Positions 1 to 64,000 of a stretch of 64,000 nucleotides of DNA are shown here, piece after piece; the stretch's first letter is position 1; each line of letters opens with the position of its first letter. A program made the position numbers and the translations under genes. The notes beneath the pieces were generated by a model. That model saw only the letters and a list, made by a program, of their open reading frames with translations. It did no database searches and had not been told where the DNA came from. The DNA comes from Deltaproteobacteria bacterium (GTDB lineage: Bacteria > Myxococcota_A > Polyangia > Polyangiales > JADJMO01). Where the stretch lies: positions 1-64,000 of the forward strand of contig JANYDK010000061.1 of NCBI GenBank assembly GCA_025363655.1, in the 5' to 3' direction.

Positions 1-510
1 ATCGGCTTGGTGCAGATCGATGAGGCGGCCGGCAACCTCGACCGAGCTGCCTCCATCGCCGCCGCAGGTTGGGCCCGACGCCAAGGCTGTCGCGGACGCC
101 GCGCCGAGCATCCACGTAACGCTTCCCTCCGGCATGCTCACGGCAAAGAAGCCCGCCTTCGTGCCAGTCGCGAACGTCGTCGGCTGACCGCGACCGAGCG
201 GCGCAGGAAACATGAGGTTGGTGGGGCCCACCGGGACCGTCACCGAAGCCGCGCCGGCATTGTCGTAGGAGAAGACCGCGTGACGTTCCCCGTTGCCGTC
301 CGTCGCCGTACACACGAAGCGCGGCGTCAGCTGGGTCGCATCGGACGACGGCAGCGCGCACGACGTCCGAATCCGTGGGTCGTGCGCGACTCGGCCGCCA
401 CAACCCCCGCTGGCTATCAGCACCACGACGACTGTCAGAAGTATCGAGAAGGCTCGGTCTCGGATCCCGACCGTGAAGCGCGGTTTCGCCCGTCGAACGT
501 CGATCGCCAT
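1..510 (-). CDS. Partial secreted lipoprotein, function unknown (3' end outside window)
   Basis: The reading frame is open from an ATG at 508-510 to the left edge, 170 codons without a stop, so the C-terminus is missing. The ATG is preceded by AAGGAG about 8 bases upstream, a good ribosome site. The N-terminus has a basic stretch, then a hydrophobic segment (about residues 20-33) and a Cys in an SGGC context, which suggests a lipoprotein signal although the lipobox is imperfect. The rest is Gly/Ala/Thr-rich with no motif I recognise; it resembles the small extracytoplasmic beta-type proteins common in Myxococcota. The coding strand is inferred from codon pattern and ribosome site; the plus-strand reading over the same bases looks like random Arg-rich shadow. 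Confidence 0.65.
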   Translation of the reverse strand, partial: MAIDVRRAKPRFTVGIRDRAFSILLTVVVVLIASGGCGGRVAHDPRIRTSCALPSSDATQLTPRFVCTATDGNGERHAVFSYDNAGAASVTVPVGPTNLMFPAPLGRGQPTTFATGTKAGFFAVSMPEGSVTWMLGAASATALASGPTCGGDGGSSVEVAGRLIDLHQAD

Positions 511-813
511 CTCGAGTCGCTCCTTGCCTGACGCAGAGTCGGCAACGTCGACTTCTCCACTGAGATGGAACTACGTCAAGCCGACGAACTACACCCTTAG
601 GGGTGATCAATTTCCATCGAGAGCGGCAAGAACTCATGCATCTCAAGCGCCTCGCGGCGTCATTTCGAGAATGCAAGTGACCGACGATCGTCGGGCTCAT
701 CGACGCGAAAACGCCTCGGAAATTGTCGACGAGCAAAGTCACTCATACATCGCGCAGGCGTGGCGACTCTACCCGCGGGGATATCGTCGAAATCACATCC
801 CTCGCCGTGCGCC
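511..813. other. Intergenic region with one small inverted repeat
   Basis: No gene is supported here. The only structure seen is CACCC-TTAG-GGGTG at 592-605, a 5-bp arm inverted repeat about 80 bases upstream of the lipoprotein start at 510, which could be a small hairpin or an operator. The stretch is less GC-rich than its surroundings (TCAATTT at about 607), consistent with a promoter region, but no convincing -35/-10 pair could be picked by eye. Confidence 0.4.
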
Positions 814-996
814 GAGGCTGCCGGCACGTCTCACCACCTCGGCGCTCCACCGGAAGGCTGCCGGCACCTCCAAGTGCGACACGGGCTCCCAGTCCGAGGC
901 TCCCGGCAGCCTCCAACCACGCGACACCACTCGATCCGAGGCTGCCCGAGCCTCCCGACGCTCCTGCGATCCCGATCCGAGGCTGCCGGCAGCCTC
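814..996. repeat. Five degenerate palindromic repeats with ~41 bp period
   Basis: Five copies of an 18-bp palindrome-like unit, consensus GAGGCTGCCGGCAGCCTC, start at 814, 854, 896, 938 and 979, giving intervals of 40, 42, 42 and 41 bp. The last copy (979-996) is a perfect palindrome and directly abuts the helicase stop codon at 997-999; the copy at 896 differs by one base, and the others keep the left arm but have altered right arms. Copies 3 to 5 are also preceded by TCC. The roughly 24-bp spacers differ from each other. The spacing is close to four helical turns. It could be a terminator-associated repeat, a row of protein-binding sites, or a decayed repeat family. There are no cas genes nearby, and 18 bp is too short for a normal CRISPR repeat. 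Confidence 0.75.
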
Positions 997-2499
<1,503 letters not shown>

Positions 2500-2561
2500 C
2501 TAGCGTTCGACTTCTGTTTCCCCGAGATCGGGGCGCTGCGTGGTTGGGTGCGGGTTGTGAG

Positions 2562-3536
2562 TCACGAATCGCCGGAGGGGAAGCCCCCGGCCCCGACGTC
2601 GATCACGATCTTCCCCACCGTGCGCCCGGTCATGCTTCGTTCCCAGGCCTTCTTCAGGTCTTCGAGCGCGAAGTGACTGTCGATGATCACGCGCAGCGCG
2701 CGGCGTGCATAGAGCTCGTCGAGCCACTGCAAATCGACGGCGCGGCTCTTGAGCAGCACCGGTCGTACCTTTTTGTCGGTGAGCGGATTGAGCATGCTCC
2801 GCGCGAACACCGCCGCTCCCGGAAGACACGACGCGTAGCGCCCGCCCGGCCCGAGCAGCGGAAGGAAGGGCGAGGAGTCACCGGCGACGCAATCGAGCAC
2901 GACGTCGAAGGGAGCTTGTCCTCGGTAAGGATCGGGCTGCGTGTAGTCGATGACCTCGTGGGCACCGAGCTCACGAACCAGCGCGACGTTGCGCGTGCTG
3001 CAGACGCCGACCACCGTCGTTCCCATGGCGCGCGCGATCTGCACCGCGAGGTGCCCAACGCCGCCCGAAGCTCCCACCACGAGAACGCGTTCCTTCGCGT
3101 TTTCCAGCGGAATCTTCGCTTGATCGCGCAAGCCCTGCAGCGCGGTCATGCCCGCGAGCGGAAGGCCGGCAGCGACGTCGAAGTCCATCCCTTCGGGCAT
3201 CTTCGCGGCGACGTCGACGCCGATGAGCGCAAGGTCGGCGCTCGCGCCACCTGCGTGCTCACCGATGCGCGCATGCACCCGATCGCCGATCGCGAAGTCG
3301 GCGACGCCAGCTCCCAGCTCGACGACCTCACCAGCGAGGTCGTAGCCAGGTACGAGCGGAAAACACGCGGGCATGATGACCCGCAACGCACCGGTCGCGC
3401 GCTTCCAATCGACTGGATTGACGCTGCTCCGCACGACGCGGACGAGCAGCTGGCCCTCCGCCGGCGAGGGCTTCGGGACCTCGGCGAGCTCGAGGACTTC
3501 GGGCCCGCCGTACGATCGATAGGTCATCGCGCGCAT
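2562..3536 (-). CDS. Zinc-independent MDR oxidoreductase (quinone-reductase-like, NADPH)
   Basis: A 324-residue medium-chain dehydrogenase/reductase of the quinone oxidoreductase group. The N-terminus MRAMTYRSYGGPEVLEL is the usual family start, which decides the ATG at 3534-3536 over the much longer open frame upstream. It has the GroES-like catalytic part (residues 1-130, with GYDLAGEVVELGAGV), the NADP-binding GASGGVGHLAVQIARAMG near residue 155, and an EVIDYTQPDPY segment typical of this group. The Cys/His ligands of the catalytic zinc in true alcohol dehydrogenases are absent. Expected reaction: NADPH-dependent reduction of quinones or enones; the substrate is not predictable. It lies 44 bp downstream of the large esterase lipoprotein on the same strand and may be co-transcribed. 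Confidence 0.88.
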   Translation of the reverse strand: MRAMTYRSYGGPEVLELAEVPKPSPAEGQLLVRVVRSSVNPVDWKRATGALRVIMPACFPLVPGYDLAGEVVELGAGVADFAIGDRVHARIGEHAGGASADLALIGVDVAAKMPEGMDFDVAAGLPLAGMTALQGLRDQAKIPLENAKERVLVVGASGGVGHLAVQIARAMGTTVVGVCSTRNVALVRELGAHEVIDYTQPDPYRGQAPFDVVLDCVAGDSSPFLPLLGPGGRYASCLPGAAVFARSMLNPLTDKKVRPVLLKSRAVDLQWLDELYARRALRVIIDSHFALEDLKKAWERSMTGRTVGKIVIDVGAGGFPSGDS

Positions 3537-3580
3537 GTCGTCGCGGTAGACCGGCAGGCCCACCGCGACAATGCACGCGC

Positions 3581-6349
3581 CTACTCCTGCACCTCGACGT
3601 CGGCCGCCGGAAGCGTGCGGTACGTGTTGTCGATGCGGGTCATCAGGTCTTGGAAGTAGTTGTCGATTTGCGGGCCGCCGGGGCGGACGCTGTTGACGTA
3701 GAAGGTGCCGTTGACGCACTCGCGACCGGCGCCGCTGCCGCGACAACGACCGTCGACGAAGACCATGATCATCTTCTGCAAGCGCGTCGCGCGCGACGAG
3801 AGGCCTTGGCCCATCAGCGGCGAGACGAGCAAGACGAGCGCCTTCAAGTCTTCGGGCGTCTGCCCGTAGCCGTGGAGGAAGTAGACGACCGGATACTTCT
3901 TGTCCTTGTTCTCGGGCGCCCAATAGCCGGGCGGAACGATGACCGTCGTCGGCCCCGTGCGACCGTCTTTGGCGCTGAAATCGAAGGTGCACGCCATGCG
4001 GTTGCCCTTGCACGGATCGGGATCTTCGACCTCCGGCGGATCTTCCGCGTAGGCAGTGTCGGCGTCGGGCCAACGTGAGCCGATGTAGAAGAGCGCGGTC
4101 TCGATGCGACGCGCGACTTGATCGGCATACCCGACGTGCTGGCCGTCGCCCTTCTCGATCAGGCGCCGCGATGCGTCCATATTTCCATAACGCATGTATG
4201 TGGTCTTCGGCAGCGCGCTCCAGTCGACCGTCTTCTGATCGAAGAGATCGTTGTCGGTCGCCGAGACGTTCGGCAGATAGAGCCAATCGTTGAAGTAGAA
4301 GAGCGGCCGATTGCGCGCGGCGAAACCGCCCGAATAGTGGTTGCCGACTTCACCCCAGTTGAAGATGTCGCGGATGCCGCCGTCGCTGAAGTAGTCGACG
4401 TCGGCGAGCGCTTCGTCGGTCCACGCACCACCGGGAGGAGCGCCGCTCCAACCGAGGAGCTGCGCGCGTCCATCGCGCTTGAGGAAGGTCTCGAGGCCGG
4501 TGCTCATGGTGAACTTGCCGTCACCTTCCCCGAAGTCGAACTTGCACGTCCCCGGCGTCGGACAAGGCACGCCGTCCATGCCGAAGTCGTCGTACTTCTC
4601 CTTGTCCTCGTGGTGATGGTTCCCCTCGGTGCCGAGCGGGTTGTATTGGAAGTCGTAGTCGTCACCGACCGGGTCGAGGTTGGCGACCGCGTCGTAGCCA
4701 GCTTCGTCCTTGCTCGCGACGTTGTCCTCGCCGAGGTCGTCCCACGGCTCGTGCGCCTGCGCGATGACCGGCTCACCCTCGTCGCGCGCGCCGTTCTTGT
4801 TGAGGTCGACGGCCGTCGTCACCTCCACCGGCTCGGTGCCACCGGGCACCCATTCGCAGGCAAAACCAGGCTTGTTCGCGCCGTCGCAGTACTTGATGAC
4901 GGGGAGCGCGCCGTCGGGGTTGTAGTCCTTGTCGTAGTAGCCGGTGGCCGCGATCGTCGACTTGGTCGGGTCGTTGCAATAGTCGACCTTGTTGGTGTCG
5001 AAGCTCTCGGGCGGATCGATGCCGGCGGCGACGTGCGACCACTTGGTGTTGGTGCTCGCCGGATCGCCCCACATCGAGGCGACGTCGCGGAAGATCTCGA
5101 CGTACTCCGAGCGCGGGAAGGTGCCTCCCGTGCCGCTGACGTCGTTCATGTGCCACCAGTGCTCGTAGCTCTGGGTGTGCTCGAAGATTTCGGTCGGCTC
5201 GCCGACGTCGGCGTGACACGGCGTGGTCGGGATCGGATCGCCCGCCTTGCGCTTGCAGAACCCGCCGAAGTGGTAGTTCTGGAAGTACCAAAGGAACCAC
5301 GTCGCATCCATCGGACCGCCGAGCGGCGCGATGACGTCGAAGAGATCGTGGTGGTTCATACCGAACATCGAGGCGCCCATGCCGCCCATCGAGAAGCCGA
5401 AGACGGCGCGGTGCTTGAGGTGACGAATGCGCTTCTTCGTCCCTGCGTCTTGCGCGACGAGGAGCTGATAGGTGCCGAGCCGGCGCGCCTCGAAGCGAAA
5501 GACCCAACCCGTACCGCGCTGCTCGAAGCGCGGGTTGGTGACGGCGACGAAGCGCGGGGTCTTCAGCGACGGCGAGGTGTACTGCACGCGCATGTGCTGG
5601 AGCTTGGCAGTCGGCGGCGCGATCGCCGGGTTGACCGGGAGCTCGAAGACGATTTCGCGGAGGAAGCGCTTCTCGGCGGGGCCGAAGGTGATCGCCGGGC
5701 CGAGCGCGATCATCCCCGAAGGCGCCGCCGCGGCATTGCACGCGATGGTCGCGTCGAAGGGATCGACCACCGACGGCTTCTCCAGCGGATCGATCGACGT
5801 CGGATCGAACGCGGCGCCCGCTTGCACGGCCATCGTCGCCCCGTACGCGGTGATCGCCTTGCCCGGACCGACGTTGGCCTTGCCCGGATCGCCGGTGCAG
5901 GCGACGGGATCTTTCGCGCGGACGTCGACGTCGAGCGTGGCGTTGGAGATGCCGAACTTGACGGCGATTTTCGCGTGGCCGACGGAGACGCCGGTGATCT
6001 TCACCTTCTGTTCGGCCGAGCAGTTGTCGGGCGTGAAGGTGGTCTCGGCCTTGGCGACGTTGGGCGCGTCGGGCACCAGCGGGATGTTCTGCGGCGTGCA
6101 GACGTCGGGCTCGACGTAGACGCGAACCTCTTTCGACTCACCGGGCGCGACGACGATCGACGTCGGCGTGAAGCGGATGATCTTCTTCTCGTCGGTCGCC
6201 TCGACGCAGAGCGGATCGACTTTGCACGTCGACGTCGGGCCGCCGTCGGGGTTCGGCGTGTCGGCGGTCGAGCTCGATTTGCAGGCCGCGGGGCCGAGGG
6301 CAGCGAGAAAAGAAAGAACGCACACGGAGCGCAGACGACGACCGAACAT
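3581..6349 (-). CDS. Large lipoprotein with an apparently circularly permuted esterase domain
   Basis: The start is the ATG at 6347-6349 with GGAGG eight bases upstream; the longer frame is rejected because its extra residues are not signal-like. The 922-residue product has a signal peptide and Cys23 (PAAC, imperfect lipobox), a Thr/Val-rich beta domain (about 45-290), then an alpha/beta-hydrolase nucleophile elbow GFSMGGMGAS (Ser320) followed by HDLFDVIAPLGG. A long Asp/Gly-rich insertion with a calcium-loop-like DLNKNGARDEGE follows, then GQHVGY (His738) before a final helix. The beginning of the same fold comes last: PVVYFLHGYG (826), IMVFVDGR, GTFYVNS and the extreme C-terminus IDNTYRTLPA. 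In ordinary PF00756-type esterases these pieces precede the nucleophile elbow. It probably acts as a secreted or envelope ester hydrolase; substrate unknown. Confidence 0.8.
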   Translation of the reverse strand: MFGRRLRSVCVLSFLAALGPAACKSSSTADTPNPDGGPTSTCKVDPLCVEATDEKKIIRFTPTSIVVAPGESKEVRVYVEPDVCTPQNIPLVPDAPNVAKAETTFTPDNCSAEQKVKITGVSVGHAKIAVKFGISNATLDVDVRAKDPVACTGDPGKANVGPGKAITAYGATMAVQAGAAFDPTSIDPLEKPSVVDPFDATIACNAAAAPSGMIALGPAITFGPAEKRFLREIVFELPVNPAIAPPTAKLQHMRVQYTSPSLKTPRFVAVTNPRFEQRGTGWVFRFEARRLGTYQLLVAQDAGTKKRIRHLKHRAVFGFSMGGMGASMFGMNHHDLFDVIAPLGGPMDATWFLWYFQNYHFGGFCKRKAGDPIPTTPCHADVGEPTEIFEHTQSYEHWWHMNDVSGTGGTFPRSEYVEIFRDVASMWGDPASTNTKWSHVAAGIDPPESFDTNKVDYCNDPTKSTIAATGYYDKDYNPDGALPVIKYCDGANKPGFACEWVPGGTEPVEVTTAVDLNKNGARDEGEPVIAQAHEPWDDLGEDNVASKDEAGYDAVANLDPVGDDYDFQYNPLGTEGNHHHEDKEKYDDFGMDGVPCPTPGTCKFDFGEGDGKFTMSTGLETFLKRDGRAQLLGWSGAPPGGAWTDEALADVDYFSDGGIRDIFNWGEVGNHYSGGFAARNRPLFYFNDWLYLPNVSATDNDLFDQKTVDWSALPKTTYMRYGNMDASRRLIEKGDGQHVGYADQVARRIETALFYIGSRWPDADTAYAEDPPEVEDPDPCKGNRMACTFDFSAKDGRTGPTTVIVPPGYWAPENKDKKYPVVYFLHGYGQTPEDLKALVLLVSPLMGQGLSSRATRLQKMIMVFVDGRCRGSGAGRECVNGTFYVNSVRPGGPQIDNYFQDLMTRIDNTYRTLPAADVEVQE

Positions 6350-6372
6350 GTGACCTCCAACGACCAAGCGAT

Positions 6373-6407
6373 GAGCAATGAGCGAAGAGCGAAGAGCGAA
6401 GAGAGCG
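6373..6407. repeat. Heptanucleotide tandem repeat in a divergent promoter region
   Basis: Three perfect GAGCGAA units (6380-6400) are flanked by a variant GAGCAAT on the left and a partial unit on the right. The repeat sits 24-58 bases upstream of the esterase lipoprotein start (6349, minus) and about 73 bases upstream of the LptD-like start (6480, plus). Because the unit is not a multiple of a helical turn, changes in copy number could shift promoter spacing for either gene. Confidence 0.7.
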
Positions 6408-6479
6408 ACGCTCTCGTCCGGTGCCCCGCGGACGAGCGAGCGCGTCAGTTGGATAGTAGCGTGATACGACGGTCGAGCG

Positions 6480-8600
6480 ATGCGACGGCGGGTGCTCGGG
6501 ATGCTCTTCCTGGTGACCGGCATGCTCGCAGGGACGGAGTCCGCCAGGGCCGAGGAGGCCACGGAGAAACCGGACGACGATGACCCGTCGCGTTGGCTGA
6601 AGGAGCTCGACGTCACCGCCGGCTCGCTCGAGGCCGATTTGAAGCTGCGCGAGCTCGAGCTCCGCGACGGCGTGCGCGTACGACTTTCACCCTACTATCT
6701 TCGATCGGAACGCATTCATCTCTCGCTGACGCCGTGGGGTGTCCGGGTGGTGGGCGACGGCGTGCTCACCTTCTGTCCTTGCGACGATCCACCGCTCTCG
6801 ATCGGCTTCTCCGGTGGGTATGCGGGGCCCCCCGACGAGCTGATCGTCGAAGATCCGACGCTCCGCGTCTTCGGCCTCCCGGTCTTCTGGCTCCCCTATC
6901 TCTGGCTTCGAAGCCCACGAAAAATCGGCCTGACGATGCCGACGGTGTCGTTCCGCGGCGCCGACGGGCTCTTCCTCGGGCAAGGGCTGCACCTGCCGAT
7001 CGGCGCCGGGATGGAGCTGGCGGTCGGCGCCTACACGCGTGGAGGATTCGCCTCGACCCTCGACTTCGCGACCACGCGCACCCTCACGCTGATGCGCTTC
7101 GACTTCCGCAGCGCGCCGGCGGTCGGTGCGCGCGACGATCTTCCGAGCGGGGTCGGGCTCTCGATCGATGCGCATGGTGACGTCGGTGACCTCGGGAACG
7201 AGAAGGGTGCGCACGCTCCCTCACTGACGTGGGATGTCGATGCCATCCGCGGCGCACGTGGACTGCGCACCACGCTCGAGCTCGAGCCGCTCGCGCGTCC
7301 GTACGATCGCGCTTCGGCGCTGGCGCGGCTCGGTCCGCTCGCGCTCGGGGTCGACGTGCTCGATCGACGCGGCGAAGCGCTCGACAGCTATTCGTTCGCG
7401 CATCCCTACGCCGGGCTCGCCTTTGGCGGAGGCCTCGGAACGATCGGCGCTGCGACCTTCACCTCCTTCGTCGGCCCACGAATCGTGCGGTTTCGTCGCG
7501 CCGATTGGATCTCCGACGTCGGGCTCGGCGTCGAGCTCGGGACGCCGTTCGGCGTCTTCCTCACGCACGCGACCACGCAAGTCGACGCGCGCGGCGCCCA
7601 CTCCGGCGGCGGACCTTCGACCCCCGAGGCGGGCGATGGACGCGGCGCGGCGGTGGTCGCCGAGGGAAAGCTCGAGCTCTCGTTGCCCCTCGCCCGTCGG
7701 CTCTCCCTCGTGCGCGCGGCCGGTGGACCTCCGGTCTTGCACATCATCGAACCGCTCCTGCGTTTCTCCGGCGTCGCCGTCCGTGGAGGCGGTGATCGGG
7801 AAGCGCTGGCAGGCTTCATCGGCACGCCGCTCCTCCTCTCGACTCCCTCCGCGCGCGATGCACCTGGCGCGCTCGATGGCGCTCCGCTCGACGCGACGAC
7901 TGCCATCGCCGGCCTCGCGGCACTCGGCGCACGTTCGTCGATCGGCGCGATGAGCGGTGGCATCGCGCCCGGCACCGATCCCTGGATCGGCAAGTTGACC
8001 GCCGAGCTCTCCCTCGGCGTCCTCGCCCAGCCGACGCATCGAGACGCAGCTTTTTCAGGCGATTTGCGCTTCGACACGCGCACCACGTCGGGCAGCGGCA
8101 TCCACACCGCGCTCTCCGGCGCGCTCGCTCGCTCGATGGTCAGCGGCGACGATCGCACCCTCGGCTGGCTCGCGCTCGGTCGCTTTCGTTGGGACACCTC
8201 GCGCGAAGGTCTTCGTCTCGAGCTGCGCAGCGCGCTCCGCGGCGAGCTCCCCGTCCTCGGCGCGTGGGCCCTCCTCGGCGCCGATGCCGCGCCACGTCTG
8301 GCGACGATCACCGGTCTCTACACGCCGGGAACGACGGCCGGCATCGGCGCTGGCTTCCCCATCGGTCTCGGCATGCGACTCGGTGGCGACGTCGACGCCT
8401 ATGCCGATCGCTTCCGCGGCCTCTTCGAAAAGGGCGAGCCACGCCTCCTCGACGTGCACGGCACCTTTCGCTACCGCCATCCCTGCGGGTGCTTCCGCTT
8501 CGGCCTCCGCGGCGGGCATGTCGTCGGCCGCGAAGGCATCGACGTCTTCGCCAACTTGGAGCTGGCACAGGTGGGCGTGAACGACCCTCGCGATTGGTGA
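6480..8600 (+). CDS. LptD/OstA-like outer-membrane protein
   Basis: A 706-residue protein with a signal peptide cleaved after ARA (about residue 24). The N-terminal part is beta-helical OstA-like; around residues 95-150 the pattern of a short Cys pair (CPCDD), GPPDELIVEDPTLRVFGLPV and FWLPYLWLRSPRKIGLTMPT matches the region where LptD passes from its periplasmic domain into the barrel (FGVPVLYLPY...RKSGFL-type motif). The remaining 550 residues alternate short hydrophobic strands and Asp/Gly-rich turns, as in an outer-membrane beta-barrel. Probable role: insertion of LPS or another lipid at the outer membrane. It is shorter and more divergent than enterobacterial LptD, so it may be a paralogue. 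The ATG start has no strong ribosome site. Confidence 0.72.
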   Translation: MRRRVLGMLFLVTGMLAGTESARAEEATEKPDDDDPSRWLKELDVTAGSLEADLKLRELELRDGVRVRLSPYYLRSERIHLSLTPWGVRVVGDGVLTFCPCDDPPLSIGFSGGYAGPPDELIVEDPTLRVFGLPVFWLPYLWLRSPRKIGLTMPTVSFRGADGLFLGQGLHLPIGAGMELAVGAYTRGGFASTLDFATTRTLTLMRFDFRSAPAVGARDDLPSGVGLSIDAHGDVGDLGNEKGAHAPSLTWDVDAIRGARGLRTTLELEPLARPYDRASALARLGPLALGVDVLDRRGEALDSYSFAHPYAGLAFGGGLGTIGAATFTSFVGPRIVRFRRADWISDVGLGVELGTPFGVFLTHATTQVDARGAHSGGGPSTPEAGDGRGAAVVAEGKLELSLPLARRLSLVRAAGGPPVLHIIEPLLRFSGVAVRGGGDREALAGFIGTPLLLSTPSARDAPGALDGAPLDATTAIAGLAALGARSSIGAMSGGIAPGTDPWIGKLTAELSLGVLAQPTHRDAAFSGDLRFDTRTTSGSGIHTALSGALARSMVSGDDRTLGWLALGRFRWDTSREGLRLELRSALRGELPVLGAWALLGADAAPRLATITGLYTPGTTAGIGAGFPIGLGMRLGGDVDAYADRFRGLFEKGEPRLLDVHGTFRYRHPCGCFRFGLRGGHVVGREGIDVFANLELAQVGVNDPRDW

Positions 8601-8603
8601 CCC

Positions 8604-8626
8604 ATGCATGAGACAAATTCATGCAT
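8604..8626. terminator. Hairpin between convergent genes
   Basis: An exact inverted repeat, ATGCATGA / TCATGCAT, with a 7-base loop GACAAAT lies in the 35-bp gap between the stops of the LptD-like gene (8600, plus) and the acyl-CoA ligase (8636, minus). Its position suggests a bidirectional terminator or 3'-end protector, although the stem is AT-rich for this genome and no T-run follows. Confidence 0.5.
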
Positions 8627-8635
8627 CGGCACCCC

Positions 8636-10117
8636 CTACCTCAACAAATGTTTGGCGACTCTCTCCGTCGCGGTCCGCGGCAACGCGTCGCGTACGTGCA
8701 TCGCCATCGGCACCTTGAAGTCGGCCAGCCGCTCCTTCGCCCACGACGTCAGCGCCGCGAGATCGAGGCTCGTTCCGGCCTCGGGCACGACGTAGGCGAC
8801 GATGTCCTCCTCGCCGAGATCACTGGGGACGCCGATCACCGCGGCTTCGCGGACGCCGGGGAAGCTCGCGAGCACGCCTTCGATTTCGGCGGCGGTGACG
8901 TTCTCTCCGCGACGACGAATCACGTCTTTTTTGCGGGAAATGAAGGTGAAGAAGCCGTCTTGGTCGCGGCGCACCAAGTCGCCGGTGTGAAGGAAGCCGC
9001 CTTCGAGCGCGACCTTCGTCTGCGCCTCGTCGCGGAAGTAGCCGACCATCGTGCCGGGGTTCGCGAGCCATAGCTCACCGGTCTCGCCGTCGCCCGCCTC
9101 GGCGCCATCGTCGCGAACGACGCGGGCGCGGTTCTGCACGCCGAGGCTCGGGTGCTGACGAAGGGTACCCATCGTTCCGTAGCGGGCTGGCTCGCCGCGT
9201 GGCCAAACGGTGCCGAACGTAGTTTCGCTCATGCCATAGCCGACCGTCAGCGAGACGCCGAAGCGTGCTTCGAAGGCGCGATGAGTCGGCTCGGGGAGCG
9301 CGAGGGCGCCGTAGACGCAACGGACCGCGTGCGCGCGATCGGCGTCGCGGGGTTCGGTGCGGAGCATGATGTGCATCATCGCGCCGACGGTGTTGAACTG
9401 CGTCGCGCCGAGCGCACGCGCCTCGTCCCAGAAGCGCGAAGCGGAGAAACGCGGGAGGATCGCCAGCGAGCCGCGAGCGAGCGCGCCCATCGTCGAGTAG
9501 GCCTGCGCGTTGATGTGGAAGTACGGCAGCGTCGCCAGCAGACGATCGTCGTCTCCGAGGCCGAGCCAATGGGGAAATGCTTCGGCGGTGAGCGCGTAGG
9601 TGCGATGCGTCTGCATCACGGCCTTGGGCGCGCCGGTGGTGCCGGAGGTGGCGATGAGCACGCAGACGTCGTCGGGCAAGACGAGCACCGAGGGAGCGAT
9701 GCCGTCTTCGGGGAGCCTCGACGACGTCACGAGGACCGGCCGCTGCTCGCTCGGAAGCTCGGAAATCGCCGTCTCGACGAGCGCGCGATGCTCGTCGACG
9801 ACGAAGACTCGCGGTGTCATCAAGCGGAGGAGACCGACCAGCTCGGCCTGCTTGTGCGCGGGGTTGAGCATGCAGGCGACGGCGCCGAGCCGATTGGCGC
9901 CGAGCCACGAAAAGAGCGTCTCCGGCCGATTGCCGAGCATCACCGCGACGCGATCGCCCTTCGTCACGCCACGCTGCGCGAGGCCGACGGCGAAGCGTTC
10001 GACCTCACGCGAGACGTCCCCGAGCGTCCAGGACGAGCCCTCGTAGAAGAGCCACGACCGGGACGGCTCGCGCGACGCACGCCACGCGAGCAGCTCGGGG
10101 ATGGTCGAGGGAAACAT
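8636..10117 (-). CDS. AMP-binding acyl-CoA ligase, crotonobetaine/carnitine-CoA ligase-like
   Basis: A 493-residue adenylate-forming enzyme. Motifs: P-loop ATSGTTGAPKAVMQTHR, YFHINAQ, YGMSETTFG, a GYF segment, GFLHTGDLVRRD, SRKKDVIRRRGENV and a C-terminal KVPMAMHVRDALPRTATERV. The HINAQAY motif and end are typical of the CaiC-like group. Reaction: acid + ATP + CoA to acyl-CoA + AMP + PPi. Oddity: the C-terminal catalytic-lysine motif normally reads T-G-K or T-E-K but here T-E-R, so the usual Lys is replaced by Arg. It lies 63 bp downstream of the GST gene on the same strand and may share its transcript. The substrate is not predictable; a role in catabolic CoA activation fits the aromatic-degradation-like fusion nearby. 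Confidence 0.88.
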   Translation of the reverse strand: MFPSTIPELLAWRASREPSRSWLFYEGSSWTLGDVSREVERFAVGLAQRGVTKGDRVAVMLGNRPETLFSWLGANRLGAVACMLNPAHKQAELVGLLRLMTPRVFVVDEHRALVETAISELPSEQRPVLVTSSRLPEDGIAPSVLVLPDDVCVLIATSGTTGAPKAVMQTHRTYALTAEAFPHWLGLGDDDRLLATLPYFHINAQAYSTMGALARGSLAILPRFSASRFWDEARALGATQFNTVGAMMHIMLRTEPRDADRAHAVRCVYGALALPEPTHRAFEARFGVSLTVGYGMSETTFGTVWPRGEPARYGTMGTLRQHPSLGVQNRARVVRDDGAEAGDGETGELWLANPGTMVGYFRDEAQTKVALEGGFLHTGDLVRRDQDGFFTFISRKKDVIRRRGENVTAAEIEGVLASFPGVREAAVIGVPSDLGEEDIVAYVVPEAGTSLDLAALTSWAKERLADFKVPMAMHVRDALPRTATERVAKHLLR

Positions 10118-10152
10118 CGTGCGAAGAAGCGATCGGCGAATCAGCCGATCGA

Positions 10153-10184
10153 CTGATCAACTGATCAACTGATCAACTGATCAA
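10153..10184. repeat. Octanucleotide tandem repeat CTGATCAA x4
   Basis: Four perfect CTGATCAA units followed by a partial CTGATG. Each unit contains the palindrome TGATCA. The array overlaps the GST stop codon (10181-10183), so on the minus strand the stop is in the first unit and changes in copy number downstream would not alter the protein. It fills half of the 63-bp gap to the acyl-CoA ligase gene. Confidence 0.8.
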
Positions 10185-10855
10185 CTGATGGTCACGAACG
10201 GCTTGCCCTTGAGCGAGCCCGCGAAGCCGTCGAACACCTCGTTGACCTTCTTCCACGTCGGCAGCGCGCGCATCGTCCCCATCCAGCGATCGACGTTGGG
10301 GTAGCTCTTGAAGCTGACGCCGATGAGATCGCCGACGCCGAGGATTTCAGCCCCGAAATAGTCGGCGATGGTGATGTCGTCACCACACAGATACTTCTTG
10401 CTGCCGAGCACCTTGGTGTCGAGGAGCTTGAGCCAGTGTTCGGTCTTCTCCTTGCCCCAGGCGACCGTCGCCGCTTGCACGGCGTCGTCCTTACGATGGT
10501 GACCAGGGAAGACCTGCGGATAGATGAGGTGATAGCCCCACTCGCGATAGTGATTGGTGTTGATCCAATCCATCACTTCGTTGACGTGGGCGCGCTTCTT
10601 CAGGTCCTTCGGGTAGGCAGGCGAACCGACTTTGTCGGCGAGATACTTGAGAATCGCCGAAGACTCGGTGAGGACGAAGCCCTCGTCCTCGAGCACCGGC
10701 ACCTGCATCGTCGGGTTGAGCTCGTTGAAGGGCGCCTTCATGTGCGCGCCGGTCATGATGTCGACGATCACCGGTTCGTAGGCGATGCCAGCCTCGGCGC
10801 AGAAGAGGGTGACGGTGCGTGAGGTGGTGGAGGCAGGGTGGAAATGCAGCTTCAT
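10181..10855 (-). CDS. Glutathione S-transferase family protein
   Basis: A 224-residue GST. The N-terminal thioredoxin-like domain has STTSRTVTLFCAEAGI, the cis-Pro QVPVLEDEGF and the glutathione-gamma-glutamyl-binding TESSAILKYLADK; the C-terminal helical domain carries the N-capping motif ITIADYFGA. The active residue is expected to be one of the early Ser/Thr (theta/zeta style). The ATG at 10853-10855 has GAGGAG about 8 bases upstream, which decides the start over the longer frame. It is divergent from, and 82 bp away from, the maleylacetate reductase/dioxygenase fusion. Zeta-class GSTs isomerise maleylacetoacetate, the product of homogentisate dioxygenase, so an isomerase role in the same pathway is attractive. 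The zeta signature is not clear, however, so this is an inference. Confidence 0.85.
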   Translation of the reverse strand: MKLHFHPASTTSRTVTLFCAEAGIAYEPVIVDIMTGAHMKAPFNELNPTMQVPVLEDEGFVLTESSAILKYLADKVGSPAYPKDLKKRAHVNEVMDWINTNHYREWGYHLIYPQVFPGHHRKDDAVQAATVAWGKEKTEHWLKLLDTKVLGSKKYLCGDDITIADYFGAEILGVGDLIGVSFKSYPNVDRWMGTMRALPTWKKVNEVFDGFAGSLKGKPFVTIS

Positions 10856-10937
10856 GCTCGGGCTCCTCGTCGATGAATTATGATTGCGGAGCGCGGATGG
10901 TAGGCGGCGATGCCCATCCCAACAAGGCGAGGAACGC

Positions 10938-13343
10938 ATGACACGACACTTCATCGTTCGACGCGGCGCGACGAAGATCGTCTTCGGCGCCGGCACGTCC
11001 GATGCGGGAATCAGCGCTGAAATCGAGGCCATCGGCGTTTCCCGCGTGTTTGTCGTCGGCACGCCGGGACGAGCCTCTGACGTGACTGCCGTCGTCGCTC
11101 GGCTCGGTGAGCGCGCCGTCGGGACCTTCACGCAGGCGCGCGAGCACGTCCCCGTCGAGACGGTGCGTGAGGCGCAGCTCGCGATCGATCAGCTTCCCAC
11201 AGGGGACGTCGACGCCGTGCTCGCCTTGGGCGGCGGTTCGGCGATCGGCCTCGCCAAGGCGCTCGCGTTGCAAAATGCGGTGCGCATCGTCGCCGTGCCG
11301 AGCACCTACTCGGGCTCCGAAATGACGCCGATCTACGGCACCACCGAGGGCGGGCAAAAACGCACTGGACGCGACGAGCGCGTGCGCCCGGCCCTCGTGA
11401 TTTACGACCCCGATCGCACCGCCGGCCTTCCGCACAGCGTGGCGATGACCAGCCTGTGGAACGCGATGGCGCACGCCGTCGAGGCGCTGTGGGTGAACGC
11501 CGACGATCGAGCAGCGTCACTCGTCGCCGAAGACGCGCTCCGCCTTCTCGCGACGGGAATGCGACGGCTGGCCGTAAAGCTCGACGACGCGAATGCGGGT
11601 GAACTTGCGCTCGAAGGCGCCTACCTCGCGGGTGCATGCTTCGCCGACAGCGGCGCCGGGCTGCATCACAAGCTCTGTCACGTGCTCGGGGGAATGTTCG
11701 ATCTTCCCCACGCGGCGACGCACGCCGTCATGTTGCCGCACGTGGTTCGATTCCATCGCGAGGCCGCTCCCGAGGCGATGAACGCGATCGCTCGCGCGCT
11801 CGGCGTCGTCGATCCGCTCCTCGGTCTCGATCGCCTCGCGGTGACGACGGGCGTACCCCGCTCACTCGCGGCGGTGGGCATGCCACGCGACGGCATCGCC
11901 CGCGTGGTCGCCGTGATGATGGCGACGCCGGCGCTCACGCCGCGAACACTCGAGAGGGAGGCACTGACCGCGATGCTCGAAACGGCACAAAAAAAGCCAC
12001 GAAACAGCGCACCCAACGGCACCTTGCGCGGACCGGCGATCCTCGCGACGCAGCCCGGCTTCGGCAGCACGCACACCTCCGAGGCGCTCGAGGGCGCGCT
12101 GCCGCCGCGAGGAAACGCGCCGCGCATTTGTCCATACGGCCTCCTCCCCGAGTTGGTCAACGGCACGCCGTTCACGGTACGCAACGTCGACAACTCACGC
12201 GTCTGGCTCTATCGCGTGCGCGCGTCGTTCTCACATGGCGAGCACTCGCCGTTGCCGCACGCGAGCTTCCTCTCGCCCCTCGCCGAGGTCACGCCCAACC
12301 GCACCCGCTGGCGACCGCAACCCGTCCCTCCTGCCGATGCGCGCGTCGATTTCGTCGACGGCCTCGCGACGCTCGGTGGCGCCGGCGATGCGACGAGCGG
12401 TCCTGGCTACCTCGTGCACCTCTACGCCGCCAACGCCGACATGAGCGATCGCGCGTTCTCCAGCGCCGACGGCGATCTCCTGATCGTCCCACAAACAGGC
12501 ACGATCGAGTGTCGCACCGAGCTCGGTTGGCTGCGCGTTCCCGTCGGCTCGTTCGCGATCATCCCGCGTGGCATCAAGTTCGCCATCGGCTTTGCCGAAG
12601 GTGAAGGCCGCGGCTGGATGCTCGAGGTCTTCGGACGTCGCTTTCGTCTCCCCGAGCGCGGACCGATCGGCAGCAACGGCCTCGCCGATGCGCGTCACTT
12701 CCTCGCGCCGACGGCGTCCTACGAAGATCGCCTCTGCCCCGCCGGCTTCGAGCACGTCACCAAGGTCGGCGGACATCTCTACGCGGCGACGCAAGAACAC
12801 TCGCCCTTCGACGTCGTCGCCTGGCACGGCGTGCACGTGCCCTTCGTCTACGACCTCGCCAATTTCTGCCCGATGGGCTCGGTGAAGTTCGATCATCCAG
12901 ACCCGTCGATCCTCACCGTGCTCACCGCGCCGCTCGACGATCACGGCCGCGCCATCGCTGATTTCGTGGCGTTTCCTGGTCGTTGGGACGTCCTCGAACA
13001 AAGCTTTCGCCCGCCCTTCGCCCATCGCAACGCCGCCGCCGAGATCAACGGCGTCGTCCGGGTGAGCAAGGCAGAGCACGGCTACGATCCGGGGTGCACG
13101 TTCGTCACGCCGCTCCTCAGCGCGCACGGCGTCTCGACCGCGACCTACGATTGGGTCTGGGGCCTCCCCGAAGAGAAGGCCGAGGGGCCGATGCGTCTCT
13201 CCGACGAGTCGCTGTGGATCATGTTCGAATCGGCGATGCCCTTCCGCCTCAGCGCGTGGGCGAAAGGCTCCCCGCTCGTCGACCGCGATTTCGGCAGGCT
13301 CTTTTCGGGCATGAAATCGCGCTTCGATCCGCACAAGAGGTGA
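10938..13343 (+). CDS. Fusion of maleylacetate reductase and homogentisate 1,2-dioxygenase-like enzyme
   Basis: An 801-residue protein in one uninterrupted frame; ATG at 10938 with an AAGGCGAGGA ribosome site. Residues 1-350 are an iron-containing-ADH-fold maleylacetate reductase: GGGSAIGLAKA, PSTYSGSEMTPIYGTTEGG, RTGRDERV, NAMAHAVEALW, HHKLCHVLGG and FDLPHAATHAVMLPH. Residues about 365-801 are a cupin homogentisate dioxygenase: QPGFGSTHTSEALEGALP, PYGLLPELVNG, FAIIPRGIKF, SPFDVVAWHG, FDHPDPSILTVLTA and HRN..AE. The iron ligands align as His696, Glu702 and His730. The reductase part normally turns maleylacetate into 3-oxoadipate; the dioxygenase part opens homogentisate. These belong to different pathways, so the joint substrate is uncertain. 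A GST gene is divergent upstream. Confidence 0.9.
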   Translation: MTRHFIVRRGATKIVFGAGTSDAGISAEIEAIGVSRVFVVGTPGRASDVTAVVARLGERAVGTFTQAREHVPVETVREAQLAIDQLPTGDVDAVLALGGGSAIGLAKALALQNAVRIVAVPSTYSGSEMTPIYGTTEGGQKRTGRDERVRPALVIYDPDRTAGLPHSVAMTSLWNAMAHAVEALWVNADDRAASLVAEDALRLLATGMRRLAVKLDDANAGELALEGAYLAGACFADSGAGLHHKLCHVLGGMFDLPHAATHAVMLPHVVRFHREAAPEAMNAIARALGVVDPLLGLDRLAVTTGVPRSLAAVGMPRDGIARVVAVMMATPALTPRTLEREALTAMLETAQKKPRNSAPNGTLRGPAILATQPGFGSTHTSEALEGALPPRGNAPRICPYGLLPELVNGTPFTVRNVDNSRVWLYRVRASFSHGEHSPLPHASFLSPLAEVTPNRTRWRPQPVPPADARVDFVDGLATLGGAGDATSGPGYLVHLYAANADMSDRAFSSADGDLLIVPQTGTIECRTELGWLRVPVGSFAIIPRGIKFAIGFAEGEGRGWMLEVFGRRFRLPERGPIGSNGLADARHFLAPTASYEDRLCPAGFEHVTKVGGHLYAATQEHSPFDVVAWHGVHVPFVYDLANFCPMGSVKFDHPDPSILTVLTAPLDDHGRAIADFVAFPGRWDVLEQSFRPPFAHRNAAAEINGVVRVSKAEHGYDPGCTFVTPLLSAHGVSTATYDWVWGLPEEKAEGPMRLSDESLWIMFESAMPFRLSAWAKGSPLVDRDFGRLFSGMKSRFDPHKR

Positions 13344-13430
13344 GGCGTGGAAGAATCGTCGCGTGAGTGACGATTCGGCTCACCTTGCCGAACGGTCGAC
13401 AGCGACGTCGCGCCGAACGAGACTGTGCCG

Positions 13431-14474
13431 ATGTCCGCTCGTGGCTTTCTTCCGTTCATCGCGCTCTTGGCCTTGGTGACGACATCGTCGTGCAAGGATG
13501 AGACGGCTCCCGCCCCCGGCGCGCCGACCACGAAGCCGTCCGCGTCGACGCCGGCCATCGCCTCCGTGATGTTGGTGCCAGTCGCATCCGGGTCGACCAC
13601 CGCGAGCGCATCGGCAGCGCCGAAGGCGAACGAAGTCGGCATGACGTGCCTCGACGGCATGCTCCTCGGATCGGACGCGGCGACGGGGTTTGCAGGAATC
13701 ACGGGCGCGGGCGTGGGCTCGGGCGCAGGCGCGGGAGCGGGCGCAAGTGCGGGCGTGGGTCTTTCTGGAATCGGCGGCCCCGACATGACCACGAAACTCG
13801 CAGCCACCGTCGCGGGTCACACCGTCGACGTCACGCCGAAAGAGCCCACGGCCGAAGTCGGCAAGGCCCTCTGCCTGAGCTTCCCCGCGATCCACGCCTG
13901 CTTCGACGCCGCGCTCGAGAGTGGGCCGATCGACGGCACGTTGGAGCTCGCGATCGAACTCGCGGCCGGGGGTGCGGTGACGAACGTGACGCGCTCGGGA
14001 GGCTCGTTGACGAGCGCGTCGCTGGCGAAGTGCGTCAGTGGCGCGCTCGCGAAGCTCACGCTCGGCAAACCGACGACGATCGTCAAGCTCGGGTACGCGC
14101 TGAAGTCGGCGACGCACGCCATCGTCGTCAAGAAGGCCAACGGCGTGAAGATGCGCGAGGTCGCCGTCACCGTCTCCGAGGGCCTCCCGCCCGAGCTCAT
14201 TCGCCGCATTTTTCGGCAACATTTTGCGCAGTTTCGGGCGTGCTATCAGAAGACGCTGGCCGCCAATCCCGACAACCACGGATCGGTCTCGGCGAAGGTC
14301 GTCATCGATCCGACGGGCGCCGTGAAGTCGGCCAACGCCAACGGCGGGACCAACACCGATGGCGAGCTGCGCGCGTGCTTCCTCGCGGCGACGCGCACGC
14401 TGTCGTTCCCCGCGCCAGAGAACGGCAAGCCCGTCGACGTCACCTACGGGATCGATTTTCAGCCGAACCCGTGA
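13431..14474 (+). CDS. Lipoprotein with AgmX/PglI-type C-terminal domain
   Basis: A 347-residue protein. The N-terminus MSARGFLPFIALLALVTTSSC gives a lipoprotein signal; an upstream in-frame GTG at 13425 would add only two residues, and neither start has a good ribosome site. A Thr/Ala/Ser-rich linker and a Gly-Ala-Gly-rich run (about residues 85-105) follow. The C-terminal 90 residues (IRRIFRQHFAQFRACYQ, SVSAKVVIDPTGAVKSA, LRACFLAATRTLSFP) match the AgmX/PglI C-terminal domain, a TonB-C-like fold with two conserved Cys found in gliding and envelope proteins of Myxococcota. A similar, weaker copy seems present upstream around residues 140-220 (GKALCLSFPAIHACFD). Role: envelope, otherwise unknown. 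Confidence 0.82.
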   Translation: MSARGFLPFIALLALVTTSSCKDETAPAPGAPTTKPSASTPAIASVMLVPVASGSTTASASAAPKANEVGMTCLDGMLLGSDAATGFAGITGAGVGSGAGAGAGASAGVGLSGIGGPDMTTKLAATVAGHTVDVTPKEPTAEVGKALCLSFPAIHACFDAALESGPIDGTLELAIELAAGGAVTNVTRSGGSLTSASLAKCVSGALAKLTLGKPTTIVKLGYALKSATHAIVVKKANGVKMREVAVTVSEGLPPELIRRIFRQHFAQFRACYQKTLAANPDNHGSVSAKVVIDPTGAVKSANANGGTNTDGELRACFLAATRTLSFPAPENGKPVDVTYGIDFQPNP

Positions 14475-14596
14475 AGCGAGTCGACGGCGACCAGGCGCGC
14501 GTGCTCGGCCACGTTGCGAAGGAAGCTCTCGCGCACCGATGGGTCGTATCTCACCGCGCGAAGGCCGCTTACCATGGGGCCTTGCAGGTCGGTCAG

Positions 14597-16828
14597 GTGA
14601 GCTCGGTCTGCCGCGCGTTCGCGTTGGCGATCGCGTGCCTCGTCCTGCTCGTCGGCTGCGCGCGCGGACGAGACGACGAACGTCTGCCGATCGCCGCGTG
14701 GACACTGGTGGTCGGCGATGCGCCCGGCGTTCCGATCACGCTCCCTGTCCACCTTGGGCCCGCGCTGGGGACGGCGACGAAGTACGTGCTCTCGGCGAAC
14801 GTGACGCTGCCTGCGGCGATGCAAGGCCGCGAGCTGACGCTGGCGATCCCCTTCCTCCTCACCACCGTGACGGTGACCGTCGACGACAGACCGCTCGTCT
14901 CGCTCGATCCGGAGCAAGACCTCGCCTACCGCGGCGAAGGCTCGGCGCGTCGTTGGCGTGTCCCCGCCGACGCTGCTCGTCCGCGAATTCTGCTGCGAAT
15001 GACGTTGAGTCACGGTTGGACGCAGAGCGCCTGGGTCGACACCATCCCGCGTCTCAGCGCGACGCCGGGCGGGGACGCCGAGTTCCTCTTCATTCGCGAC
15101 TTCAACCGCATCACCGCGGTCGTCGGCTTCTCGACGGCGATCTTCGCCGGCTACCTCTACCTCGTCGTCTTCCTCTCCGACCGTCGACGCGCGGCGTATG
15201 GGTGGTTCGCCCTCACCGGCATCGCCTGCACCGCCTACCCGTCGCACGCGCTAGGCTTCGCGCAACGTTGGCTCGGCGGCGCCGAAGCGTGCACCGTGGC
15301 GACGGGCGTGGGCCTCGCCGTCGTCGCTGGGGTGCGCTTCACGCAGACCTATTTCGAGCTTGAAAAGCCGTTGATTTGGCCGTGGCTCGCGGCCATCGGC
15401 GGGCTCATCTTCGCGGGCTTCCTCATCCACGGGCCGTTCGACACGACGCCGCTCCTCGGGCCGCCGGCGATCCTGATCCTCGTCGCCGCCGTCATCTACC
15501 AGACCTCCGTCCTCGTGCGCTTCGCCCGCAAGCGACCCTTGCCGCGGCACGCGCTGATGCTGCTCTTGCCGTGGCTCGCCTTCGCGCTGATCGCGCTCCC
15601 CGACCTCGTCGCGTGGCTCGGGCTCGGCGAGATGCTCGGCGGCCTGCGCACCGCGTGCCTCGGCATGTCGGTGATCGCGCTCTTCCAGACGGCGGCGCTC
15701 AGCCGTGAGCACATCATGTCGTTGCGACGGTCGGACGAGCTCTCACGCGAACGCGAAGACCGCATCCGTCTTCTCGAAGCGCACGGTCACCAGGTCGACC
15801 TTCTCAACGAGGAGCTGCGCCACCAAGTCGCCGCCCGTTCGGCGCAGCTCGCCGAGACGTTGGCGAAGATCGGAACCAGCAACGCTCCTCGCGAGTTGGA
15901 CGTCGACGACGTCGTCGACGATCGCTACCGCATCGTTCGTCGCATCGGCTCGGGCGGCGCCGGCACCGTCTACCAAGTGGTGCGGCTCACCGACGATCGT
16001 CCCTTCGCCCTCAAGGTCATCCAGGGGCCGGCGAGCTCGATCGGTCTCGCGCGGCTGGCGCGGGAGGCGCAGTTGGCGGCGCAGATTCACCACGAGAACG
16101 TCATCTCCATCGTCGACGTCGACGTCGCCGCCGCGGGCTACCTCTTCGTGGTGATGGAGTACGTCGATGGTCCCTCGCTCCGCGATCAGCGCGGTCGCTT
16201 CGGCGAGGTCGCGTGGGCGCTCCCGATCCTCGAGCAGATCGCCGCTGGCCTCGCCGCGATCCACGAGCACGGCGTCGTTCATCGCGACCTCAAGCCCGCC
16301 AACCTGCTCGTCATTCCCGAAGACGGCGCCCACGCGCTACGCATCAAAATAGCCGATTTCGGCATCGCCAGCTGGGCCCCCTCGATCACCGATCCGGCGC
16401 CGATCGAGCTCGACGAAGCGCCGACGACGACCGACGCCGCGAGCGAGGCCGAGACGATGGACGCGAAGCCCGACGCAGCGCTCACACGCACGGGCGCGCT
16501 CCTCGGCACGCCGCTCTACATGGCGCCCGAGCTCGCCTTCGGTGCCAAGTACGCGGCGGCGGCGGTCGACGTCTTCAGCTTCGGGGTCATCGCCTTCGAG
16601 CTGCTCTCGGGCAAGCGTCCCTTCGCCGAGTCACCCGCGCTGCGCATCTTCGACGGCCGTGAAGCGACGAAGGCGGCCTCACTCGCGACCTGCACCAGGG
16701 GCCTCGAGGAACGCACGATCGAGCTGATCGATCGCTGCCTCAGCTTCGCGCCCGAACGACGGCCGACGGCCGCCGAGGTGCACGCGCTCCTCCGCGAGAC
16801 CAGCTCGCGCGACGTCACCGGCGCTTGA
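14597..16828 (+). CDS. 7TMR-DISM-like membrane receptor fused to Ser/Thr protein kinase
   Basis: A 743-residue protein. The start is taken as GTG 14597 (AGGTCGGTCAG upstream; a TTG at 14582 is possible), because it opens a signal peptide ending LLVGC (Cys21), a good lipobox. Residues 25-165 form an extracytoplasmic beta-sandwich like 7TMR-DISM sensory domains. Residues about 168-370 contain seven hydrophobic helices, then a charged coiled coil (SREHIMSLRRSDELSRERED onward). The kinase domain spans about 440-735: IGSGGAGTVYQ, FALKVI, HRDLKPANLL, DFGIAS, GTPLYMAPE and DVFSFGVIAFELLSGKRPF. All catalytic residues are present. It probably senses an envelope ligand and signals by Ser/Thr phosphorylation. 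It ends 6 bp from the convergent TPR/PEGA gene. Confidence 0.88.
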   Translation: MSSVCRAFALAIACLVLLVGCARGRDDERLPIAAWTLVVGDAPGVPITLPVHLGPALGTATKYVLSANVTLPAAMQGRELTLAIPFLLTTVTVTVDDRPLVSLDPEQDLAYRGEGSARRWRVPADAARPRILLRMTLSHGWTQSAWVDTIPRLSATPGGDAEFLFIRDFNRITAVVGFSTAIFAGYLYLVVFLSDRRRAAYGWFALTGIACTAYPSHALGFAQRWLGGAEACTVATGVGLAVVAGVRFTQTYFELEKPLIWPWLAAIGGLIFAGFLIHGPFDTTPLLGPPAILILVAAVIYQTSVLVRFARKRPLPRHALMLLLPWLAFALIALPDLVAWLGLGEMLGGLRTACLGMSVIALFQTAALSREHIMSLRRSDELSREREDRIRLLEAHGHQVDLLNEELRHQVAARSAQLAETLAKIGTSNAPRELDVDDVVDDRYRIVRRIGSGGAGTVYQVVRLTDDRPFALKVIQGPASSIGLARLAREAQLAAQIHHENVISIVDVDVAAAGYLFVVMEYVDGPSLRDQRGRFGEVAWALPILEQIAAGLAAIHEHGVVHRDLKPANLLVIPEDGAHALRIKIADFGIASWAPSITDPAPIELDEAPTTTDAASEAETMDAKPDAALTRTGALLGTPLYMAPELAFGAKYAAAAVDVFSFGVIAFELLSGKRPFAESPALRIFDGREATKAASLATCTRGLEERTIELIDRCLSFAPERRPTAAEVHALLRETSSRDVTGA

Positions 16829-16834
16829 GAACGC

Positions 16835-17863
16835 TCAGAAGCTTCCGCCGAAGACGAAGCCGCCGGGCGTGATGCCAGCCTTCAGCGTCACGTCGTTCTT
16901 GGGCGCGATGCCGGCGGAGGCAGACGATGACGACTTCGAGGTCAGCCAGAGGACGCCGCCGCCGATGAGCGCTGCGGCGCCGACGCCGAAGAGGATGGTG
17001 GCGACGTTGCCCGTCGAGCGCGCCGAGTCACGCGCGTCGACGCCGGCCGAGCTGCAGGCAGAACCATTGCAGTCGGCGCCGTCGTATTTCGATTTCGCGC
17101 TGAGCCCGAGGACGCCGCCGACACCCATCAAGACGACGCCCGTTCCGGCGATGATGAGGCCGATGGTCTTGCCGCTGCCGCCCTTCGGCTTGTCGGTGAC
17201 GACAGGTCCTCCGCCGTCGGTGGTCGAGTTGGTGGAGGTGGTCGTGCTCGAGGTCGTGCTCGCGGTCGTCGCCGCCGACGCATCGCCGAGCGCGGGAATG
17301 GTGACGACGAGGTCGGCACCGTTCGGCGCCACGGTCGCCTTGGTGGTGTAGGTAGCCTTGCCCGGCGCGGTGACGACGACCTCGTAGTCGCCCGGATCCA
17401 TCGGCATCGGTGAGCCCCAGCTGGCCTTGCCGACGAGCACGCCCGCGCGCTTCACCTCGAGGCCAGGCGCAGCGGTGGCGACCGCGATCGTCATGTGCGA
17501 AACCTTGCCGGCGATCGCCGCGGCACGCTCACGCGCCTTCGTCTCCTTCGCGGTCTCTCCGGCGGCGTGCGCCTTCTCGGCGATCTCGAGGAAGTCGATC
17601 CACGCCGACGCCGTCTTGCCCTGCAGCTCGAAGCAGTCGGCGAGGTGGTACTGCGTGTTGAGGCTGGGATAGAGCCGCAGGCTCTCTTCGATCTTCGGGC
17701 ACGCTTCCGCGAGATTTCCCGCTTTTTTCAGCGACAGTCCCTGATTGAGCAAGGCCTCGGCGCCCGCCTTGTCGGTTTGCGCGAAGGCAGCGATGGGGAG
17801 GCTGGTGGCAACGCAGGCAACGAGGGTGAGCGTCGCGAAGGCGCGGGCGTACGGCGGCAGCAT
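16835..17863 (-). CDS. Secreted TPR and PEGA-like protein with C-terminal transmembrane segments
   Basis: A 342-residue protein with a signal peptide (cleaved after AFA, about residue 28). Residues 30-115 form two to three TPR-like repeats (EALLNQGLSLKKAGNLAEAC, YPSLNTQYHLADCFELQGK). Residues 118-190 look like a PEGA surface domain (MTIAVATAAPGLEVKRAGVLVG ... DPGDYEVVVTAPGK). A Ser/Thr-rich linker leads to two hydrophobic helices (about 235-258 and 285-305), and a short Gly-rich tail ends GGFVFGGSF. This layout recurs in Polyangiales envelope proteins, often beside Ser/Thr kinases, as here (kinase gene 38 bp upstream on the same strand). The ATG has GAGGTCAC just upstream. Confidence 0.82.
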   Translation of the reverse strand: MLPPYARAFATLTLVACVATSLPIAAFAQTDKAGAEALLNQGLSLKKAGNLAEACPKIEESLRLYPSLNTQYHLADCFELQGKTASAWIDFLEIAEKAHAAGETAKETKARERAAAIAGKVSHMTIAVATAAPGLEVKRAGVLVGKASWGSPMPMDPGDYEVVVTAPGKATYTTKATVAPNGADLVVTIPALGDASAATTASTTSSTTTSTNSTTDGGGPVVTDKPKGGSGKTIGLIIAGTGVVLMGVGGVLGLSAKSKYDGADCNGSACSSAGVDARDSARSTGNVATILFGVGAAALIGGGVLWLTSKSSSSASAGIAPKNDVTLKAGITPGGFVFGGSF

Positions 17864-17901
17864 GTGACCTCGAAGAGAAGTAGAAGAACGGCTGGATTCG
17901 A

Positions 17902-19386
<1,485 letters not shown>

Positions 19387-19520
19387 CCTCCCAGGGTCGA
19401 TGCGGGTCCAGGAGTATACGACGGAGAGGGGGGAATGGCCTGTTTCGGGGGGAGGTTGGTTGCGCTGAAGCAGGGATTACCGGGAAATTCGTGATCGGGC
19501 GCAGGCGCGGGCGCGGGCGC

Positions 19521-21317
19521 TCACTTCTTCTTGAGCATCGCGTGCCCGACCGCAGCCGTCTTCGTCCCATGCATCCAGACCTTCACCACCACGTCGCCCG
19601 TCGTCTTCGGCACGTCGAACTCCGCCTTCGCGACGCCACCCGTCATCGTCACCTCCTTGGTCGCGATGATCTTGTCGCTGGCCGTCACGTAGTTCTTCTC
19701 CATCGCCTTGAACGCTGCCTCGTTGGTCATCGCGTCGAGGCTCGGCCCATCGACGATCGCTCCTCGAATGACCGATCGACGCGTCTCGAGCGTGATCGTG
19801 GCCTGGGTGACGTCGGCCTTGGTGGTGGCGGTGATCGTCAATGGATCGCCTGATTTTTCAGGTGATTTCACGTCGACCGTCGCCGGCTCCGGGTAGCGCA
19901 AGCGAGACCCTGGGTCGCCGAGGAGGTTGTAGAGGCCCTCGTGCTCTTCTTTGAGCGCGGTCTCGTCGGTGTCGATCAAGAGCTTGGCGACGAGGAGGGA
20001 GGCGTCCTTCACCTGCGCTTCCATCGCGAGGATGCCTTCGCCGACCGTGCGCGGGCGGGCGTCGACGAATTGGTCGATGACGGCTTCGCCGTAGAGCGCG
20101 TTGGGGTACGGGTGGCTCTCGCGGCTGGAGGCGAAGACGCCGATGGGGCCGTCGACGTTGAGGATCATCTCCTCGGCGAGCGACTCGCGGCCATCGAATC
20201 GATCGAAGGCGCCGGTGTCGCAAGCGAACGAGAAGAAGAGCGGTTTTCCCTTGGGAATGCGCAGGCTCTCGGCGTCTTCGGTGGTGCCGATGAAGTAGTA
20301 GTTGCCGTGGAAGTGGATGTCGTCGAACGACCACGACGCGCCATGACCGACGTAGGCGGCGACGAGCGCGCCCTCGTCGAGATCGCTCACCATTTTCTTG
20401 TGGAAGCGATCGAAGGGGAACGCGTAAGGCGAGCCGAGCTTGGCGAAGGTGAAGCGGACGTCGAAGTCGTAGCTGACGTTCTCGTCGAGCAGGCGGTTGG
20501 CCGTCGACTCGATGATGCCGTCGACGGCGGCGCCGTAGTTGGCCGGTCCGGCGAACACCGTCAGGCGTCTGCGCCAGGCGCCACCATCGTCGCTGGTCTC
20601 GTAGTCGACCACCTTCTTCACCATGCCGGCGACGTCGCTGACGTTGTGCGCCGGCATCCGTCCCACGGCGAGACGCTTCGGAGCGGCTTCTTTTCCCGTG
20701 CCTTTCGCTTTCTCCGTGCCGCCGACGATCGAGTACGGGCGATCGGAGGGATAGAGCTCGCCGGTGTGCGCGACCTCGTGCGAGTGCTCGCCGAAAGGAA
20801 ACGGGAGCGGGTGATCGTGCTTGTCGTCCCCGTGATGCTCGTAGTCGAGCTTCGGTAGATAGTGCGTGGGCAGCGGCACGAAGTCGGCGCTCGCTGCCTG
20901 CTTCGGGTTGAGCACGTCGCCGACGAGGAGGACGAAACGGAGCTTGCCGCTGCTGTGGGCATGCACCTTCTCGATCGCGGTGACGAGCGCCGCCGCGTCG
21001 GGCTTCGTCTTCGAGAAGCGCTTGAAGAGGTCTTCGATCGAGAGCATGGCCACGACGTGACCGAGCGACTCGCGATGGGCGACGAGCGGCGCGAGCGCAC
21101 CGCGGTAGGCCTCGTGGGTGAGGACGAGATAGTCGGCGTCCTTCCAACGGCTCCACGACGCGGCGTCGGCGAGCGCTTCTTCGGCGGTCTTGGCGTCGGC
21201 ATCGAGGGAGGTCGGCGACGCCGAGGCCATGTCGCGACGACACCCGAGCGAGACGAGCGACACGAGCGACACGAGCGACACGAGCGACGAGACGTTGGTG
21301 ACGGCGCGGAGGCGCAT
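19521..21317 (-). CDS. Gingipain-type (C25) cysteine peptidase lipoprotein
   Basis: A 598-residue protein. The ATG at 21315-21317 is chosen because it opens a lipoprotein signal whose core is a repeated SLV tripeptide ending SLGC; the longer frame upstream lacks signal character. The peptidase domain contains YLVLTHEAYRGALAPLVAHR, VLLVGDV, the catalytic His in AAYVGHGASWSF (His325) and the catalytic Cys in FSFACDTGAFD (Cys366), matching the His-Cys dyad of family C25. A C-terminal beta domain of about 110 residues follows (TITATTKADVTQATITLE ...), like the Ig-like domain of gingipains. There is no Por-type secretion domain; a lipid anchor replaces it. Probable role: surface or periplasmic proteolysis. 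Confidence 0.87.
   Translation of the reverse strand: MRLRAVTNVSSLVSLVSLVSLVSLGCRRDMASASPTSLDADAKTAEEALADAASWSRWKDADYLVLTHEAYRGALAPLVAHRESLGHVVAMLSIEDLFKRFSKTKPDAAALVTAIEKVHAHSSGKLRFVLLVGDVLNPKQAASADFVPLPTHYLPKLDYEHHGDDKHDHPLPFPFGEHSHEVAHTGELYPSDRPYSIVGGTEKAKGTGKEAAPKRLAVGRMPAHNVSDVAGMVKKVVDYETSDDGGAWRRRLTVFAGPANYGAAVDGIIESTANRLLDENVSYDFDVRFTFAKLGSPYAFPFDRFHKKMVSDLDEGALVAAYVGHGASWSFDDIHFHGNYYFIGTTEDAESLRIPKGKPLFFSFACDTGAFDRFDGRESLAEEMILNVDGPIGVFASSRESHPYPNALYGEAVIDQFVDARPRTVGEGILAMEAQVKDASLLVAKLLIDTDETALKEEHEGLYNLLGDPGSRLRYPEPATVDVKSPEKSGDPLTITATTKADVTQATITLETRRSVIRGAIVDGPSLDAMTNEAAFKAMEKNYVTASDKIIATKEVTMTGGVAKAEFDVPKTTGDVVVKVWMHGTKTAAVGHAMLKKK
21246..21290 (-). repeat. 9-bp tandem repeat encoding the signal-peptide core of the C25 peptidase
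   Basis: Five 9-bp units (plus-strand consensus GAGCGACAC; three perfect, two variant) run from 21246 to 21290 inside the signal peptide of the C25 peptidase. On the coding strand each unit encodes Ser-Leu-Val. Copy-number change would lengthen or shorten the hydrophobic core by three residues without breaking the frame. Confidence 0.85.
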
Positions 21318-21411
21318 TGGCGGGAGGATACCCTTCTGGTCCTGATTCGCGGGCTCGCCGGTCGTGCGACCGCCATGAAGGCCGCGCAAGCCGTGTAAGC
21401 TCGAAGGGCAG

Positions 21412-22311
21412 ATGCGCGTTGCACCGGCCGTGAACGAGCACGCGAAGGCGCCGATTCCACGTGGCCTCTTCTCGCCGGCCCCGCTGGCGGCGATCTTCAT
21501 CTTGCTGCTCAACGATCACGTCCTCAAGGGCGCGCAGGTTCTTCCGAGCTGGCTCACGGGCAAGCTCTCGGACGTCGCGGGGCTCTTCTTCTTCCCCGTG
21601 CTGCTCGTCGAGCTCGCCGCTCGTATCGGTGGGATCGATGCGCGCGCGCGTTCACGCCACACGCTCATCGTCGCATCGATCGCAACGGCGCTCGTTTTTA
21701 CGGCCATCAAGACGATCGCGCCGATCAACGCGATGGCGTCGAGCTTGCTCGGGGCGATGGTGCTCGATCCGACCGACCTCGTCGCGCTGCCGTCGACGGT
21801 GCTCGCCACCTTCTGGATGTCGCGTGCAGGGACCGGCCTCTCTCGTATGCCTGCCGTGCACATGCCGCGTCTCGCCCGCGTCGGTGAGCTCGTGACGATG
21901 TTGAGCGCGGCGTTCGCGTCGATCGCGACCTCGGCCATTCACTATCCGCCGTGCCACACGCCCGAAAAACAGCCTCCGCGGCTGGCCTTGAGCGACACCT
22001 GCGTCACCTCCGACGGCGCGCACGTGACCTTGCAAGGCGGCTCGGCGCGGGTGGTCATCGTGCTCCGTGCACAGGCCGGAGCGTGTGAGGTCGGCGCCGA
22101 GTCGCTCGCCTTCGAATACGACGTCGACGGCGCTCACGCGATCGTCCACGTGCCGACGCCTACGGCCGCCAACGTCCAGCAAGAAACCACCCTCGATCTG
22201 CCGGTGCCGCTCCCCTACCCCACGCACTGCAAAGGTCTGGCGACGCACTTCGAGCTTCGACTCGATGCGCGCCTCGAGCTGCCGATCGCCGGCTGCACGG
22301 AGGGAACTTGA
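21412..22311 (+). CDS. Multi-pass membrane protein with C-terminal extracytoplasmic domain, unknown function
   Basis: A 299-residue protein starting at ATG 21412 with AAGGGCAG just upstream. The first 190 residues hold about five hydrophobic helices with a distinctive LLNDHVLKG...LPSWLTGKLSDVAGLFFFP block, a pattern I associate with conserved hypothetical membrane proteins of several phyla. The last 110 residues are soluble with six Cys, likely disulfide-bonded outside the membrane. The stop TGA overlaps the TTG start of the next gene, so the two are translationally coupled, and a third gene follows with an ATGA overlap. Function unknown. Confidence 0.75.
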   Translation: MRVAPAVNEHAKAPIPRGLFSPAPLAAIFILLLNDHVLKGAQVLPSWLTGKLSDVAGLFFFPVLLVELAARIGGIDARARSRHTLIVASIATALVFTAIKTIAPINAMASSLLGAMVLDPTDLVALPSTVLATFWMSRAGTGLSRMPAVHMPRLARVGELVTMLSAAFASIATSAIHYPPCHTPEKQPPRLALSDTCVTSDGAHVTLQGGSARVVIVLRAQAGACEVGAESLAFEYDVDGAHAIVHVPTPTAANVQQETTLDLPVPLPYPTHCKGLATHFELRLDARLELPIAGCTEGT

Positions 22312-22835
22312 AGAGCCTCCTCGCGCGCGTCTCGGTGGCAGCGACGACGGTCATCGCGGTGCCCGCGTGCTTCGGTCACGAAGGGCCGCGTCAGTATCCG
22401 GAGTGGAACGTGTCCTCGGTGGCGACGCCGGTCGGTTGCGCGAACATGACGACTTGGGTCGCGAAGAGCGGAAAAGAAGGCGTTCTCGTCACCGTCCACC
22501 TCCAAGGCACGCAGCCGCAAGCATGCCAGGTCGAGCTCACCGGGCTGACCCTCGCGCTCGCCGATCGGCACTACGGCGCGACCAAGCTGCCGGCGCCACC
22601 GACGCTCGGCGCGGGCACCGAGGTGTTCCTCTATGTACCCATTCACTTCGACGCCGACGCTGCTTGGAACGACGACGCGCAACGCGAGGGCAACCTGATC
22701 GTCGGCGTACGTGGACACGCGGACGTCACCCTTCCGGTGAAGGTCTCGCTCCGCGACAACCGCGACTGCATCGACGAGGTAGCCCCGGTCCCGCCACCGC
22801 CGCCGCCTCCGCCCCCGGCTCCGGTGCAACCATGA
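22308..22835 (+). CDS. Small lipoprotein with proline-rich C-terminus
   Basis: A 175-residue protein beginning at TTG 22308, which overlaps the previous stop (TTGA) and has GGAGGG 4 bases upstream, so the rare start is well supported. A signal peptide ends with VPAC (Cys about 21). The middle is a beta-type domain (VTVHLQGTQPQACQVELTGL, GTEVFLYVPIHFD) with four further Cys. The C-terminus is a run of nine prolines in a P/V/A tail, which would need EF-P for translation. The stop overlaps the next ATG (ATGA). No family recognised; the domain could contact the extracytoplasmic part of its coupled neighbour (inference). Confidence 0.75.
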   Translation: MKSLLARVSVAATTVIAVPACFGHEGPRQYPEWNVSSVATPVGCANMTTWVAKSGKEGVLVTVHLQGTQPQACQVELTGLTLALADRHYGATKLPAPPTLGAGTEVFLYVPIHFDADAAWNDDAQREGNLIVGVRGHADVTLPVKVSLRDNRDCIDEVAPVPPPPPPPPPAPVQP

Positions 22836-23482
22836 AGCGCCTGCTCTTCGCGATCGTCGCGGCCTCGGCTGGGGGCTCGATGGGGTGCTTCATGCACACG
22901 CACTTCGAGAAGAACGCGAGCGGGCACGTCGACCTCGAGAAGCCGCCGCGCGCTCCCACGTCGAAAATCCCCGAGACGCCGAGTGATCCTGGCGAGCGCG
23001 GGATCGTCGTCGGTGCCACGGCCACGGTCGGAGGCGGTTCATCGGGCCTCGACGCTGGAAAAAAAGGTGTTTTCGCGCCCGGCTTCGAAGTGAGCTTCAT
23101 GCCCTTCAGCCTCGACAAGAGCCACGCTGGCACCATCGTCCAAGAGACGCTCGATCGCTCGCTGCGCGCCAACGTCGGCTGGAACTACGTGCGCACGTGG
23201 GGCCCGAGCGACGACACGCACACCCGCGTCGGGCCGATGTTCGTCGAAGCGCAGCTGACCACGCTCGAGCAACCCGATCGATTCTGGGGTGCGTCGATCG
23301 CGCTCGGAGCGGCGATGGAATTTCGGCAGAAGGTGCCGCTCGGCCCGCAAGCGACCGGCTGCTTCGGCATTCCGCTGCTGATGGACGGGTGCGCGCGCCT
23401 GACGTGGATTCCGCGGGAAGGCTCCGAGCTGATCTTCATGATCGGCTACCACGGCTTCGCGGAGTGGGTCTGGAGCAAATGA
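22832..23482 (+). CDS. Putative envelope lipoprotein, unknown function
   Basis: A 216-residue protein. ATG 22832 overlaps the previous stop by 4 bases. The N-terminus MKRLLFAIVAASAGGSMGC is a lipoprotein signal with GSMGC as lipobox. The rest alternates hydrophobic and polar residues in strands (GIVVGATATVGGGS, GFEVSFMPFSLD, RANVGWNYVRTW, FWGASIALGAAMEF, ELIFMIGYHGFAEWVW), ending with an aromatic residue near the C-terminus. This suggests a small beta-barrel or beta-sandwich at the outer membrane. It is the last gene of the coupled trio starting at 21412 and lies 48 bp before thyA. Confidence 0.72.
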   Translation: MKRLLFAIVAASAGGSMGCFMHTHFEKNASGHVDLEKPPRAPTSKIPETPSDPGERGIVVGATATVGGGSSGLDAGKKGVFAPGFEVSFMPFSLDKSHAGTIVQETLDRSLRANVGWNYVRTWGPSDDTHTRVGPMFVEAQLTTLEQPDRFWGASIALGAAMEFRQKVPLGPQATGCFGIPLLMDGCARLTWIPREGSELIFMIGYHGFAEWVWSK

Positions 23483-23530
23483 CGGCGCCGGTAGCCGCGC
23501 AGCGAGCGCCGCGATAGCCGAGCGCGCGAC

Positions 23531-24373
23531 ATGCGGCAGTACCTCGATCTCCTCCACCGCATCCTCGAAGAAGGCCGGGACCGCGACGATCGCACCGGCA
23601 CCGGGACGCGAGGCGTCTTCGGTCATCACATGCGCTTCGATCTGCGGCAGGGCTTCCCGCTCCTGACGACGAAGAAGCTGCACCTGCGTTCGATCATCCA
23701 CGAGCTGCTCTGGTTCCTCCGCGGCGAGACGCACGTCGCCTCGCTCCAGGCCGAGGGCGTGAAGATTTGGGACGAGTGGGCGACCGCCGAACAGTGCGCG
23801 CGCTTCGGTCGCGGCCCCGGTGATCTCGGCCCCGTCTACGGTCACCAGTGGCGCAATTTCGGGGCGACGCGGCAGGCCGACGGCTCGTACGGCTCCGACG
23901 GCGTCGATCAAATCAAGCAGGTTTTACGGCAGATTCGTGAGACGCCGAGCAGTCGAAGGATGATCGTCAGCGGTTGGAATCCGCGCGAGGCCGAGCAAGT
24001 GGCGCTGCCTCCGTGCCACACGCTCTTCCAACTCTACGTGCAAGACGGCGAGCTCTCGTGCCAGCTCTACCAACGCAGCGGCGACGTCTTCCTCGGCGTG
24101 CCCTTCAACATCGCCAGCTATGCGCTCCTGACGATGATGCTCGCGCACGTCAGCGGGCTCACGGCCGGCGACTTCGTCCTCACGCTCGGCGACGCGCACC
24201 TCTATCGCAACCACCTCGATCAAGCGCGTCTGCAGCTCGCACGTGGGCCGCGCGCGTTGCCGACGATGCGCATCGAGCCCTCGGTGCGTGATCTCTTCGC
24301 GCTGCGCTACGAGCACTTCACGCTCGAAGGGTACGATCCGTGGCCGCACATCAAGGCCGCGGTGTCGGTGTGA
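23531..24373 (+). CDS. thyA: Thymidylate synthase
   Basis: A 280-residue ThyA. It converts dUMP plus methylene-tetrahydrofolate to dTMP and dihydrofolate. Landmarks: [20 protein letters not shown] at the N-terminus, [34 protein letters not shown], the catalytic Cys162 in [13 protein letters not shown], the [20 protein letters not shown] dUMP/folate region and a C-terminal PHIKAAVSV ending in Val, where E. coli ThyA has Ile. Length is near the 264 residues of E. coli ThyA, with a short insertion around residue 85-100. The downstream folA start overlaps its stop (GTGA), so the enzyme that recycles its dihydrofolate product is translationally coupled. Confidence 0.97.
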
Positions 24374-24858
24374 GCGACCAGGTTCGCGCGCCGCTGGCGC
24401 TCGTCGCCGCCGTCGCCAAGAACGGCATCATCGGCAAAGATGGCCAGCTACCTTGGCGAATCCCCGAAGATTTGAAGCATTTTCGTCGCCTCACGACCGG
24501 CCACGCCATCATCATGGGCCGGCGCACCTGGGACGAGGTCGGCAAGCCGCTGCCGAACCGACGCAACATCGTCGTCACGCGGCAAGAGAACCTGGTGCTC
24601 GCCGGCGCCGAGGTCGTGCGAACGCTCGAGGAGGCGATCGCGCTCGCGAGGCAGACCGACGCCATGCCCTTCATCATCGGCGGCGCGCAGATCTACCGCG
24701 AGGCGCTCCCGCACATCACGCACCTCTACCTCACCGAGATCGATCGCGCAGTCGACGGCGACACTCACTTTCCCGAGTTCGATCGCAACGCCTTCCAAGA
24801 AACAGAACGCCGCACCGGCGAAGAGAAAGACGTCGTCTTCGTGACACTGGAGCGCTGA
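24370..24858 (+). CDS. folA: Dihydrofolate reductase
   Basis: A 162-residue enzyme reducing dihydrofolate to tetrahydrofolate with NADPH. The GTG at 24370 overlaps the thyA stop, which fixes the start; the longer frame would lie inside thyA. Landmarks: [28 protein letters not shown] with the catalytic acidic residue after the LPW-IPED loop, [21 protein letters not shown], the NADPH-binding [13 protein letters not shown] and LYLTEIDR. Length and motif order are standard for bacterial FolA. It follows thyA in the common thyA-folA arrangement. Confidence 0.97.
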
Positions 24859-24877
24859 AAGCGAGAAGGGGAAACGC

Positions 24878-27800
24878 TCACCGAGTCTTCGCCGCCGCCC
24901 CCCAACGTTGATACGCACCGCCAGCCGCCCGAGCGCTGCGCGTGGCTGCAGAAGCGTCGCGACGCTCGACGTGGCAGCGCGCGGCGAGCTCGTGGGCGAG
25001 GCCGAGGTCGTTGAGGAAGCCGTTCGCTTCGGCGGCGGTCGCGGCGGCGAGGCAATGGGCGAGGGCGGCGTCGAGGTCACCTTCGGCGCGCGCACTCTCG
25101 GCGGCGACGAGCTCGACGCGATGGGCGAAGTTGGCAGGCCCATGAACGGCGAGCGCCCGCAGCGCGGCGAGGCCCGCCTCGGCGACGGGAAGGAGCGGCG
25201 TCCGTCGATCGGGCGGCAGCGCGTGGATCGCGAGCGCGGCGTATTGATGAAAGATCGGCGTGTGCCAAGTGGAGACGACGCCATCGAGGAAAGGTCGCGC
25301 GCGTTCGAGCCACTCGCTCGCGTCGGATGGCGTGCCGAAGTGGTAGCGGACGATGCCCATCAGCAGTTGGACGATGCACTGCGCGCTTCGTGAGCCCGAG
25401 TCACGCGCGACCGTGAGCGCTTCGGCCTCGGAGAAGCCTTGGCCGTCGAGGCACGCGGGATTGGCTGTTTTTCCAGTGAAACAGCGGAGCACCTGCTCGA
25501 ATGGGACGTGCACGTGGAGCGCGTTGACCTGCTCGTAGCTGCGCATCCGCTCGCCGAGCGCGAGCGCCTCGTCGAGGAGCCCTTCGAGCTCGCGCGAGGC
25601 GTAGAACGCGTTGTGCACGTAGGCATGCGCGGCGTACGAGGCGAACTCGAGATCGCCCGTCTCCTTGCCGATGTCGACGACGGCGCGCAGCGAGGCGAGC
25701 GTGCCGGCGAGCGGCGGGATGAAGACACTGACGAGGTCGTGGACGACGTGGCGCGTGCGCGCTTCGAGGCTGCGATCGTCGAAGCGTTCGAGCAGCTCGA
25801 GCGCGATGCGTCCATAGGTGTCGGCCTCGCTGAGCATTCCGAGCGAGTTGAGGACGATGCCGTAGACCGCGAGCGCATACGGCGTCGCCGGGGAGAGACC
25901 GCTCGTCGCCGAGGTCGACAGGAGACGACAGGCGAGCACCGGAAAGAGCATCGGGCGCGCGAAATAGGCGGCCGAGGAGATTCGCGTCTGCAGCCGCATC
26001 GCCGCGATCACCGCCTCGTCGGTGGCGACCTTCAGCTTGGTGAGCCCGATCGGAGCGACGCGCGCGAGGCTGGCCATCGCTTGCTGCAGCTCGGCGCCGA
26101 CCTCGGCCTCGCCCGGATCGGAGGGGAGCTCGACGCCGAGCAACTTCAGGGCTGCGAGCCCGGCATCGACGGCGGCGACGTACTCGCGACGCGCGGTGTA
26201 GGCGTCGATTTGCGCTTCGCGTGCCGGGAGCTGATCGAAGACGTTCTTGCCGTGGGCCTGCACGAGCGCGGCGTGGCGATCGACCGAGAGCCATTCGGCG
26301 CTGAGATACGCTGCTTCTGCCGCTCCGTTGTGCGCGGCGAGGGCAAGCTCGTAACGAGCGTCCCAGTCGGCAGAGGCGAGGAGCTCCGTGGCTGCGCGAA
26401 AACATTCGTAGGCGACACGAAACGCCGCGCTGCGACGGGCCGCGCGGCCGGCGGCGACGTGGAGCTCGATGGTGGCGACGCGCTCTTCGGGAGTGACGAG
26501 CTTGGGGACGCTCGCGAGGTGACGGACGGCCGCGAACATCGACGCCGTCGTCTCGTCCTTCTCGACCCGATCGCGGAGCGCACGTCCGAGCGCGAGGTGG
26601 AGCTCGGCGAGGCGTGCTTGGCTCATCGCGCCGAGCACCGCTTGGCGCATGCCGTCGTGATGGAGCTCGACCCGATCGCCCGATTCCGACCCGCTGCTGC
26701 GCACGAAGTGACCGCTGCGAAGCGACCAGAGCGCGCGTCGCATGCCTCCTTCGACACCGGTGACGGCGAAAGTGACGGCGAGCGGGATCGGGCTCGTCGC
26801 GACCGCGAGGACCTCGACCAGCGCGCGCTCGGGCGCGGCGAGCGACTCGACACGACGCGCGAGAACGCCTTCGAGCGCGACGTCTTCGGTCGCTCCGGTT
26901 GGCGCGGTGAGCTGCCGTTGCGCCGCGTAGTGCGCGAGCTCTTCGACGTAAAAGGGATTGCCCGCGGCCTCGTTGGCGATCGCGCGGGCCATGCTCTCGC
27001 TGCCGACGCCGAGCGCGAGGAGCGTGGTGCGCGCGAGGCGTTCGGCCTCGACCTTGGGGAGCGGCCCGACGTCGAGCGTCACGCGCTCGAGCTCGCTCGG
27101 CTCGGAGGAACTGCGAGCGTCGGCGCTCGCGGCCGCGAGATACGCCGCCACCGCCGGATTCGCCTGTGCTTCGGGCGCGCGAAAGGTGGTGGCGACGAGC
27201 AGGCCCTTGGGCGCGGGCGCTTCGAGGAGCTTGGCGAGGAGCGTGAGGCTGTCGGCGTCGGCCCAATGCAGGTCGTCGATCGCGAGCACGAGCGGGCAGA
27301 GCGCACCGATCGCGATCACCAGCTCACGCAGCGCCTCGGCCGCGCGCCGTCGAAGCTCGAGGGCAGAGACGCCGGCCGGGACCGCGCGCTCCTCGAGCCG
27401 AGCCGCCACCGTCAATACCGTCGCAAGAACGGGAAATAGCCTGGAAAGCTCGGCGATCCATGGTGGCAGCTCGACGAGCAGCGGCGGCTTGTCCTTGGCG
27501 ACGAGCCGCGCCGCGAGCTGATCGAGCATCCCGTCGAAGGCCTTGTAGGGGACGCTCTCGCGCTCGTGACAACGGCCACGGAGGACGATCGCGTCTCCGG
27601 CTTTCGCGCGTTCGAGGAGGTGATCGAGGAGCGTGCTCTTGCCGACGCCGGAAGGACCGACGAGGTGCACCACCGCCGCCGAGCGATCGCATGCCCGCGA
27701 CCAGGCGGAGGCGAGGGCGACGCGTTCGACCTCCCGTCCGACGAGGCTCCACGGCGTGCGGCGCGCGACGAGCACTTCGGGTTGCGCGTCACCGAGGAAG

Positions 27801-28753
27801 AGCGCGGCGATTGCGTCCTCGGTCGGCCTCTCGCGAGGCTCGACGCGAAGGAGCGCGACCGCCAACTCGGCGAGATCGGCGGGGAGCGAAGGCACCAGCT
27901 CGAGCGGCGAAATCGGCGAAGAAATATCGGCGAACGAGAGCGACGGCCCCGAGCCCGAAGGGAACGCCGGAACGCCGGTGAGCGCGAGGTAGAGCATCAG
28001 CCCGACCGCGTACCAATCGGTGGCCGCTGCCATCGCCTCGCCGGCGTACTGCTCGGGCGCCATCCAACCCGGCGTGCCGTAGATGGTGGTGCGGTCGGGC
28101 TTCGTCGCGCTGCGCCCTTCGAGTGCGCGCACGAGGCCGAAGTCGACGACGACGACGCGATCGTCGCGCTCGACGAGGACGTTGCTCGGCTTCAAATCGA
28201 GGTGGAGGAGCCCCGCCGCGTGGAGCGCGCGTACCCCGCGCACGAGCTGACCGAAGCCGGCCCGCAGCCGTTCGATCGAGAGCGGCGGCGATGGCTTGTG
28301 GCGCGTCTCGACGCGATGCACCGGCTCGACTTCTTGGCGCACCGTCGGCGCGGTGATGGCAGCATCGACCGTCGTCATGCCGGTCAAGTCGACGCCGTCG
28401 GCCGCATCGCGGAGGCGCGGCGGCGGTCGTCCGCGCAGCCAGGTGACGAGGTCGGTCCCCTCGATGCGCTCCATCGTGAAGAACCAGAGATCGTCGTGAC
28501 AGCCGAGCTCGTAGAGCGACACCAAATGCCGATGCGCGAGATCGGCGACCGAACGAAACTCGCTCTTGAAGAGGAGGAGGTTCGCCGGGCTGAGGTGGTT
28601 CAGCGTCTTCAGCGCGACGCGCGTCCCGTGCTCGCGATCGATCGCGTCGTGGACGGTCCCCATCCCGCCGGCGCCGAGACGGCCGGTGACGTCGTAGCGC
28701 CCGAGCCGAACGGGCGACTCGGGAGTGGCGGTGGACAAATCGGTGGAGGCCAC
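24878..28753 (-). CDS. Giant Ser/Thr kinase fused to AAA-type ATPase and TPR-like region (PknK-like)
   Basis: About 1291 residues. The kinase domain (residues 15-300) has LGAGGMGTVHDAID, VALKTLNHL, HLDLKPSNVLV (Leu where most kinases have HRD Arg), DFGLVRALEG and GTPGWMAPEQYAG. An ATPase domain follows with Walker A GPSGVGKST (about 370) and Walker B LVLAIDDLHWADADS, of the type found in PknK and MalT-like regulators. The last 600 residues are Ala/Leu/Glu-rich helical repeats (TPR-like). The start is uncertain; GTG 28751-28753 (VASTDLS) is chosen because it lies just before the kinase domain and keeps clear of the upstream gene. Known relatives act as large signalling switches. The gene converges on folA with a 19-bp gap. 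Confidence 0.88.
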   Translation of the reverse strand: MASTDLSTATPESPVRLGRYDVTGRLGAGGMGTVHDAIDREHGTRVALKTLNHLSPANLLLFKSEFRSVADLAHRHLVSLYELGCHDDLWFFTMERIEGTDLVTWLRGRPPPRLRDAADGVDLTGMTTVDAAITAPTVRQEVEPVHRVETRHKPSPPLSIERLRAGFGQLVRGVRALHAAGLLHLDLKPSNVLVERDDRVVVVDFGLVRALEGRSATKPDRTTIYGTPGWMAPEQYAGEAMAAATDWYAVGLMLYLALTGVPAFPSGSGPSLSFADISSPISPLELVPSLPADLAELAVALLRVEPRERPTEDAIAALFLGDAQPEVLVARRTPWSLVGREVERVALASAWSRACDRSAAVVHLVGPSGVGKSTLLDHLLERAKAGDAIVLRGRCHERESVPYKAFDGMLDQLAARLVAKDKPPLLVELPPWIAELSRLFPVLATVLTVAARLEERAVPAGVSALELRRRAAEALRELVIAIGALCPLVLAIDDLHWADADSLTLLAKLLEAPAPKGLLVATTFRAPEAQANPAVAAYLAAASADARSSSEPSELERVTLDVGPLPKVEAERLARTTLLALGVGSESMARAIANEAAGNPFYVEELAHYAAQRQLTAPTGATEDVALEGVLARRVESLAAPERALVEVLAVATSPIPLAVTFAVTGVEGGMRRALWSLRSGHFVRSSGSESGDRVELHHDGMRQAVLGAMSQARLAELHLALGRALRDRVEKDETTASMFAAVRHLASVPKLVTPEERVATIELHVAAGRAARRSAAFRVAYECFRAATELLASADWDARYELALAAHNGAAEAAYLSAEWLSVDRHAALVQAHGKNVFDQLPAREAQIDAYTARREYVAAVDAGLAALKLLGVELPSDPGEAEVGAELQQAMASLARVAPIGLTKLKVATDEAVIAAMRLQTRISSAAYFARPMLFPVLACRLLSTSATSGLSPATPYALAVYGIVLNSLGMLSEADTYGRIALELLERFDDRSLEARTRHVVHDLVSVFIPPLAGTLASLRAVVDIGKETGDLEFASYAAHAYVHNAFYASRELEGLLDEALALGERMRSYEQVNALHVHVPFEQVLRCFTGKTANPACLDGQGFSEAEALTVARDSGSRSAQCIVQLLMGIVRYHFGTPSDASEWLERARPFLDGVVSTWHTPIFHQYAALAIHALPPDRRTPLLPVAEAGLAALRALAVHGPANFAHRVELVAAESARAEGDLDAALAHCLAAATAAEANGFLNDLGLAHELAARCHVERRDASAATRSARAAGGAYQRWGAAAKTR

Positions 28754-28832
28754 GGACGACGCGGAGCGTACGGCCCGCGCCGCTACCACCACAAGCGCGC
28801 TCGACACCTCGAATGCGTCTGGCTCGAGAAGA

Positions 28833-29189
28833 TCAAGGCGCGCCGCAAGCAAGCCATTCGGCGAGTTTTTGGCGATCAGCGAGCGGCGGGTCGTCGGGGC
28901 CAGGCGGCATGGTCGTGTTGTCGTCGGCCGCGTTGACGAAGATGCGATCACGGCTCTGGCGGATGGAGTCTGCGCTGGTGAACGATCGCGACGAATAGGC
29001 GTTCGCGCCGCCGTGGCACGACACGCACCAATCGTCGAAGAAATGCTTGCCGAAGTTGTCGTAGGTGAGCTTCGTCCCGCTCGGCGGACACGGGTGCTCG
29101 TCGAGCTTTTCGGCGCTGCTGCATGCCGTCGCGAGAAAGACGACACCGGCGATGCAGGTCAGGCCGGTGAGCCAGCGGCGCGCGCTCAC
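28833..29189 (-). CDS. Small monohaem c-type cytochrome-like lipoprotein
   Basis: A 118-residue protein. The GTG at 29187-29189 overlaps the stop of the upstream beta-barrel gene (GTGA), fixing the start. A lipoprotein signal ends with LATAC (Cys about 24). A single haem-binding motif, CVSCHGG, lies near residue 56, with a Met in TTMPPGPDD that could be the second ligand, and an LAEWLACGAP end typical of the 'planctomycete/myxobacterial' cytochrome domains. Probably an extracytoplasmic electron carrier or a redox sensor tethered to the membrane; partner unknown. Confidence 0.8.
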   Translation of the reverse strand: MSARRWLTGLTCIAGVVFLATACSSAEKLDEHPCPPSGTKLTYDNFGKHFFDDWCVSCHGGANAYSSRSFTSADSIRQSRDRIFVNAADDNTTMPPGPDDPPLADRQKLAEWLACGAP

Positions 29190-29812
29190 GGCGCCTCCGT
29201 CAGCGAGTAGTTGAAACCGATCGCGCCCATCACCCCGTAGTACGCGGACGGGCCGAGCGTGGCGTCGGGGAACCAGGTGACGTCGAGACCGGTGAGCACG
29301 AACCACTCGAAGTTCTTCTTCTTGGAGAAAGGAATTTCCAAGCCCAGACGCGCGCCGAAGCCGGCCCGGTGACGGATGCCGGTGCCGATGCCGGCGACCG
29401 TTCCGAAGGGATGATCGGCGACGGAGACCAAGCCTTCTTCGTGTTGATGGATGAAGTACGCGCGCAACGTCGGACGCACTTTTTCCCAAGGAAGCGTCCC
29501 CGATACGCCGAAGGTGAGGCCGGTGTCGAGGCGCGTGTCGACGGCGGCGCGCTCTTCCCAGACGACGACGTCGAGGGCGAAGACGCGCGCGAAGCGATAG
29601 CCGAAGCCGAGCTGCGTCCCGATCGTCCAATCGCCACGCCACGTCGACTTGCGCGTGGCGAGGCCGGCGTCGAGCTGCAGCTCACCGGCGTGCGCGACGC
29701 TTGGACACGTCGCCATCGCGACCACCGAGACGCCGAGCGCGAGCCCGAACGAGAGGCCGAGCGAGCGGCCGGAAGGAGCGCGGAGAAACGGGCGAGAGAA
29801 GTCGAGGGGCAC
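29186..29812 (-). CDS. Outer-membrane beta-barrel protein, unknown function
   Basis: A 208-residue protein. The chosen start, GTG at 29810-29812, places a standard signal peptide (hydrophobic FGLALGVSVVAMATC, cleavage after VAHA). The mature part consists of alternating strands: TIGTQLGFGYRFARVFALDV, LTFGVSGTLPWEKVRP, GIGTGIRHRAGFGARLGLEI, FEWFVLTGLDVTW and AYYGVMGAIGFNYSL, as expected for a small porin-like or OmpA-like barrel. Its stop overlaps the start of the cytochrome gene, so the two are made together; a small barrel coupled to an electron carrier recalls outer-membrane electron-transfer modules, but this is inference. Confidence 0.75.
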   Translation of the reverse strand: MPLDFSRPFLRAPSGRSLGLSFGLALGVSVVAMATCPSVAHAGELQLDAGLATRKSTWRGDWTIGTQLGFGYRFARVFALDVVVWEERAAVDTRLDTGLTFGVSGTLPWEKVRPTLRAYFIHQHEEGLVSVADHPFGTVAGIGTGIRHRAGFGARLGLEIPFSKKKNFEWFVLTGLDVTWFPDATLGPSAYYGVMGAIGFNYSLTEAP

Positions 29813-29909
29813 GGAGACCTGAATCCTACGCCGCCTGCGCCGCCCTGCCACGACTCGGGACGATGTTGGCCCTCGGGCCCGGGGCTTGGTCTGCTTCGGT
29901 CGGACCCGC

Positions 29910-30746
29910 ATGAGCGAAGACCCGTCTCCCCAGAAGCGTCACCAGCGCCACGTCGTGAGCTACCTCATCGACCCGCGTTTTCAGCTGAAATACACCGGTT
30001 TGCTGGTGGGGGTGGTGCTCGTCGTCACGCTCCTCCTCGGCACGATCATCTGGCGGACCTCGGACAGCGCGGCAGAGAACGCGCGCTTCGCCTCGGCGCA
30101 GGCCGAGACCGCGATCAAGGAATCGGAGACGACGGGCAAGCTCCTCCGCCTCATGGGCGCCTCGTATGCAGCGCAGGATCCGGAGCTGGCGAAGACGCTC
30201 GACGTCGACGAAGCGGCGACGGACGCCAAATTTGCGGCCAATCGTGCGGAAGTGGAACGTCGCAAGCAAGAGGTCGAGACCCAGCAACGGCGCATCCGGC
30301 TGACGCTGATCGGCGGCTCGCTCGCCTTCCTCGTCCTCCTCACCGGGCTCGGCATCTACATCACGCATCGAATCGTCGGGCCGGTGTACCGGCTGAAGCG
30401 GCTGCTTCGTCAGGTCGGCACTGCGCGCTTCGCGGTGGTCGACGGCATGGGAAGAGGCCGTCGCGGCGACGAGCTGGAAGACCTCTTCGACACCTTCGTG
30501 CAGATGACCTACTCGCTCAAGGCCTTGCAAGCCGGCCGCTTGGCGACACTCGAGGCGACGATCGAGCGCGCGCGCAAAGAAGGCGTGCCCGAGTCGGTGA
30601 TGCAGGGGCTGACCGCGCTCGAAGGTCAGATCGCGCTCGGGCTCGGCGGCGAGGTCGACTCCTTCCGACCCGGCACCGTGGCGCCGAAGCCAAGGGCCGA
30701 TGCGAAAGCCGAAGAGAAAGCCGAAGCGAAAGACGGTGACGCGTGA
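29910..30746 (+). CDS. HAMP-domain membrane protein without output domain
   Basis: A 278-residue protein starting at ATG 29910 (the longer frame adds only eight residues). Two transmembrane helices (about 32-52 and 132-152) enclose an 80-residue helical periplasmic loop. The second helix leads into a HAMP domain (THRIVGPVYRLKRLLRQV ... DELEDLFDTFVQMTYSLKA), with the conserved Pro. A coiled-coil and a low-complexity Lys/Glu/Ala tail follow; there is no kinase, GGDEF or chemoreceptor output domain. Its stop overlaps the GTG of a TerB-like gene, suggesting the output could pass through that partner. Confidence 0.85.
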   Translation: MSEDPSPQKRHQRHVVSYLIDPRFQLKYTGLLVGVVLVVTLLLGTIIWRTSDSAAENARFASAQAETAIKESETTGKLLRLMGASYAAQDPELAKTLDVDEAATDAKFAANRAEVERRKQEVETQQRRIRLTLIGGSLAFLVLLTGLGIYITHRIVGPVYRLKRLLRQVGTARFAVVDGMGRGRRGDELEDLFDTFVQMTYSLKALQAGRLATLEATIERARKEGVPESVMQGLTALEGQIALGLGGEVDSFRPGTVAPKPRADAKAEEKAEAKDGDA

Positions 30747-31204
30747 AATCCAGCTCCCTCGTCACCCACGCGGTCGAACGGCTGATCCGCGAGTTCGAAG
30801 AGAACGACTACAACCCGACGCCGGTGATCGATCTCGGCACCCTCGTCGCCAGCGCCGATGGCTCGATCGACGACGAGGAGATCGACGCCATCCGACAAAT
30901 TCTCGAGCCGATCTTGCACACGCAGCTCGACGGAGAGATCGTCGGATACCTCGTCGCCGCCAGCGCGAAGGTGATCGCGGCCGCCGGCATCTCGGCGCGC
31001 ATCCGCCTCCTCGGACAGATTCTCCTCGATTGCGGCGCCGCCGAAGACGGGATGATCCTCGCGCTGGCGGTCGCATGGTCGAACGGCGGATACTCCGACG
31101 CGGAGAAGAAAATCATCGACGAGTTGGCGGCGGCGACACGTCTGCCGCCCGCGCGCGTCGAAGCGCTCAGCGCCAAGGTGAAGGCCGCCGTGAGCGGGTC
31201 GTGA
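30743..31204 (+). CDS. TerB-like small helical protein
   Basis: A 153-residue protein. GTG 30743 overlaps the stop of the HAMP gene. It has the TerB/DjlA-type pattern: an acidic metal-loop-like segment LVASADGSIDDEEIDAIRQIL near residue 32 and a second similar half AVAWSNGGYSDAEKKIIDELA near residue 110, giving the paired helical bundle with Asp/Glu-rich loops known from tellurite-resistance TerB. TerB-like domains are often linked to envelope stress and signalling at membranes. Coupling to a HAMP protein suggests it is its soluble partner; not demonstrated. Confidence 0.75.
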   Translation: MKSSSLVTHAVERLIREFEENDYNPTPVIDLGTLVASADGSIDDEEIDAIRQILEPILHTQLDGEIVGYLVAASAKVIAAAGISARIRLLGQILLDCGAAEDGMILALAVAWSNGGYSDAEKKIIDELAAATRLPPARVEALSAKVKAAVSGS

Positions 31205-31211
31205 GGACCTG

Positions 31212-32165
31212 ATGCGCGCATTGGTGACGGGGGCGACGGGCACCATCGGCGAGCGGCTCGTGCGCGCCCTCGGCCCCGACACGATCGTCCTCAGCCGCTC
31301 GCCCGAGCGCGCGAAGAAGCAGCTCGGCGTGGAAGCGCGTGCGTGGGATGGGCAGGCCACCGTCGACGTCGACGGCATCGACGCGATCTTCCACCTCGCC
31401 GGCGAGCCCGTCGCCGAAGGACGCTGGAACACCGAGAAAAAGAGGCGTATTCGCGACAGTCGGGTGCTCGGGACCCGCGCGCTCGTGCAGTCGATCGCCG
31501 CCGCCAAGAGCAAGCCCGCGGTGCTCGTGAGCGCCTCGGCGGTGGGCTTCTACGGCGATCGCGGCGACGAGGTGCTCACCGAAGCGAGCGCCGGCGGCGA
31601 CGGCTTTCTCAGCGAGGTCTGCCGCGAGTGGGAGTCCGAAGCGATGGCCGCCGAATCGCATGGAGCTCGCGCGGCGCAGGTCCGCGTCGGCATCGTCCTC
31701 GCGCGGGAAGGCGGCGCGTTCGCCAAGATGCTCCCCCTCTTCCGCAGCGGTCTCGCCGGCCGACTCGGCTCGGGCAAGCAATGGATGCCGTGGATCCACG
31801 TCGACGACATCGTCGCGCTCTTCCTCCACGCCGCGCACGCCGACGTCCACGGCGCGCTCAATGGCGTTGCGCCGGACATCGTCACCAACGCCGACTTCAC
31901 CAAGGCACTCGCCAAAGCGGTGAACCGTCCGGCGTTCTTCGCGGCGCCGAAGCTGCTGCTCTCGCTCGCGCTCGGAGAGACCGCCGACGTCGTCGTCGCC
32001 TCGCAACGCGCGATCCCGAAAAAGACGCTCGCCAGCGGTTTCATCTACCGCGAGCCGAAGCTCGAACATGCCCTCGCCTCGCTCCTCGAGGATTCGAGCA
32101 ACAAATCCGAGAAAAACGAGAAATCTGCTCAGTCGGGACCAGGGCCGCGACAGACGAAGCGCTGA
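31212..32165 (+). CDS. TIGR01777/YfcH-family NAD(P)-binding epimerase-like protein
   Basis: A 317-residue extended short-chain dehydrogenase. N-terminal nucleotide-binding GATGTIGERLVRAL, AIFHLAGEPVAEGRWN, the VSASAVGFYGDRG region where the usual catalytic Tyr sits, and WMPWIHVDDIVALF plus GALNGVAPDIVTNADFTKAL are hallmarks of the TIGR01777 (YfcH) family. The reaction catalysed by this family is not established. It lies 7 bp after the TerB-like gene and may be co-transcribed. The last 40 residues are low-complexity and overlap, tail to tail, the end of the convergent lipoprotein gene by 37 bp (32129-32165). Confidence 0.9.
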   Translation: MRALVTGATGTIGERLVRALGPDTIVLSRSPERAKKQLGVEARAWDGQATVDVDGIDAIFHLAGEPVAEGRWNTEKKRRIRDSRVLGTRALVQSIAAAKSKPAVLVSASAVGFYGDRGDEVLTEASAGGDGFLSEVCREWESEAMAAESHGARAAQVRVGIVLAREGGAFAKMLPLFRSGLAGRLGSGKQWMPWIHVDDIVALFLHAAHADVHGALNGVAPDIVTNADFTKALAKAVNRPAFFAAPKLLLSLALGETADVVVASQRAIPKKTLASGFIYREPKLEHALASLLEDSSNKSEKNEKSAQSGPGPRQTKR

Positions 32166-33868
32166 CGGAGCACCTGCGCTGTCGAGCTCGTCGTTCCCCC
32201 CCGCCGCCGGGTCCAAGCGACGTGCAACGCACGATCGGCGGCCGAGAAGGCGACGCCCAGGGGCACGCCGGTGCGCAGATCGGGCGCTTCTTCGAGGATC
32301 GGGCTGACGATCATCGCGCCCTTCGCGTCGCGCACCGAGATGGTGAGAAAGCCCGGGATGAAATCCGGTGACGTGCCACGAATCGCCGAAAAAACAGAGG
32401 CGAAACCCTTCTCGAAGGGCACCAGCGAGAGTGGCCCGGGAGAGGTTGCGACGCCGACGTCGATCGCCGGGAGCTCTTCGTGGGTGCCGTCCGGCAGCAC
32501 GGAGACCAGTCGATACGGATAGCGAGACTCCGTCGGATGCGACGGCCGATAGCCGACGATCACCATTCCGTCGGCGAGCGCGGTGACGTCACCGTCGAGC
32601 GTCTGTCCGACGGGCAAGCGGACGTGCTTCGACAACGTCGTGTCGCGCGGATCGGCGATGAAGAAGACGTTGATCCCGGTGTCGTCCCAGAGATCGCCCG
32701 AGGCCGGCACCGAGGCGGCGATGACGATGCCGTCGCCCCAGCGTGTGACCCTCGCCCACGCGTGCTCGAGGGCTGCCTCGGAACCGTGCGGACGCTCGTC
32801 TGCCAAGTCGAGCGTGTCGCGCGGCGTGCGATCGGCGAGCGACATCGCCAACGTTCCGACGCCTGATTTGCCGTCGCCGAGCGCACTACGCGTGACGAGC
32901 CAGGTGTAGAGAACGCCCTCGCGCATCACGCCGGCGATGTCGATCTCCTCCGTCGGCTTGGTCGGAAGCCCCGAGGGCTCCGCCCACTTCGAGCCCTCGA
33001 GCGGCGTCGAGGTGGCAAACGCGCCGATGTGCCCGGGCTCCCGCGAGCCCCACCCGAGGAGGAACCGATTGCCCGCGAAATCGACGGCGGACATCGAGTC
33101 CCCGAAGAAGGTTCCGGAGCCGACGAACCCCACCGTCTTGGCCATCGACGGCACCGCGCTCTGCACGACGGAGGCCCCGACCGACTCGGAGCCACCGAGC
33201 ATCGGCGTCAGCGTGTACGCGGCGAGGAGCTGCGTTCCCGCGGTCGCGAGCGACGTGCGATCGGCGATCGTCCCACTGGTGTCGAGAAGCAGACGCGCAT
33301 CACCGACGAGCGTCGCCGTCGGCACGCAGGCCACTTCCGTCGCGCGTGCTCCGCAATCGTTGACCGCGTGCCAGTGACTCGATTCACACTGGAAAATGGA
33401 CTCTTTCGCACACGTCGTGGCCGAGTAGAAGCAGTCGAGCCCTTGCGCGCTGCACGACTGCCCTTCGGTCGGCATCACCGGCGGGCACGCCGTCGGATCG
33501 ATGCAGCGCGCGATCTCCAGCCAGCCCTCGCGCTCGCAACGGACCACCACTTGATCGCTCGCGCTCGCGTCACTGCACGGACCGACCTTGCCGCGGCGAT
33601 AGGTGCAGACCGCGCCGACGATCGCGCACGCGCTCGCGGTGCTCGGCGGATCTTTCGGACACTCGACGGATGGCGGTGCATCGACGAACGAATCGATCGC
33701 GACGTCCCTCGGAGCGATGGAGTCGACGCTCGGCAGGTCGGCGTCGAAACCGAGCGTGCCTGGGCGAGCATCCCCCGACGTCTCGACGCCGAACAGCTCC
33801 GAGCGAGCGCCGCACGCGGACGAGAGGATCACCAGCGAGGCGAGGCGCGCGAAAGAAAGGAAGCGCAT
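32129..33868 (-). CDS. Large lipoprotein, Cys-rich N-terminal part and beta-propeller-like body
   Basis: A 579-residue protein. The ATG at 33866-33868 opens a lipoprotein signal ending LSSAC; the longer frame adds non-signal residues. Residues 25-75 are an Asp/Ser/Pro linker. Residues about 75-190 carry at least ten Cys (VECPKDPPS, CAIVGAVCTYRRG, CIDPTACPPV, GLDCFYSATTCAKE), resembling small disulfide-rich modules seen in Polyangiales lipoproteins. The remainder shows repeated strand-turn units with Asp/Gly turns (FLLGWGSREPGHIGAF, IVIAASVPASGDLWDD), probably a beta-propeller. Function unknown. Confidence 0.75.
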   Translation of the reverse strand: MRFLSFARLASLVILSSACGARSELFGVETSGDARPGTLGFDADLPSVDSIAPRDVAIDSFVDAPPSVECPKDPPSTASACAIVGAVCTYRRGKVGPCSDASASDQVVVRCEREGWLEIARCIDPTACPPVMPTEGQSCSAQGLDCFYSATTCAKESIFQCESSHWHAVNDCGARATEVACVPTATLVGDARLLLDTSGTIADRTSLATAGTQLLAAYTLTPMLGGSESVGASVVQSAVPSMAKTVGFVGSGTFFGDSMSAVDFAGNRFLLGWGSREPGHIGAFATSTPLEGSKWAEPSGLPTKPTEEIDIAGVMREGVLYTWLVTRSALGDGKSGVGTLAMSLADRTPRDTLDLADERPHGSEAALEHAWARVTRWGDGIVIAASVPASGDLWDDTGINVFFIADPRDTTLSKHVRLPVGQTLDGDVTALADGMVIVGYRPSHPTESRYPYRLVSVLPDGTHEELPAIDVGVATSPGPLSLVPFEKGFASVFSAIRGTSPDFIPGFLTISVRDAKGAMIVSPILEEAPDLRTGVPLGVAFSAADRALHVAWTRRRGGTTSSTAQVLRQRFVCRGPGPD

Positions 33869-33921
33869 GGCGCGCGCGTAGAGCGAAGAGCATGCCGCGC
33901 GAGAAATCATGCCGATTTCAT

Positions 33922-33945
33922 CGCTGGCACAAGCGCTGGCACAAG
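33922..33945. repeat. Tandem duplication of CGCTGGCACAAG
   Basis: Two perfect 12-bp copies side by side in the 86-bp gap between the stop of the DUF6882-like gene (33955) and the start of the lipoprotein gene (33868), both on the minus strand. The half-unit resembles a direct-repeat operator; no promoter elements are clear. Confidence 0.6.
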
Positions 33946-33954
33946 CTCAGGCGA

Positions 33955-34797
33955 TCACGCGAGCGCTTCGCCGGTGCGCATGTTCTCGAGGAGGATGAAG
34001 GCGGTGCCGCCCTTGATCGGCGCGCGGAAGACGCCGTCGGCCTTGCGCAGCTCGACGACGAGCGCCGAGAGCGCCCACGCGGAGGCCTCGTCGATGGCGT
34101 ACGAAGGACGCGTCACCTCCCACATGTCGCGCTCGAGGATGCCGTCGATCAACGCTGCGGCCCGCGCGCGCACTGCGTCGGGGAGCGTCGGGTTGCCACC
34201 GCCCCACGTCCACGCGCGCGTCTTGATCGAATAGGTGCCGATCATCGTCGCGTCGGCGAGCGCGCGAACGGTGCCTGAATCTCCGAGGAAGCGAATGACG
34301 CCGTGGCTCGCGCCCTTCGGGGCGAGGTCGACTTCGAAGCGCCCCTCGGCGTACCCCTCGTGACGCGCACGGAGGAGCTCGCTCTTCTCGTTGAGCGCGG
34401 CGACGAGCGCGTCGCGACGTTCGTCGAACTTGGTGCTCGGCGTGTGGACGAGGCCGGGGAGAAAGGCGAACGCTTGATCGAGTCGACGGATGAAGGTGCC
34501 GCCGCCGACGTCTTCGACCTCGACGTCTTCGAGCCCGCAGAGCGCTTCGGTCGCCTTTGCCAATACCGGCAATGCGCCGTGCGCCTCGGGGGCGTTGCAC
34601 GAGGACTCGACCTTCACCTCATCACCAATAATCTCTTCGACGTCGAGCCCGGCGACCTCGAGCGGATCGTCCTTGCCGCGACGGCCGAGCTCGACGAGGC
34701 AGCGGCCGTACTCGCCGGCGGCGAACGTCGACAAAAGCATCGCGCCGACGTCGGCGAGGATCTCGCGACGCATCTGGGCGCGCTCTTCGGGGCTCAT
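33955..34797 (-). CDS. DUF6882-like protein, unknown function
   Basis: A 280-residue soluble protein without signal peptide. The C-terminal 130 residues show DLAPKGASHGVIRFLGDSG, the Trp-rich TRAWTWGGGNPTLPDAVRAR, then a helical segment and FRAPIKGGTAFILLENM. This matches the general pattern (strands, then T-W-x-W-x-x-x-N-P, then a strand-helix end) that I associate with DUF6882. The N-terminal half (GRRGKDDPLEVAGLDVEEIIG...) is acidic and not recognised. The annotation to a DUF is from memory of the motif and uncertain. ATG at 34797 lies 116 bp from the divergent TerB-Coq4-like gene. Confidence 0.65.
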   Translation of the reverse strand: MSPEERAQMRREILADVGAMLLSTFAAGEYGRCLVELGRRGKDDPLEVAGLDVEEIIGDEVKVESSCNAPEAHGALPVLAKATEALCGLEDVEVEDVGGGTFIRRLDQAFAFLPGLVHTPSTKFDERRDALVAALNEKSELLRARHEGYAEGRFEVDLAPKGASHGVIRFLGDSGTVRALADATMIGTYSIKTRAWTWGGGNPTLPDAVRARAAALIDGILERDMWEVTRPSYAIDEASAWALSALVVELRKADGVFRAPIKGGTAFILLENMRTGEALA

Positions 34798-34913
34798 GGT
34801 CTGCAGCTAAGTCGCGCCGGGGGAGGCTGTCGAGGAAGGCGCCGATTGCCTGCGAAATCAGCCTCTTTCGCGTCCGCTTGCGTCCGGCAGAGCGGTCGGT
34901 TTCTCATCGAGGG

Positions 34914-35864
34914 ATGCAGCTCGTCATCCCGCCTCCCGAAGTCGCGCGCGTCGGTCTTCGCGCGCTGCGCATGGTCGCCGCCGCCGATGGAGAAATTCAC
35001 GATCTCGAGAGGCGCATGGTCGCCGCGGTGCAGACGCACATTCTCCACACCGATCTCGACTTCGACTCCCTCGAACCGATCACGCCGGAAGAGCTGGCGA
35101 GCGGGCTGCCGGAGCCGTTTCGCGAGAAGGTCGTCCACAGCTGTCTCATCGCTGCGCTCATCGACGGTGAAGCGAGCACCGAAGAGATCGCCCTCGTGCG
35201 CAGCTATGCCAAGGCACTCGGCGTCGCCAGCGACGTGGTCGAGACCGCGCAGAAGCTCGTCGACGAGCACCTCCTCCGCTTCCGCATCGACATCCTCCGA
35301 CGCTCGTTCTTCGGGCAACGCGGGGCCGACTTCTACCAGCACCGAGGCTTTCGCGGGCTCGTCACGGTGGCGGGAAATATCATGCAAATCGAGAACGCCG
35401 CGATGGCCGCGAAGTATCGCGCGCTCTCCAAGCTCCCGGCCGGAACGCTCGGTCGCGGTTGGTGGGAGTTCATCGAGAAGAACCAATTCTCGGTACCTGG
35501 CGAGAAGGGCGCGGGACCAGAGCCGATCGTCTTCCACGACTGCATCCACGTGCTCGCCGAGTACGACACGACCTCCAGCGAAGAGACGCAAATCGCAGCG
35601 TTCCAAGCAGGAACGATGCAGAAGGACGCCGTCTACGGGCTGCTCTTCCCGCTCGCGCAGTTCCACCTCGGCGTCTCGATCACTCCGGTGACCAACGCGG
35701 AGAAGGGCGTCATCGATCCCGAGCGTTGGGTGAAGGCCTTCGTTCGCGGGACGAAGACGAAGATCGATTTGGCGACGAAGTGGCAGCCGTGGGAGGTCTT
35801 CGAGCGAAAGGTGACCGAGCTGCGTGTCGAATACGGCGTCGAGCCGCGCTCTCGCACGCTGTGA
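34914..35864 (+). CDS. TerB-like domain fused to Coq4-like domain
   Basis: A 316-residue protein. ATG 34914 has GAGGG directly upstream. Residues 1-115 are TerB-like: LRMVAAADGEIHDLERRMVA and LIAALIDGEASTEEIALVRS are the two paired acidic loops. Residues about 145-310 resemble Coq4: a hydrophobic helix, ALSKLPAGTLGRGWWEFIEK, then FHDCIHVLAEYDTTSSEETQ, which fits the HDxxH...E metal-binding motif of Coq4, and AFQAG. Coq4 organises ubiquinone biosynthesis and binds metal and prenyl-lipid; here it may serve in quinone or lipid metabolism near the membrane. The fusion is unusual to me. A short CCGCC/GGCGG hairpin (35868-35882) follows the stop. Confidence 0.72.
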   Translation: MQLVIPPPEVARVGLRALRMVAAADGEIHDLERRMVAAVQTHILHTDLDFDSLEPITPEELASGLPEPFREKVVHSCLIAALIDGEASTEEIALVRSYAKALGVASDVVETAQKLVDEHLLRFRIDILRRSFFGQRGADFYQHRGFRGLVTVAGNIMQIENAAMAAKYRALSKLPAGTLGRGWWEFIEKNQFSVPGEKGAGPEPIVFHDCIHVLAEYDTTSSEETQIAAFQAGTMQKDAVYGLLFPLAQFHLGVSITPVTNAEKGVIDPERWVKAFVRGTKTKIDLATKWQPWEVFERKVTELRVEYGVEPRSRTL

Positions 35865-35867
35865 TTT

Positions 35868-35882
35868 CCGCCGACGCGGCGG
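35868..35882 (+). terminator. Possible short terminator hairpin
   Basis: CCGCC-GACGC-GGCGG lies 4 bases after the stop of the TerB-Coq4-like gene and 63 bases before the PI-PLC gene. The stem is strong but only 5 bp and lacks a T-run, so it may be chance in GC-rich DNA. Confidence 0.25.
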
Positions 35883-35944
35883 CTCGTGGCGTTTTCACGT
35901 CGGAATCGTAACCAAACGGTGACGACGCGCTAACCTACGAGAAC

Positions 35945-37117
35945 ATGTTCCACCGCTCGAGGGGCCTATTCTCGGTCTTGTTCACCGTCGTCGTCGTCGC
36001 GTCGCCGGCGTCGCTGATCGCCACCGGCTGCAGCTCGTCGTCGAGCTCGGAGACGCCGAAGGACTCGGGCACCACCGCCGACGCCAGGGCGGACGTGGTG
36101 ATCCCCGACGACGACGCGCCCGCCTGTCCGCCGAAGTTGGGGACGGCGAAGGCGCGCGTGGCGGCGCGGCCGGCGAAGGGACCGCTCGACGACACGATGC
36201 GGATGAATCAGCTGCAGCTGAAGGCCACCCACAACAGCTATCACCTGCAACCCGACAGCTCGCTCGTCGATTGGAGCTACTCGCACGCGCCGCTCGATCA
36301 GCAGCTCGAGTCGCAAGGGGTGCGCGGCGTCGAGCTCGACGTGCATTGGGACGAGGCGTGCAATCGGTATCGTGTCTTTCACATCGCCATCCTCGATCCG
36401 CGATCGACCTGCGACGCGTTCACCGATTGCTTGCAGATCTTGCGCACGTGGTCCGATGCGCATCAGGGCCATCACCCCATTTTCGTCCACATCGAGCCCA
36501 AGGACGGTTACGAGCCCGACGTCGGAGAGGCTCGATTTCAAGCCCTGGAGAGCGAAATTCTCTCGGTCTGGCCGCGCGAGTCGATCGTCACGCCGGACGA
36601 GGTGAAGGGCACCGCGACGTCGCTCGCGGCGGCGGTGGCGACGCCCGGTGGCGATCACGGCTGGCCGACGCTCGGGGCCGCGCGCGGTCGCTTCGTCTTC
36701 TACATGGATCGCTCGGACGAGATGCGCGACGCCTACACGCACGGCCGAAAAGATCTGGTCGGTCGTCTCCTCTTCACCGACGCCGACGCGACCGATCCCT
36801 TCGCCGCGATGCGCATCCTCAACGATCCGGTGGGAAGCAAAGACGACATCGAGGCGTCGGTGAAGAAGGGCGTCATCGTCCGCACGTTCGCCGAGAAGAG
36901 CATCGAGTCGGCAAAAGCGGCCGATCGCACGCAGCCCGATCTCGCGCTCGCCGGCGCGGCGCAGATCATCAGCACCGACTTCCCCGCCAAGGTGGCGAGC
37001 ACGAGCTACTTCCTCGAGCTCACCGGCGGCACGCCCTCCCGCTGCGACGCGCTCGTCGCCCCCACCGAGTGCACGCCCGACGCCGTCGAGTCGGAGGGGC
37101 GGCTGAAAACGCCGTGA
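35945..37117 (+). CDS. Phosphatidylinositol-specific phospholipase C-like lipoprotein (Ca2+-dependent type)
   Basis: A 390-residue protein with a lipoprotein signal (PASLIATGC) and a Ser/Asp linker. The catalytic domain begins near residue 85 with LQLKATHNSYHLQP (His96, the first catalytic His of the TIM-barrel), SHAPLDQQLESQGVRGVELDVHWD, YRVFHIAILDPRSTC with the second His, and HPIFVHIEPKDG carrying the acidic metal ligands. It ends with a conserved AAQIISTDFPAKV segment. This matches the PI-PLC-C1 family of bacterial, calcium-dependent phospholipases. Probably an envelope-exposed lipase cleaving phosphoinositides or related lipids, a plausible tool in a predatory lifestyle. Confidence 0.88.
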   Translation: MFHRSRGLFSVLFTVVVVASPASLIATGCSSSSSSETPKDSGTTADARADVVIPDDDAPACPPKLGTAKARVAARPAKGPLDDTMRMNQLQLKATHNSYHLQPDSSLVDWSYSHAPLDQQLESQGVRGVELDVHWDEACNRYRVFHIAILDPRSTCDAFTDCLQILRTWSDAHQGHHPIFVHIEPKDGYEPDVGEARFQALESEILSVWPRESIVTPDEVKGTATSLAAAVATPGGDHGWPTLGAARGRFVFYMDRSDEMRDAYTHGRKDLVGRLLFTDADATDPFAAMRILNDPVGSKDDIEASVKKGVIVRTFAEKSIESAKAADRTQPDLALAGAAQIISTDFPAKVASTSYFLELTGGTPSRCDALVAPTECTPDAVESEGRLKTP

Positions 37118-37177
37118 ATGGTCGGCAAAACAGGTAGCTGGCGCGATCGACGAGGTCTCGCGTACCATCGGAAGACG

Positions 37178-37864
37178 ATGCGTTCCTCCGTCCGCACCCG
37201 CCTCCTCGTCGCGCTCTTCGGTACCGTCCTCGCAGGCTCGAGCCTCTCGCTCGCCTTCGCGAAGGACAAGAACGACAAGAAGTCCGACGAGAAAGCCGAG
37301 AAGTCCGACAAGAAGGACGACAAGAAGCCCGGCATCACGCCGTACGATCAGGCGATCATCGACGCCCACAAGTCCTTCCAGGCAGGGCTCGCCGGCAACG
37401 CCATCGACGAGGCGATTGGCCTCTATCGCAAGGCGATCGCGCTCGATCCGACGCGCCCCGAAGGCCACCTCTACCTCGCAGGCGCGCTCTACCAGAAGGC
37501 CGACTACGCTGGCGCCGACGAAGCGGCCGCGGCGGCCTCGAACCGCGCACGTGAGAAGAAAGAGTGGGCGAACTACCAAGGCAAGGCGATGTTCATCTCC
37601 GCCACCGCCAAGGAAGCCGCCGGCAAGGCCGACGAGGCGAAGGCCGCGTGGACGGCCTACTCGACGTTCGCCAAAGAGAACCCCGACGTGCAATATCCGG
37701 CCGGCTCGGGCGACGCTCCGCCGATGGCGGTGAAGGTCTTCCCCAGCTCGGCGATCGAGCGCGAGACGAAGATCGACACCTACGCCAAGTCGAAGGTCGA
37801 ATACGCCAAGGTCCGTGAGCTGATCGAGAAGCGCCTGAAAGAGCTCGGCACGCCCAAGCCCTGA
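37178..37864 (+). CDS. Secreted TPR protein with Lys/Asp-rich N-terminal linker
   Basis: A 228-residue protein. ATG 37178 begins a signal peptide (MRSSVRTRLLVALFGTVLAG, cleavage after AFA). A Lys/Asp/Ser-rich linker (DKNDKKSDEKAEKSDKKDDKK) follows, then about three TPR repeats (GNAIDEAIGLYRKAIALDPT, PEGHLYLAGALYQKADYAGA, ANYQGKAMFISATAKEAAGK). Probably a periplasmic scaffold. It ends 2 bp before the stop of the convergent lipoprotein gene. The same Lys/Asp-rich style occurs in the tail of the kinase at 17902-19386. Confidence 0.8.
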   Translation: MRSSVRTRLLVALFGTVLAGSSLSLAFAKDKNDKKSDEKAEKSDKKDDKKPGITPYDQAIIDAHKSFQAGLAGNAIDEAIGLYRKAIALDPTRPEGHLYLAGALYQKADYAGADEAAAAASNRAREKKEWANYQGKAMFISATAKEAAGKADEAKAAWTAYSTFAKENPDVQYPAGSGDAPPMAVKVFPSSAIERETKIDTYAKSKVEYAKVRELIEKRLKELGTPKP

Positions 37865-37865
37865 T

Positions 37866-38765
37866 TCAGCGGGAATTCAGGTCAATTTCTCGCTGGGGAC
37901 GCGGCGCCATCTCTTTCAGACGCTGCGCCACGAGGGACGCGGCGTGGAGCTCGTTCAGGTTCGGCGCGGTCCCGAGGGTCGGCTTTCCGGCGTGCAACAT
38001 GCTCGCGGTGGCGAGCTCGACGTCGGGCGCGTGCACGTAGGTCCCCGCCGTCGACGGTGAGCTGGTGACGATGAAGAGCCCGAAGCCGACCAGCCCAGCG
38101 GGGAGCGTCGCGCGCCATCGCACCCAGTGGAGGCCGTCGAGATCGACGACGCCGTCGGTGTCTGGCTTCTCGGCGGTGAGCCGATAGGTACGCGAGAGCG
38201 TGGCCGACGTCTGATCGAGCGCGACCATGCTCGCCGACGCCGTCGGATCGCCGGGAGCGCCGCCGATCCACACCGTCACGACCTGGGGCAACGTCGAGAG
38301 CTTGACCACCGAGAGGAGGAGGACGCCGGTCGGGTTCGTCGGTTTACCCGGTAAAAGAAGCGTCGTTTGCCCCTGCGGCGCGCGAGCGAGCGCGTGCTTC
38401 ATGGTCGTCGCCGGACCGCCGTCGCTGCCGTAGACGAACCAGTTTCCACCGCCGCTCATCTCGAACGCCGGATCAACGAAGCGATCGTGGCTCGGGATGC
38501 CCTCGAAGAGGGGAACGGTGATCAGACGTCGTGCGCTCGACGAAACCTCGTCCGCGTCCTCGAGCGCGTCACCGCCGGTGTCCAGCGTCGGTCCGGTGTC
38601 GGCGCTGCCGGTGTCGTCATTGGCATCGACGACGGGCGCGGCGTCCGTTTTTCCACCACAAGCGACGACGATGGCGGCGAGCACCGCGACCAGCGACGTC
38701 AGCGCGAAAAACGACGGTTGCATGATCGACCTCGTCTTCATTTCGCGAGTCATTTCGCCTGTCAT
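37866..38765 (-). CDS. Putative lipoprotein, unknown function
   Basis: A 299-residue protein. ATG 38763-38765 overlaps the stop of the S41-like gene (ATGA), favouring this start over internal ATGs at 38753 and 38741, though none has a ribosome site. The signal ends AAIVVACGG, and an Asp/Thr/Gly linker follows. The body has strand-like hydrophobic segments (GQTTLLLPGKPTNPTGVLLL, QVVTVWIGGAPGDPTASASM, LVGFGLFIVTS) suggesting a jelly-roll or Ig-like domain. Coupled to the S41-like peptidase, so it may be its partner or substrate carrier. No family recognised. Confidence 0.7.
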   Translation of the reverse strand: MTGEMTREMKTRSIMQPSFFALTSLVAVLAAIVVACGGKTDAAPVVDANDDTGSADTGPTLDTGGDALEDADEVSSSARRLITVPLFEGIPSHDRFVDPAFEMSGGGNWFVYGSDGGPATTMKHALARAPQGQTTLLLPGKPTNPTGVLLLSVVKLSTLPQVVTVWIGGAPGDPTASASMVALDQTSATLSRTYRLTAEKPDTDGVVDLDGLHWVRWRATLPAGLVGFGLFIVTSSPSTAGTYVHAPDVELATASMLHAGKPTLGTAPNLNELHAASLVAQRLKEMAPRPQREIDLNSR

Positions 38766-40942
38766 TTTGCGAGCCACGCGCGCGCGGCCTCCATCAAGGT
38801 GTCGCGTCCTACGATGGCGTCGCTCTGCTTCTCGAGCACGACCTCGTCGGGTTTGACGCCGGTGCTGCTTTCGAAGGGCGCGATGACGTCGTCGACGGTG
38901 AAGATTCCGTCTTGGATTTGCACCGTGCCGCCGCTGATGGCGATACCGAGCGTGGGAAGGAAGGTGATGCGACCGAAGCCGCCGTAGGTCGACACCGGTC
39001 CGAAGAGCCTCGTCGGACCGGTGCGCTGTTTGACGAGCCGCGTGAGGAAGTCGTTGCCGGAGACGTCGATGCCGAGGAGCACCGCGAGCTTGGCCGCTTG
39101 GTTGTTGTGCGTGCCGACCGTCGCGTCGTAGACGTAGTTCTCGTAGAAGCCGCACGAGCTGCCGTCGCCGACCGCGTCGAGACAGGCGCGCATGCGATCG
39201 AGCACCTTGGGCAGGCTCGCCTCTTCGAGCCCCGGGATCATCTCTGCGCGCGCGCGATCGGTCGGTGAAAAGAGGCTGCCGAAGAGCGTCGAGAACGCAG
39301 GCTCGAACCACCCACCGCCGCCGACGCGCTCATCGAGGATGATGAACGGACGAACGTCGGCGACCGCCGCCTCGAGCGCGGTCTTGTAGGCCTTGCCGCC
39401 GGGATACGTCTCCGCCGGGACGCCGTTGATGTGGATGAGACGCGTCGAGGCGTCGAGATCTTTCGAGCCAGCGAATGGATAGGTGTAGGAGTCGGCGTCG
39501 GGGAATGCCCTGGAAAAGCGGCTGTCGCAGGGGAAGGCCTTGAGGTCGGCATCGACGAGCGCGCCGCTCCACATCTTCTTGCCGACGAGCGCGGCGAGGT
39601 CGACGTCGAACGTCTTCACCTCGGCCGCAGTGCACGGAGTGGCGGAGTGCGATGCGCGATCACAGCGCGCGAAGGTGAGCACCGCGCCAGCGTCGAGCGC
39701 AGCGCCGGGGAGCGCTTCGGCGAGGGCGAGCGGCCGACTGGCGACGTCACCCGGCGCATAGAGACGACGACGATGTGCAGCTTCCCAAACGTCGACGGCG
39801 AGCCCGTCGACCTTCACGAGCACGTCGCCTGGCTGCACGAGCTTGCCCGCGTCGTGCGTCGACTCCGCGGCGAAGACCATCGGCACCGCCGCGCTCGTCG
39901 CTCCCGGGAGCAAATCGGCGACGCCGAGCCCGAGGCAGATGCCGGTGTCGAAGCCCGGCGCAGCACCGCCACGGAATGGATAGGCGTGCGCGTCGGCGAG
40001 CCCGTCGAGCTGGGGAAATGCAGCCCAAAACGCGCGGGGATCGTCGCTCTTGCCGGCGAGCCCGAGCGTCGCGAGGTAGTCGGCGACGTGCTTCTGCGCC
40101 GCGCGGCCGCCCTCCAATCGATCGTAGAGAAAGGAGACGCGATCGACGAACGCGGCGCGCACGTCCTTGCTCGGGAGGGTGCCATAGGCCGCGGTCGCAT
40201 CGACGCAGACGCCGTAGAGACAGGTGCCCGACGCCCCACACACGCTCGTCTCGGTGACGCTGGTGCAGGTCTTCTTCTCGACGGCGCGCGGACCGAGATC
40301 GACGACCTCGAAGGCGTCGACCGCGGCGCGCACCTTAGAATCATAATGTATCGATGCATCGCCACCTTCGAACGCGAAGGGATCGTCGGACGAGCCGGTG
40401 AGCTGCGTGTCGCGGAGGACGAGCATCGGCGAGAGACCGCCCTCGTCGAAGTCGATGGGCCCGGTGGCGAGCTCGCGAAACCCATCGTCGGTTCCACGGC
40501 CGGTGGGCACCAGACGCACGCCGAGGGGCGTTGCCAATCCACTCGGCCAGAGCACGAAGGCGTCGACGCCCGTGCCCCGAGGCTGCACCCAGACGCGGAA
40601 GTCGACGCGTCGCGAGGAGAGCTTCGCCGACAGGGGCGCGAGGTCGATCATGGTGCGAATCAACTCCGCGCCGACGAGAAATACGCCTGTTCCCTCGAGG
40701 CTCTGCGCATCGGTGACGAAGCGCGCGGCGATCACGCTGGCGTCGACGGGCGAGCGATCGCGCGCGGTCGCTTTGATCGTGAGCGCGTCACCGCGATCGA
40801 GACCATCGTGGAAACCGGCGGCGTCGAGCGTGAGCTTGCCCGTCTTCGGATCGAACGTCGCTGCCGACGCCGCCGCCGCGGAGAGAACGAGCGCACACGC
40901 AGCTGCAGCACCGCCGACGCGCGGAACGAGAGTGAGACGCAT
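38762..40942 (-). CDS. Secreted S41-family-like peptidase with PDZ-type region
   Basis: A 726-residue protein with a signal peptide (cleavage after ASA). The N-terminal 200 residues are a beta domain. A short Cys-rich stretch (KKTCTSVTETSVCGASGTC) follows. Around residues 330-420 the KLVQPGDVLVKVDGLAVDVW pattern is PDZ-like. The C-terminal S41-like part has RLIHINGVPAETYPGG, RPFIILDERVGGGGW, AAKLAVLLGIDVSGNDFLTR where the Ser of the SGN segment is the candidate nucleophile, and GPVSTYGGFGRITF resembling the TFGKGS segment. Catalytic Lys is not assigned. Its stop overlaps the start of the following lipoprotein gene. Confidence 0.75.
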   Translation of the reverse strand: MRLTLVPRVGGAAAACALVLSAAAASAATFDPKTGKLTLDAAGFHDGLDRGDALTIKATARDRSPVDASVIAARFVTDAQSLEGTGVFLVGAELIRTMIDLAPLSAKLSSRRVDFRVWVQPRGTGVDAFVLWPSGLATPLGVRLVPTGRGTDDGFRELATGPIDFDEGGLSPMLVLRDTQLTGSSDDPFAFEGGDASIHYDSKVRAAVDAFEVVDLGPRAVEKKTCTSVTETSVCGASGTCLYGVCVDATAAYGTLPSKDVRAAFVDRVSFLYDRLEGGRAAQKHVADYLATLGLAGKSDDPRAFWAAFPQLDGLADAHAYPFRGGAAPGFDTGICLGLGVADLLPGATSAAVPMVFAAESTHDAGKLVQPGDVLVKVDGLAVDVWEAAHRRRLYAPGDVASRPLALAEALPGAALDAGAVLTFARCDRASHSATPCTAAEVKTFDVDLAALVGKKMWSGALVDADLKAFPCDSRFSRAFPDADSYTYPFAGSKDLDASTRLIHINGVPAETYPGGKAYKTALEAAVADVRPFIILDERVGGGGWFEPAFSTLFGSLFSPTDRARAEMIPGLEEASLPKVLDRMRACLDAVGDGSSCGFYENYVYDATVGTHNNQAAKLAVLLGIDVSGNDFLTRLVKQRTGPTRLFGPVSTYGGFGRITFLPTLGIAISGGTVQIQDGIFTVDDVIAPFESSTGVKPDEVVLEKQSDAIVGRDTLMEAARAWLAK

Positions 40943-41088
40943 GACCGACTCCTTGGCCGCGCCTTAAGCGAACCGCGCGCCAAGTGCGTTTTGGTCTCAT
41001 TTTCCCGATATGTCGTCGGGCGCGTTAGATCGCTGACGGCATCACGGGGCCCTCGCCGGTCTCGCTCCGGCCTCGGTCGACGAGTTGT
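40943..41088. other. 146-bp intergenic region with a possible hairpin
   Basis: This gap separates the S41-like gene start (40942) from the stop of the MYXO-CTERM gene (41089), both minus. A GCCGG-N7-CCGGC inverted repeat (41055-41071) sits just past that stop and could be its terminator; no T-run follows. The segment GTGCGTTTTGGTCTCATTTT (around 40985) is distinctly AT-richer and is the likely promoter area of the S41-like gene. Confidence 0.35.
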
Positions 41089-42066
41089 TCACGCTCGGCG
41101 CGTCGCTCGGCGTCGTCGAAGGAGCATCAACGCGAGGGGCACGAGGCCGATCGAGCAACCTGCGCCGCAGTTCTTCTTCACGTCGTGCGAGTCGACGAGC
41201 GGCGGATCGATCGGCTTCGGCGCGTCTTTCGCAACTGCTTTGGCCTTGGCCAGTACTTCGGCAGGCTCTTTCAACGAAAACGCGACATCGCCTTTGGCGA
41301 GCTCGTCGCGAGGCGGCGGCACGGGGAGGACGACCTCGTCGACGGCGCTCATGTGACCGGCGAGATCGATCGCGCGGAACCCGAGCTTCGTCGTCGCGGT
41401 GCCGAAGTCGAGCGTCGCCGGGGTGCAGTCGATGGGACGACCGACGAGCAGACGACCGTCGGCGTCGGCGTCGAGGTAGAAGTCGGGCGCGCGCGTGTAG
41501 TCGATGGCGCCGGCAGCGTTGGCCGTCCATGCGCCGAAGGTCACCGCAGCAGGAGACGTGGCGTCGTCGGAAGGCGTGGCGATGCGCAGACGCGCGTAGG
41601 GCAGGTTCGTGCACGGGCAACCGCAGATGGAGATGCCGAAGGTGCCATTGGCGGTCCCTCCCCAGCTCGGCGGATTGGCGTCGACGCGCGTTCCGGTGGA
41701 GAAGGTTCCGATGACGTTCGTCTTGTCGACCACCACTTCGTAGTTGGTGTGCGCGACGAGGCTCGGCGTCAGGTCGATGACCTGGCCGCCCACCGGCCCG
41801 ACGACGACCTGCTTGCTGACCACGGGCGCTTTGCCGGAGACCGCGCGCACGGCCACCGAAGAGGGGACGGCAAACTGAGTCGCGATGCGCACGTGAGTGT
41901 TGATGGGCACGTCGCTGCCGCTCGGCGCGACGACGTGAATCGGCGCCGGTGAGCACGACGCATAGGCCGCAGGCGAAGGCGAGACGAGCACGCTCCCGAC
42001 GCCGGCGAGGGCTCCGATGGCGAGCGAAGCGATGACGACGACCAGGCCACGGGAACGCATCGGCAT
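41089..42066 (-). CDS. Secreted protein with MYXO-CTERM-like sorting signal
   Basis: A 325-residue protein starting at ATG 42064-42066 (MPMRSRG...), followed by a signal peptide ending AAYASC. The body is Ig/FnIII-like (NTHVRIATQFAVPSSVAVRAV, YEVVVDKTNVIGTFSTGT) with a CGCPC cluster and an ADADG turn. After a Lys/Ala-rich linker the C-terminus reads CGAGCSIGLVPLALML followed by a run of Arg, the arrangement of MYXO-CTERM signals: conserved Cys, hydrophobic helix, Arg-rich end, processed by myxosortase in Myxococcota. Probably anchored at the cell surface. It lies 40 bp downstream of the ABC permease gene. Confidence 0.78.
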   Translation of the reverse strand: MPMRSRGLVVVIASLAIGALAGVGSVLVSPSPAAYASCSPAPIHVVAPSGSDVPINTHVRIATQFAVPSSVAVRAVSGKAPVVSKQVVVGPVGGQVIDLTPSLVAHTNYEVVVDKTNVIGTFSTGTRVDANPPSWGGTANGTFGISICGCPCTNLPYARLRIATPSDDATSPAAVTFGAWTANAAGAIDYTRAPDFYLDADADGRLLVGRPIDCTPATLDFGTATTKLGFRAIDLAGHMSAVDEVVLPVPPPRDELAKGDVAFSLKEPAEVLAKAKAVAKDAPKPIDPPLVDSHDVKKNCGAGCSIGLVPLALMLLRRRRATRRA

Positions 42067-42106
42067 CTTGGACAACTTGGAACGCCTCCGCGACGAAACC
42101 TTGGGC

Positions 42107-42895
42107 TCATCCACCTGCCGACGTGTACCGACCGAGCGCACGCTGGAACACCACCCGGGCGAGGAGCGCAGCCAAGAACGCGCCCACTGCCGCGCCGCCG
42201 AGCGCCTGCAGCGAGAGCCTACCGAGCAGCGCCTCTGCGGGGAAGGTGGTCATCACCCCGAGCGGAATGACGAACGTGAAGACGATGCGCAAAACACCAC
42301 GAAATACGCTCGAAGGCCAACGTGCGGCGTCGAAGATGGAGTCAAAAAGGTACGTCAGGTTGTCGATGCGCACGACGTAGAAGGCGGTGCTGACGGTGAT
42401 GATCCAAAGGGAGTAGAGGATCGTCACCGAGAGGCCGAGCATGGTCACCGCGACGAGCACGTCGAGCGGCCGTGGCCAGTGCCCCATGCGATGAAACGCA
42501 AAGGCCCAGATGAGCAGCGCCGAGAGCACGTTCGTCGCCTTCCACATCTGGAAGCGCGCGGTCGAGACGAGGAACTGCGCGTCGGCCGGCTTGAGGAGGA
42601 CGAAGTCGAGCGTCCCTTTGCGCACGTGCTCGACGACCGCCAGCAGGCTGGGATTGATGGCCCCTTCGACGAGCGCGTTGAGGAAGTGAAAGAAGCCGAC
42701 GACCACCAGCGCCTCGGGGAACGTCCAGCCGAAGATCGACGAGCGCTGATCGAAGACCACCACCAGCGGAACGATCGACGGCGCGACGAAGAGGACCTCG
42801 AGCACGCCATCGAGCACGAAATCGCCTCGATACTGCATCGCCAGGAGCACCGAGGCGCGCAGCTGGATGCGAAAGAGGCGCAGGTAGCGAATCAC
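42107..42895 (-). CDS. ABC-2-type transporter permease (second subunit)
   Basis: A 262-residue membrane protein. The GTG at 42893-42895 overlaps the stop of the preceding SnoaL-like gene (GTGA). About six transmembrane helices with VFDQRSSIFGWTFPEALVVVGFFHFLN, VRKGTLDFVLLKPADAQFLV (the cytoplasmic coupling region of ABC-2 permeases, KGTLDxxLxKP) and PLGVMTTFPAEALLGRL match the COG3694/DUF990 type. Such a permease usually pairs with a COG4587-type permease and a COG4586-type ATPase; both are upstream here. Probable role: export or lipid/polymer transfer; substrate unknown. Confidence 0.88.
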   Translation of the reverse strand: MIRYLRLFRIQLRASVLLAMQYRGDFVLDGVLEVLFVAPSIVPLVVVFDQRSSIFGWTFPEALVVVGFFHFLNALVEGAINPSLLAVVEHVRKGTLDFVLLKPADAQFLVSTARFQMWKATNVLSALLIWAFAFHRMGHWPRPLDVLVAVTMLGLSVTILYSLWIITVSTAFYVVRIDNLTYLFDSIFDAARWPSSVFRGVLRIVFTFVIPLGVMTTFPAEALLGRLSLQALGGAAVGAFLAALLARVVFQRALGRYTSAGG

Positions 42896-43425
42896 GGGTC
42901 GTCGTTGCCGATGTCGAGCACCACGCGCCACGGACCTCCGGCCACGCGTCGCCACGTCGTGAGGTACTTGAAGTGGCCGAGCACCTTCTCGGTGCCATCT
43001 TTGGGATCGAGCTCGAGGAGACGCGCGCGGCCCATCGTCCAACCGACGTTGCCCGACACTTCGCCGCGCTCGGGCGCCCAACGCAACTTGCGATTCGGCT
43101 TCGAGAGCACCGGACCCATGTACGCGCGGATCGCCTCCTTGCCGACGACGAGGTCGCGCTTGTCGGCCATCTGCGCGCCATCGTCGGCGAAGAACTCGAC
43201 CCACCCGTCGATGCCGCGCGCGTTGGTCGCAGCGTCGAAATCACGATCGGCTTGAAGGAGCGACTCGCGATCGGCGTCGTTGACGGAGGGTCCCGGAGAC
43301 GCCGCCGGCTTCGCGTTCGCCGCGGTGTCGGGACACTTGAGGGGCGCGTTGCACCCGACGAGAGCGCCGACGGACGTCAGCGAAACGACGGCGAAAATAG
43401 CGAAATCGCGAGCGAACCGGTTCAT
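42892..43425 (-). CDS. SnoaL/DUF4440-like lipoprotein inside the ABC operon
   Basis: A 177-residue protein. The ATG at 43423-43425 lies 3 bases past the upstream stop with GGAGG in the upstream coding end. The signal ends GALVGC. The mature part (LLQADRDFDAATNARGIDGWVEFFADDGAQM, VGKEAIRAYMGPVL, TWRRVAGGPWRVVLDIGND) has the cone-shaped NTF2-like fold pattern of DUF4440/SnoaL-like proteins. It is sandwiched between the two permease genes, with the downstream permease start overlapping its stop, so it is probably an extracytoplasmic component of the transporter. A binding rather than catalytic role is likely (inference). Confidence 0.82.
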   Translation of the reverse strand: MNRFARDFAIFAVVSLTSVGALVGCNAPLKCPDTAANAKPAASPGPSVNDADRESLLQADRDFDAATNARGIDGWVEFFADDGAQMADKRDLVVGKEAIRAYMGPVLSKPNRKLRWAPERGEVSGNVGWTMGRARLLELDPKDGTEKVLGHFKYLTTWRRVAGGPWRVVLDIGNDDP

Positions 43426-43428
43426 CGA

Positions 43429-44226
43429 TCAACCTCCATAGGCGGCGTAACGGCGGAGGCCTCCTCGCCAGAGGACGAGGAAGAGCCCGAGGAAGGCGAG
43501 CACCCACATGAGCTGTCGCGCGAGGAGCCACGGGAGCTCGGACGGCGTGTGCGCGCCGACGAAGATCTCGACGGGGAGCCCGATCGAATAGCGGAAGGGC
43601 AGCATCTCGGTGATTGCGCGGAGCGTCTTCGGGAAGAGCTCGATGGGAATGAGATATCCGGAGAAGACGAAGACGAGCACCGTCCATGCATCCATCACCT
43701 TGACGCTGCTCTCCATGTAGAACGAGAGCGTGCCGATGACGAGGTTGACGAGGAAGGTGATCGCCCATCCGCCGAAGAGCGCGAGCATGCCGGCGAGCCA
43801 CAGGAGCGGCGTCTTCGGAAGGCCCACGCCGCCGGTGGTCGCGAGCATGATGATGGCGACGGGGAGCGAGACGACGACGCGCATCGGCATCGCCGCCAAG
43901 TTGTCGGCCGCCCAGCCCAGGGCCGGATGCATCGGACGCAGTAATTTGCTGCCGATCGTCCCTTGTTTGACCTCGAAATTGATCTCCCACGCCACCCACG
44001 CGCCGGTGAGCTGACGGACGATGAAGGTGACGAGGAAATAGACGACGAGCTCTTTCTCACCGAAGCGACCGATCGGCGCGTCGTGCGCGACGGCGGTCCA
44101 GAACGCCAACATGATGAGCGGCATCGTCGTCGCCAGCACCCACACCAACATCTCGGCGCGGTACGCGAGCGCGCCCGAGAAGCCGACGCGAAGGAGCGTG
44201 GGGAACGTGCGAAAGAAGCGGTTCAC
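43429..44226 (-). CDS. ABC-2-type transporter permease (first subunit)
   Basis: A 265-residue membrane protein starting at GTG 44224-44226, which overlaps the ATPase stop. Six transmembrane helices; an N-terminal AEMLVWVLATTMPLIMLAFW, VKQGTIGSKLLRPMHPALGW (the KxGTI...LLRPxHP loop) and VMDAWTVLVFVFSGYLIPIELFPKTLRAITEMLPFRYSIGLP are typical of COG4587-type permeases. Works with the ATPase at 44223-45272 and the permease at 42107-42895. Confidence 0.9.
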   Translation of the reverse strand: MNRFFRTFPTLLRVGFSGALAYRAEMLVWVLATTMPLIMLAFWTAVAHDAPIGRFGEKELVVYFLVTFIVRQLTGAWVAWEINFEVKQGTIGSKLLRPMHPALGWAADNLAAMPMRVVVSLPVAIIMLATTGGVGLPKTPLLWLAGMLALFGGWAITFLVNLVIGTLSFYMESSVKVMDAWTVLVFVFSGYLIPIELFPKTLRAITEMLPFRYSIGLPVEIFVGAHTPSELPWLLARQLMWVLAFLGLFLVLWRGGLRRYAAYGG

Positions 44227-45272
44227 GCCTCGTCGCCCTTTTCGTCGTTCGAAGTCTCTGTCTTCCCGACTTTTTCCGCCTTCTCGGACTTCTCACGCGC
44301 GGCTCGCGTGCGCGCGAAGAGCTCGCTCATGACCTCCTCGAGCGGCGGATCTTCCACCGTCAGATCGACGACGGGGAAGGCCGCGAGCATCGCCGGCACC
44401 ACTTCACGGACGTCGGCGTGGGCGATTTGCAACGTCACCCGCAGCTTCTCGTGCTCGACGACCTTCCCGTAGCGCGCGAGATCGCCCTCCGCGACTTCGG
44501 CGCCGAGGCGGAGAATGAGCCTTTTTTCCGGGCGCAATCGGCGCACGAGCGCCTCGAGCGTACCGTCGTAGGAGAGCTGCCCCTTGTCGATGACGACCAC
44601 GCGCGGACAGAGCGCGAGGACGTCTTCCATGTAGTGGCTCGTCAGCAAGATGGTCGCGTTCCAACGCTCGTTGTAGCGCTTGACGAAGGCGCGCATCGAC
44701 GCCTGCATCGAGACGTCGAGGCCGATGGTCGGCTCGTCGAGGAAGAGCACCTTCGGCCGATGCACCAGCGCCGCCGCCAGCTCGCACTTCATGCGTTCGC
44801 CGAGCGAGAGCTGCCGCGTCGGCTTCTTCACCAACTCGCCGAGCTCGAGCAGCTCGTCGAGCTCGGCCATCGTCTCTTGGTACTGCGCGCGTGGGACGTC
44901 GTAGATGGCGCGGTTGAGCTCGAAGGTCTCGGCTGGCGGCAGGTCCCAGAGGAGCTGCTGCTTCTGGCCCATCACCAACATGATCTTCTCGAGGAAGGCT
45001 CGCTCACGCTTTCGCGGCAGGTGACCGTCGACGTGCGCCTCGCCCGACGTCGGGTGGAGAAGCCCCGCGAGCATCTTCAAAGTGGTGGTTTTTCCAGCTC
45101 CGTTCGGCCCGAGGAAGCCGACGCGCTCTCCGGCGGCGACTTCGAAGCTGACGTCGTCGACGGCGACGATGGTCTCGTAGGTGCGGCGGAAGACCGACCG
45201 CAACGCGGCGGCGAGCCCAGGCGCGCGCTTGTGCACGCGGTACTCTTTGCGCAGCGACCGAACCTCGATCAC
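44223..45272 (-). CDS. ABC transporter ATP-binding protein (COG4586-like)
   Basis: A 349-residue ATPase. GTG 45270-45272 overlaps the stop of the WD40 lipoprotein gene (GTGA), so the longer frame upstream is rejected. Motifs: Walker A GFLGPNGAGKTTTLKML, Q-loop GQKQQLLWDLP, signature LSLGERMKCELAAAL, Walker B KVLFLDEPTIGLDV and the switch His in ILLTSHYMEDVLAL. The LGERMKCELA form and LWDLPPAETF are typical of COG4586. A regulatory C-terminal extension ends in a Lys/Glu/Ala-rich tail. It energises the two permeases that follow. Confidence 0.93.
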   Translation of the reverse strand: MIEVRSLRKEYRVHKRAPGLAAALRSVFRRTYETIVAVDDVSFEVAAGERVGFLGPNGAGKTTTLKMLAGLLHPTSGEAHVDGHLPRKRERAFLEKIMLVMGQKQQLLWDLPPAETFELNRAIYDVPRAQYQETMAELDELLELGELVKKPTRQLSLGERMKCELAAALVHRPKVLFLDEPTIGLDVSMQASMRAFVKRYNERWNATILLTSHYMEDVLALCPRVVVIDKGQLSYDGTLEALVRRLRPEKRLILRLGAEVAEGDLARYGKVVEHEKLRVTLQIAHADVREVVPAMLAAFPVVDLTVEDPPLEEVMSELFARTRAAREKSEKAEKVGKTETSNDEKGDEA

Positions 45273-48019
45273 CGAGGCAGAACTAGCATGTCCAGCGACT
45301 CGCCGGCGAGGACGCGCGAGAGGAGGCCGCTCTCGGTGAAGTGCTCCTCGCAGAGCTCGAAGGGGAACGTGCGCGCGCCGATGCGGCAGACGGGGAAGAG
45401 GCGTGCGTTGCCGAAGATCTCGATCGCCCCGCTCGGCGCGAAGGCGTACGCGCCGCCGCCACCGATGGCGTTGCGGAACGAGAGCCGCAGCTGCGCGTCG
45501 GGGAGCGACCAAAGGTGCATCGTCCCGTCACGCGAGCCGCTGACGAGCCACGCGCCGTCGCGACTGATCGCCATCGTGGTGACCGCACCGAGCGGCACCG
45601 TCGGCGTGCCGAGATCGTCGAGGGGCGCGCCGAGCTTCATAGCCTCTTTATGCGTCTTCGCGTCCCATAGGCGAATCGTGCCGTCGGCCGAGGCGCTCGC
45701 GAACACGAGGACGCTCCCTTGCGGTCGATAGGCGACGGCGAGCACGGGCCCCTCGTGTCCGCCGAGCACCGCGATCGGCGCACCATCGGCGAGGTTCCAA
45801 AGGCGCACCGTGCGATCGCTCGACGCCGACGCGAGGGTCGTTCCGTCGGGGCTGACGGCGACGGCGTTGACGAACCCGGTGTGGCCGAGGAGCGTCTGGA
45901 GAACGTTGCCATTGGCGTCGCGGACGATGACCGCCTTGCCCGCCGCGGCGACGACGAAGCGCGACCCATCGGCGAGATAGTCGACGCCGTACGCGCCCGG
46001 TCCTTCGAGGTGCGGCAAAGGCTTCTTCGTGCTGACGTCGTAGCGCTGCACGCCGGCATCGACGGTGGCCGCCGCGAGCACCGGGAGATTGGGCGCGAAG
46101 GTGAGCGCGCGGGCGAAGCCGACCTTCCAAGGCGCGGCCGATTCGATGCCGACCGAGGAGTCCCAGAAGCGCACCGTGCCGTCGGACGATCCGGAGGCGA
46201 GCAAATTTCCCAGGCTCGTCGGCGCGAAGACGAGCGCGCTGACCGAACCGGTGTGCGCATCGAGGAGCTTCGGCGATTGGCCGTGTCCATCGACGAGCGA
46301 TGTCGGCCAGAGCGCGACGAGGCCGTCACTCTCTCCTGCGGCGAGCGCGCCGAGATCGGGCGCGATGGCGACGCTGTCGAGCGGCGCCGCATGTCCACGC
46401 ACGTTTCGACGCAATTTTCCCGAGGTCGCGTCCCACTCCCGCAACGTCGCGTAGGCACCGGTGTAGAGCGTGCCGACGTCCTCGCCGAAGGCCACGCTGG
46501 TGGTCATCAGCTCGTGCCCTTCGAAGGTGCGCAGCAAGACCCCGGAGCGCGCATCGAAAGTTCGGGCGACTTGATCGACGCCGGCGGTGACCAAGGTGCG
46601 CGCGTCGGCGGCGACCGCGATGTCGACGATCGCGCCGGCGTGCGCCTCGATCGTCTGGAGCAGCTTGAGCGCTCCCTTGGTGGTCACCTCGGCGATGCGC
46701 AACGTGCCGTGATCGTCGCCGGTGGCGAGCAGCGTCGAGCTCTTCTTGTCGCCGAAAATTCCGGGAACGAACGCGATCGCACGGACGCGACCGCCGTGTC
46801 CGTCGAGCGTCGTGACGAGACCGAACGTCTTCGCGTCGTAGAGGCGCGCGGTGCGATCGTCGGCGCCGGTGACGAGGTAGCGGCCGTCGGGCGAAAAGGC
46901 GACCGAGAGCACTTCGCCGCCGCCCTGTTGGAACGTCGACAGCTCTTTGCCGGAGACCGCGTCCCAGAGCTTTGCCGTGCGGTCGCTCGAGACGGTGGCG
47001 ACGGTGCGTCCATCCGGCGAGAAGGCGATGGCGTTGACGGTGCTCTCGTGACCATCGAGCTTCGCGAGGAGCGCGCCGCTGGTGCTCCAGAGACGTGCAG
47101 TGCCATCGCGCGAGGCGCTGGCGAGGATGCGTCCGTCGCTCGAATAGGCGAGCGACGTCACCGAGAGGGCGTGACCGGAGAGGCGCAACACCTCGCGCAG
47201 GGTGCGCGCATCGAGCACGCTGACGATCGAGCGGTGCGCGACGGCGATCGTCTTTCGCCCGGTCTGCATCGGCGCGAAGGCGATCGCCTGGAGATAGCCT
47301 TCGAAGCCGTTGGGCACGTCGGCGGCGAGGGGCCGACCAGGTCCTGCGCCGAGATCGACCGCCGCGCGATCGAAGAGCCGCTGCGCCTCGGCGCCCTGCC
47401 CGAGCGCCCGAGCCGAGAGGGCAGCTCCGAGCAAGGCGTCGCCGTCGGGATGCGCGAGCTCCCAAGCGCCGAGCCAGAGATCCATCGCTTCTTTGTGTTT
47501 GTTCGCGTCCGCGGCGGCCGCAGCTTGCATCGCCAACTTCCGACTCTCGTCCGTCGGCGCGGTCTTGACGCGATACTTGGCGATGCGCGCACGGAGGCGC
47601 GCGGCCGCTTCCTTCGCGTCGCTCATCTCCCTCGCGTCTGTCGCGTCGACGGTCGAGATGGTGCTCTTCTCGATCGTCGTGGCCAACGTCGCGGCCTCGT
47701 CCCACCGATCGAGCGCTGCCAAGGTCTCGATGGCGACCGCATAGGAAGCCATGGCGCGCGGCGGACAAAGTTGATCGGCCTTGGCGAGCACACGCAGCAC
47801 TCGATCGAGCCGACCGGCGGCGAGGAGCTGCGACACGCGCGCGCGCTCCCCATCGGCGAGCACGCACTGCGTGTTCGGCGCGCTCGACAGCGACGGCGGA
47901 GGTGCGGTCTTGACGACGGCCACCGTCGACGGAGGCGGCGTGCACGCGACGGGAGCGAGACCAGATGCGACGGCGAGGACCGAGACTCCGGCGATCGCGC
48001 GCGACATCGCCTTCCACAT
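45269..48019 (-). CDS. WD40-repeat lipoprotein, first gene of the ABC operon
   Basis: A 916-residue protein. The ATG at 48017-48019 has GGAG six bases upstream and is preferred to the GTG at 48040 and ATG at 48025. A signal peptide ends PVAC. Residues 45-250 are helical (TPR-like). From about residue 260 there are about 14 WD40 units (for example VTSLAYSSDGRILASASRDG, VNAIAFSPDGRTVATVSSDR, VNAVAVSPDGTTLASASSDR), enough for two seven-bladed propellers, though some blades are degenerate. WD40 propellers are protein-binding platforms; a lipidated one facing the periplasm and coupled to an ABC ATPase gene is unusual. Probably scaffolds the transporter's partners. Confidence 0.85.
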   Translation of the reverse strand: MWKAMSRAIAGVSVLAVASGLAPVACTPPPSTVAVVKTAPPPSLSSAPNTQCVLADGERARVSQLLAAGRLDRVLRVLAKADQLCPPRAMASYAVAIETLAALDRWDEAATLATTIEKSTISTVDATDAREMSDAKEAAARLRARIAKYRVKTAPTDESRKLAMQAAAAADANKHKEAMDLWLGAWELAHPDGDALLGAALSARALGQGAEAQRLFDRAAVDLGAGPGRPLAADVPNGFEGYLQAIAFAPMQTGRKTIAVAHRSIVSVLDARTLREVLRLSGHALSVTSLAYSSDGRILASASRDGTARLWSTSGALLAKLDGHESTVNAIAFSPDGRTVATVSSDRTAKLWDAVSGKELSTFQQGGGEVLSVAFSPDGRYLVTGADDRTARLYDAKTFGLVTTLDGHGGRVRAIAFVPGIFGDKKSSTLLATGDDHGTLRIAEVTTKGALKLLQTIEAHAGAIVDIAVAADARTLVTAGVDQVARTFDARSGVLLRTFEGHELMTTSVAFGEDVGTLYTGAYATLREWDATSGKLRRNVRGHAAPLDSVAIAPDLGALAAGESDGLVALWPTSLVDGHGQSPKLLDAHTGSVSALVFAPTSLGNLLASGSSDGTVRFWDSSVGIESAAPWKVGFARALTFAPNLPVLAAATVDAGVQRYDVSTKKPLPHLEGPGAYGVDYLADGSRFVVAAAGKAVIVRDANGNVLQTLLGHTGFVNAVAVSPDGTTLASASSDRTVRLWNLADGAPIAVLGGHEGPVLAVAYRPQGSVLVFASASADGTIRLWDAKTHKEAMKLGAPLDDLGTPTVPLGAVTTMAISRDGAWLVSGSRDGTMHLWSLPDAQLRLSFRNAIGGGGAYAFAPSGAIEIFGNARLFPVCRIGARTFPFELCEEHFTESGLLSRVLAGESLDMLVLPR

Positions 48020-48130
48020 GGGCATCTCCAACGGTCTCACTGCGCTGGCGCGGCGTTACCGCGAAGTGAGCTGTCACATGAAAATGACGGCGCATCGGAG
48101 AACGGCAGCGGAAAAATGCAGAATCACTGC

Positions 48131-48146
48131 TGGCACGTCGGCTGCT
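48131..48146 (+). promoter_or_regulatory. Possible sigma-54 promoter (-24/-12)
   Basis: TGGCACGTCGGCTGCT matches the sigma-54 consensus TGGCACG-N4-TTGCW except for one base (CTGC), with correct GG-to-GC spacing. It would start transcription about 2 bases before the ATG at 48159, giving an almost leaderless mRNA, so either the site is chance or the real start is downstream. No enhancer-binding site was assigned. Confidence 0.3.
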
Positions 48147-48158
48147 GAGTCGGCGCCA

Positions 48159-50642
48159 ATGCTTACCCGCCGGTCTTCCGTCTTCATTCGCGGGCTCATC
48201 GCCACGGGCGCGTTCACGATCGGATGCGGTGGAGGGAGTGGCGAGGGTGGCATCGAGCTCGACGGTGGCGGCGCGGATGGGACCACCGACGTCACGATCG
48301 ACGAGGCGGGCGACACCGGCTTTCGCATCGATGCGTCGTCGTGTGGCAGCGCCGATGATTGCGATGGCGGCGTCTGCATCGGAGGCACGTGCTGTCCCTC
48401 GGCGGCGAGCGCGTGCGGCACCACCTGCTGCGCGGGGAGCACGGTCTGTCTCTTCGATCGCTGCGTGACGCCGGGCCCGGCCTGCTTCACCAACAACGAC
48501 TGCAAGGCAGGCCAGTACTGCGAGACCGCGCTCGGCGGCGGCGCGGGTGGTGATGGTGGAGTCGATGCGAGCGATGCCTCTGGCGACGTCGGCGATGGCG
48601 GCGGACCGACGTGCCTCGAAGCGCCCCACCCTGGACACTGCCTCGACTTGCCCCCCATCTGTCCCGGCAGCGGCGGCGACGCAGGCACGAGCGACGCGGC
48701 GGACAGCGGTGGATGCGTCGAACGGTGCGAATACCATCCGCCACCCGGCAAGCTCGACGCGATCCCCAAGTGGTCGTGGGGACTCGCGGGGGCCAAGGAT
48801 TTCCCTGCCTTCATCGATGTCTGGTCGACGCCGACGGTCGGTCGCGTTCACGACTCCAACTGCGACGGGAAGGTCGACGAGCTCGATCCTCCGCAAGTGA
48901 TCTTCGTTTCGGGCGACGCCAGTGGCGGTTGTTGTCAGTGCGACGGCAAGACGCCGACGTCGTGTCACACCGGCGTCCTCCGCATGCTCGACGGCAAGAC
49001 GGGCAAGGAGATCTGGTCACTGCGCAAGGCGGGCGCCGGCTCGGCGGGCTTCGCGGGGCTCTCGGTGGCGATCGGCGATCTCGACGGCGACAAGCGCATC
49101 GACGTCGCGGCGGTGACCGGGGAAGGCGACGTCGTCATCGTCGACGGGAGCGGCAAGGTGGTGCGCACGAGCGACAAGCCGATTCCAGGCGCGAGTGGCG
49201 ACGCGTCGTTCGGTTGGGGTGGCGGCCTCGCGATCGCCGACATGGATGGCGACGGCGCGCCCGAGATCGCCTACGGCGGCACCGTCTACACGACCGCCGG
49301 CGGAGCGCTGAAACAGCTATTTTCCAAGCCTCCCGGCAGCATCAGCGAGGTCCTCTCGACGTTCGTCGATCTCGACGGCGCCGCCGATGGTCACCTCGAG
49401 CTCCTCGTCGGCAACGCCGCCTATCGCTTCGACGGGAGCACGTTGTGGGAGCGCGCCGACCTCGCCTTCGGCTTCCCCGCGATCGGCGACTTCGACAAGG
49501 ACGGCAAACCGGAGGTCGCCTTCACCTCCGAGGGCAAGGTGACGATTCTCTCGGCGCTCGATGGCAAGACCGTGCTCGGACCGACCGCGTTGCCCGGCAC
49601 CGGCTCGGGTGGACCGCCGACGGTCGCTGACTTCGACGGCGACGGCAAGCCGGAGATCGGCGTCGCGATGGCCACGTTCTACTCGGTGATGAAGCCGAAT
49701 TTCACGACGAAGAAGATCGACGTGCTCTGGCAGTCGGCGAACCACGACCTGAGCTCTTCGGTCACCGGCTCGAGCGTCTTCGACTTCGAGGGCGATGGGC
49801 GCGCCGAGGTCATCTACAACGACGAGTGCTTCCTCTGGGTCTTCGACGGCGCGACCGGCTCGGTGCGCTTCGCGGGCCTGACGACGTCGTTCACGGCCAC
49901 CGAGGCCTCGGTCGTTGCGGACGTCGACGGAGACGGTCGCTCGGAGATCATCATGGTCTCGAACGGCGCCGATCCGAGCGCCTCGGGATGGAAGTGCGAC
50001 ACTGCGCCGTGGAACACGCCCGACCCCAAGACCGGTCGTCCGGCGTGGGTGGCACCGAAAGGCGCGAAGGCCTACCGCGGCATCACGCTCTTCGGCGATG
50101 CGTCGAACTCGTGGGTCGGAACGCGCACGCTCTGGAGCGAGCACACCTACCACGTCAGCAACATCTGCGACGATCGCGACACCGCCTGCGTCGCACCCAA
50201 CGTCTACGGCAGCATCCCGAAGAAGGAGCAGAAGAACTGGTCGCTCCCGTGGCTCAATGATTTCCGGCAAAACGTGCAGGACAAGGGCATCTTCGACGCG
50301 CCCGACGCCACCGTCTCGATCACCGTGCAGTGCACGACGCCGCCGACCGTCAGCGTCTCGCTGCGCAACATCGGAACGGCTTCGCTGCCGGCGGGCGTCG
50401 ACGTCGGCGTCTACGTCGTCGGCGTCGGTGGCGGTCGCACGCTCCTCGGCAAGGTGACCTCGAGCCGCGCGCTCTTTCCTGGGCAGACCGAGACGATGAC
50501 CTTCGCCGTTCCCGCAGGGACCGCGACCAAGGCCGACACCTTCCTCGCCAAGGTGCTCATCGATCCGGTGAAGCCGACCTTCCGCGAGTGCCGCGAAGGC
50601 AACGACGAATCCGCCGAGACGAAGGCCGCCTGCCCGAAGTGA
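48159..50642 (+). CDS. FG-GAP/VCBS-type lipoprotein with Cys-rich N-terminal segment
   Basis: An 827-residue protein. ATG 48159 opens MLTRRSSVFIRGLIATGAFTIGC, a lipoprotein signal; the longer frame upstream is a shadow. Residues 20-190 contain Asp/Gly linkers and a Dickkopf-like Cys-rich set (CGSADDCDGGVCIGGTCC, TCCAGSTVC, CKAGQYC). From about 230 to 640 there are FG-GAP-like calcium-binding blades with DLDGDKRIDVAAVTGEGDVV, DMDGDGAPEIAYGG, DFDKDGKPEVAF, DFDGDGKPEIGVA and DVDGDGRSEIIMV, forming an integrin-like propeller. A C-terminal CARDB-like beta domain follows (TVSVSLRNIGTASLPAGVDV). Probably surface-exposed and calcium-stabilised. Divergent from the WD40 gene. Confidence 0.87.
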   Translation: MLTRRSSVFIRGLIATGAFTIGCGGGSGEGGIELDGGGADGTTDVTIDEAGDTGFRIDASSCGSADDCDGGVCIGGTCCPSAASACGTTCCAGSTVCLFDRCVTPGPACFTNNDCKAGQYCETALGGGAGGDGGVDASDASGDVGDGGGPTCLEAPHPGHCLDLPPICPGSGGDAGTSDAADSGGCVERCEYHPPPGKLDAIPKWSWGLAGAKDFPAFIDVWSTPTVGRVHDSNCDGKVDELDPPQVIFVSGDASGGCCQCDGKTPTSCHTGVLRMLDGKTGKEIWSLRKAGAGSAGFAGLSVAIGDLDGDKRIDVAAVTGEGDVVIVDGSGKVVRTSDKPIPGASGDASFGWGGGLAIADMDGDGAPEIAYGGTVYTTAGGALKQLFSKPPGSISEVLSTFVDLDGAADGHLELLVGNAAYRFDGSTLWERADLAFGFPAIGDFDKDGKPEVAFTSEGKVTILSALDGKTVLGPTALPGTGSGGPPTVADFDGDGKPEIGVAMATFYSVMKPNFTTKKIDVLWQSANHDLSSSVTGSSVFDFEGDGRAEVIYNDECFLWVFDGATGSVRFAGLTTSFTATEASVVADVDGDGRSEIIMVSNGADPSASGWKCDTAPWNTPDPKTGRPAWVAPKGAKAYRGITLFGDASNSWVGTRTLWSEHTYHVSNICDDRDTACVAPNVYGSIPKKEQKNWSLPWLNDFRQNVQDKGIFDAPDATVSITVQCTTPPTVSVSLRNIGTASLPAGVDVGVYVVGVGGGRTLLGKVTSSRALFPGQTETMTFAVPAGTATKADTFLAKVLIDPVKPTFRECREGNDESAETKAACPK

Positions 50643-50688
50643 GCAGCTACTACTACGAGGCCACCTCCGGGACGATGAGGGTTCGCCT

Positions 50689-50724
50689 CGCCGGCTGCCG
50701 CTGAAGCGCCGGCTGCCGCTGAAG
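50689..50724. repeat. 18-bp tandem duplication after the FG-GAP gene
   Basis: CGCCGGCTGCCGCTGAAG occurs twice in a row in the 118-bp gap between the FG-GAP gene (stop 50642) and the hydrolase start (50761). The core CCGGCTGCCG resembles the unit of the 814-996 array only loosely. No other feature is seen in this gap. Confidence 0.6.
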
Positions 50725-50760
50725 AGAGACACGCCGACGCCGCGCGGCTAGCACGAAGAA

Positions 50761-51678
50761 GTGCAAACCGAGACGCGGCGCCTCACCCTCAACGGCCTCG
50801 GCCACGACGTCCACGTCTGGAGCGCGCAAACCCGGAAAAAACGGGGCGTTGCGGTCTTGGTGCACGGCTTCCAAGACACCGGACAGAGCTTCGATTTGGT
50901 CGCGCCGAGGCTCGCCGCAGAAGGTCTCGAGTGCTTCGCGCCCGACCTCCGCGGCTTCGGCAACACCGAGCGTGTGCGCGACGGCAGCTACTACCACTTC
51001 CCCGATTACCTCTTCGATCTCGCCGACCTGATCGATCACGTCTCGCCCGAAGGTCCCGTGTTCCTCGTGGGGCACTCGATGGGCGGCACCATCTCGTCGC
51101 TCTATGCCGGCTCGTTTCCGGAGCGTGTCGCGCTCTTGGCGCTCCTCGAAGGACTCGGGCCGCCCGACATGCCCGACGCCATCAGCCCCGATCGCGTGCG
51201 CTCGTGGATCGACGGCGTGCGTGCTGCGCGCGCGAAGGCCGAACGGCCGATGACGTATGAAGTCGCGCTCCGACGTCTGCGCGCCGGTCACCCCGCCGTG
51301 CCCGAAGAAGTTTTGGCGATGCGCGTGAAGCAGCTGACGCGCCCGCTCACGACGACGAGTGGTTCAGGAAGCGAATCGGGCGAGCTCGTCTGGCGCTTCG
51401 ATGCGTTGCACCGCACCACCTCGCCGATCGCCTTCGCCGCGGGGCGTTGGCGTGCACATGCGGCGCGCATAGCCGCGCCCACGCTCTTCGTCGGCGGCGG
51501 CAAGACGGGCTTTCATCCCGACGACGAGGCGGCGCGCATCGCCATCATCCCCGACAACCGCACCCACGAGCTCGAGGGCGCGGGACACATGATGCATTGG
51601 ACGCAACCTCGCGAGCTCGGCGAGCTGCTTCTCGATTTTTTCCGCGAACGACGCGGAGTTCATTTTTCCGAGGAATGA
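50761..51678 (+). CDS. Alpha/beta-fold hydrolase
   Basis: A 305-residue cytoplasmic hydrolase starting at GTG 50761. Canonical motifs: the oxyanion HG in GVAVLVHGFQDTGQSFD, PDLRGFGNTER, the nucleophile elbow LVGHSMGGTISSLYAG (Ser in GHSMGG, about residue 108), APTLFVGGGKTGFHPDDEAA holding the acidic residue and LEGAGHMMHWTQPRELGELL with the catalytic His. Length and order match haloalkane-dehalogenase/epoxide-hydrolase-like esterases; the substrate cannot be predicted. It converges on the gene at 51693 with a 14-bp gap. Confidence 0.9.
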   Translation: MQTETRRLTLNGLGHDVHVWSAQTRKKRGVAVLVHGFQDTGQSFDLVAPRLAAEGLECFAPDLRGFGNTERVRDGSYYHFPDYLFDLADLIDHVSPEGPVFLVGHSMGGTISSLYAGSFPERVALLALLEGLGPPDMPDAISPDRVRSWIDGVRAARAKAERPMTYEVALRRLRAGHPAVPEEVLAMRVKQLTRPLTTTSGSGSESGELVWRFDALHRTTSPIAFAAGRWRAHAARIAAPTLFVGGGKTGFHPDDEAARIAIIPDNRTHELEGAGHMMHWTQPRELGELLLDFFRERRGVHFSEE

Positions 51679-51692
51679 TGCGAGGTCTCGCC

Positions 51693-52580
51693 CTAGTGCT
51701 TGCCGCGGCCGCGCTTGCCCGGCAGTCGTCCATGACGCGGATCGCGGAGCGGTTTGGTCGACTTCACGAGCGCGTCGGCGAGCGGTTGGGCGAGCGGTTG
51801 CGCGCGGCCCTTGCGTAGCTTCTCGACGGTGAGGCCGAGGATCTCGCGCACGTCTTCGTCTTCGCGCGCAGCCCACTTGTCCAAGACCACCGCCACCGCC
51901 GGATAGCGCACGGCGGCGATCGACGGAGTCTTCTCCATCACCCGGCAAAGACGGCGAAATGCGTCGTGGCGACGGCCCGCGCGGTGCTCGCGATCGACCC
52001 GGCCGAGGAGCGCGTCGACGACCGCGCAGACGCCTTCGCTGCCGAGCGCCGCGAGCAACTCGTCTTCGTACATGGCCTGCGCGACGGCGAGCGCGAGGAA
52101 GGGTTGATCGTCGCTCGCCCAGCGGAGAAGCACCTCGGCGAAGGAAGGACCGGCGGCGACGCCGATTTGCACGAGCATGGTCGCCACCATGTCGCGGATG
52201 CGAAACCGCGTGCGCTCGCAGGCAGCTTCTTCCAGCGTCTCGAGGAACGGACGACGCACCTTCTCGTCGGCAGCCGCGCGCGCACCGGCGCCGGCGACGC
52301 CGAGGATGGGAAAAATTTCGTCGACGTGACCGTAGGGCGCGACGTCCTCGTGGAGCGCCAGCATCGCCGCGATCAGTTTGTCCATCTCGGCCCCACGACG
52401 CGCGCATTCGGCGGCGAACGCCTGGACGATGCCGACGTTCAAGCGCACGCCGGGAAGGCCGGAAGCACGACGGAGGCGGTCGTAGAGAGGCGCCCGACTC
52501 TCGGGTCGCCCACTGGCGAGTGCCTGTTCGAGCGCCGCCGTCAGGGCCTCGTCGCGGAAGGTGTCGCGCGGTGCTTTCAA
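51693..52580 (-). CDS. Helical-repeat (HEAT-like) protein, unknown function
   Basis: A 295-residue soluble protein. ATG at 52578-52580. It is almost entirely Ala/Leu/Arg/Glu-rich helices, with an alternation (ERTRFRIRDMVATMLVQIGV, SFAEVLLRWASDDQPFLALA, YEDELLAALGSEGVCAVVDA) suggesting HEAT-type repeats that each cover one superhelical turn. The C-terminus is basic (KSTKPLRDPRHGRLPGKRGRGK), which may bind nucleic acid. No specific family recognised. Confidence 0.7.
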   Translation of the reverse strand: MKAPRDTFRDEALTAALEQALASGRPESRAPLYDRLRRASGLPGVRLNVGIVQAFAAECARRGAEMDKLIAAMLALHEDVAPYGHVDEIFPILGVAGAGARAAADEKVRRPFLETLEEAACERTRFRIRDMVATMLVQIGVAAGPSFAEVLLRWASDDQPFLALAVAQAMYEDELLAALGSEGVCAVVDALLGRVDREHRAGRRHDAFRRLCRVMEKTPSIAAVRYPAVAVVLDKWAAREDEDVREILGLTVEKLRKGRAQPLAQPLADALVKSTKPLRDPRHGRLPGKRGRGKH

Positions 52581-52645
52581 GGGATTCGTTCCTTTGTAGC
52601 ACGCGTCCCCTCGCGCCCCGACATCGGACGCTGCTAAGAGGCCGC

Positions 52646-53410
52646 ATGGGCTCTCTCCCGCCGCCCCCGCCGATCGTCCCGCCCATCGGCGCCGATCTCG
52701 CCAACACCGCGCTCGGCCGACTCACGCGCGAGTCGATCATCCGCTACTTCCACGCCACCATCGACGGGCTCGACCACATTCCGCAAGCGACGGGCGCGCT
52801 CCTCGTCGGCAACCACGCGCTCTTCGGGCTCGACGGCTTCGTCCTCGCCTCGCTCATCCTCCGCGGAACGCGCCGTTACCCACGTTTTCTCGGTGAGCGC
52901 AATCTTTGGAAGGTGCCCGTCCTCGGGCCGGTGCTGACCGCGCTCGGCGCCTGCGAAGGCGAACCGAAGGCCGCGCAGAGGCTGCTCGAAGACGGCGAGC
53001 TGGTCGTCGTCTACCCAGGCGGCGTCGACGACAGCTTCAAGACCCGCGAGGCGCGTCACAAGTTGCAGTGGGGCACCCGCGCCGGCTTCGCCAAGGTGGC
53101 GATGCGCGCGAAGGTGCCGCTCCTCCCCGTCGCCGGCCTCGGCATCGACGAGATGTACGACGTCGTCGGCCGCGAACGTTGGCTCGGACGCGCCCTCCTC
53201 GGCTCGCACCGCTACGATCTCCCGATTGCATTCGGTGCCTATGGAACGCTGCTGCCGAAGCGTTCGCCGCAGCACTACGCGATTCTCCCGCCCGTCGACA
53301 CCAGCGGCGATCCCGACGACGACGACGCGGTCGAGAACGTGCGCGTGCAAGCGTACCGCGCCATCGAGGTCCGTCTCCGCGAGCTGCGCGAGCAGCAGTC
53401 CGCCGGGTGA
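52646..53410 (+). CDS. Lysophospholipid acyltransferase-like protein (DGAT/PlsC superfamily)
   Basis: A 254-residue protein starting at ATG 52646 with AAGAGG upstream. It has the acyltransferase pattern: GALLVGNHALFGLDGFVLAS (the HxxxxD box reads NHALFGLD), RNLWKVPVLGPVLTALGAC, EDGELVVVYPGGVDDSFKTR (the FPEG-like box reads YPGG) and VPLLPVAGLGIDEMYD. This set fits the DGAT/hemolysin-like acyltransferases that place acyl chains on lipid acceptors at the membrane. Its stop overlaps the GTG of the DTW gene. Substrate not predictable. Confidence 0.85.
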   Translation: MGSLPPPPPIVPPIGADLANTALGRLTRESIIRYFHATIDGLDHIPQATGALLVGNHALFGLDGFVLASLILRGTRRYPRFLGERNLWKVPVLGPVLTALGACEGEPKAAQRLLEDGELVVVYPGGVDDSFKTREARHKLQWGTRAGFAKVAMRAKVPLLPVAGLGIDEMYDVVGRERWLGRALLGSHRYDLPIAFGAYGTLLPKRSPQHYAILPPVDTSGDPDDDDAVENVRVQAYRAIEVRLRELREQQSAG

Positions 53411-54618
53411 TCACGCCGCGCGTCCTCTGCGAAGGGTGCCGCCGCCCGACGCTGGTGTGCCTCTGCGCATACCTCGTGACGATCCGCCCCGAGACGCCGG
53501 TCGTCGTGCTCCAGCACCCTGCCGAGCGCGACAAGGCGATCGGTACCGCGTGGATGGTCGAGCGATCGTTCGGCGCGACGCGCATCGTCGGCGTGGAAAT
53601 GGAAGACGATCCGGCGCTCGTGGCTGCGCTCGGAAATGCGAAGGCGCCACCGATCCTCCTCGCGCCGGGGCCCTCGGCGATCGATCTGCGCGCCCATCCC
53701 CCGGAAGGTCCCGTCACGCTCGTCGTCGTCGATGGCACCTGGTCGCAGGCGAAGAAGCTGCTCCGCGTGAACCCGCGGCTCGCAGCATTACCTCGTTATG
53801 CATTCTCGCCGCGAAGGCCGAGCAACTATCGCATTCGCAAGGAGCCGGCCGAGCACTGCGTCTCGACGATCGAAGCCACCGTGGCGGCGCTCGAAATCTT
53901 GGAGGGCGTGCGCGGCGGCGATCCGCGCGAGATGGAGAGAGCGCTCGCCGCCTTCGACGCGATGGTCGAGCACCAGATTCGCATCGCCAAGGAGCGCGGA
54001 GAGAGCCGACATCTCTGGGCCGCGATCGCGCGCAACGAGAAGCGGCCCGACAAGCCTCCGCGCAAGAGACCGCTGACGCCGGAGAACTTGGTGATCGTCA
54101 CCGGCGAGGCCAACGCCTGGCCGCGTGGCACGGAGCTCGGACCGGCGCCGGAGATCGTCCACCTCGTCGCCGAACGGCTCGTGAATCGCGGCACGCAAGA
54201 GCGCTTCGAGGCCTTCATTCGCCCGGAAAACCTGCTCTCCCCGGGGTTCGAGATGCACACCGATCTTCCCGCCGAGGTGGTGCTCGAAGGAGAGACACGC
54301 GAGAGCTTTCGCGCGCGCCTCGCGGCCTTCCTCCGCGAAGACGATTTGCTGGCGGTTTGGGGTTTCTATGCGATCGGTGTGCTCCTCGGCGAAGGGGTGA
54401 CGTTGCCACCGCGCATCGATCTGCGGAGCACCGCGATTCGATTCCACGGCAGGCCCGGCGGCAACGTCGTCGAGATGGCGACCGCGCTCGGGGGAGAGCT
54501 CTCGCCGCCTTGGGCCAAGGGACGCGCCGGACGAAGACACGCCGCAGCGATGAGCATCGCGCGCGTGCTCTCGACCAGATCGGCGGATTGCATCGTCGAG
54601 CCGAGCGCGAACTCTTGA
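53407..54618 (+). CDS. DTW-domain protein (tRNA-uridine aminocarboxypropyltransferase-like) with C-terminal extension
   Basis: A 403-residue protein beginning at GTG 53407, overlapping the acyltransferase stop. Residues 1-215 are the DTW domain: zinc-like CEGCRRPTLVCLCAY, VVLQHPAERDKAIGTAW, VVVDGTWSQAKKLLRVNP (the D-x-T-W motif) and SNYRIRKEPAEHCVSTIEA. In TapT/DTWD proteins this domain transfers the aminocarboxypropyl group from SAM to uridine (acp3U) in tRNA. Residues about 225-400 are an extra domain: IVTGEANAWP, FEAFIRPENLLSPGFEMHTD, DDLLAVWGFYAIGVL and a last AGRRHAAAMSIARVL. Their order recalls a degenerate DEDD exonuclease fold, but the acidic residues are mostly missing, so this is only a suggestion. 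Confidence 0.85.
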   Translation: MITPRVLCEGCRRPTLVCLCAYLVTIRPETPVVVLQHPAERDKAIGTAWMVERSFGATRIVGVEMEDDPALVAALGNAKAPPILLAPGPSAIDLRAHPPEGPVTLVVVDGTWSQAKKLLRVNPRLAALPRYAFSPRRPSNYRIRKEPAEHCVSTIEATVAALEILEGVRGGDPREMERALAAFDAMVEHQIRIAKERGESRHLWAAIARNEKRPDKPPRKRPLTPENLVIVTGEANAWPRGTELGPAPEIVHLVAERLVNRGTQERFEAFIRPENLLSPGFEMHTDLPAEVVLEGETRESFRARLAAFLREDDLLAVWGFYAIGVLLGEGVTLPPRIDLRSTAIRFHGRPGGNVVEMATALGGELSPPWAKGRAGRRHAAAMSIARVLSTRSADCIVEPSANS

Positions 54619-54624
54619 GCTGAC

Positions 54625-56373
54625 TCAGGGCAACGGTGGCGGCGAAAGCTCGAGCGCTCGTTTCTCGCACGCCTCGGCCAGCTCGGTCTTGCCCATGCCG
54701 CGAAAGACGCCCGCGAGGACGCGCCACGGCCGCTCGTAGTCGCGTTCGAGCTGCCACGCCCAGGTGTCCTTGCGCCGCGGCGGATCGGTCTCGATGCGCA
54801 GGTCGGCGAAGGCGTGCTGGTTGAGATCGAGGAGCACGTCGGGCGGAGGCAGCTCCTCCGGCGTCGCGACCACGCGAATGAGATTTCCCAAGGGAAAACT
54901 GAGGAATCTCTTCTCCGCACCGGGAGCGATCCAATCCGTGAAGAAGAGGGGCCGACCCGTCGCGAGGAGCTGCCTCGTCAGCTTGGTGGCATCGAGCGAT
55001 CCGTTTTCGGCGCGCACGATTTCGAAGCCAAGAAGCGCGCTCACGCGCTTCGGATACCAATCGCCGAGGAGCAGCCGCGGGTTGATGAAGACGACGTCGG
55101 GTCGGAGACGGAGCGCGTATCGCGCGTAGAGAAAACCGCCCATCCGTGCGTCACCGTTGCCGAGGATGATCGCGTTCGGCGGCGCGATCTTCAGCGCGTT
55201 CTCGACGTAGAGCTGCACCGTCGGACGGTGGTGCTCGTTCACCTCGGGTAGCGCGATGACGACGTCGACGGCGACGACGCCCGCCGTGAGGGAGGCCGCA
55301 AAGGCCGGACGCGCGAGGAGCGACTTGGCCACCGCGTCGAGCGAGAGCGCGCCGAGGACCGCCAGCAGAGCCTCGGGGAGCAGATGAAAGCGCTCGACGA
55401 TGCGCGCGCCCACCCCGCGGGGAGGGAGGTTGAAGATGGCGACGAAGACGGGACCGGCAAGCACGAAGCTGGCGGCGAGGAGGAACATCGACAGACGGAG
55501 ACGACGTCGGGCAATCGCGAGCGCAGCAGCGGCGAGCGCGACGAGCGGCAATCCGAGGAGATCGACGAAGAGGTGACGACCGAGCGCAGTCAACTGTTCG
55601 AGCGGCGCGCTCTTGTTCGCGGCGTTCCCCAGCTGCGTGGTCCCGAACTCGCGACGAAGGAACATCTCGACGAAGCCGTGCCAACTCCCGGCATCGCCCC
55701 AAACCCAGCCTGCTTGCGCGGTCACCGTACGCGCCTCGTGCACGGCGTAGAGATACGGCGTCATGCCGACCGCGAGCCCACCGAAGAGCGCCGCCAGCGT
55801 CACGAGCACACGTACGCGCGGCCCTTCGGTGGTCCGCACGGCGCGAATCACCGCGCAGATGCCGATCGGCGCGACGAGCACGATCGAGTGGTGATTGGCG
55901 AGCCCGAGCCCCGCGAGCAACCCGAGCGCGAGAGCGAGTCGTGGACCTCGATGCGGCGAATCGGGCGCCGCGAACGTCACGATCGCGAGCGCGAGGACGA
56001 CGTTGAGCGCGAACACTTCCGCGTGGGTCGCGAGCTGCCACGCCAACGAAGAGAAGCCGAAGATCGCCGAGCTGATCGCCGCCGCCGCGAGCGATACGCC
56101 CCACGCACGCGCAGCCCGCTGCACCAGCCACACCGAGAGCACCCCGAGCACGGCCGTCGCCAGCGCCGCCGCGTGCGCCGGATTCGACGAGAGAAAGCGC
56201 AGCGCACGCAACCACAATGCATAAAATGGATATCCAGGTGGATGCGAAACGCCGCCGCTCGCCACCGCCAGCATTTCGCCGTTGTCGCCGCCGACGACGT
56301 TCTGCGCAGCGGTCATGACGTAAGCCACGCCGGAGGCGAAGACGACGAGCGGCCCGAGCGCGCGCGTCACCAT
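54625..56373 (-). CDS. DUF2723-like multi-pass membrane protein (GT-C-like)
   Basis: A 582-residue membrane protein. The ATG at 56371-56373 is chosen; in-frame GTGs at 56394 and 56436 are possible. It begins with a transmembrane helix followed by AAQNVVGGDNGEMLAVASGGVSHPPGYPFY, the conserved first-loop motif of DUF2723 proteins, in which the acidic residue corresponds to the GT-C glycosyltransferase site. About ten hydrophobic helices follow, with a soluble C-terminal region of about 200 residues containing NAIILGNGDARMGGFLYARY and RPDVVFINPRLLLGDWY. Related proteins act in surface-polymer or protein glycosylation; not established here. Confidence 0.85.
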   Translation of the reverse strand: MVTRALGPLVVFASGVAYVMTAAQNVVGGDNGEMLAVASGGVSHPPGYPFYALWLRALRFLSSNPAHAAALATAVLGVLSVWLVQRAARAWGVSLAAAAISSAIFGFSSLAWQLATHAEVFALNVVLALAIVTFAAPDSPHRGPRLALALGLLAGLGLANHHSIVLVAPIGICAVIRAVRTTEGPRVRVLVTLAALFGGLAVGMTPYLYAVHEARTVTAQAGWVWGDAGSWHGFVEMFLRREFGTTQLGNAANKSAPLEQLTALGRHLFVDLLGLPLVALAAAALAIARRRLRLSMFLLAASFVLAGPVFVAIFNLPPRGVGARIVERFHLLPEALLAVLGALSLDAVAKSLLARPAFAASLTAGVVAVDVVIALPEVNEHHRPTVQLYVENALKIAPPNAIILGNGDARMGGFLYARYALRLRPDVVFINPRLLLGDWYPKRVSALLGFEIVRAENGSLDATKLTRQLLATGRPLFFTDWIAPGAEKRFLSFPLGNLIRVVATPEELPPPDVLLDLNQHAFADLRIETDPPRRKDTWAWQLERDYERPWRVLAGVFRGMGKTELAEACEKRALELSPPPLP

Positions 56374-56446
56374 GGATTCAGCTGTAGAGCTCACGGGTCT
56401 CGGCCGAGCATAGGCGAAGCCGAGTGACTCGCTCACTCACGACTCA

Positions 56447-57685
56447 CTACTCACTTCGCAGCGCTTCGATCGGATCGAGCCGCGAGGCCCGCCAGGCTGG
56501 ATAGAAGCCGAAAATCACGCCGATCGAGGCCGCGAATGCCGGGGCGACGACGATCGCCTGCATCGGAATCGCGATCGGCCAGTCGAGCGCGCGGCCAATC
56601 AGGACCGACGAGGCGAGCCCGACCAAGACGCCCATCAGGCCGCCGAAGAGGCTGAGGAGGATCGCCTCGCCGAGGAATTGGATCTGCACGTCGCCTGCGC
56701 GCGCACCGACCGCACGACGGACGCCAATCTCGCGGGTGCGCTCCGCGACCGAGACGAGCATCACGTTCATGATGCCGATGCCGCCGATGAGAAGCGAGAT
56801 GGCGGCGATGGTGACGAGCAATGTCGCCAGCGTCCGGCTCGTCTCGATCTGCGCCTTGATGACCTCGTCCGGTCGACGAATGTTGAAATCGTCCTCTTGT
56901 CCCGGCGCGATGTGATGCCGTTCGCGGAGGAGGGCGACGATCCCCGCCACCGCCTTGTCGACCTCCTCCATCGACGTCGCCGAGCACATGATGTCGTCGA
57001 GCCCGAGCGCACCCACGCCCTTGATTTTCCGCTGCGCCATCGTCCACGGAACGAGGATGGTGTCGTCTTGATCCTGCCCCGTGCCCGACTGTCCTTTCGG
57101 CGTGAGGACGCCGATGACGACGCAGATCAGTCGCCCGTTCAGACGGAGGTCGGCCCCGATCGGGGACTCGGCGCCGAAGAGCTGCTCACGCACCGTGCGT
57201 CCGAGGATGCAGACGTTGGTCGCGTTCTCCACGTCACTCTCGACGAAGTCGTTTCCGAGCAGCAGCGGCCACTGCTTGATGTCGACGTACTCGGGCGCGA
57301 CGCCGCGGTAGTGCGTCGTCCACGTGCGATTGCCGGCCGCCGCGAGGATGCTCCCGTCGACCTGCGGCGACACGCTCTTGATCCACGGCACCTCGGAAAA
57401 AATGGCCCGTTCGTCATCGATGGTGAGCGAGCTCGTCCCCTTGGTGCCGGTGCGCACGCCGGCGACGTTGCGCGAGCCCGCCTCCACCCACACCAAATTG
57501 TCGCCGAGGTTGCGCAAGAGATCGAGCGCGCGCTCCGAGCCCGCATCCCCGACCGCGACCACGCTCACCACCGCCGCGATGCCGATGGTGATGCCGAGCA
57601 CCGTCAAGAGACTGCGCATCCGATTGCGCCCGAGCCCCCGCGTGGCCTCGGCGGAGACGAGATGGAGCCAGATGAGGATGCGCAT
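56447..57685 (-). CDS. MacB-type ABC transporter permease
   Basis: A 412-residue protein with the MacB layout: TM1 near the N-terminus after RNRMRSLLTVLGITIGIAAVVSVVAVG, a large periplasmic domain (about residues 55-290), then FtsX-like helices at the C-terminus with LLVTIAAISLLIGGIGIMNVMLVSVAERTREIGVRRAVGA and PAWRASRLDPIEALRSE. No ATPase gene is adjacent, so the ATPase must be encoded elsewhere. MacB-like mechanotransmitters move substrates already in the periplasm, such as lipoproteins or peptides. Confidence 0.93.
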   Translation of the reverse strand: MRILIWLHLVSAEATRGLGRNRMRSLLTVLGITIGIAAVVSVVAVGDAGSERALDLLRNLGDNLVWVEAGSRNVAGVRTGTKGTSSLTIDDERAIFSEVPWIKSVSPQVDGSILAAAGNRTWTTHYRGVAPEYVDIKQWPLLLGNDFVESDVENATNVCILGRTVREQLFGAESPIGADLRLNGRLICVVIGVLTPKGQSGTGQDQDDTILVPWTMAQRKIKGVGALGLDDIMCSATSMEEVDKAVAGIVALLRERHHIAPGQEDDFNIRRPDEVIKAQIETSRTLATLLVTIAAISLLIGGIGIMNVMLVSVAERTREIGVRRAVGARAGDVQIQFLGEAILLSLFGGLMGVLVGLASSVLIGRALDWPIAIPMQAIVVAPAFAASIGVIFGFYPAWRASRLDPIEALRSE

Positions 57686-57738
57686 GACGGAGTCGTGTGA
57701 GCTACTTCAGGGCACCCGCCCGTCACGTTCTGCGTAGC

Positions 57739-58401
57739 CTACCCGAGCACGAGGTCGAGCACGGCGGCAGGCGACGCGAGCCAGTACGTGGGCGCACCGA
57801 CTTCGAGGTGCGCGCGATCGAAAGGGCCCCAGAGCGCAGCGCCGGTGGAGACCTCGGCGGCGCGTCCTGAATGCATGTCGTGAACGCTGTCGCCGACGAA
57901 GAGTGCATTTTGCGAGGTCGCCCCGAGGAGCTGCAGTGCGCGATCGCACGGCTCGCGGTGCGGCTTGGCGTTGGTCACGTCGTCGAGGCAAACGAGAGCT
58001 TGGAAGTCTTCCTCGAGGCCAGCGACCCGTAACCCCCGCAGTGCGCCTCCGCGGTTCTTGCTCGTGACGAGCGCGAGCGTGACGCCGGCGCTGCGAAGAG
58101 CGCGTACACAGTCGACGATTCCATCGTAGGCACGCACCCGCGCATCGTGGTTCGCGAGATTGTAGGTGCGATAGACGCCGACCATCGCGTCGAGCGCTCG
58201 TTCGTCGGCCGCGAAGGGCGCGAAGGCCGATCGAAGCGGCGTGCCGATGGTGCGCAGCCAGGTGTCGTCCGATTGACGCGGGAGACCGTAGGCCTCGAGC
58301 GTGTGGTGGAAGCTGTCGACGATGAGGCCGATCGAGTCGATGAGCGTGCCGTCGAGATCGAAGAGCACCGACGAGAAACGAGCACGAGCAGGCGAGCCCA
58401 T
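57739..58401 (-). CDS. HAD-family hydrolase (phosphoglycolate phosphatase-like)
   Basis: A 220-residue protein. Motif I VLFDLDGTLIDS gives the nucleophile Asp and acid/base Asp, motif II ALVTSKNRG the Ser/Thr, motif III the Lys in NAKPHREPCDRAL, and motif IV FVGDSVHDMHSG the metal-binding Asp residues. A helical cap domain lies between motifs I and II (about residues 20-95). This matches the Gph/phosphatase subgroup (IA type). Probable role: dephosphorylation of a small phosphate metabolite. Divergent from the small gene at 58458. Confidence 0.92.
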   Translation of the reverse strand: MGSPARARFSSVLFDLDGTLIDSIGLIVDSFHHTLEAYGLPRQSDDTWLRTIGTPLRSAFAPFAADERALDAMVGVYRTYNLANHDARVRAYDGIVDCVRALRSAGVTLALVTSKNRGGALRGLRVAGLEEDFQALVCLDDVTNAKPHREPCDRALQLLGATSQNALFVGDSVHDMHSGRAAEVSTGAALWGPFDRAHLEVGAPTYWLASPAAVLDLVLG

Positions 58402-58457
58402 TTTTCCTTCATGGACTCTTCTCCGTCGGACGTCGAACCGTCGTCACGAATCGTGAG

Positions 58458-58868
58458 ATGCTCCGACCCAACACCATGAACGATGGACCCACCGCTGCAC
58501 GCATCGCACTCGAAGCCGCCCGCGGAGGTGGAACCTACTTCACCGCGCTCTCGGGCGAGATGTGTTGGGACGCGGTGGGGCTATGCCAAGGACGTGGCGC
58601 TGGACGCGGCGTCAACGAAAACGACGTTCGCGTCTCCGGCGCGCACGACATCCTCGGCGTGCCCGATGGCGCGTCGATCGGCTTCTTCCACAACGGCATC
58701 CTCATCCACGAGATGATCGCCGTCGGCAACGGCAACGCCTGCGGCAACAAGAACGCCTGCATCGGCTACGGCCAGCCCATCGGCTGGGAGATGCTCGACC
58801 TCTGCATCGGATGGAACGGCGACGCGTTCGGCCCGAGAAATCTGGTCGTTCGGTATCACCGAATCTAG
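58458..58868 (+). CDS. Small Cys-rich protein, unknown function
   Basis: A 136-residue protein starting at ATG 58458 (an internal ATG at 58476 is possible). It has no signal peptide. The sequence has a conserved-looking core: GEMCWDAVGLCQ, DVRVSGAHDILGVPDGASI, FFHNGILIHEMIAVGNGNACGNKNACIG and PIGWEMLDLCIGW. Cys early, then His and a Gly-Asn-rich loop, is the order of residues in small papain-like or NlpC/P60-type enzymes, but I cannot align it with confidence. Its stop (TAG 58866-58868) and the stop of the decayed kinase gene on the other strand share the CTAG at 58865-58868. Confidence 0.6.
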   Translation: MLRPNTMNDGPTAARIALEAARGGGTYFTALSGEMCWDAVGLCQGRGAGRGVNENDVRVSGAHDILGVPDGASIGFFHNGILIHEMIAVGNGNACGNKNACIGYGQPIGWEMLDLCIGWNGDAFGPRNLVVRYHRI

Positions 58869-59393
58869 CGTCGCGAACGCGCGAGCGAGCGGACGTCCGC
58901 CTCGGTGCGACCGAAGAGATCGATCTCCATCGCCTTCGGCACGCCCTTCTGCATTCCCGCGATCGAGGTCGGGGTCCTCCATCATGTGCTTCGCGCAGAT
59001 CTCGACGATTGAGCCCGCCTCGAACACGTCCTCTCCGACCGTCGACGCCGTCTGGATGCGCGACCGCTTCGGGCGCCATGTACAGCGGCGTGCCGACGAT
59101 GGCGCCGCTCGTCGCCGATGCGCTGGCATCGCCCCCGAAATTTTTCACCAACCCGAAGTCGACCACCTTCACGACGTCGGGTTGATCAGGCCGCTCGGTG
59201 AGGATGACGTTGGCGGGCTTGATGTCGCGGTGAATGAGGCCGAGCGCGTGGGCTTCGGCCAGCGCGCCGTAGATCTGCGCGAGAATGTGGATGGCGCGCG
59301 CGGGCTCGACCGGGCCATGTCGCTCGACGAGGTGATGGAGATCGAGCCCTTCGAGGTGCTCCATCGCGTAGTAGAAGAGGTCACGCCGCGAGC
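58865..59393 (-). pseudogene. Decayed Ser/Thr protein kinase gene
   Basis: Pieces of one kinase in three reading frames. From about 59393: RDLFYYAMEHLEGLDLHHLV, LIHRDIKPANVILTE, VDFGLVKNFGG and GTPLYMAPEAVAHPDGVDG. The frame then changes near 59040 and continues GEDVFEAGSIVEICAKHMMED, missing the segment that normally carries DLYALGAV. After a further jump near 58960, a third frame gives GMQKGVPKAMEIDLFGRTEADVRSLARSRR before the stop at 58865. The N-lobe with the ATP-binding loop and Lys is absent. So there is a 5' truncation and at least two internal deletions or frameshifts. The intact relatives at 14597, 17902 and 24878 show what was lost. It lies beside selC and the island. Confidence 0.85.
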
Positions 59394-59751
59394 CGCGAGG
59401 TCTTGAGACGGTCGATTCGCACCGAAGCTCCGATGAAGGGCGGCGTCGCTCCAGTGGGCAAGACGGTCGCCGAAACGGCGCTCACCGCGATCGTCGTCGA
59501 GGCGGCGCCTGAGGACTCCGTGGCACCGATCGCCTTGAAATTCCTGCGTAGAATGCAACGTGACGGTCGGCCAGCCCGGCCCGGCTCTCGGTCGCGTCGC
59601 CTCGGGCGCCTTCGCTGCTTCACCGGTGAACGACCTCTTGCGTGCCGACGTCACTGCCCATGCGCTCGTCGCGTTCGTCTCGCCTTCGCGTCGCAGCTGA
59701 GGCAAGCTCGGCGGGCAACCGAACGATCGACGACGCGAGTCGCCGTACTTT
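59394..59751. other. 358-bp region without recognisable gene
   Basis: No supported gene. The open frames here on both strands are short, basic and unlike any family. Sequence upstream of the kinase remnant does not continue the kinase on any frame, so the lost N-lobe is not simply frameshifted. The promoter of the tRNA-Sec gene should lie in the last 60 bases; a clear -35/-10 pair was not found. Confidence 0.6.
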
Positions 59752-59851
59752 GGAAGCGCGCGCGGGACTGGTGCCCGCCCCCGTCTTCAAAACGGGTGGG
59801 TACGTCCTTCACGGGGCGGCCGGTGGGTTCGATTCCCATGCGTTTCCGCCA
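59752..59851 (+). tRNA. selC: tRNA-Sec (selC), anticodon TCA
   Basis: A 100-nt tRNA-like gene with the CCA encoded. The acceptor stem GGAAGCGC pairs with GCGTTTCC over 8 bp (one G-T), the length special to tRNA-Sec. The anticodon arm CCCGT-CTTCAAA-ACGGG gives anticodon TCA, which reads UGA. A long variable arm follows (about 59797-59820), then the T arm with TGGG-TTCGATT-CCCA and GCCA. It serves selenocysteine insertion; no selA, selB or selD is in the window. The adjoining integrase on the minus strand overlaps its 3' part by 43 nt, making this the likely attachment site. Confidence 0.92.
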
Positions 59852-61263
59852 CGATTTCCCGAGTGATTTGCGCGCCGGGCGGTTCGGCGGTCCGAACTTT
59901 GGTCCGAACGGCCTCGAGGAGCGCCGAGGAGTGACGGCGGCAGCGGGGGGAAGGGCGCGCCGTAGCCTCGTCGGAGGAGCGCGGCCGCGTCGATGTACTC
60001 CTGCGTCTGCTCGAGGTTCGCGTGCCCGGCGCGCGCCATGATCTCAAGCGGCGGATCCCCTCGGCAAGCCATCCACGTGATCCCCGTCGTGCGGAGGTCG
60101 TGCATCGTCATCCACTCGCGCGGCGGATCGATCGACGCGTGGTGGAGCTCGTGCCGCTCGACGCCGGCGGCGAGTAGGTCCTCACGGAGCTTGCGGGCGA
60201 GCTCGCGCTCATCGCCGAGGTCTCCGAAAATGCGACCCGTCGCGGCGTCCTCCCCGACCTCGGCGCGCATCGCCACGAGAAGCGGAACGAGCGCGGGCTC
60301 GAGGTTGAAGGGCAGGCGCGCGCGGCCAGCCTTCGGAGCCTTCTCGGTGTCGTCGACGCGGCGGACGGCGCGGCGGATCTGAATCGCCTCGCGCTCGAGG
60401 TCGACGTCCTCCCAACGCAGCGCTTCGAGCTCGCCCGGGCGCAGGTAGTTGAATATCGCGATCGCGTAGTACCGCCGGCGGAAGAGAGGCACGTCGACGC
60501 AGGCGGCGAGCGCGAGGAACTCGGCCGGGTAGAGGTGGACCTTCTCGGTGTCGACGCCGCGATCCGGTCCTCGGACGTCCCGGCACGGGTTGTCGTCGCG
60601 CGTCCGGAGCTCGAGGAGCTTTCCCCGCACCATGTCGTCGAAGAGCTTCGTGACGGTCCCCCAGACGTTGATCGCGCTCTTCCAACGGAGCTCGCCGGCG
60701 TCGACGAGGGCGTCGAGCTTCTGCACGAGCTGCTCGACCTCTCGGCGCGAGATGGTGCGCGGGTCGCGATCGGCGCCGAAGTGGGGGACGACGTGCGTGC
60801 GCAGGTGCGAGATGACGCTGCTCGCGTTCTGGCCCTTCGCGCGCTTCGCAGCTGTCCAGCGATCGCACCACGTCGAGAGGTTCGTCGGCGCCGGCGCGGT
60901 GTCGGCGGTGATGCCGTCGGCTCGCGCGCGGGCCGCGAGGGTGCGAGCTCGCTCGAGCGCATGTGCCTGGTCCGTCGCGCGCTCGTCGACCTCCACCACC
61001 TTGCCATCGGCGAGCTCGACGAGGGCCCGCCAGTGACCGCGCGAGCCGGCTCCTTCGGGCACCCACTCGATCGCGTGACCGCTCTGCGCGGCGTGGCCGA
61101 GCTCGGCGGCGAGGGTGCGTGCTGCGTCCTCCTCGAGGCCGGGAGGGAGGTGCACCCACGGGCGGCGGCCGCCGGCGAAGCGGGGGCGCGTCTTGAAATG
61201 CGGGGCGGCGCGCGCAGTCTTCTCGACCCACTCGACGAAGCCGATCGGGCGCGCGGTGGTCAT
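59809..61263 (-). CDS. Tyrosine recombinase (integrase) of the selC island
   Basis: A 484-residue integrase. ATG 61261-61263 has AAAGGAG upstream and overlaps the previous gene's stop (ATGA). Residues 1-130 are an N-terminal region (with an Arg/Trp-rich part), 130-240 the core-binding domain (TWCDRWTAAKRAKGQNASSV, ISRREVEQLVQKLD) and about 250-430 the catalytic domain: Arg275 in NYLRPGELEALRWEDVD, His388 and Arg391 in MHDLRTTGITWMA, a GHANLEQTQEYID box with His and the nucleophile Tyr423. A Pro/Arg/Ser tail of 60 residues runs into the tRNA, and the stop codon (59809-59811) lies inside tRNA-Sec. It should recombine the tRNA 3' end. Confidence 0.93.
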   Translation of the reverse strand: MTTARPIGFVEWVEKTARAAPHFKTRPRFAGGRRPWVHLPPGLEEDAARTLAAELGHAAQSGHAIEWVPEGAGSRGHWRALVELADGKVVEVDERATDQAHALERARTLAARARADGITADTAPAPTNLSTWCDRWTAAKRAKGQNASSVISHLRTHVVPHFGADRDPRTISRREVEQLVQKLDALVDAGELRWKSAINVWGTVTKLFDDMVRGKLLELRTRDDNPCRDVRGPDRGVDTEKVHLYPAEFLALAACVDVPLFRRRYYAIAIFNYLRPGELEALRWEDVDLEREAIQIRRAVRRVDDTEKAPKAGRARLPFNLEPALVPLLVAMRAEVGEDAATGRIFGDLGDERELARKLREDLLAAGVERHELHHASIDPPREWMTMHDLRTTGITWMACRGDPPLEIMARAGHANLEQTQEYIDAAALLRRGYGAPFPPLPPSLLGAPRGRSDQSSDRRTARRANHSGNRGGNAWESNPPAAP

Positions 61264-62042
61264 CGGGCTCCTTTGTTTGGCGTTGGCGTTCCCGTCGCTT
61301 CGGCCGGAGACGCAGCCGGGTCGTCCGCGAATTTCACGCCCTCTAGCCTTAGAACCGCAATGAAACATTGTTGGGTGAGACGACCGAACTTCAACGCGTC
61401 CTCTATCGCGGCCGGAACAAACGGGTTGAATTCCTCGGCCTGGAGACGCGCGCCAGCAAGCAGCGCTTGCAGCACGATCGGGTACTCGCTGTGCTGAACG
61501 CCGCCGACCTCTTCGGACTTGAAGAGAACGGTGCGCTCGCCTGGCGCGATGCGCTTGAGACCTGCCGTGATCTCCTCGTTCGCGAGATGGTGCGCAAATT
61601 GATGGCGCATGTCCTTCAGCAAGTGATTCCGCGCCCAACGCCTGCGCATGGCATCGAACTCGATCCACGGGGGATAGCGGCCAAGCCTCTTCGCGATCCC
61701 AGACTGATGCAGCAGCAGAAGCGCCTGCATCGCCTCGTAGAGCGTTCCGAACGTCTGCGCGACGAGAAAGCGGTGATTCCGATTGTGTGCGAGGCGCCCT
61801 GCATGAGCGGCATCGTTCAGCGTGACGAGGTGAGTGATCGCGTCCAGCCGCTCGGCCGCGTTGAAGGCCATAACAAAACCGACCATCAGTTCGCTGCCGA
61901 TTTGCCGCCGCAAGGCGGGCACCTCGCGAAGCTCGATCTGGGTCGGCTTGCCGTCGCGGTACAGCACAAAGACACCATGCCCGAGAGCCTTGAGCTTCTC
62001 CCGTGCCCGTCGGTCGGCCTTCGTCGGCTTCGTCTTGGTCAT
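61260..62042 (-). CDS. Island protein of unknown function, coupled to the integrase
   Basis: A 260-residue protein. ATG 62040-62042 is chosen because GGAG lies 8 bases upstream and the basic MTKTKPTKADRRAREKLKAL is a natural start; the longer frame adds 33 residues. It starts basic and is mostly helical. Features: ELREVPALRRQIGSELMVGFVMAFN, HAGRLAHNRNHRFLVAQTFGTLYEAMQALLLLHQ, FDAMRRRWARNHLLKDMRHQFAHHLANEE. The RxxFAHH-like segment recalls HEPN-type helices (R-x4-6-H), but this is weak. Its stop overlaps the integrase start, suggesting joint expression. Confidence 0.65.
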   Translation of the reverse strand: MTKTKPTKADRRAREKLKALGHGVFVLYRDGKPTQIELREVPALRRQIGSELMVGFVMAFNAAERLDAITHLVTLNDAAHAGRLAHNRNHRFLVAQTFGTLYEAMQALLLLHQSGIAKRLGRYPPWIEFDAMRRRWARNHLLKDMRHQFAHHLANEEITAGLKRIAPGERTVLFKSEEVGGVQHSEYPIVLQALLAGARLQAEEFNPFVPAAIEDALKFGRLTQQCFIAVLRLEGVKFADDPAASPAEATGTPTPNKGAR

Positions 62043-62197
62043 GCCCAGTGCTCCCGTCCAGGCGTTGGACTCCGACCGAACGCCAGCGTCAGACGTCGAG
62101 GTAGGCGACTCGTCTGCTGTGAGGTAGCCCGCAGGGTACATGCTCGTCCGGTCAGTTCACGCGCGACAACGAAGGGAGCGACGCTCCATCGGCCGAC

Positions 62198-63064
62198 ATG
62201 ATGAAAACGCCTGACGAAGCGGCTCTCGATGCAGCCAAGTGGTTTGCGCAGTTGGAACCCATAGCGGTCTTTCTCGACCGCCACGTGAAGCCCAAAATCG
62301 TCGAGCCGAGGCAGGACACGATCGCCGGCTTGTTCATCCGTGCCACTCAGCTTCTCGCGACGCTCCGCAAGCTCGACGCTGCCACCGACTTTCAGACGAC
62401 GATGTCGATCACGAGGGCGCTTCTCGAGATCGCGATCGACGTCACTACAATCCTCGGTGACCCTGCAGCCGCCCAGCGCGTTATCGATTGGGAGGATTCG
62501 GCCCGTCTGGCCTACGCCCAGCGCGCCGTGCGAGCAGGTCCGGTCTTTCCAGGTGGAGCCGCGACGTCGGGGGTAATGCAGGCTTACGTCGATGCCAATG
62601 CCGCCCGCGTCGAGAAGTTCCGTCGAGCCAATGGTTGGACGAAGAAGGAGAAGGGCTCGCGCGCGCTGCCGCGCCCGTATCATCCGCCGCGGTGGACGAA
62701 GAACGAGCTTGGCAAGGATGCCGAGGAAGCCGAGAGGCGCGTCCCAACCGACCTGCGTGCCTACCGGAAGATGCCCTTCACGGGTTGCTACGAGCGCATC
62801 TACCCGTTCCTCTGCTGGGCAACTCACGGAAGCTCGCTTGCCCTGATCCGGCATACCCGAGTCGAAATGGTTCACATGTTCGCCACGCTCTCGTACGCCA
62901 TTTGCCAGGAGTACGGGCTCTATATCGGGCTCGTGCTCCTCAAGCACGTCGATGCCTTCGATCCGAAAGACCAGCACCTCCACGAGCTCATGACGGTGCG
63001 TGCCCGGATGCTGCTGCTCGACGAGGCGAGCCGAGTGGCTTTGGACCCGGAGCTGTTGAAGTAG
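62198..63064 (+). CDS. Island protein, DUF5677-like
   Basis: A 288-residue soluble protein, divergent (155 bp) from the previous gene. ATG 62198. Residues 30-90 contain RATQLLATLRKLDAATDFQTTMSITRALLEIAIDVTTIL, the helical pattern I associate with DUF5677-type proteins, found in many mobile and defence-associated regions. Later CYERIYPFLCWATHGSSLALIRHTR (H of a THGS segment) and a C-terminal helix. Function unknown. Its base composition appears slightly less GC-extreme than the neighbours left of selC. Confidence 0.65.
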   Translation: MMKTPDEAALDAAKWFAQLEPIAVFLDRHVKPKIVEPRQDTIAGLFIRATQLLATLRKLDAATDFQTTMSITRALLEIAIDVTTILGDPAAAQRVIDWEDSARLAYAQRAVRAGPVFPGGAATSGVMQAYVDANAARVEKFRRANGWTKKEKGSRALPRPYHPPRWTKNELGKDAEEAERRVPTDLRAYRKMPFTGCYERIYPFLCWATHGSSLALIRHTRVEMVHMFATLSYAICQEYGLYIGLVLLKHVDAFDPKDQHLHELMTVRARMLLLDEASRVALDPELLK

Positions 63065-63096
63065 TGGCAAGCGAGTCGTGCGGTCCGGAGCCACGG

Positions 63097-63867
63097 CTAG
63101 AAGCTCCGTAAGGCGAGCTGGCGTCCGAGCAGCGTCTCGGCGAAAGCCTCGCGCCAAGCGTCCGACAACTGGAAGTCGTCACGGTGAGCGACCGCCTCGG
63201 CGAGAGCGCGCGCGATGCCGTCGTTGTGGTCGTCGTCGTCGACGCACGGCGGGAGCACCAGGTGAGGGCCTTGGACGTCCTTCACAGCATCATCGTCATC
63301 GTTGACGAGCTCGACGCCGAGGTGCTCGGCGACGAGGACGAGCCGACCCAAGACCCGAATCGAGTCGCCGCCTTCGTCGACGCCGGCATCCCCGAGGAGT
63401 TGCTCGGCGAGTGCGCCGGGATCGGGCGGAGATGCTTGAACGCGGCGTGCGCGTTCGACGCGCCGATCGAGCTCGCACGCGAGCTCACCGAGCTCGGAAA
63501 GACTTGCCAGGGAGTCTTCAAGCGCGTCGTCCTCGAGCTCGTCGCCGCCGCCGTGGCGTAGGGCGAGGCAGAGCTTCGAGATCGTCGCCAGCGCTCCGCG
63601 TGCGATCGATCCCTCGTCGCGCGCGAAGTAGCGCTCGAGGAGCGCACCGAGGGGAAGCTCAGCGGGCCCGAGGCCTTCCGTCGATGGGAGTCGTGCGAGG
63701 GCGGTGCGCTCTGCCTTGAGATCGACCGAGGAGAGTCCGCGTGCACGAAAGACCGGCACCCTCGACGACGACGGTGTATCTGCCGCCTTGGGCGAAGAGG
63801 AGGCAGCCGACCCCGATAGTCGCCGAGCGCGGCTCGCCGGCCGCGCTTCCGCAGTTGCGGCGCTCAC
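63097..63867 (-). CDS. Island protein of unknown function
   Basis: A 256-residue protein. GTG 63865-63867 overlaps the stop of the partial upstream gene (GTGA). The first 55 residues are Ala/Ser/Arg-rich and probably disordered; the rest is acidic and helical (LGALLERYFARDEGSIARGALATISKLCLAL, LASLSELGELACELDRRVERAR, LEDDALEDSL) with Asp runs. No family recognised. The convergent neighbour's stop lies 33 bp away. Confidence 0.6.
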   Translation of the reverse strand: MSAATAEARPASRARRLSGSAASSSPKAADTPSSSRVPVFRARGLSSVDLKAERTALARLPSTEGLGPAELPLGALLERYFARDEGSIARGALATISKLCLALRHGGGDELEDDALEDSLASLSELGELACELDRRVERARRVQASPPDPGALAEQLLGDAGVDEGGDSIRVLGRLVLVAEHLGVELVNDDDDAVKDVQGPHLVLPPCVDDDDHNDGIARALAEAVAHRDDFQLSDAWREAFAETLLGRQLALRSF

Positions 63868-64000
63868 GACGCCATCTCCTGGGCGTCGTCCGTGCCGTGT
63901 CCCGCGCCGTGCACGTCCACCCAATCGTCAGACGCGTAGTCGACGGCATCCTCGAAGGGGCTGTCGGACGAGGGAAACCAGCCGATATGCTCGACGCTCG
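63864..64000 (-). CDS. Partial gene at right edge (C-terminal 44 residues), unknown
   Basis: The minus-strand frame from 64000 runs to a TGA at 63864-63866 that overlaps the GTG of the next gene. The visible end (HIGWFPSSDSPFEDAVDYAS, then DDWVDVHGAGHGTDDAQEMAS) is acidic and aromatic. The 4-bp overlap supports a real coding frame, but the 5' part is outside the window, so no function is assigned. Confidence 0.5.
   Translation of the reverse strand, partial: SVEHIGWFPSSDSPFEDAVDYASDDWVDVHGAGHGTDDAQEMAS

Follow-up and report, generated by a model that had tools for sequence, protein, structure and literature searches.

A fused maleylacetate reductase and homogentisate-dioxygenase-family protein of Myxococcota suggests a one-protein breakdown route for lignin-type hydroquinones

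Cleavage of a hydroquinone-type ring followed by the action of a maleylacetate reductase (MAR) is known from the LinE-LinF and PcpA-PcpE pairs, in which the dioxygenases belong to families unrelated to homogentisate dioxygenase (HGD) and the genes are separate. The same succession is seen in HapCD/PnpCD systems with an aldehyde dehydrogenase and a MAR, represented among our loci by L057, a classical hydroquinone-dioxygenase/MAR operon that also carries a CoA-transferase; here too the dioxygenase families are unrelated to HGD and the genes are separate. Reduction by MAR acts on maleylacetate-type enone acids, the class of product expected when HGD chemistry is applied to a hydroquinone with an ortho substituent other than carboxymethyl. 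The known hydroxyquinol dioxygenases are members of the intradiol family, and the mhq dioxygenases MhqO and MhqE also lie outside the HGD family. In mhq operons MhqO or MhqE accompanies MhqD (PMC12673573, PMC6798810), so that a ring-cleaving dioxygenase is paired with a hydrolase, as in some of the proteins described below, but these operons have no MAR and no fusion. In the fungus Aspergillus niger, methoxyhydroquinone is cleaved by the HGD-family enzyme MhdA, which yields 4-hydroxy-6-methoxy-6-oxohexa-2,4-dienoic acid; a MAR-like candidate exists for the reduction that follows, and deletion of omeA, the esterase gene beside mhdA, leads to accumulation of the reduced methyl ester (PMC8336404).

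In the window, i.e. the whole 64,000-nucleotide stretch of DNA that was analysed, a MAR and an HGD-family bicupin are encoded together in one uninterrupted frame (Table 1). The original prediction of such a frame was borne out by the open reading frame, Pfam and PDB matches and the predicted fold. The gene starts with the ATG at 10938, with a GAGGA about 5 bases upstream, and its product matches the Pfam families Fe-ADH (residues 12-158), ADH_Fe_C (170-350), HgmA_N (372-640) and HgmA_C (642-796). The solved structures nearest in sequence to the N-terminal half are MARs and their near kin (3jzd, 3w5s and 3hl0, with E values of about 1e-73 to 1e-80). With 3w5s, a MAR of the GraC type, it shares about 40% identity together with motifs and fold, but the MAR of the window is joined to a ring-cleaving enzyme, whereas MARs are free-standing elsewhere. 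Motif alignment located GGGSAIGLAKA, GSEMTPIYG and HHKLCHVLGG in this half; with the Fe-ADH fold, the MAR-type motifs and solved MARs as nearest structures all present, we assign it by fold and motifs as a putative maleylacetate reductase.

For the C-terminal half, the nearest solved structures by sequence are the homogentisate dioxygenases 1ey2 and 3zds, and also 4aq2. The AlphaFold model of the whole fusion protein has a mean pLDDT of 79 and a pTM of 0.56 and is weak at residues 683-698, the stretch that holds the Fe ligand His696. A fold search with this model returned 4aq2 as the best match for the HGD half and 3w5s for the MAR half. The three metal-ligand positions named beforehand were confirmed by alignment to the human enzyme. 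Judged from sequence and model, both halves of the fusion are intact members of their families.

Table 1. Coordinates of the fusion gene, its parts and its neighbours in the window
Feature	Position	Strand	Details
AMP-forming acyl-CoA ligase	8636..10117	-	493 aa
Glutathione S-transferase (GST)	10181..10855	-	224 aa; divergent from fusion
Shared divergent intergenic region, fusion/GST	10856..10937	.	82 bases
MAR-HGD fusion gene	10938..13343	+	801 aa; stop within coordinates; 801 codons open
Maleylacetate reductase (MAR) half, putative	10938..11993	+	residues 1-352; Pfam, PDB relatives, motif alignment
Linker	11994..12050	+	residues 353-371; weakly conserved
HGD-family bicupin	12051..13328	+	residues 372-797; Pfam, TIGR01015, PDB, fold
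Codon of His696, Fe ligand (= human His335)	13023..13025	+	alignment
Codon of Glu702, Fe ligand (= human Glu341)	13041..13043	+	alignment
Altered substrate loop	13068..13109	+	Lys711 and 2-residue deletion at Tyr350 (GxYDAK); Thr724 at His365
Codon of His730, Fe ligand (= human His371)	13125..13127	+	alignment

A sequencing error or missed stop at about position 12000, which had been named as a possible artefact, is ruled out, because the frame continues through both halves in eight further Myxococcota genomes with the same MAR-HGD order, at 45-76% identity. Including that of the window, nine Myxococcota genomes thus carry this short form in one frame (the other loci are L032/L078, L033, L034/L081, L035, L036, L079, L080 and L082). 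Comparison with three relatives gave dN/dS values of about 0.2 to 0.5 for the MAR and HGD halves, i.e. purifying selection on each, and a linker far more divergent than either. Two joined genes were rejected as an explanation on the grounds of this selection and of the recurrence in nine genomes. Within the window gene an in-frame ATG at 11973 (codon 346), with a GGAGG about 11 bases upstream, could yield a free HGD product. This ATG is kept in only one of five relatives checked, the closest one (L078), and there the GGAGG is absent; a second, HGD-only product is therefore possible but not supported by the sequences compared.

A longer version of the protein, with the order MAR-esterase-HGD and about 1000-1030 residues in one frame, is encoded in 11 further Myxococcota genomes, and three additional cases of it are interrupted by contig ends. 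The insert of about 200 residues sits at the linker position between MAR and HGD. A first guess that it might be a GST or maleylacetoacetate isomerase was rejected: Pfam assigns it to the Abhydrolase_2 alpha/beta hydrolases, its HGRG and GFSQG motifs are conserved, and so is the Ser-Asp-His catalytic triad in the 11 genomes. Split versions also occur, either as MAR-esterase and then HGD (L051) or as MAR and then directly HGD (L019, L050), and in two genomes (G143, G301) MAR and HGD are neighbouring separate genes. No fusion was found among 398 Pseudomonadota and 396 Actinomycetota genomes, in which the MAR and HGD families occur apart; these counts are samples, from which absence elsewhere does not follow. 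The plasmid collection contained zero fused copies. The scan of GTDB contigs was made with one query protein and reaches close relatives only.

The joining of HGD and MAR had been called biochemically puzzling. It is not, since A. niger pairs HGD-family cleavage with an apparent MAR-like reduction on the route from methoxyhydroquinone (PMC8336404). Compared with MhdA, the reductase and OmeA, the long fusions hold all three activities (HGD-family cleavage, MAR-type reduction and esterase) in one chain. The fungal genes, in contrast, are separate, the window form has no esterase, and the likeness to MhdA is drawn from activity. The original prediction knew of no described fusion of these two families, and we likewise found none in the open-licence papers searched, nor a paper on bacterial cleavage of methoxyhydroquinone by an HGD-like enzyme. 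Among those papers, no description appears to exist of the fusion, of the form with the inserted esterase or of the altered dioxygenase clade.

The fused dioxygenase is about 40-47% identical to canonical homogentisate 1,2-dioxygenases. In common with HmgA/HGD (1ey2, 3zds, 4aq2) it has the fold, the Fe ligands and the second-shell His292; it differs in the absence of Tyr350 and His365 (human numbering), the loop deletion, the fusion to MAR and its separate clade. Phylogenetic analysis of 52 HGDs placed the fused enzymes together with their split relatives in a single clade (100/100 support) that excludes the human, P. putida, Streptomyces, Sphingomonas, Lysobacteraceae and canonical myxobacterial HGDs. 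The short form of the window clade makes a separate branch inside it. Trees of MAR and HGD show the same three main groups, as would be expected if the halves evolved together. Throughout the clade His292 is kept, as are the three Fe ligands except in L054, where Tyr takes the place of His371; Tyr350 is absent in every member, the loop is shortened in nearly all, and position 365 is Thr or Ser. His365 and Tyr350, the latter within a loop of the GxYDAK type, are both present in all canonical HGDs compared. Although the window protein has the HgmA_N and HgmA_C domains and the 2-His-1-Glu Fe ligands, it scores 428.6 bits against a cut-off of 510.75 for TIGR01015, the HmgA equivalog, and in the tree it falls outside the canonical HGDs.

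Contact of homogentisate with Tyr346, the P. putida equivalent of Tyr350, is stated to close the active-site loop (PMC6337169). The residue-level differences in the fused HGDs suggest, at the level of sequence, a changed specificity, and proteins that would be annotated as homogentisate dioxygenase probably are not. The loss of the two residues alone cannot exclude homogentisate, because 9pz4, a solved structure deposited as homogentisate dioxygenase, also has neither, and it falls outside the fused clade in the tree. Two further HGD-like proteins came to light in the searches. One, at L071 (3670-4983), retains none of the Fe ligands and not the second-shell His either, these positions being occupied by Gln, Arg, Ser and Arg; a LysR-type regulator gene is divergent from it, and the protein is possibly a dead enzyme or a sensor. 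The other is a Stenotrophomonas-like HGD on a contig named Bacillus subtilis SK7B5 (L113, JAHREJ010000041.1), most likely an assembly contamination.

The case of 9pz4 is among the points that favour a variant homogentisate pathway, in which the HGD half would give maleylacetoacetate, the MAR half would reduce the double bond of this compound to give succinylacetoacetate, and hydrolysis, in the long form by the esterase, would follow, by-passing the isomerase and fumarylacetoacetase. MAR acts on a comparable enone acid. Such a route is possible in the window genome, since it has an HPPD-like gene (just below the cut-off) and the fused HGD is its sole HGD; it also has no fumarylacetoacetase above the family cut-off (TIGR01266). 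The last point says little, however, because Myxococcota genomes with a canonical HGD miss that model too, and HPPD is widespread in both groups and hence a weak marker of the homogentisate route. Against this pathway, the homogentisate-contacting Tyr and His365 are gone across the whole clade, a canonical HGD is retained alongside the fused one in four genomes (G188, G372, G343 and G252), and no HPPD was found in four fusion genomes (G363, G322, G074 and G214). We regard it as unlikely. The loss of Tyr and of the second-shell His, together with the co-occurring canonical HGD, instead supports the earlier proposal that the dioxygenase is not one for homogentisate and passes a maleylacetate-type product to the reductase.

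On balance the evidence leans, if only modestly, towards a bifunctional enzyme whose HGD half opens the ring of some substituted hydroquinone, though not of homogentisate, and whose fused MAR reduces the product toward 3-oxoadipate. We infer the substrate, regiochemistry, order of steps and hand-over between the active sites as follows. The C-terminal Fe(II) bicupin would act on a substituted hydroquinone (para-diphenol) without the carboxymethyl group of homogentisate and open the ring by a cut between the OH-bearing carbon and the substituted carbon next to it, giving a maleylacetate-type enone acid. With NADH as reductant, the fused N-terminal reductase would then turn this acid into a product of the 3-oxoadipate type. 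When the ring substituent is methoxy, a methyl ester would be left, to be hydrolysed in the long form by the inserted esterase, so that 2-methoxyhydroquinone would be taken through methyl maleylacetate and 3-oxoadipate methyl ester to 3-oxoadipate. Genes for 3-oxoacid CoA-transferase A/B directly follow the esterase-HGD frame in L044 and a lone HGD in L045, and, as mentioned above, a CoA-transferase is also present in L057.

The short form of the window may turn hydroxyquinol directly into maleylacetate or may rely on an esterase acting in trans. No full homologue of the inserted esterase was found in the window genome, where the best match is only 31% identical. Its substrate may thus be hydroxyquinol, another substituted hydroquinone, or methoxyhydroquinone handled with an unrelated esterase. 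A division of labour in which the short form is a hydroxyquinol enzyme, in keeping with the earlier proposal, and the long form a methoxyhydroquinone enzyme is a sub-case of the preferred reading. It would fit with C1-C2 cleavage of hydroxyquinol, which would yield maleylacetate directly and make an esterase unnecessary, with the lack of an esterase in the window clade and of a close homologue in the window genome, and with the separate branch that this clade forms. The loop residues, on the other hand, are nearly alike in short and long forms, and no HGD-family hydroxyquinol dioxygenase is described in the papers found. We consider this division rather unlikely. The esterase of the longer relatives points to methoxyhydroquinone at least as much as to hydroxyquinol.

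Genes next to the fusion bear on its physiological role. The divergent GST had been proposed as an isomerase. Its conservation and divergent orientation were upheld, with GST genes beside the fusion in L033, L034, L080 and L082 and less similar ones in L038 and L040, but identity as maleylacetoacetate isomerase was not, the protein scoring 63.7 bits against a cut-off of 171 for maiA (TIGR01262). The acyl-CoA ligase has an orthologue next to the fusion gene in L032, L079 and L082, and L033 retains a remnant of it. Next to the MAR-esterase-HGD genes of L038, L040, L043 and L046, genes for a related ligase, for a member of the citryl-CoA-lyase family and for a VOC protein of 160 residues occur together, in some with GST; the VOC protein is 65-69% identical across loci. 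In L033 and L034 the ligase and the lyase occur with no VOC gene. This ligase/citryl-CoA lyase/GST/VOC cassette is not needed for the proposed ring-opening route, and the papers searched held nothing useful on citryl-CoA lyase with aromatic catabolism. At L059 (9504-10646) and L060 (9186-10310) a MAR of the divergent long-form group lies beside a VOC gene, in L060 with GST, and there is no HGD; MAR may there serve the VOC cassette with another ring-cleaving enzyme. Further along, the window encodes a gingipain-family peptidase C25 protein (19521-21512; Pfam, 181.6 bits).

The recurrence of GST and VOC genes next to the fusion would also suit a role in quinone detoxification and not growth, in which stress-formed hydroquinones are opened and reduced with GST and VOC as glutathione-dependent partners, similarly to the mhq genes of Bacillus and Staphylococcus with their dioxygenase-hydrolase pairing. 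A gene for pirin, a quercetinase-type cupin, directly adjoins the fusion or a lone HGD of the fused clade in several loci (L035, 11953-12660; L037, 8071-8760; L045, 7450-8820), in line with such a role. Neighbouring genes for a CoA ligase, a citryl-CoA lyase and a CoA-transferase point to carbon use, however, and we consider detoxification quite improbable.

The bifunctional, ring-opening and reducing enzyme that we favour suggests a previously undescribed one-protein breakdown route for lignin-type hydroquinones. More tentatively, and with distinctly less confidence than in the bifunctional enzyme itself, we propose that this family, seen so far only in the phylum Myxococcota, may act on lignin-derived methoxylated hydroquinones with a single polypeptide that opens the ring, reduces the product and, in the long form, also hydrolyses the ester, leading to 3-oxoadipate with no prior O-demethylation. 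The annotation trap set by the homogentisate dioxygenase label on proteins of the fused clade would be corrected. If true, these proteins would represent a compact bacterial means of opening methoxylated or otherwise substituted hydroquinones in which the methyl group is not removed first.
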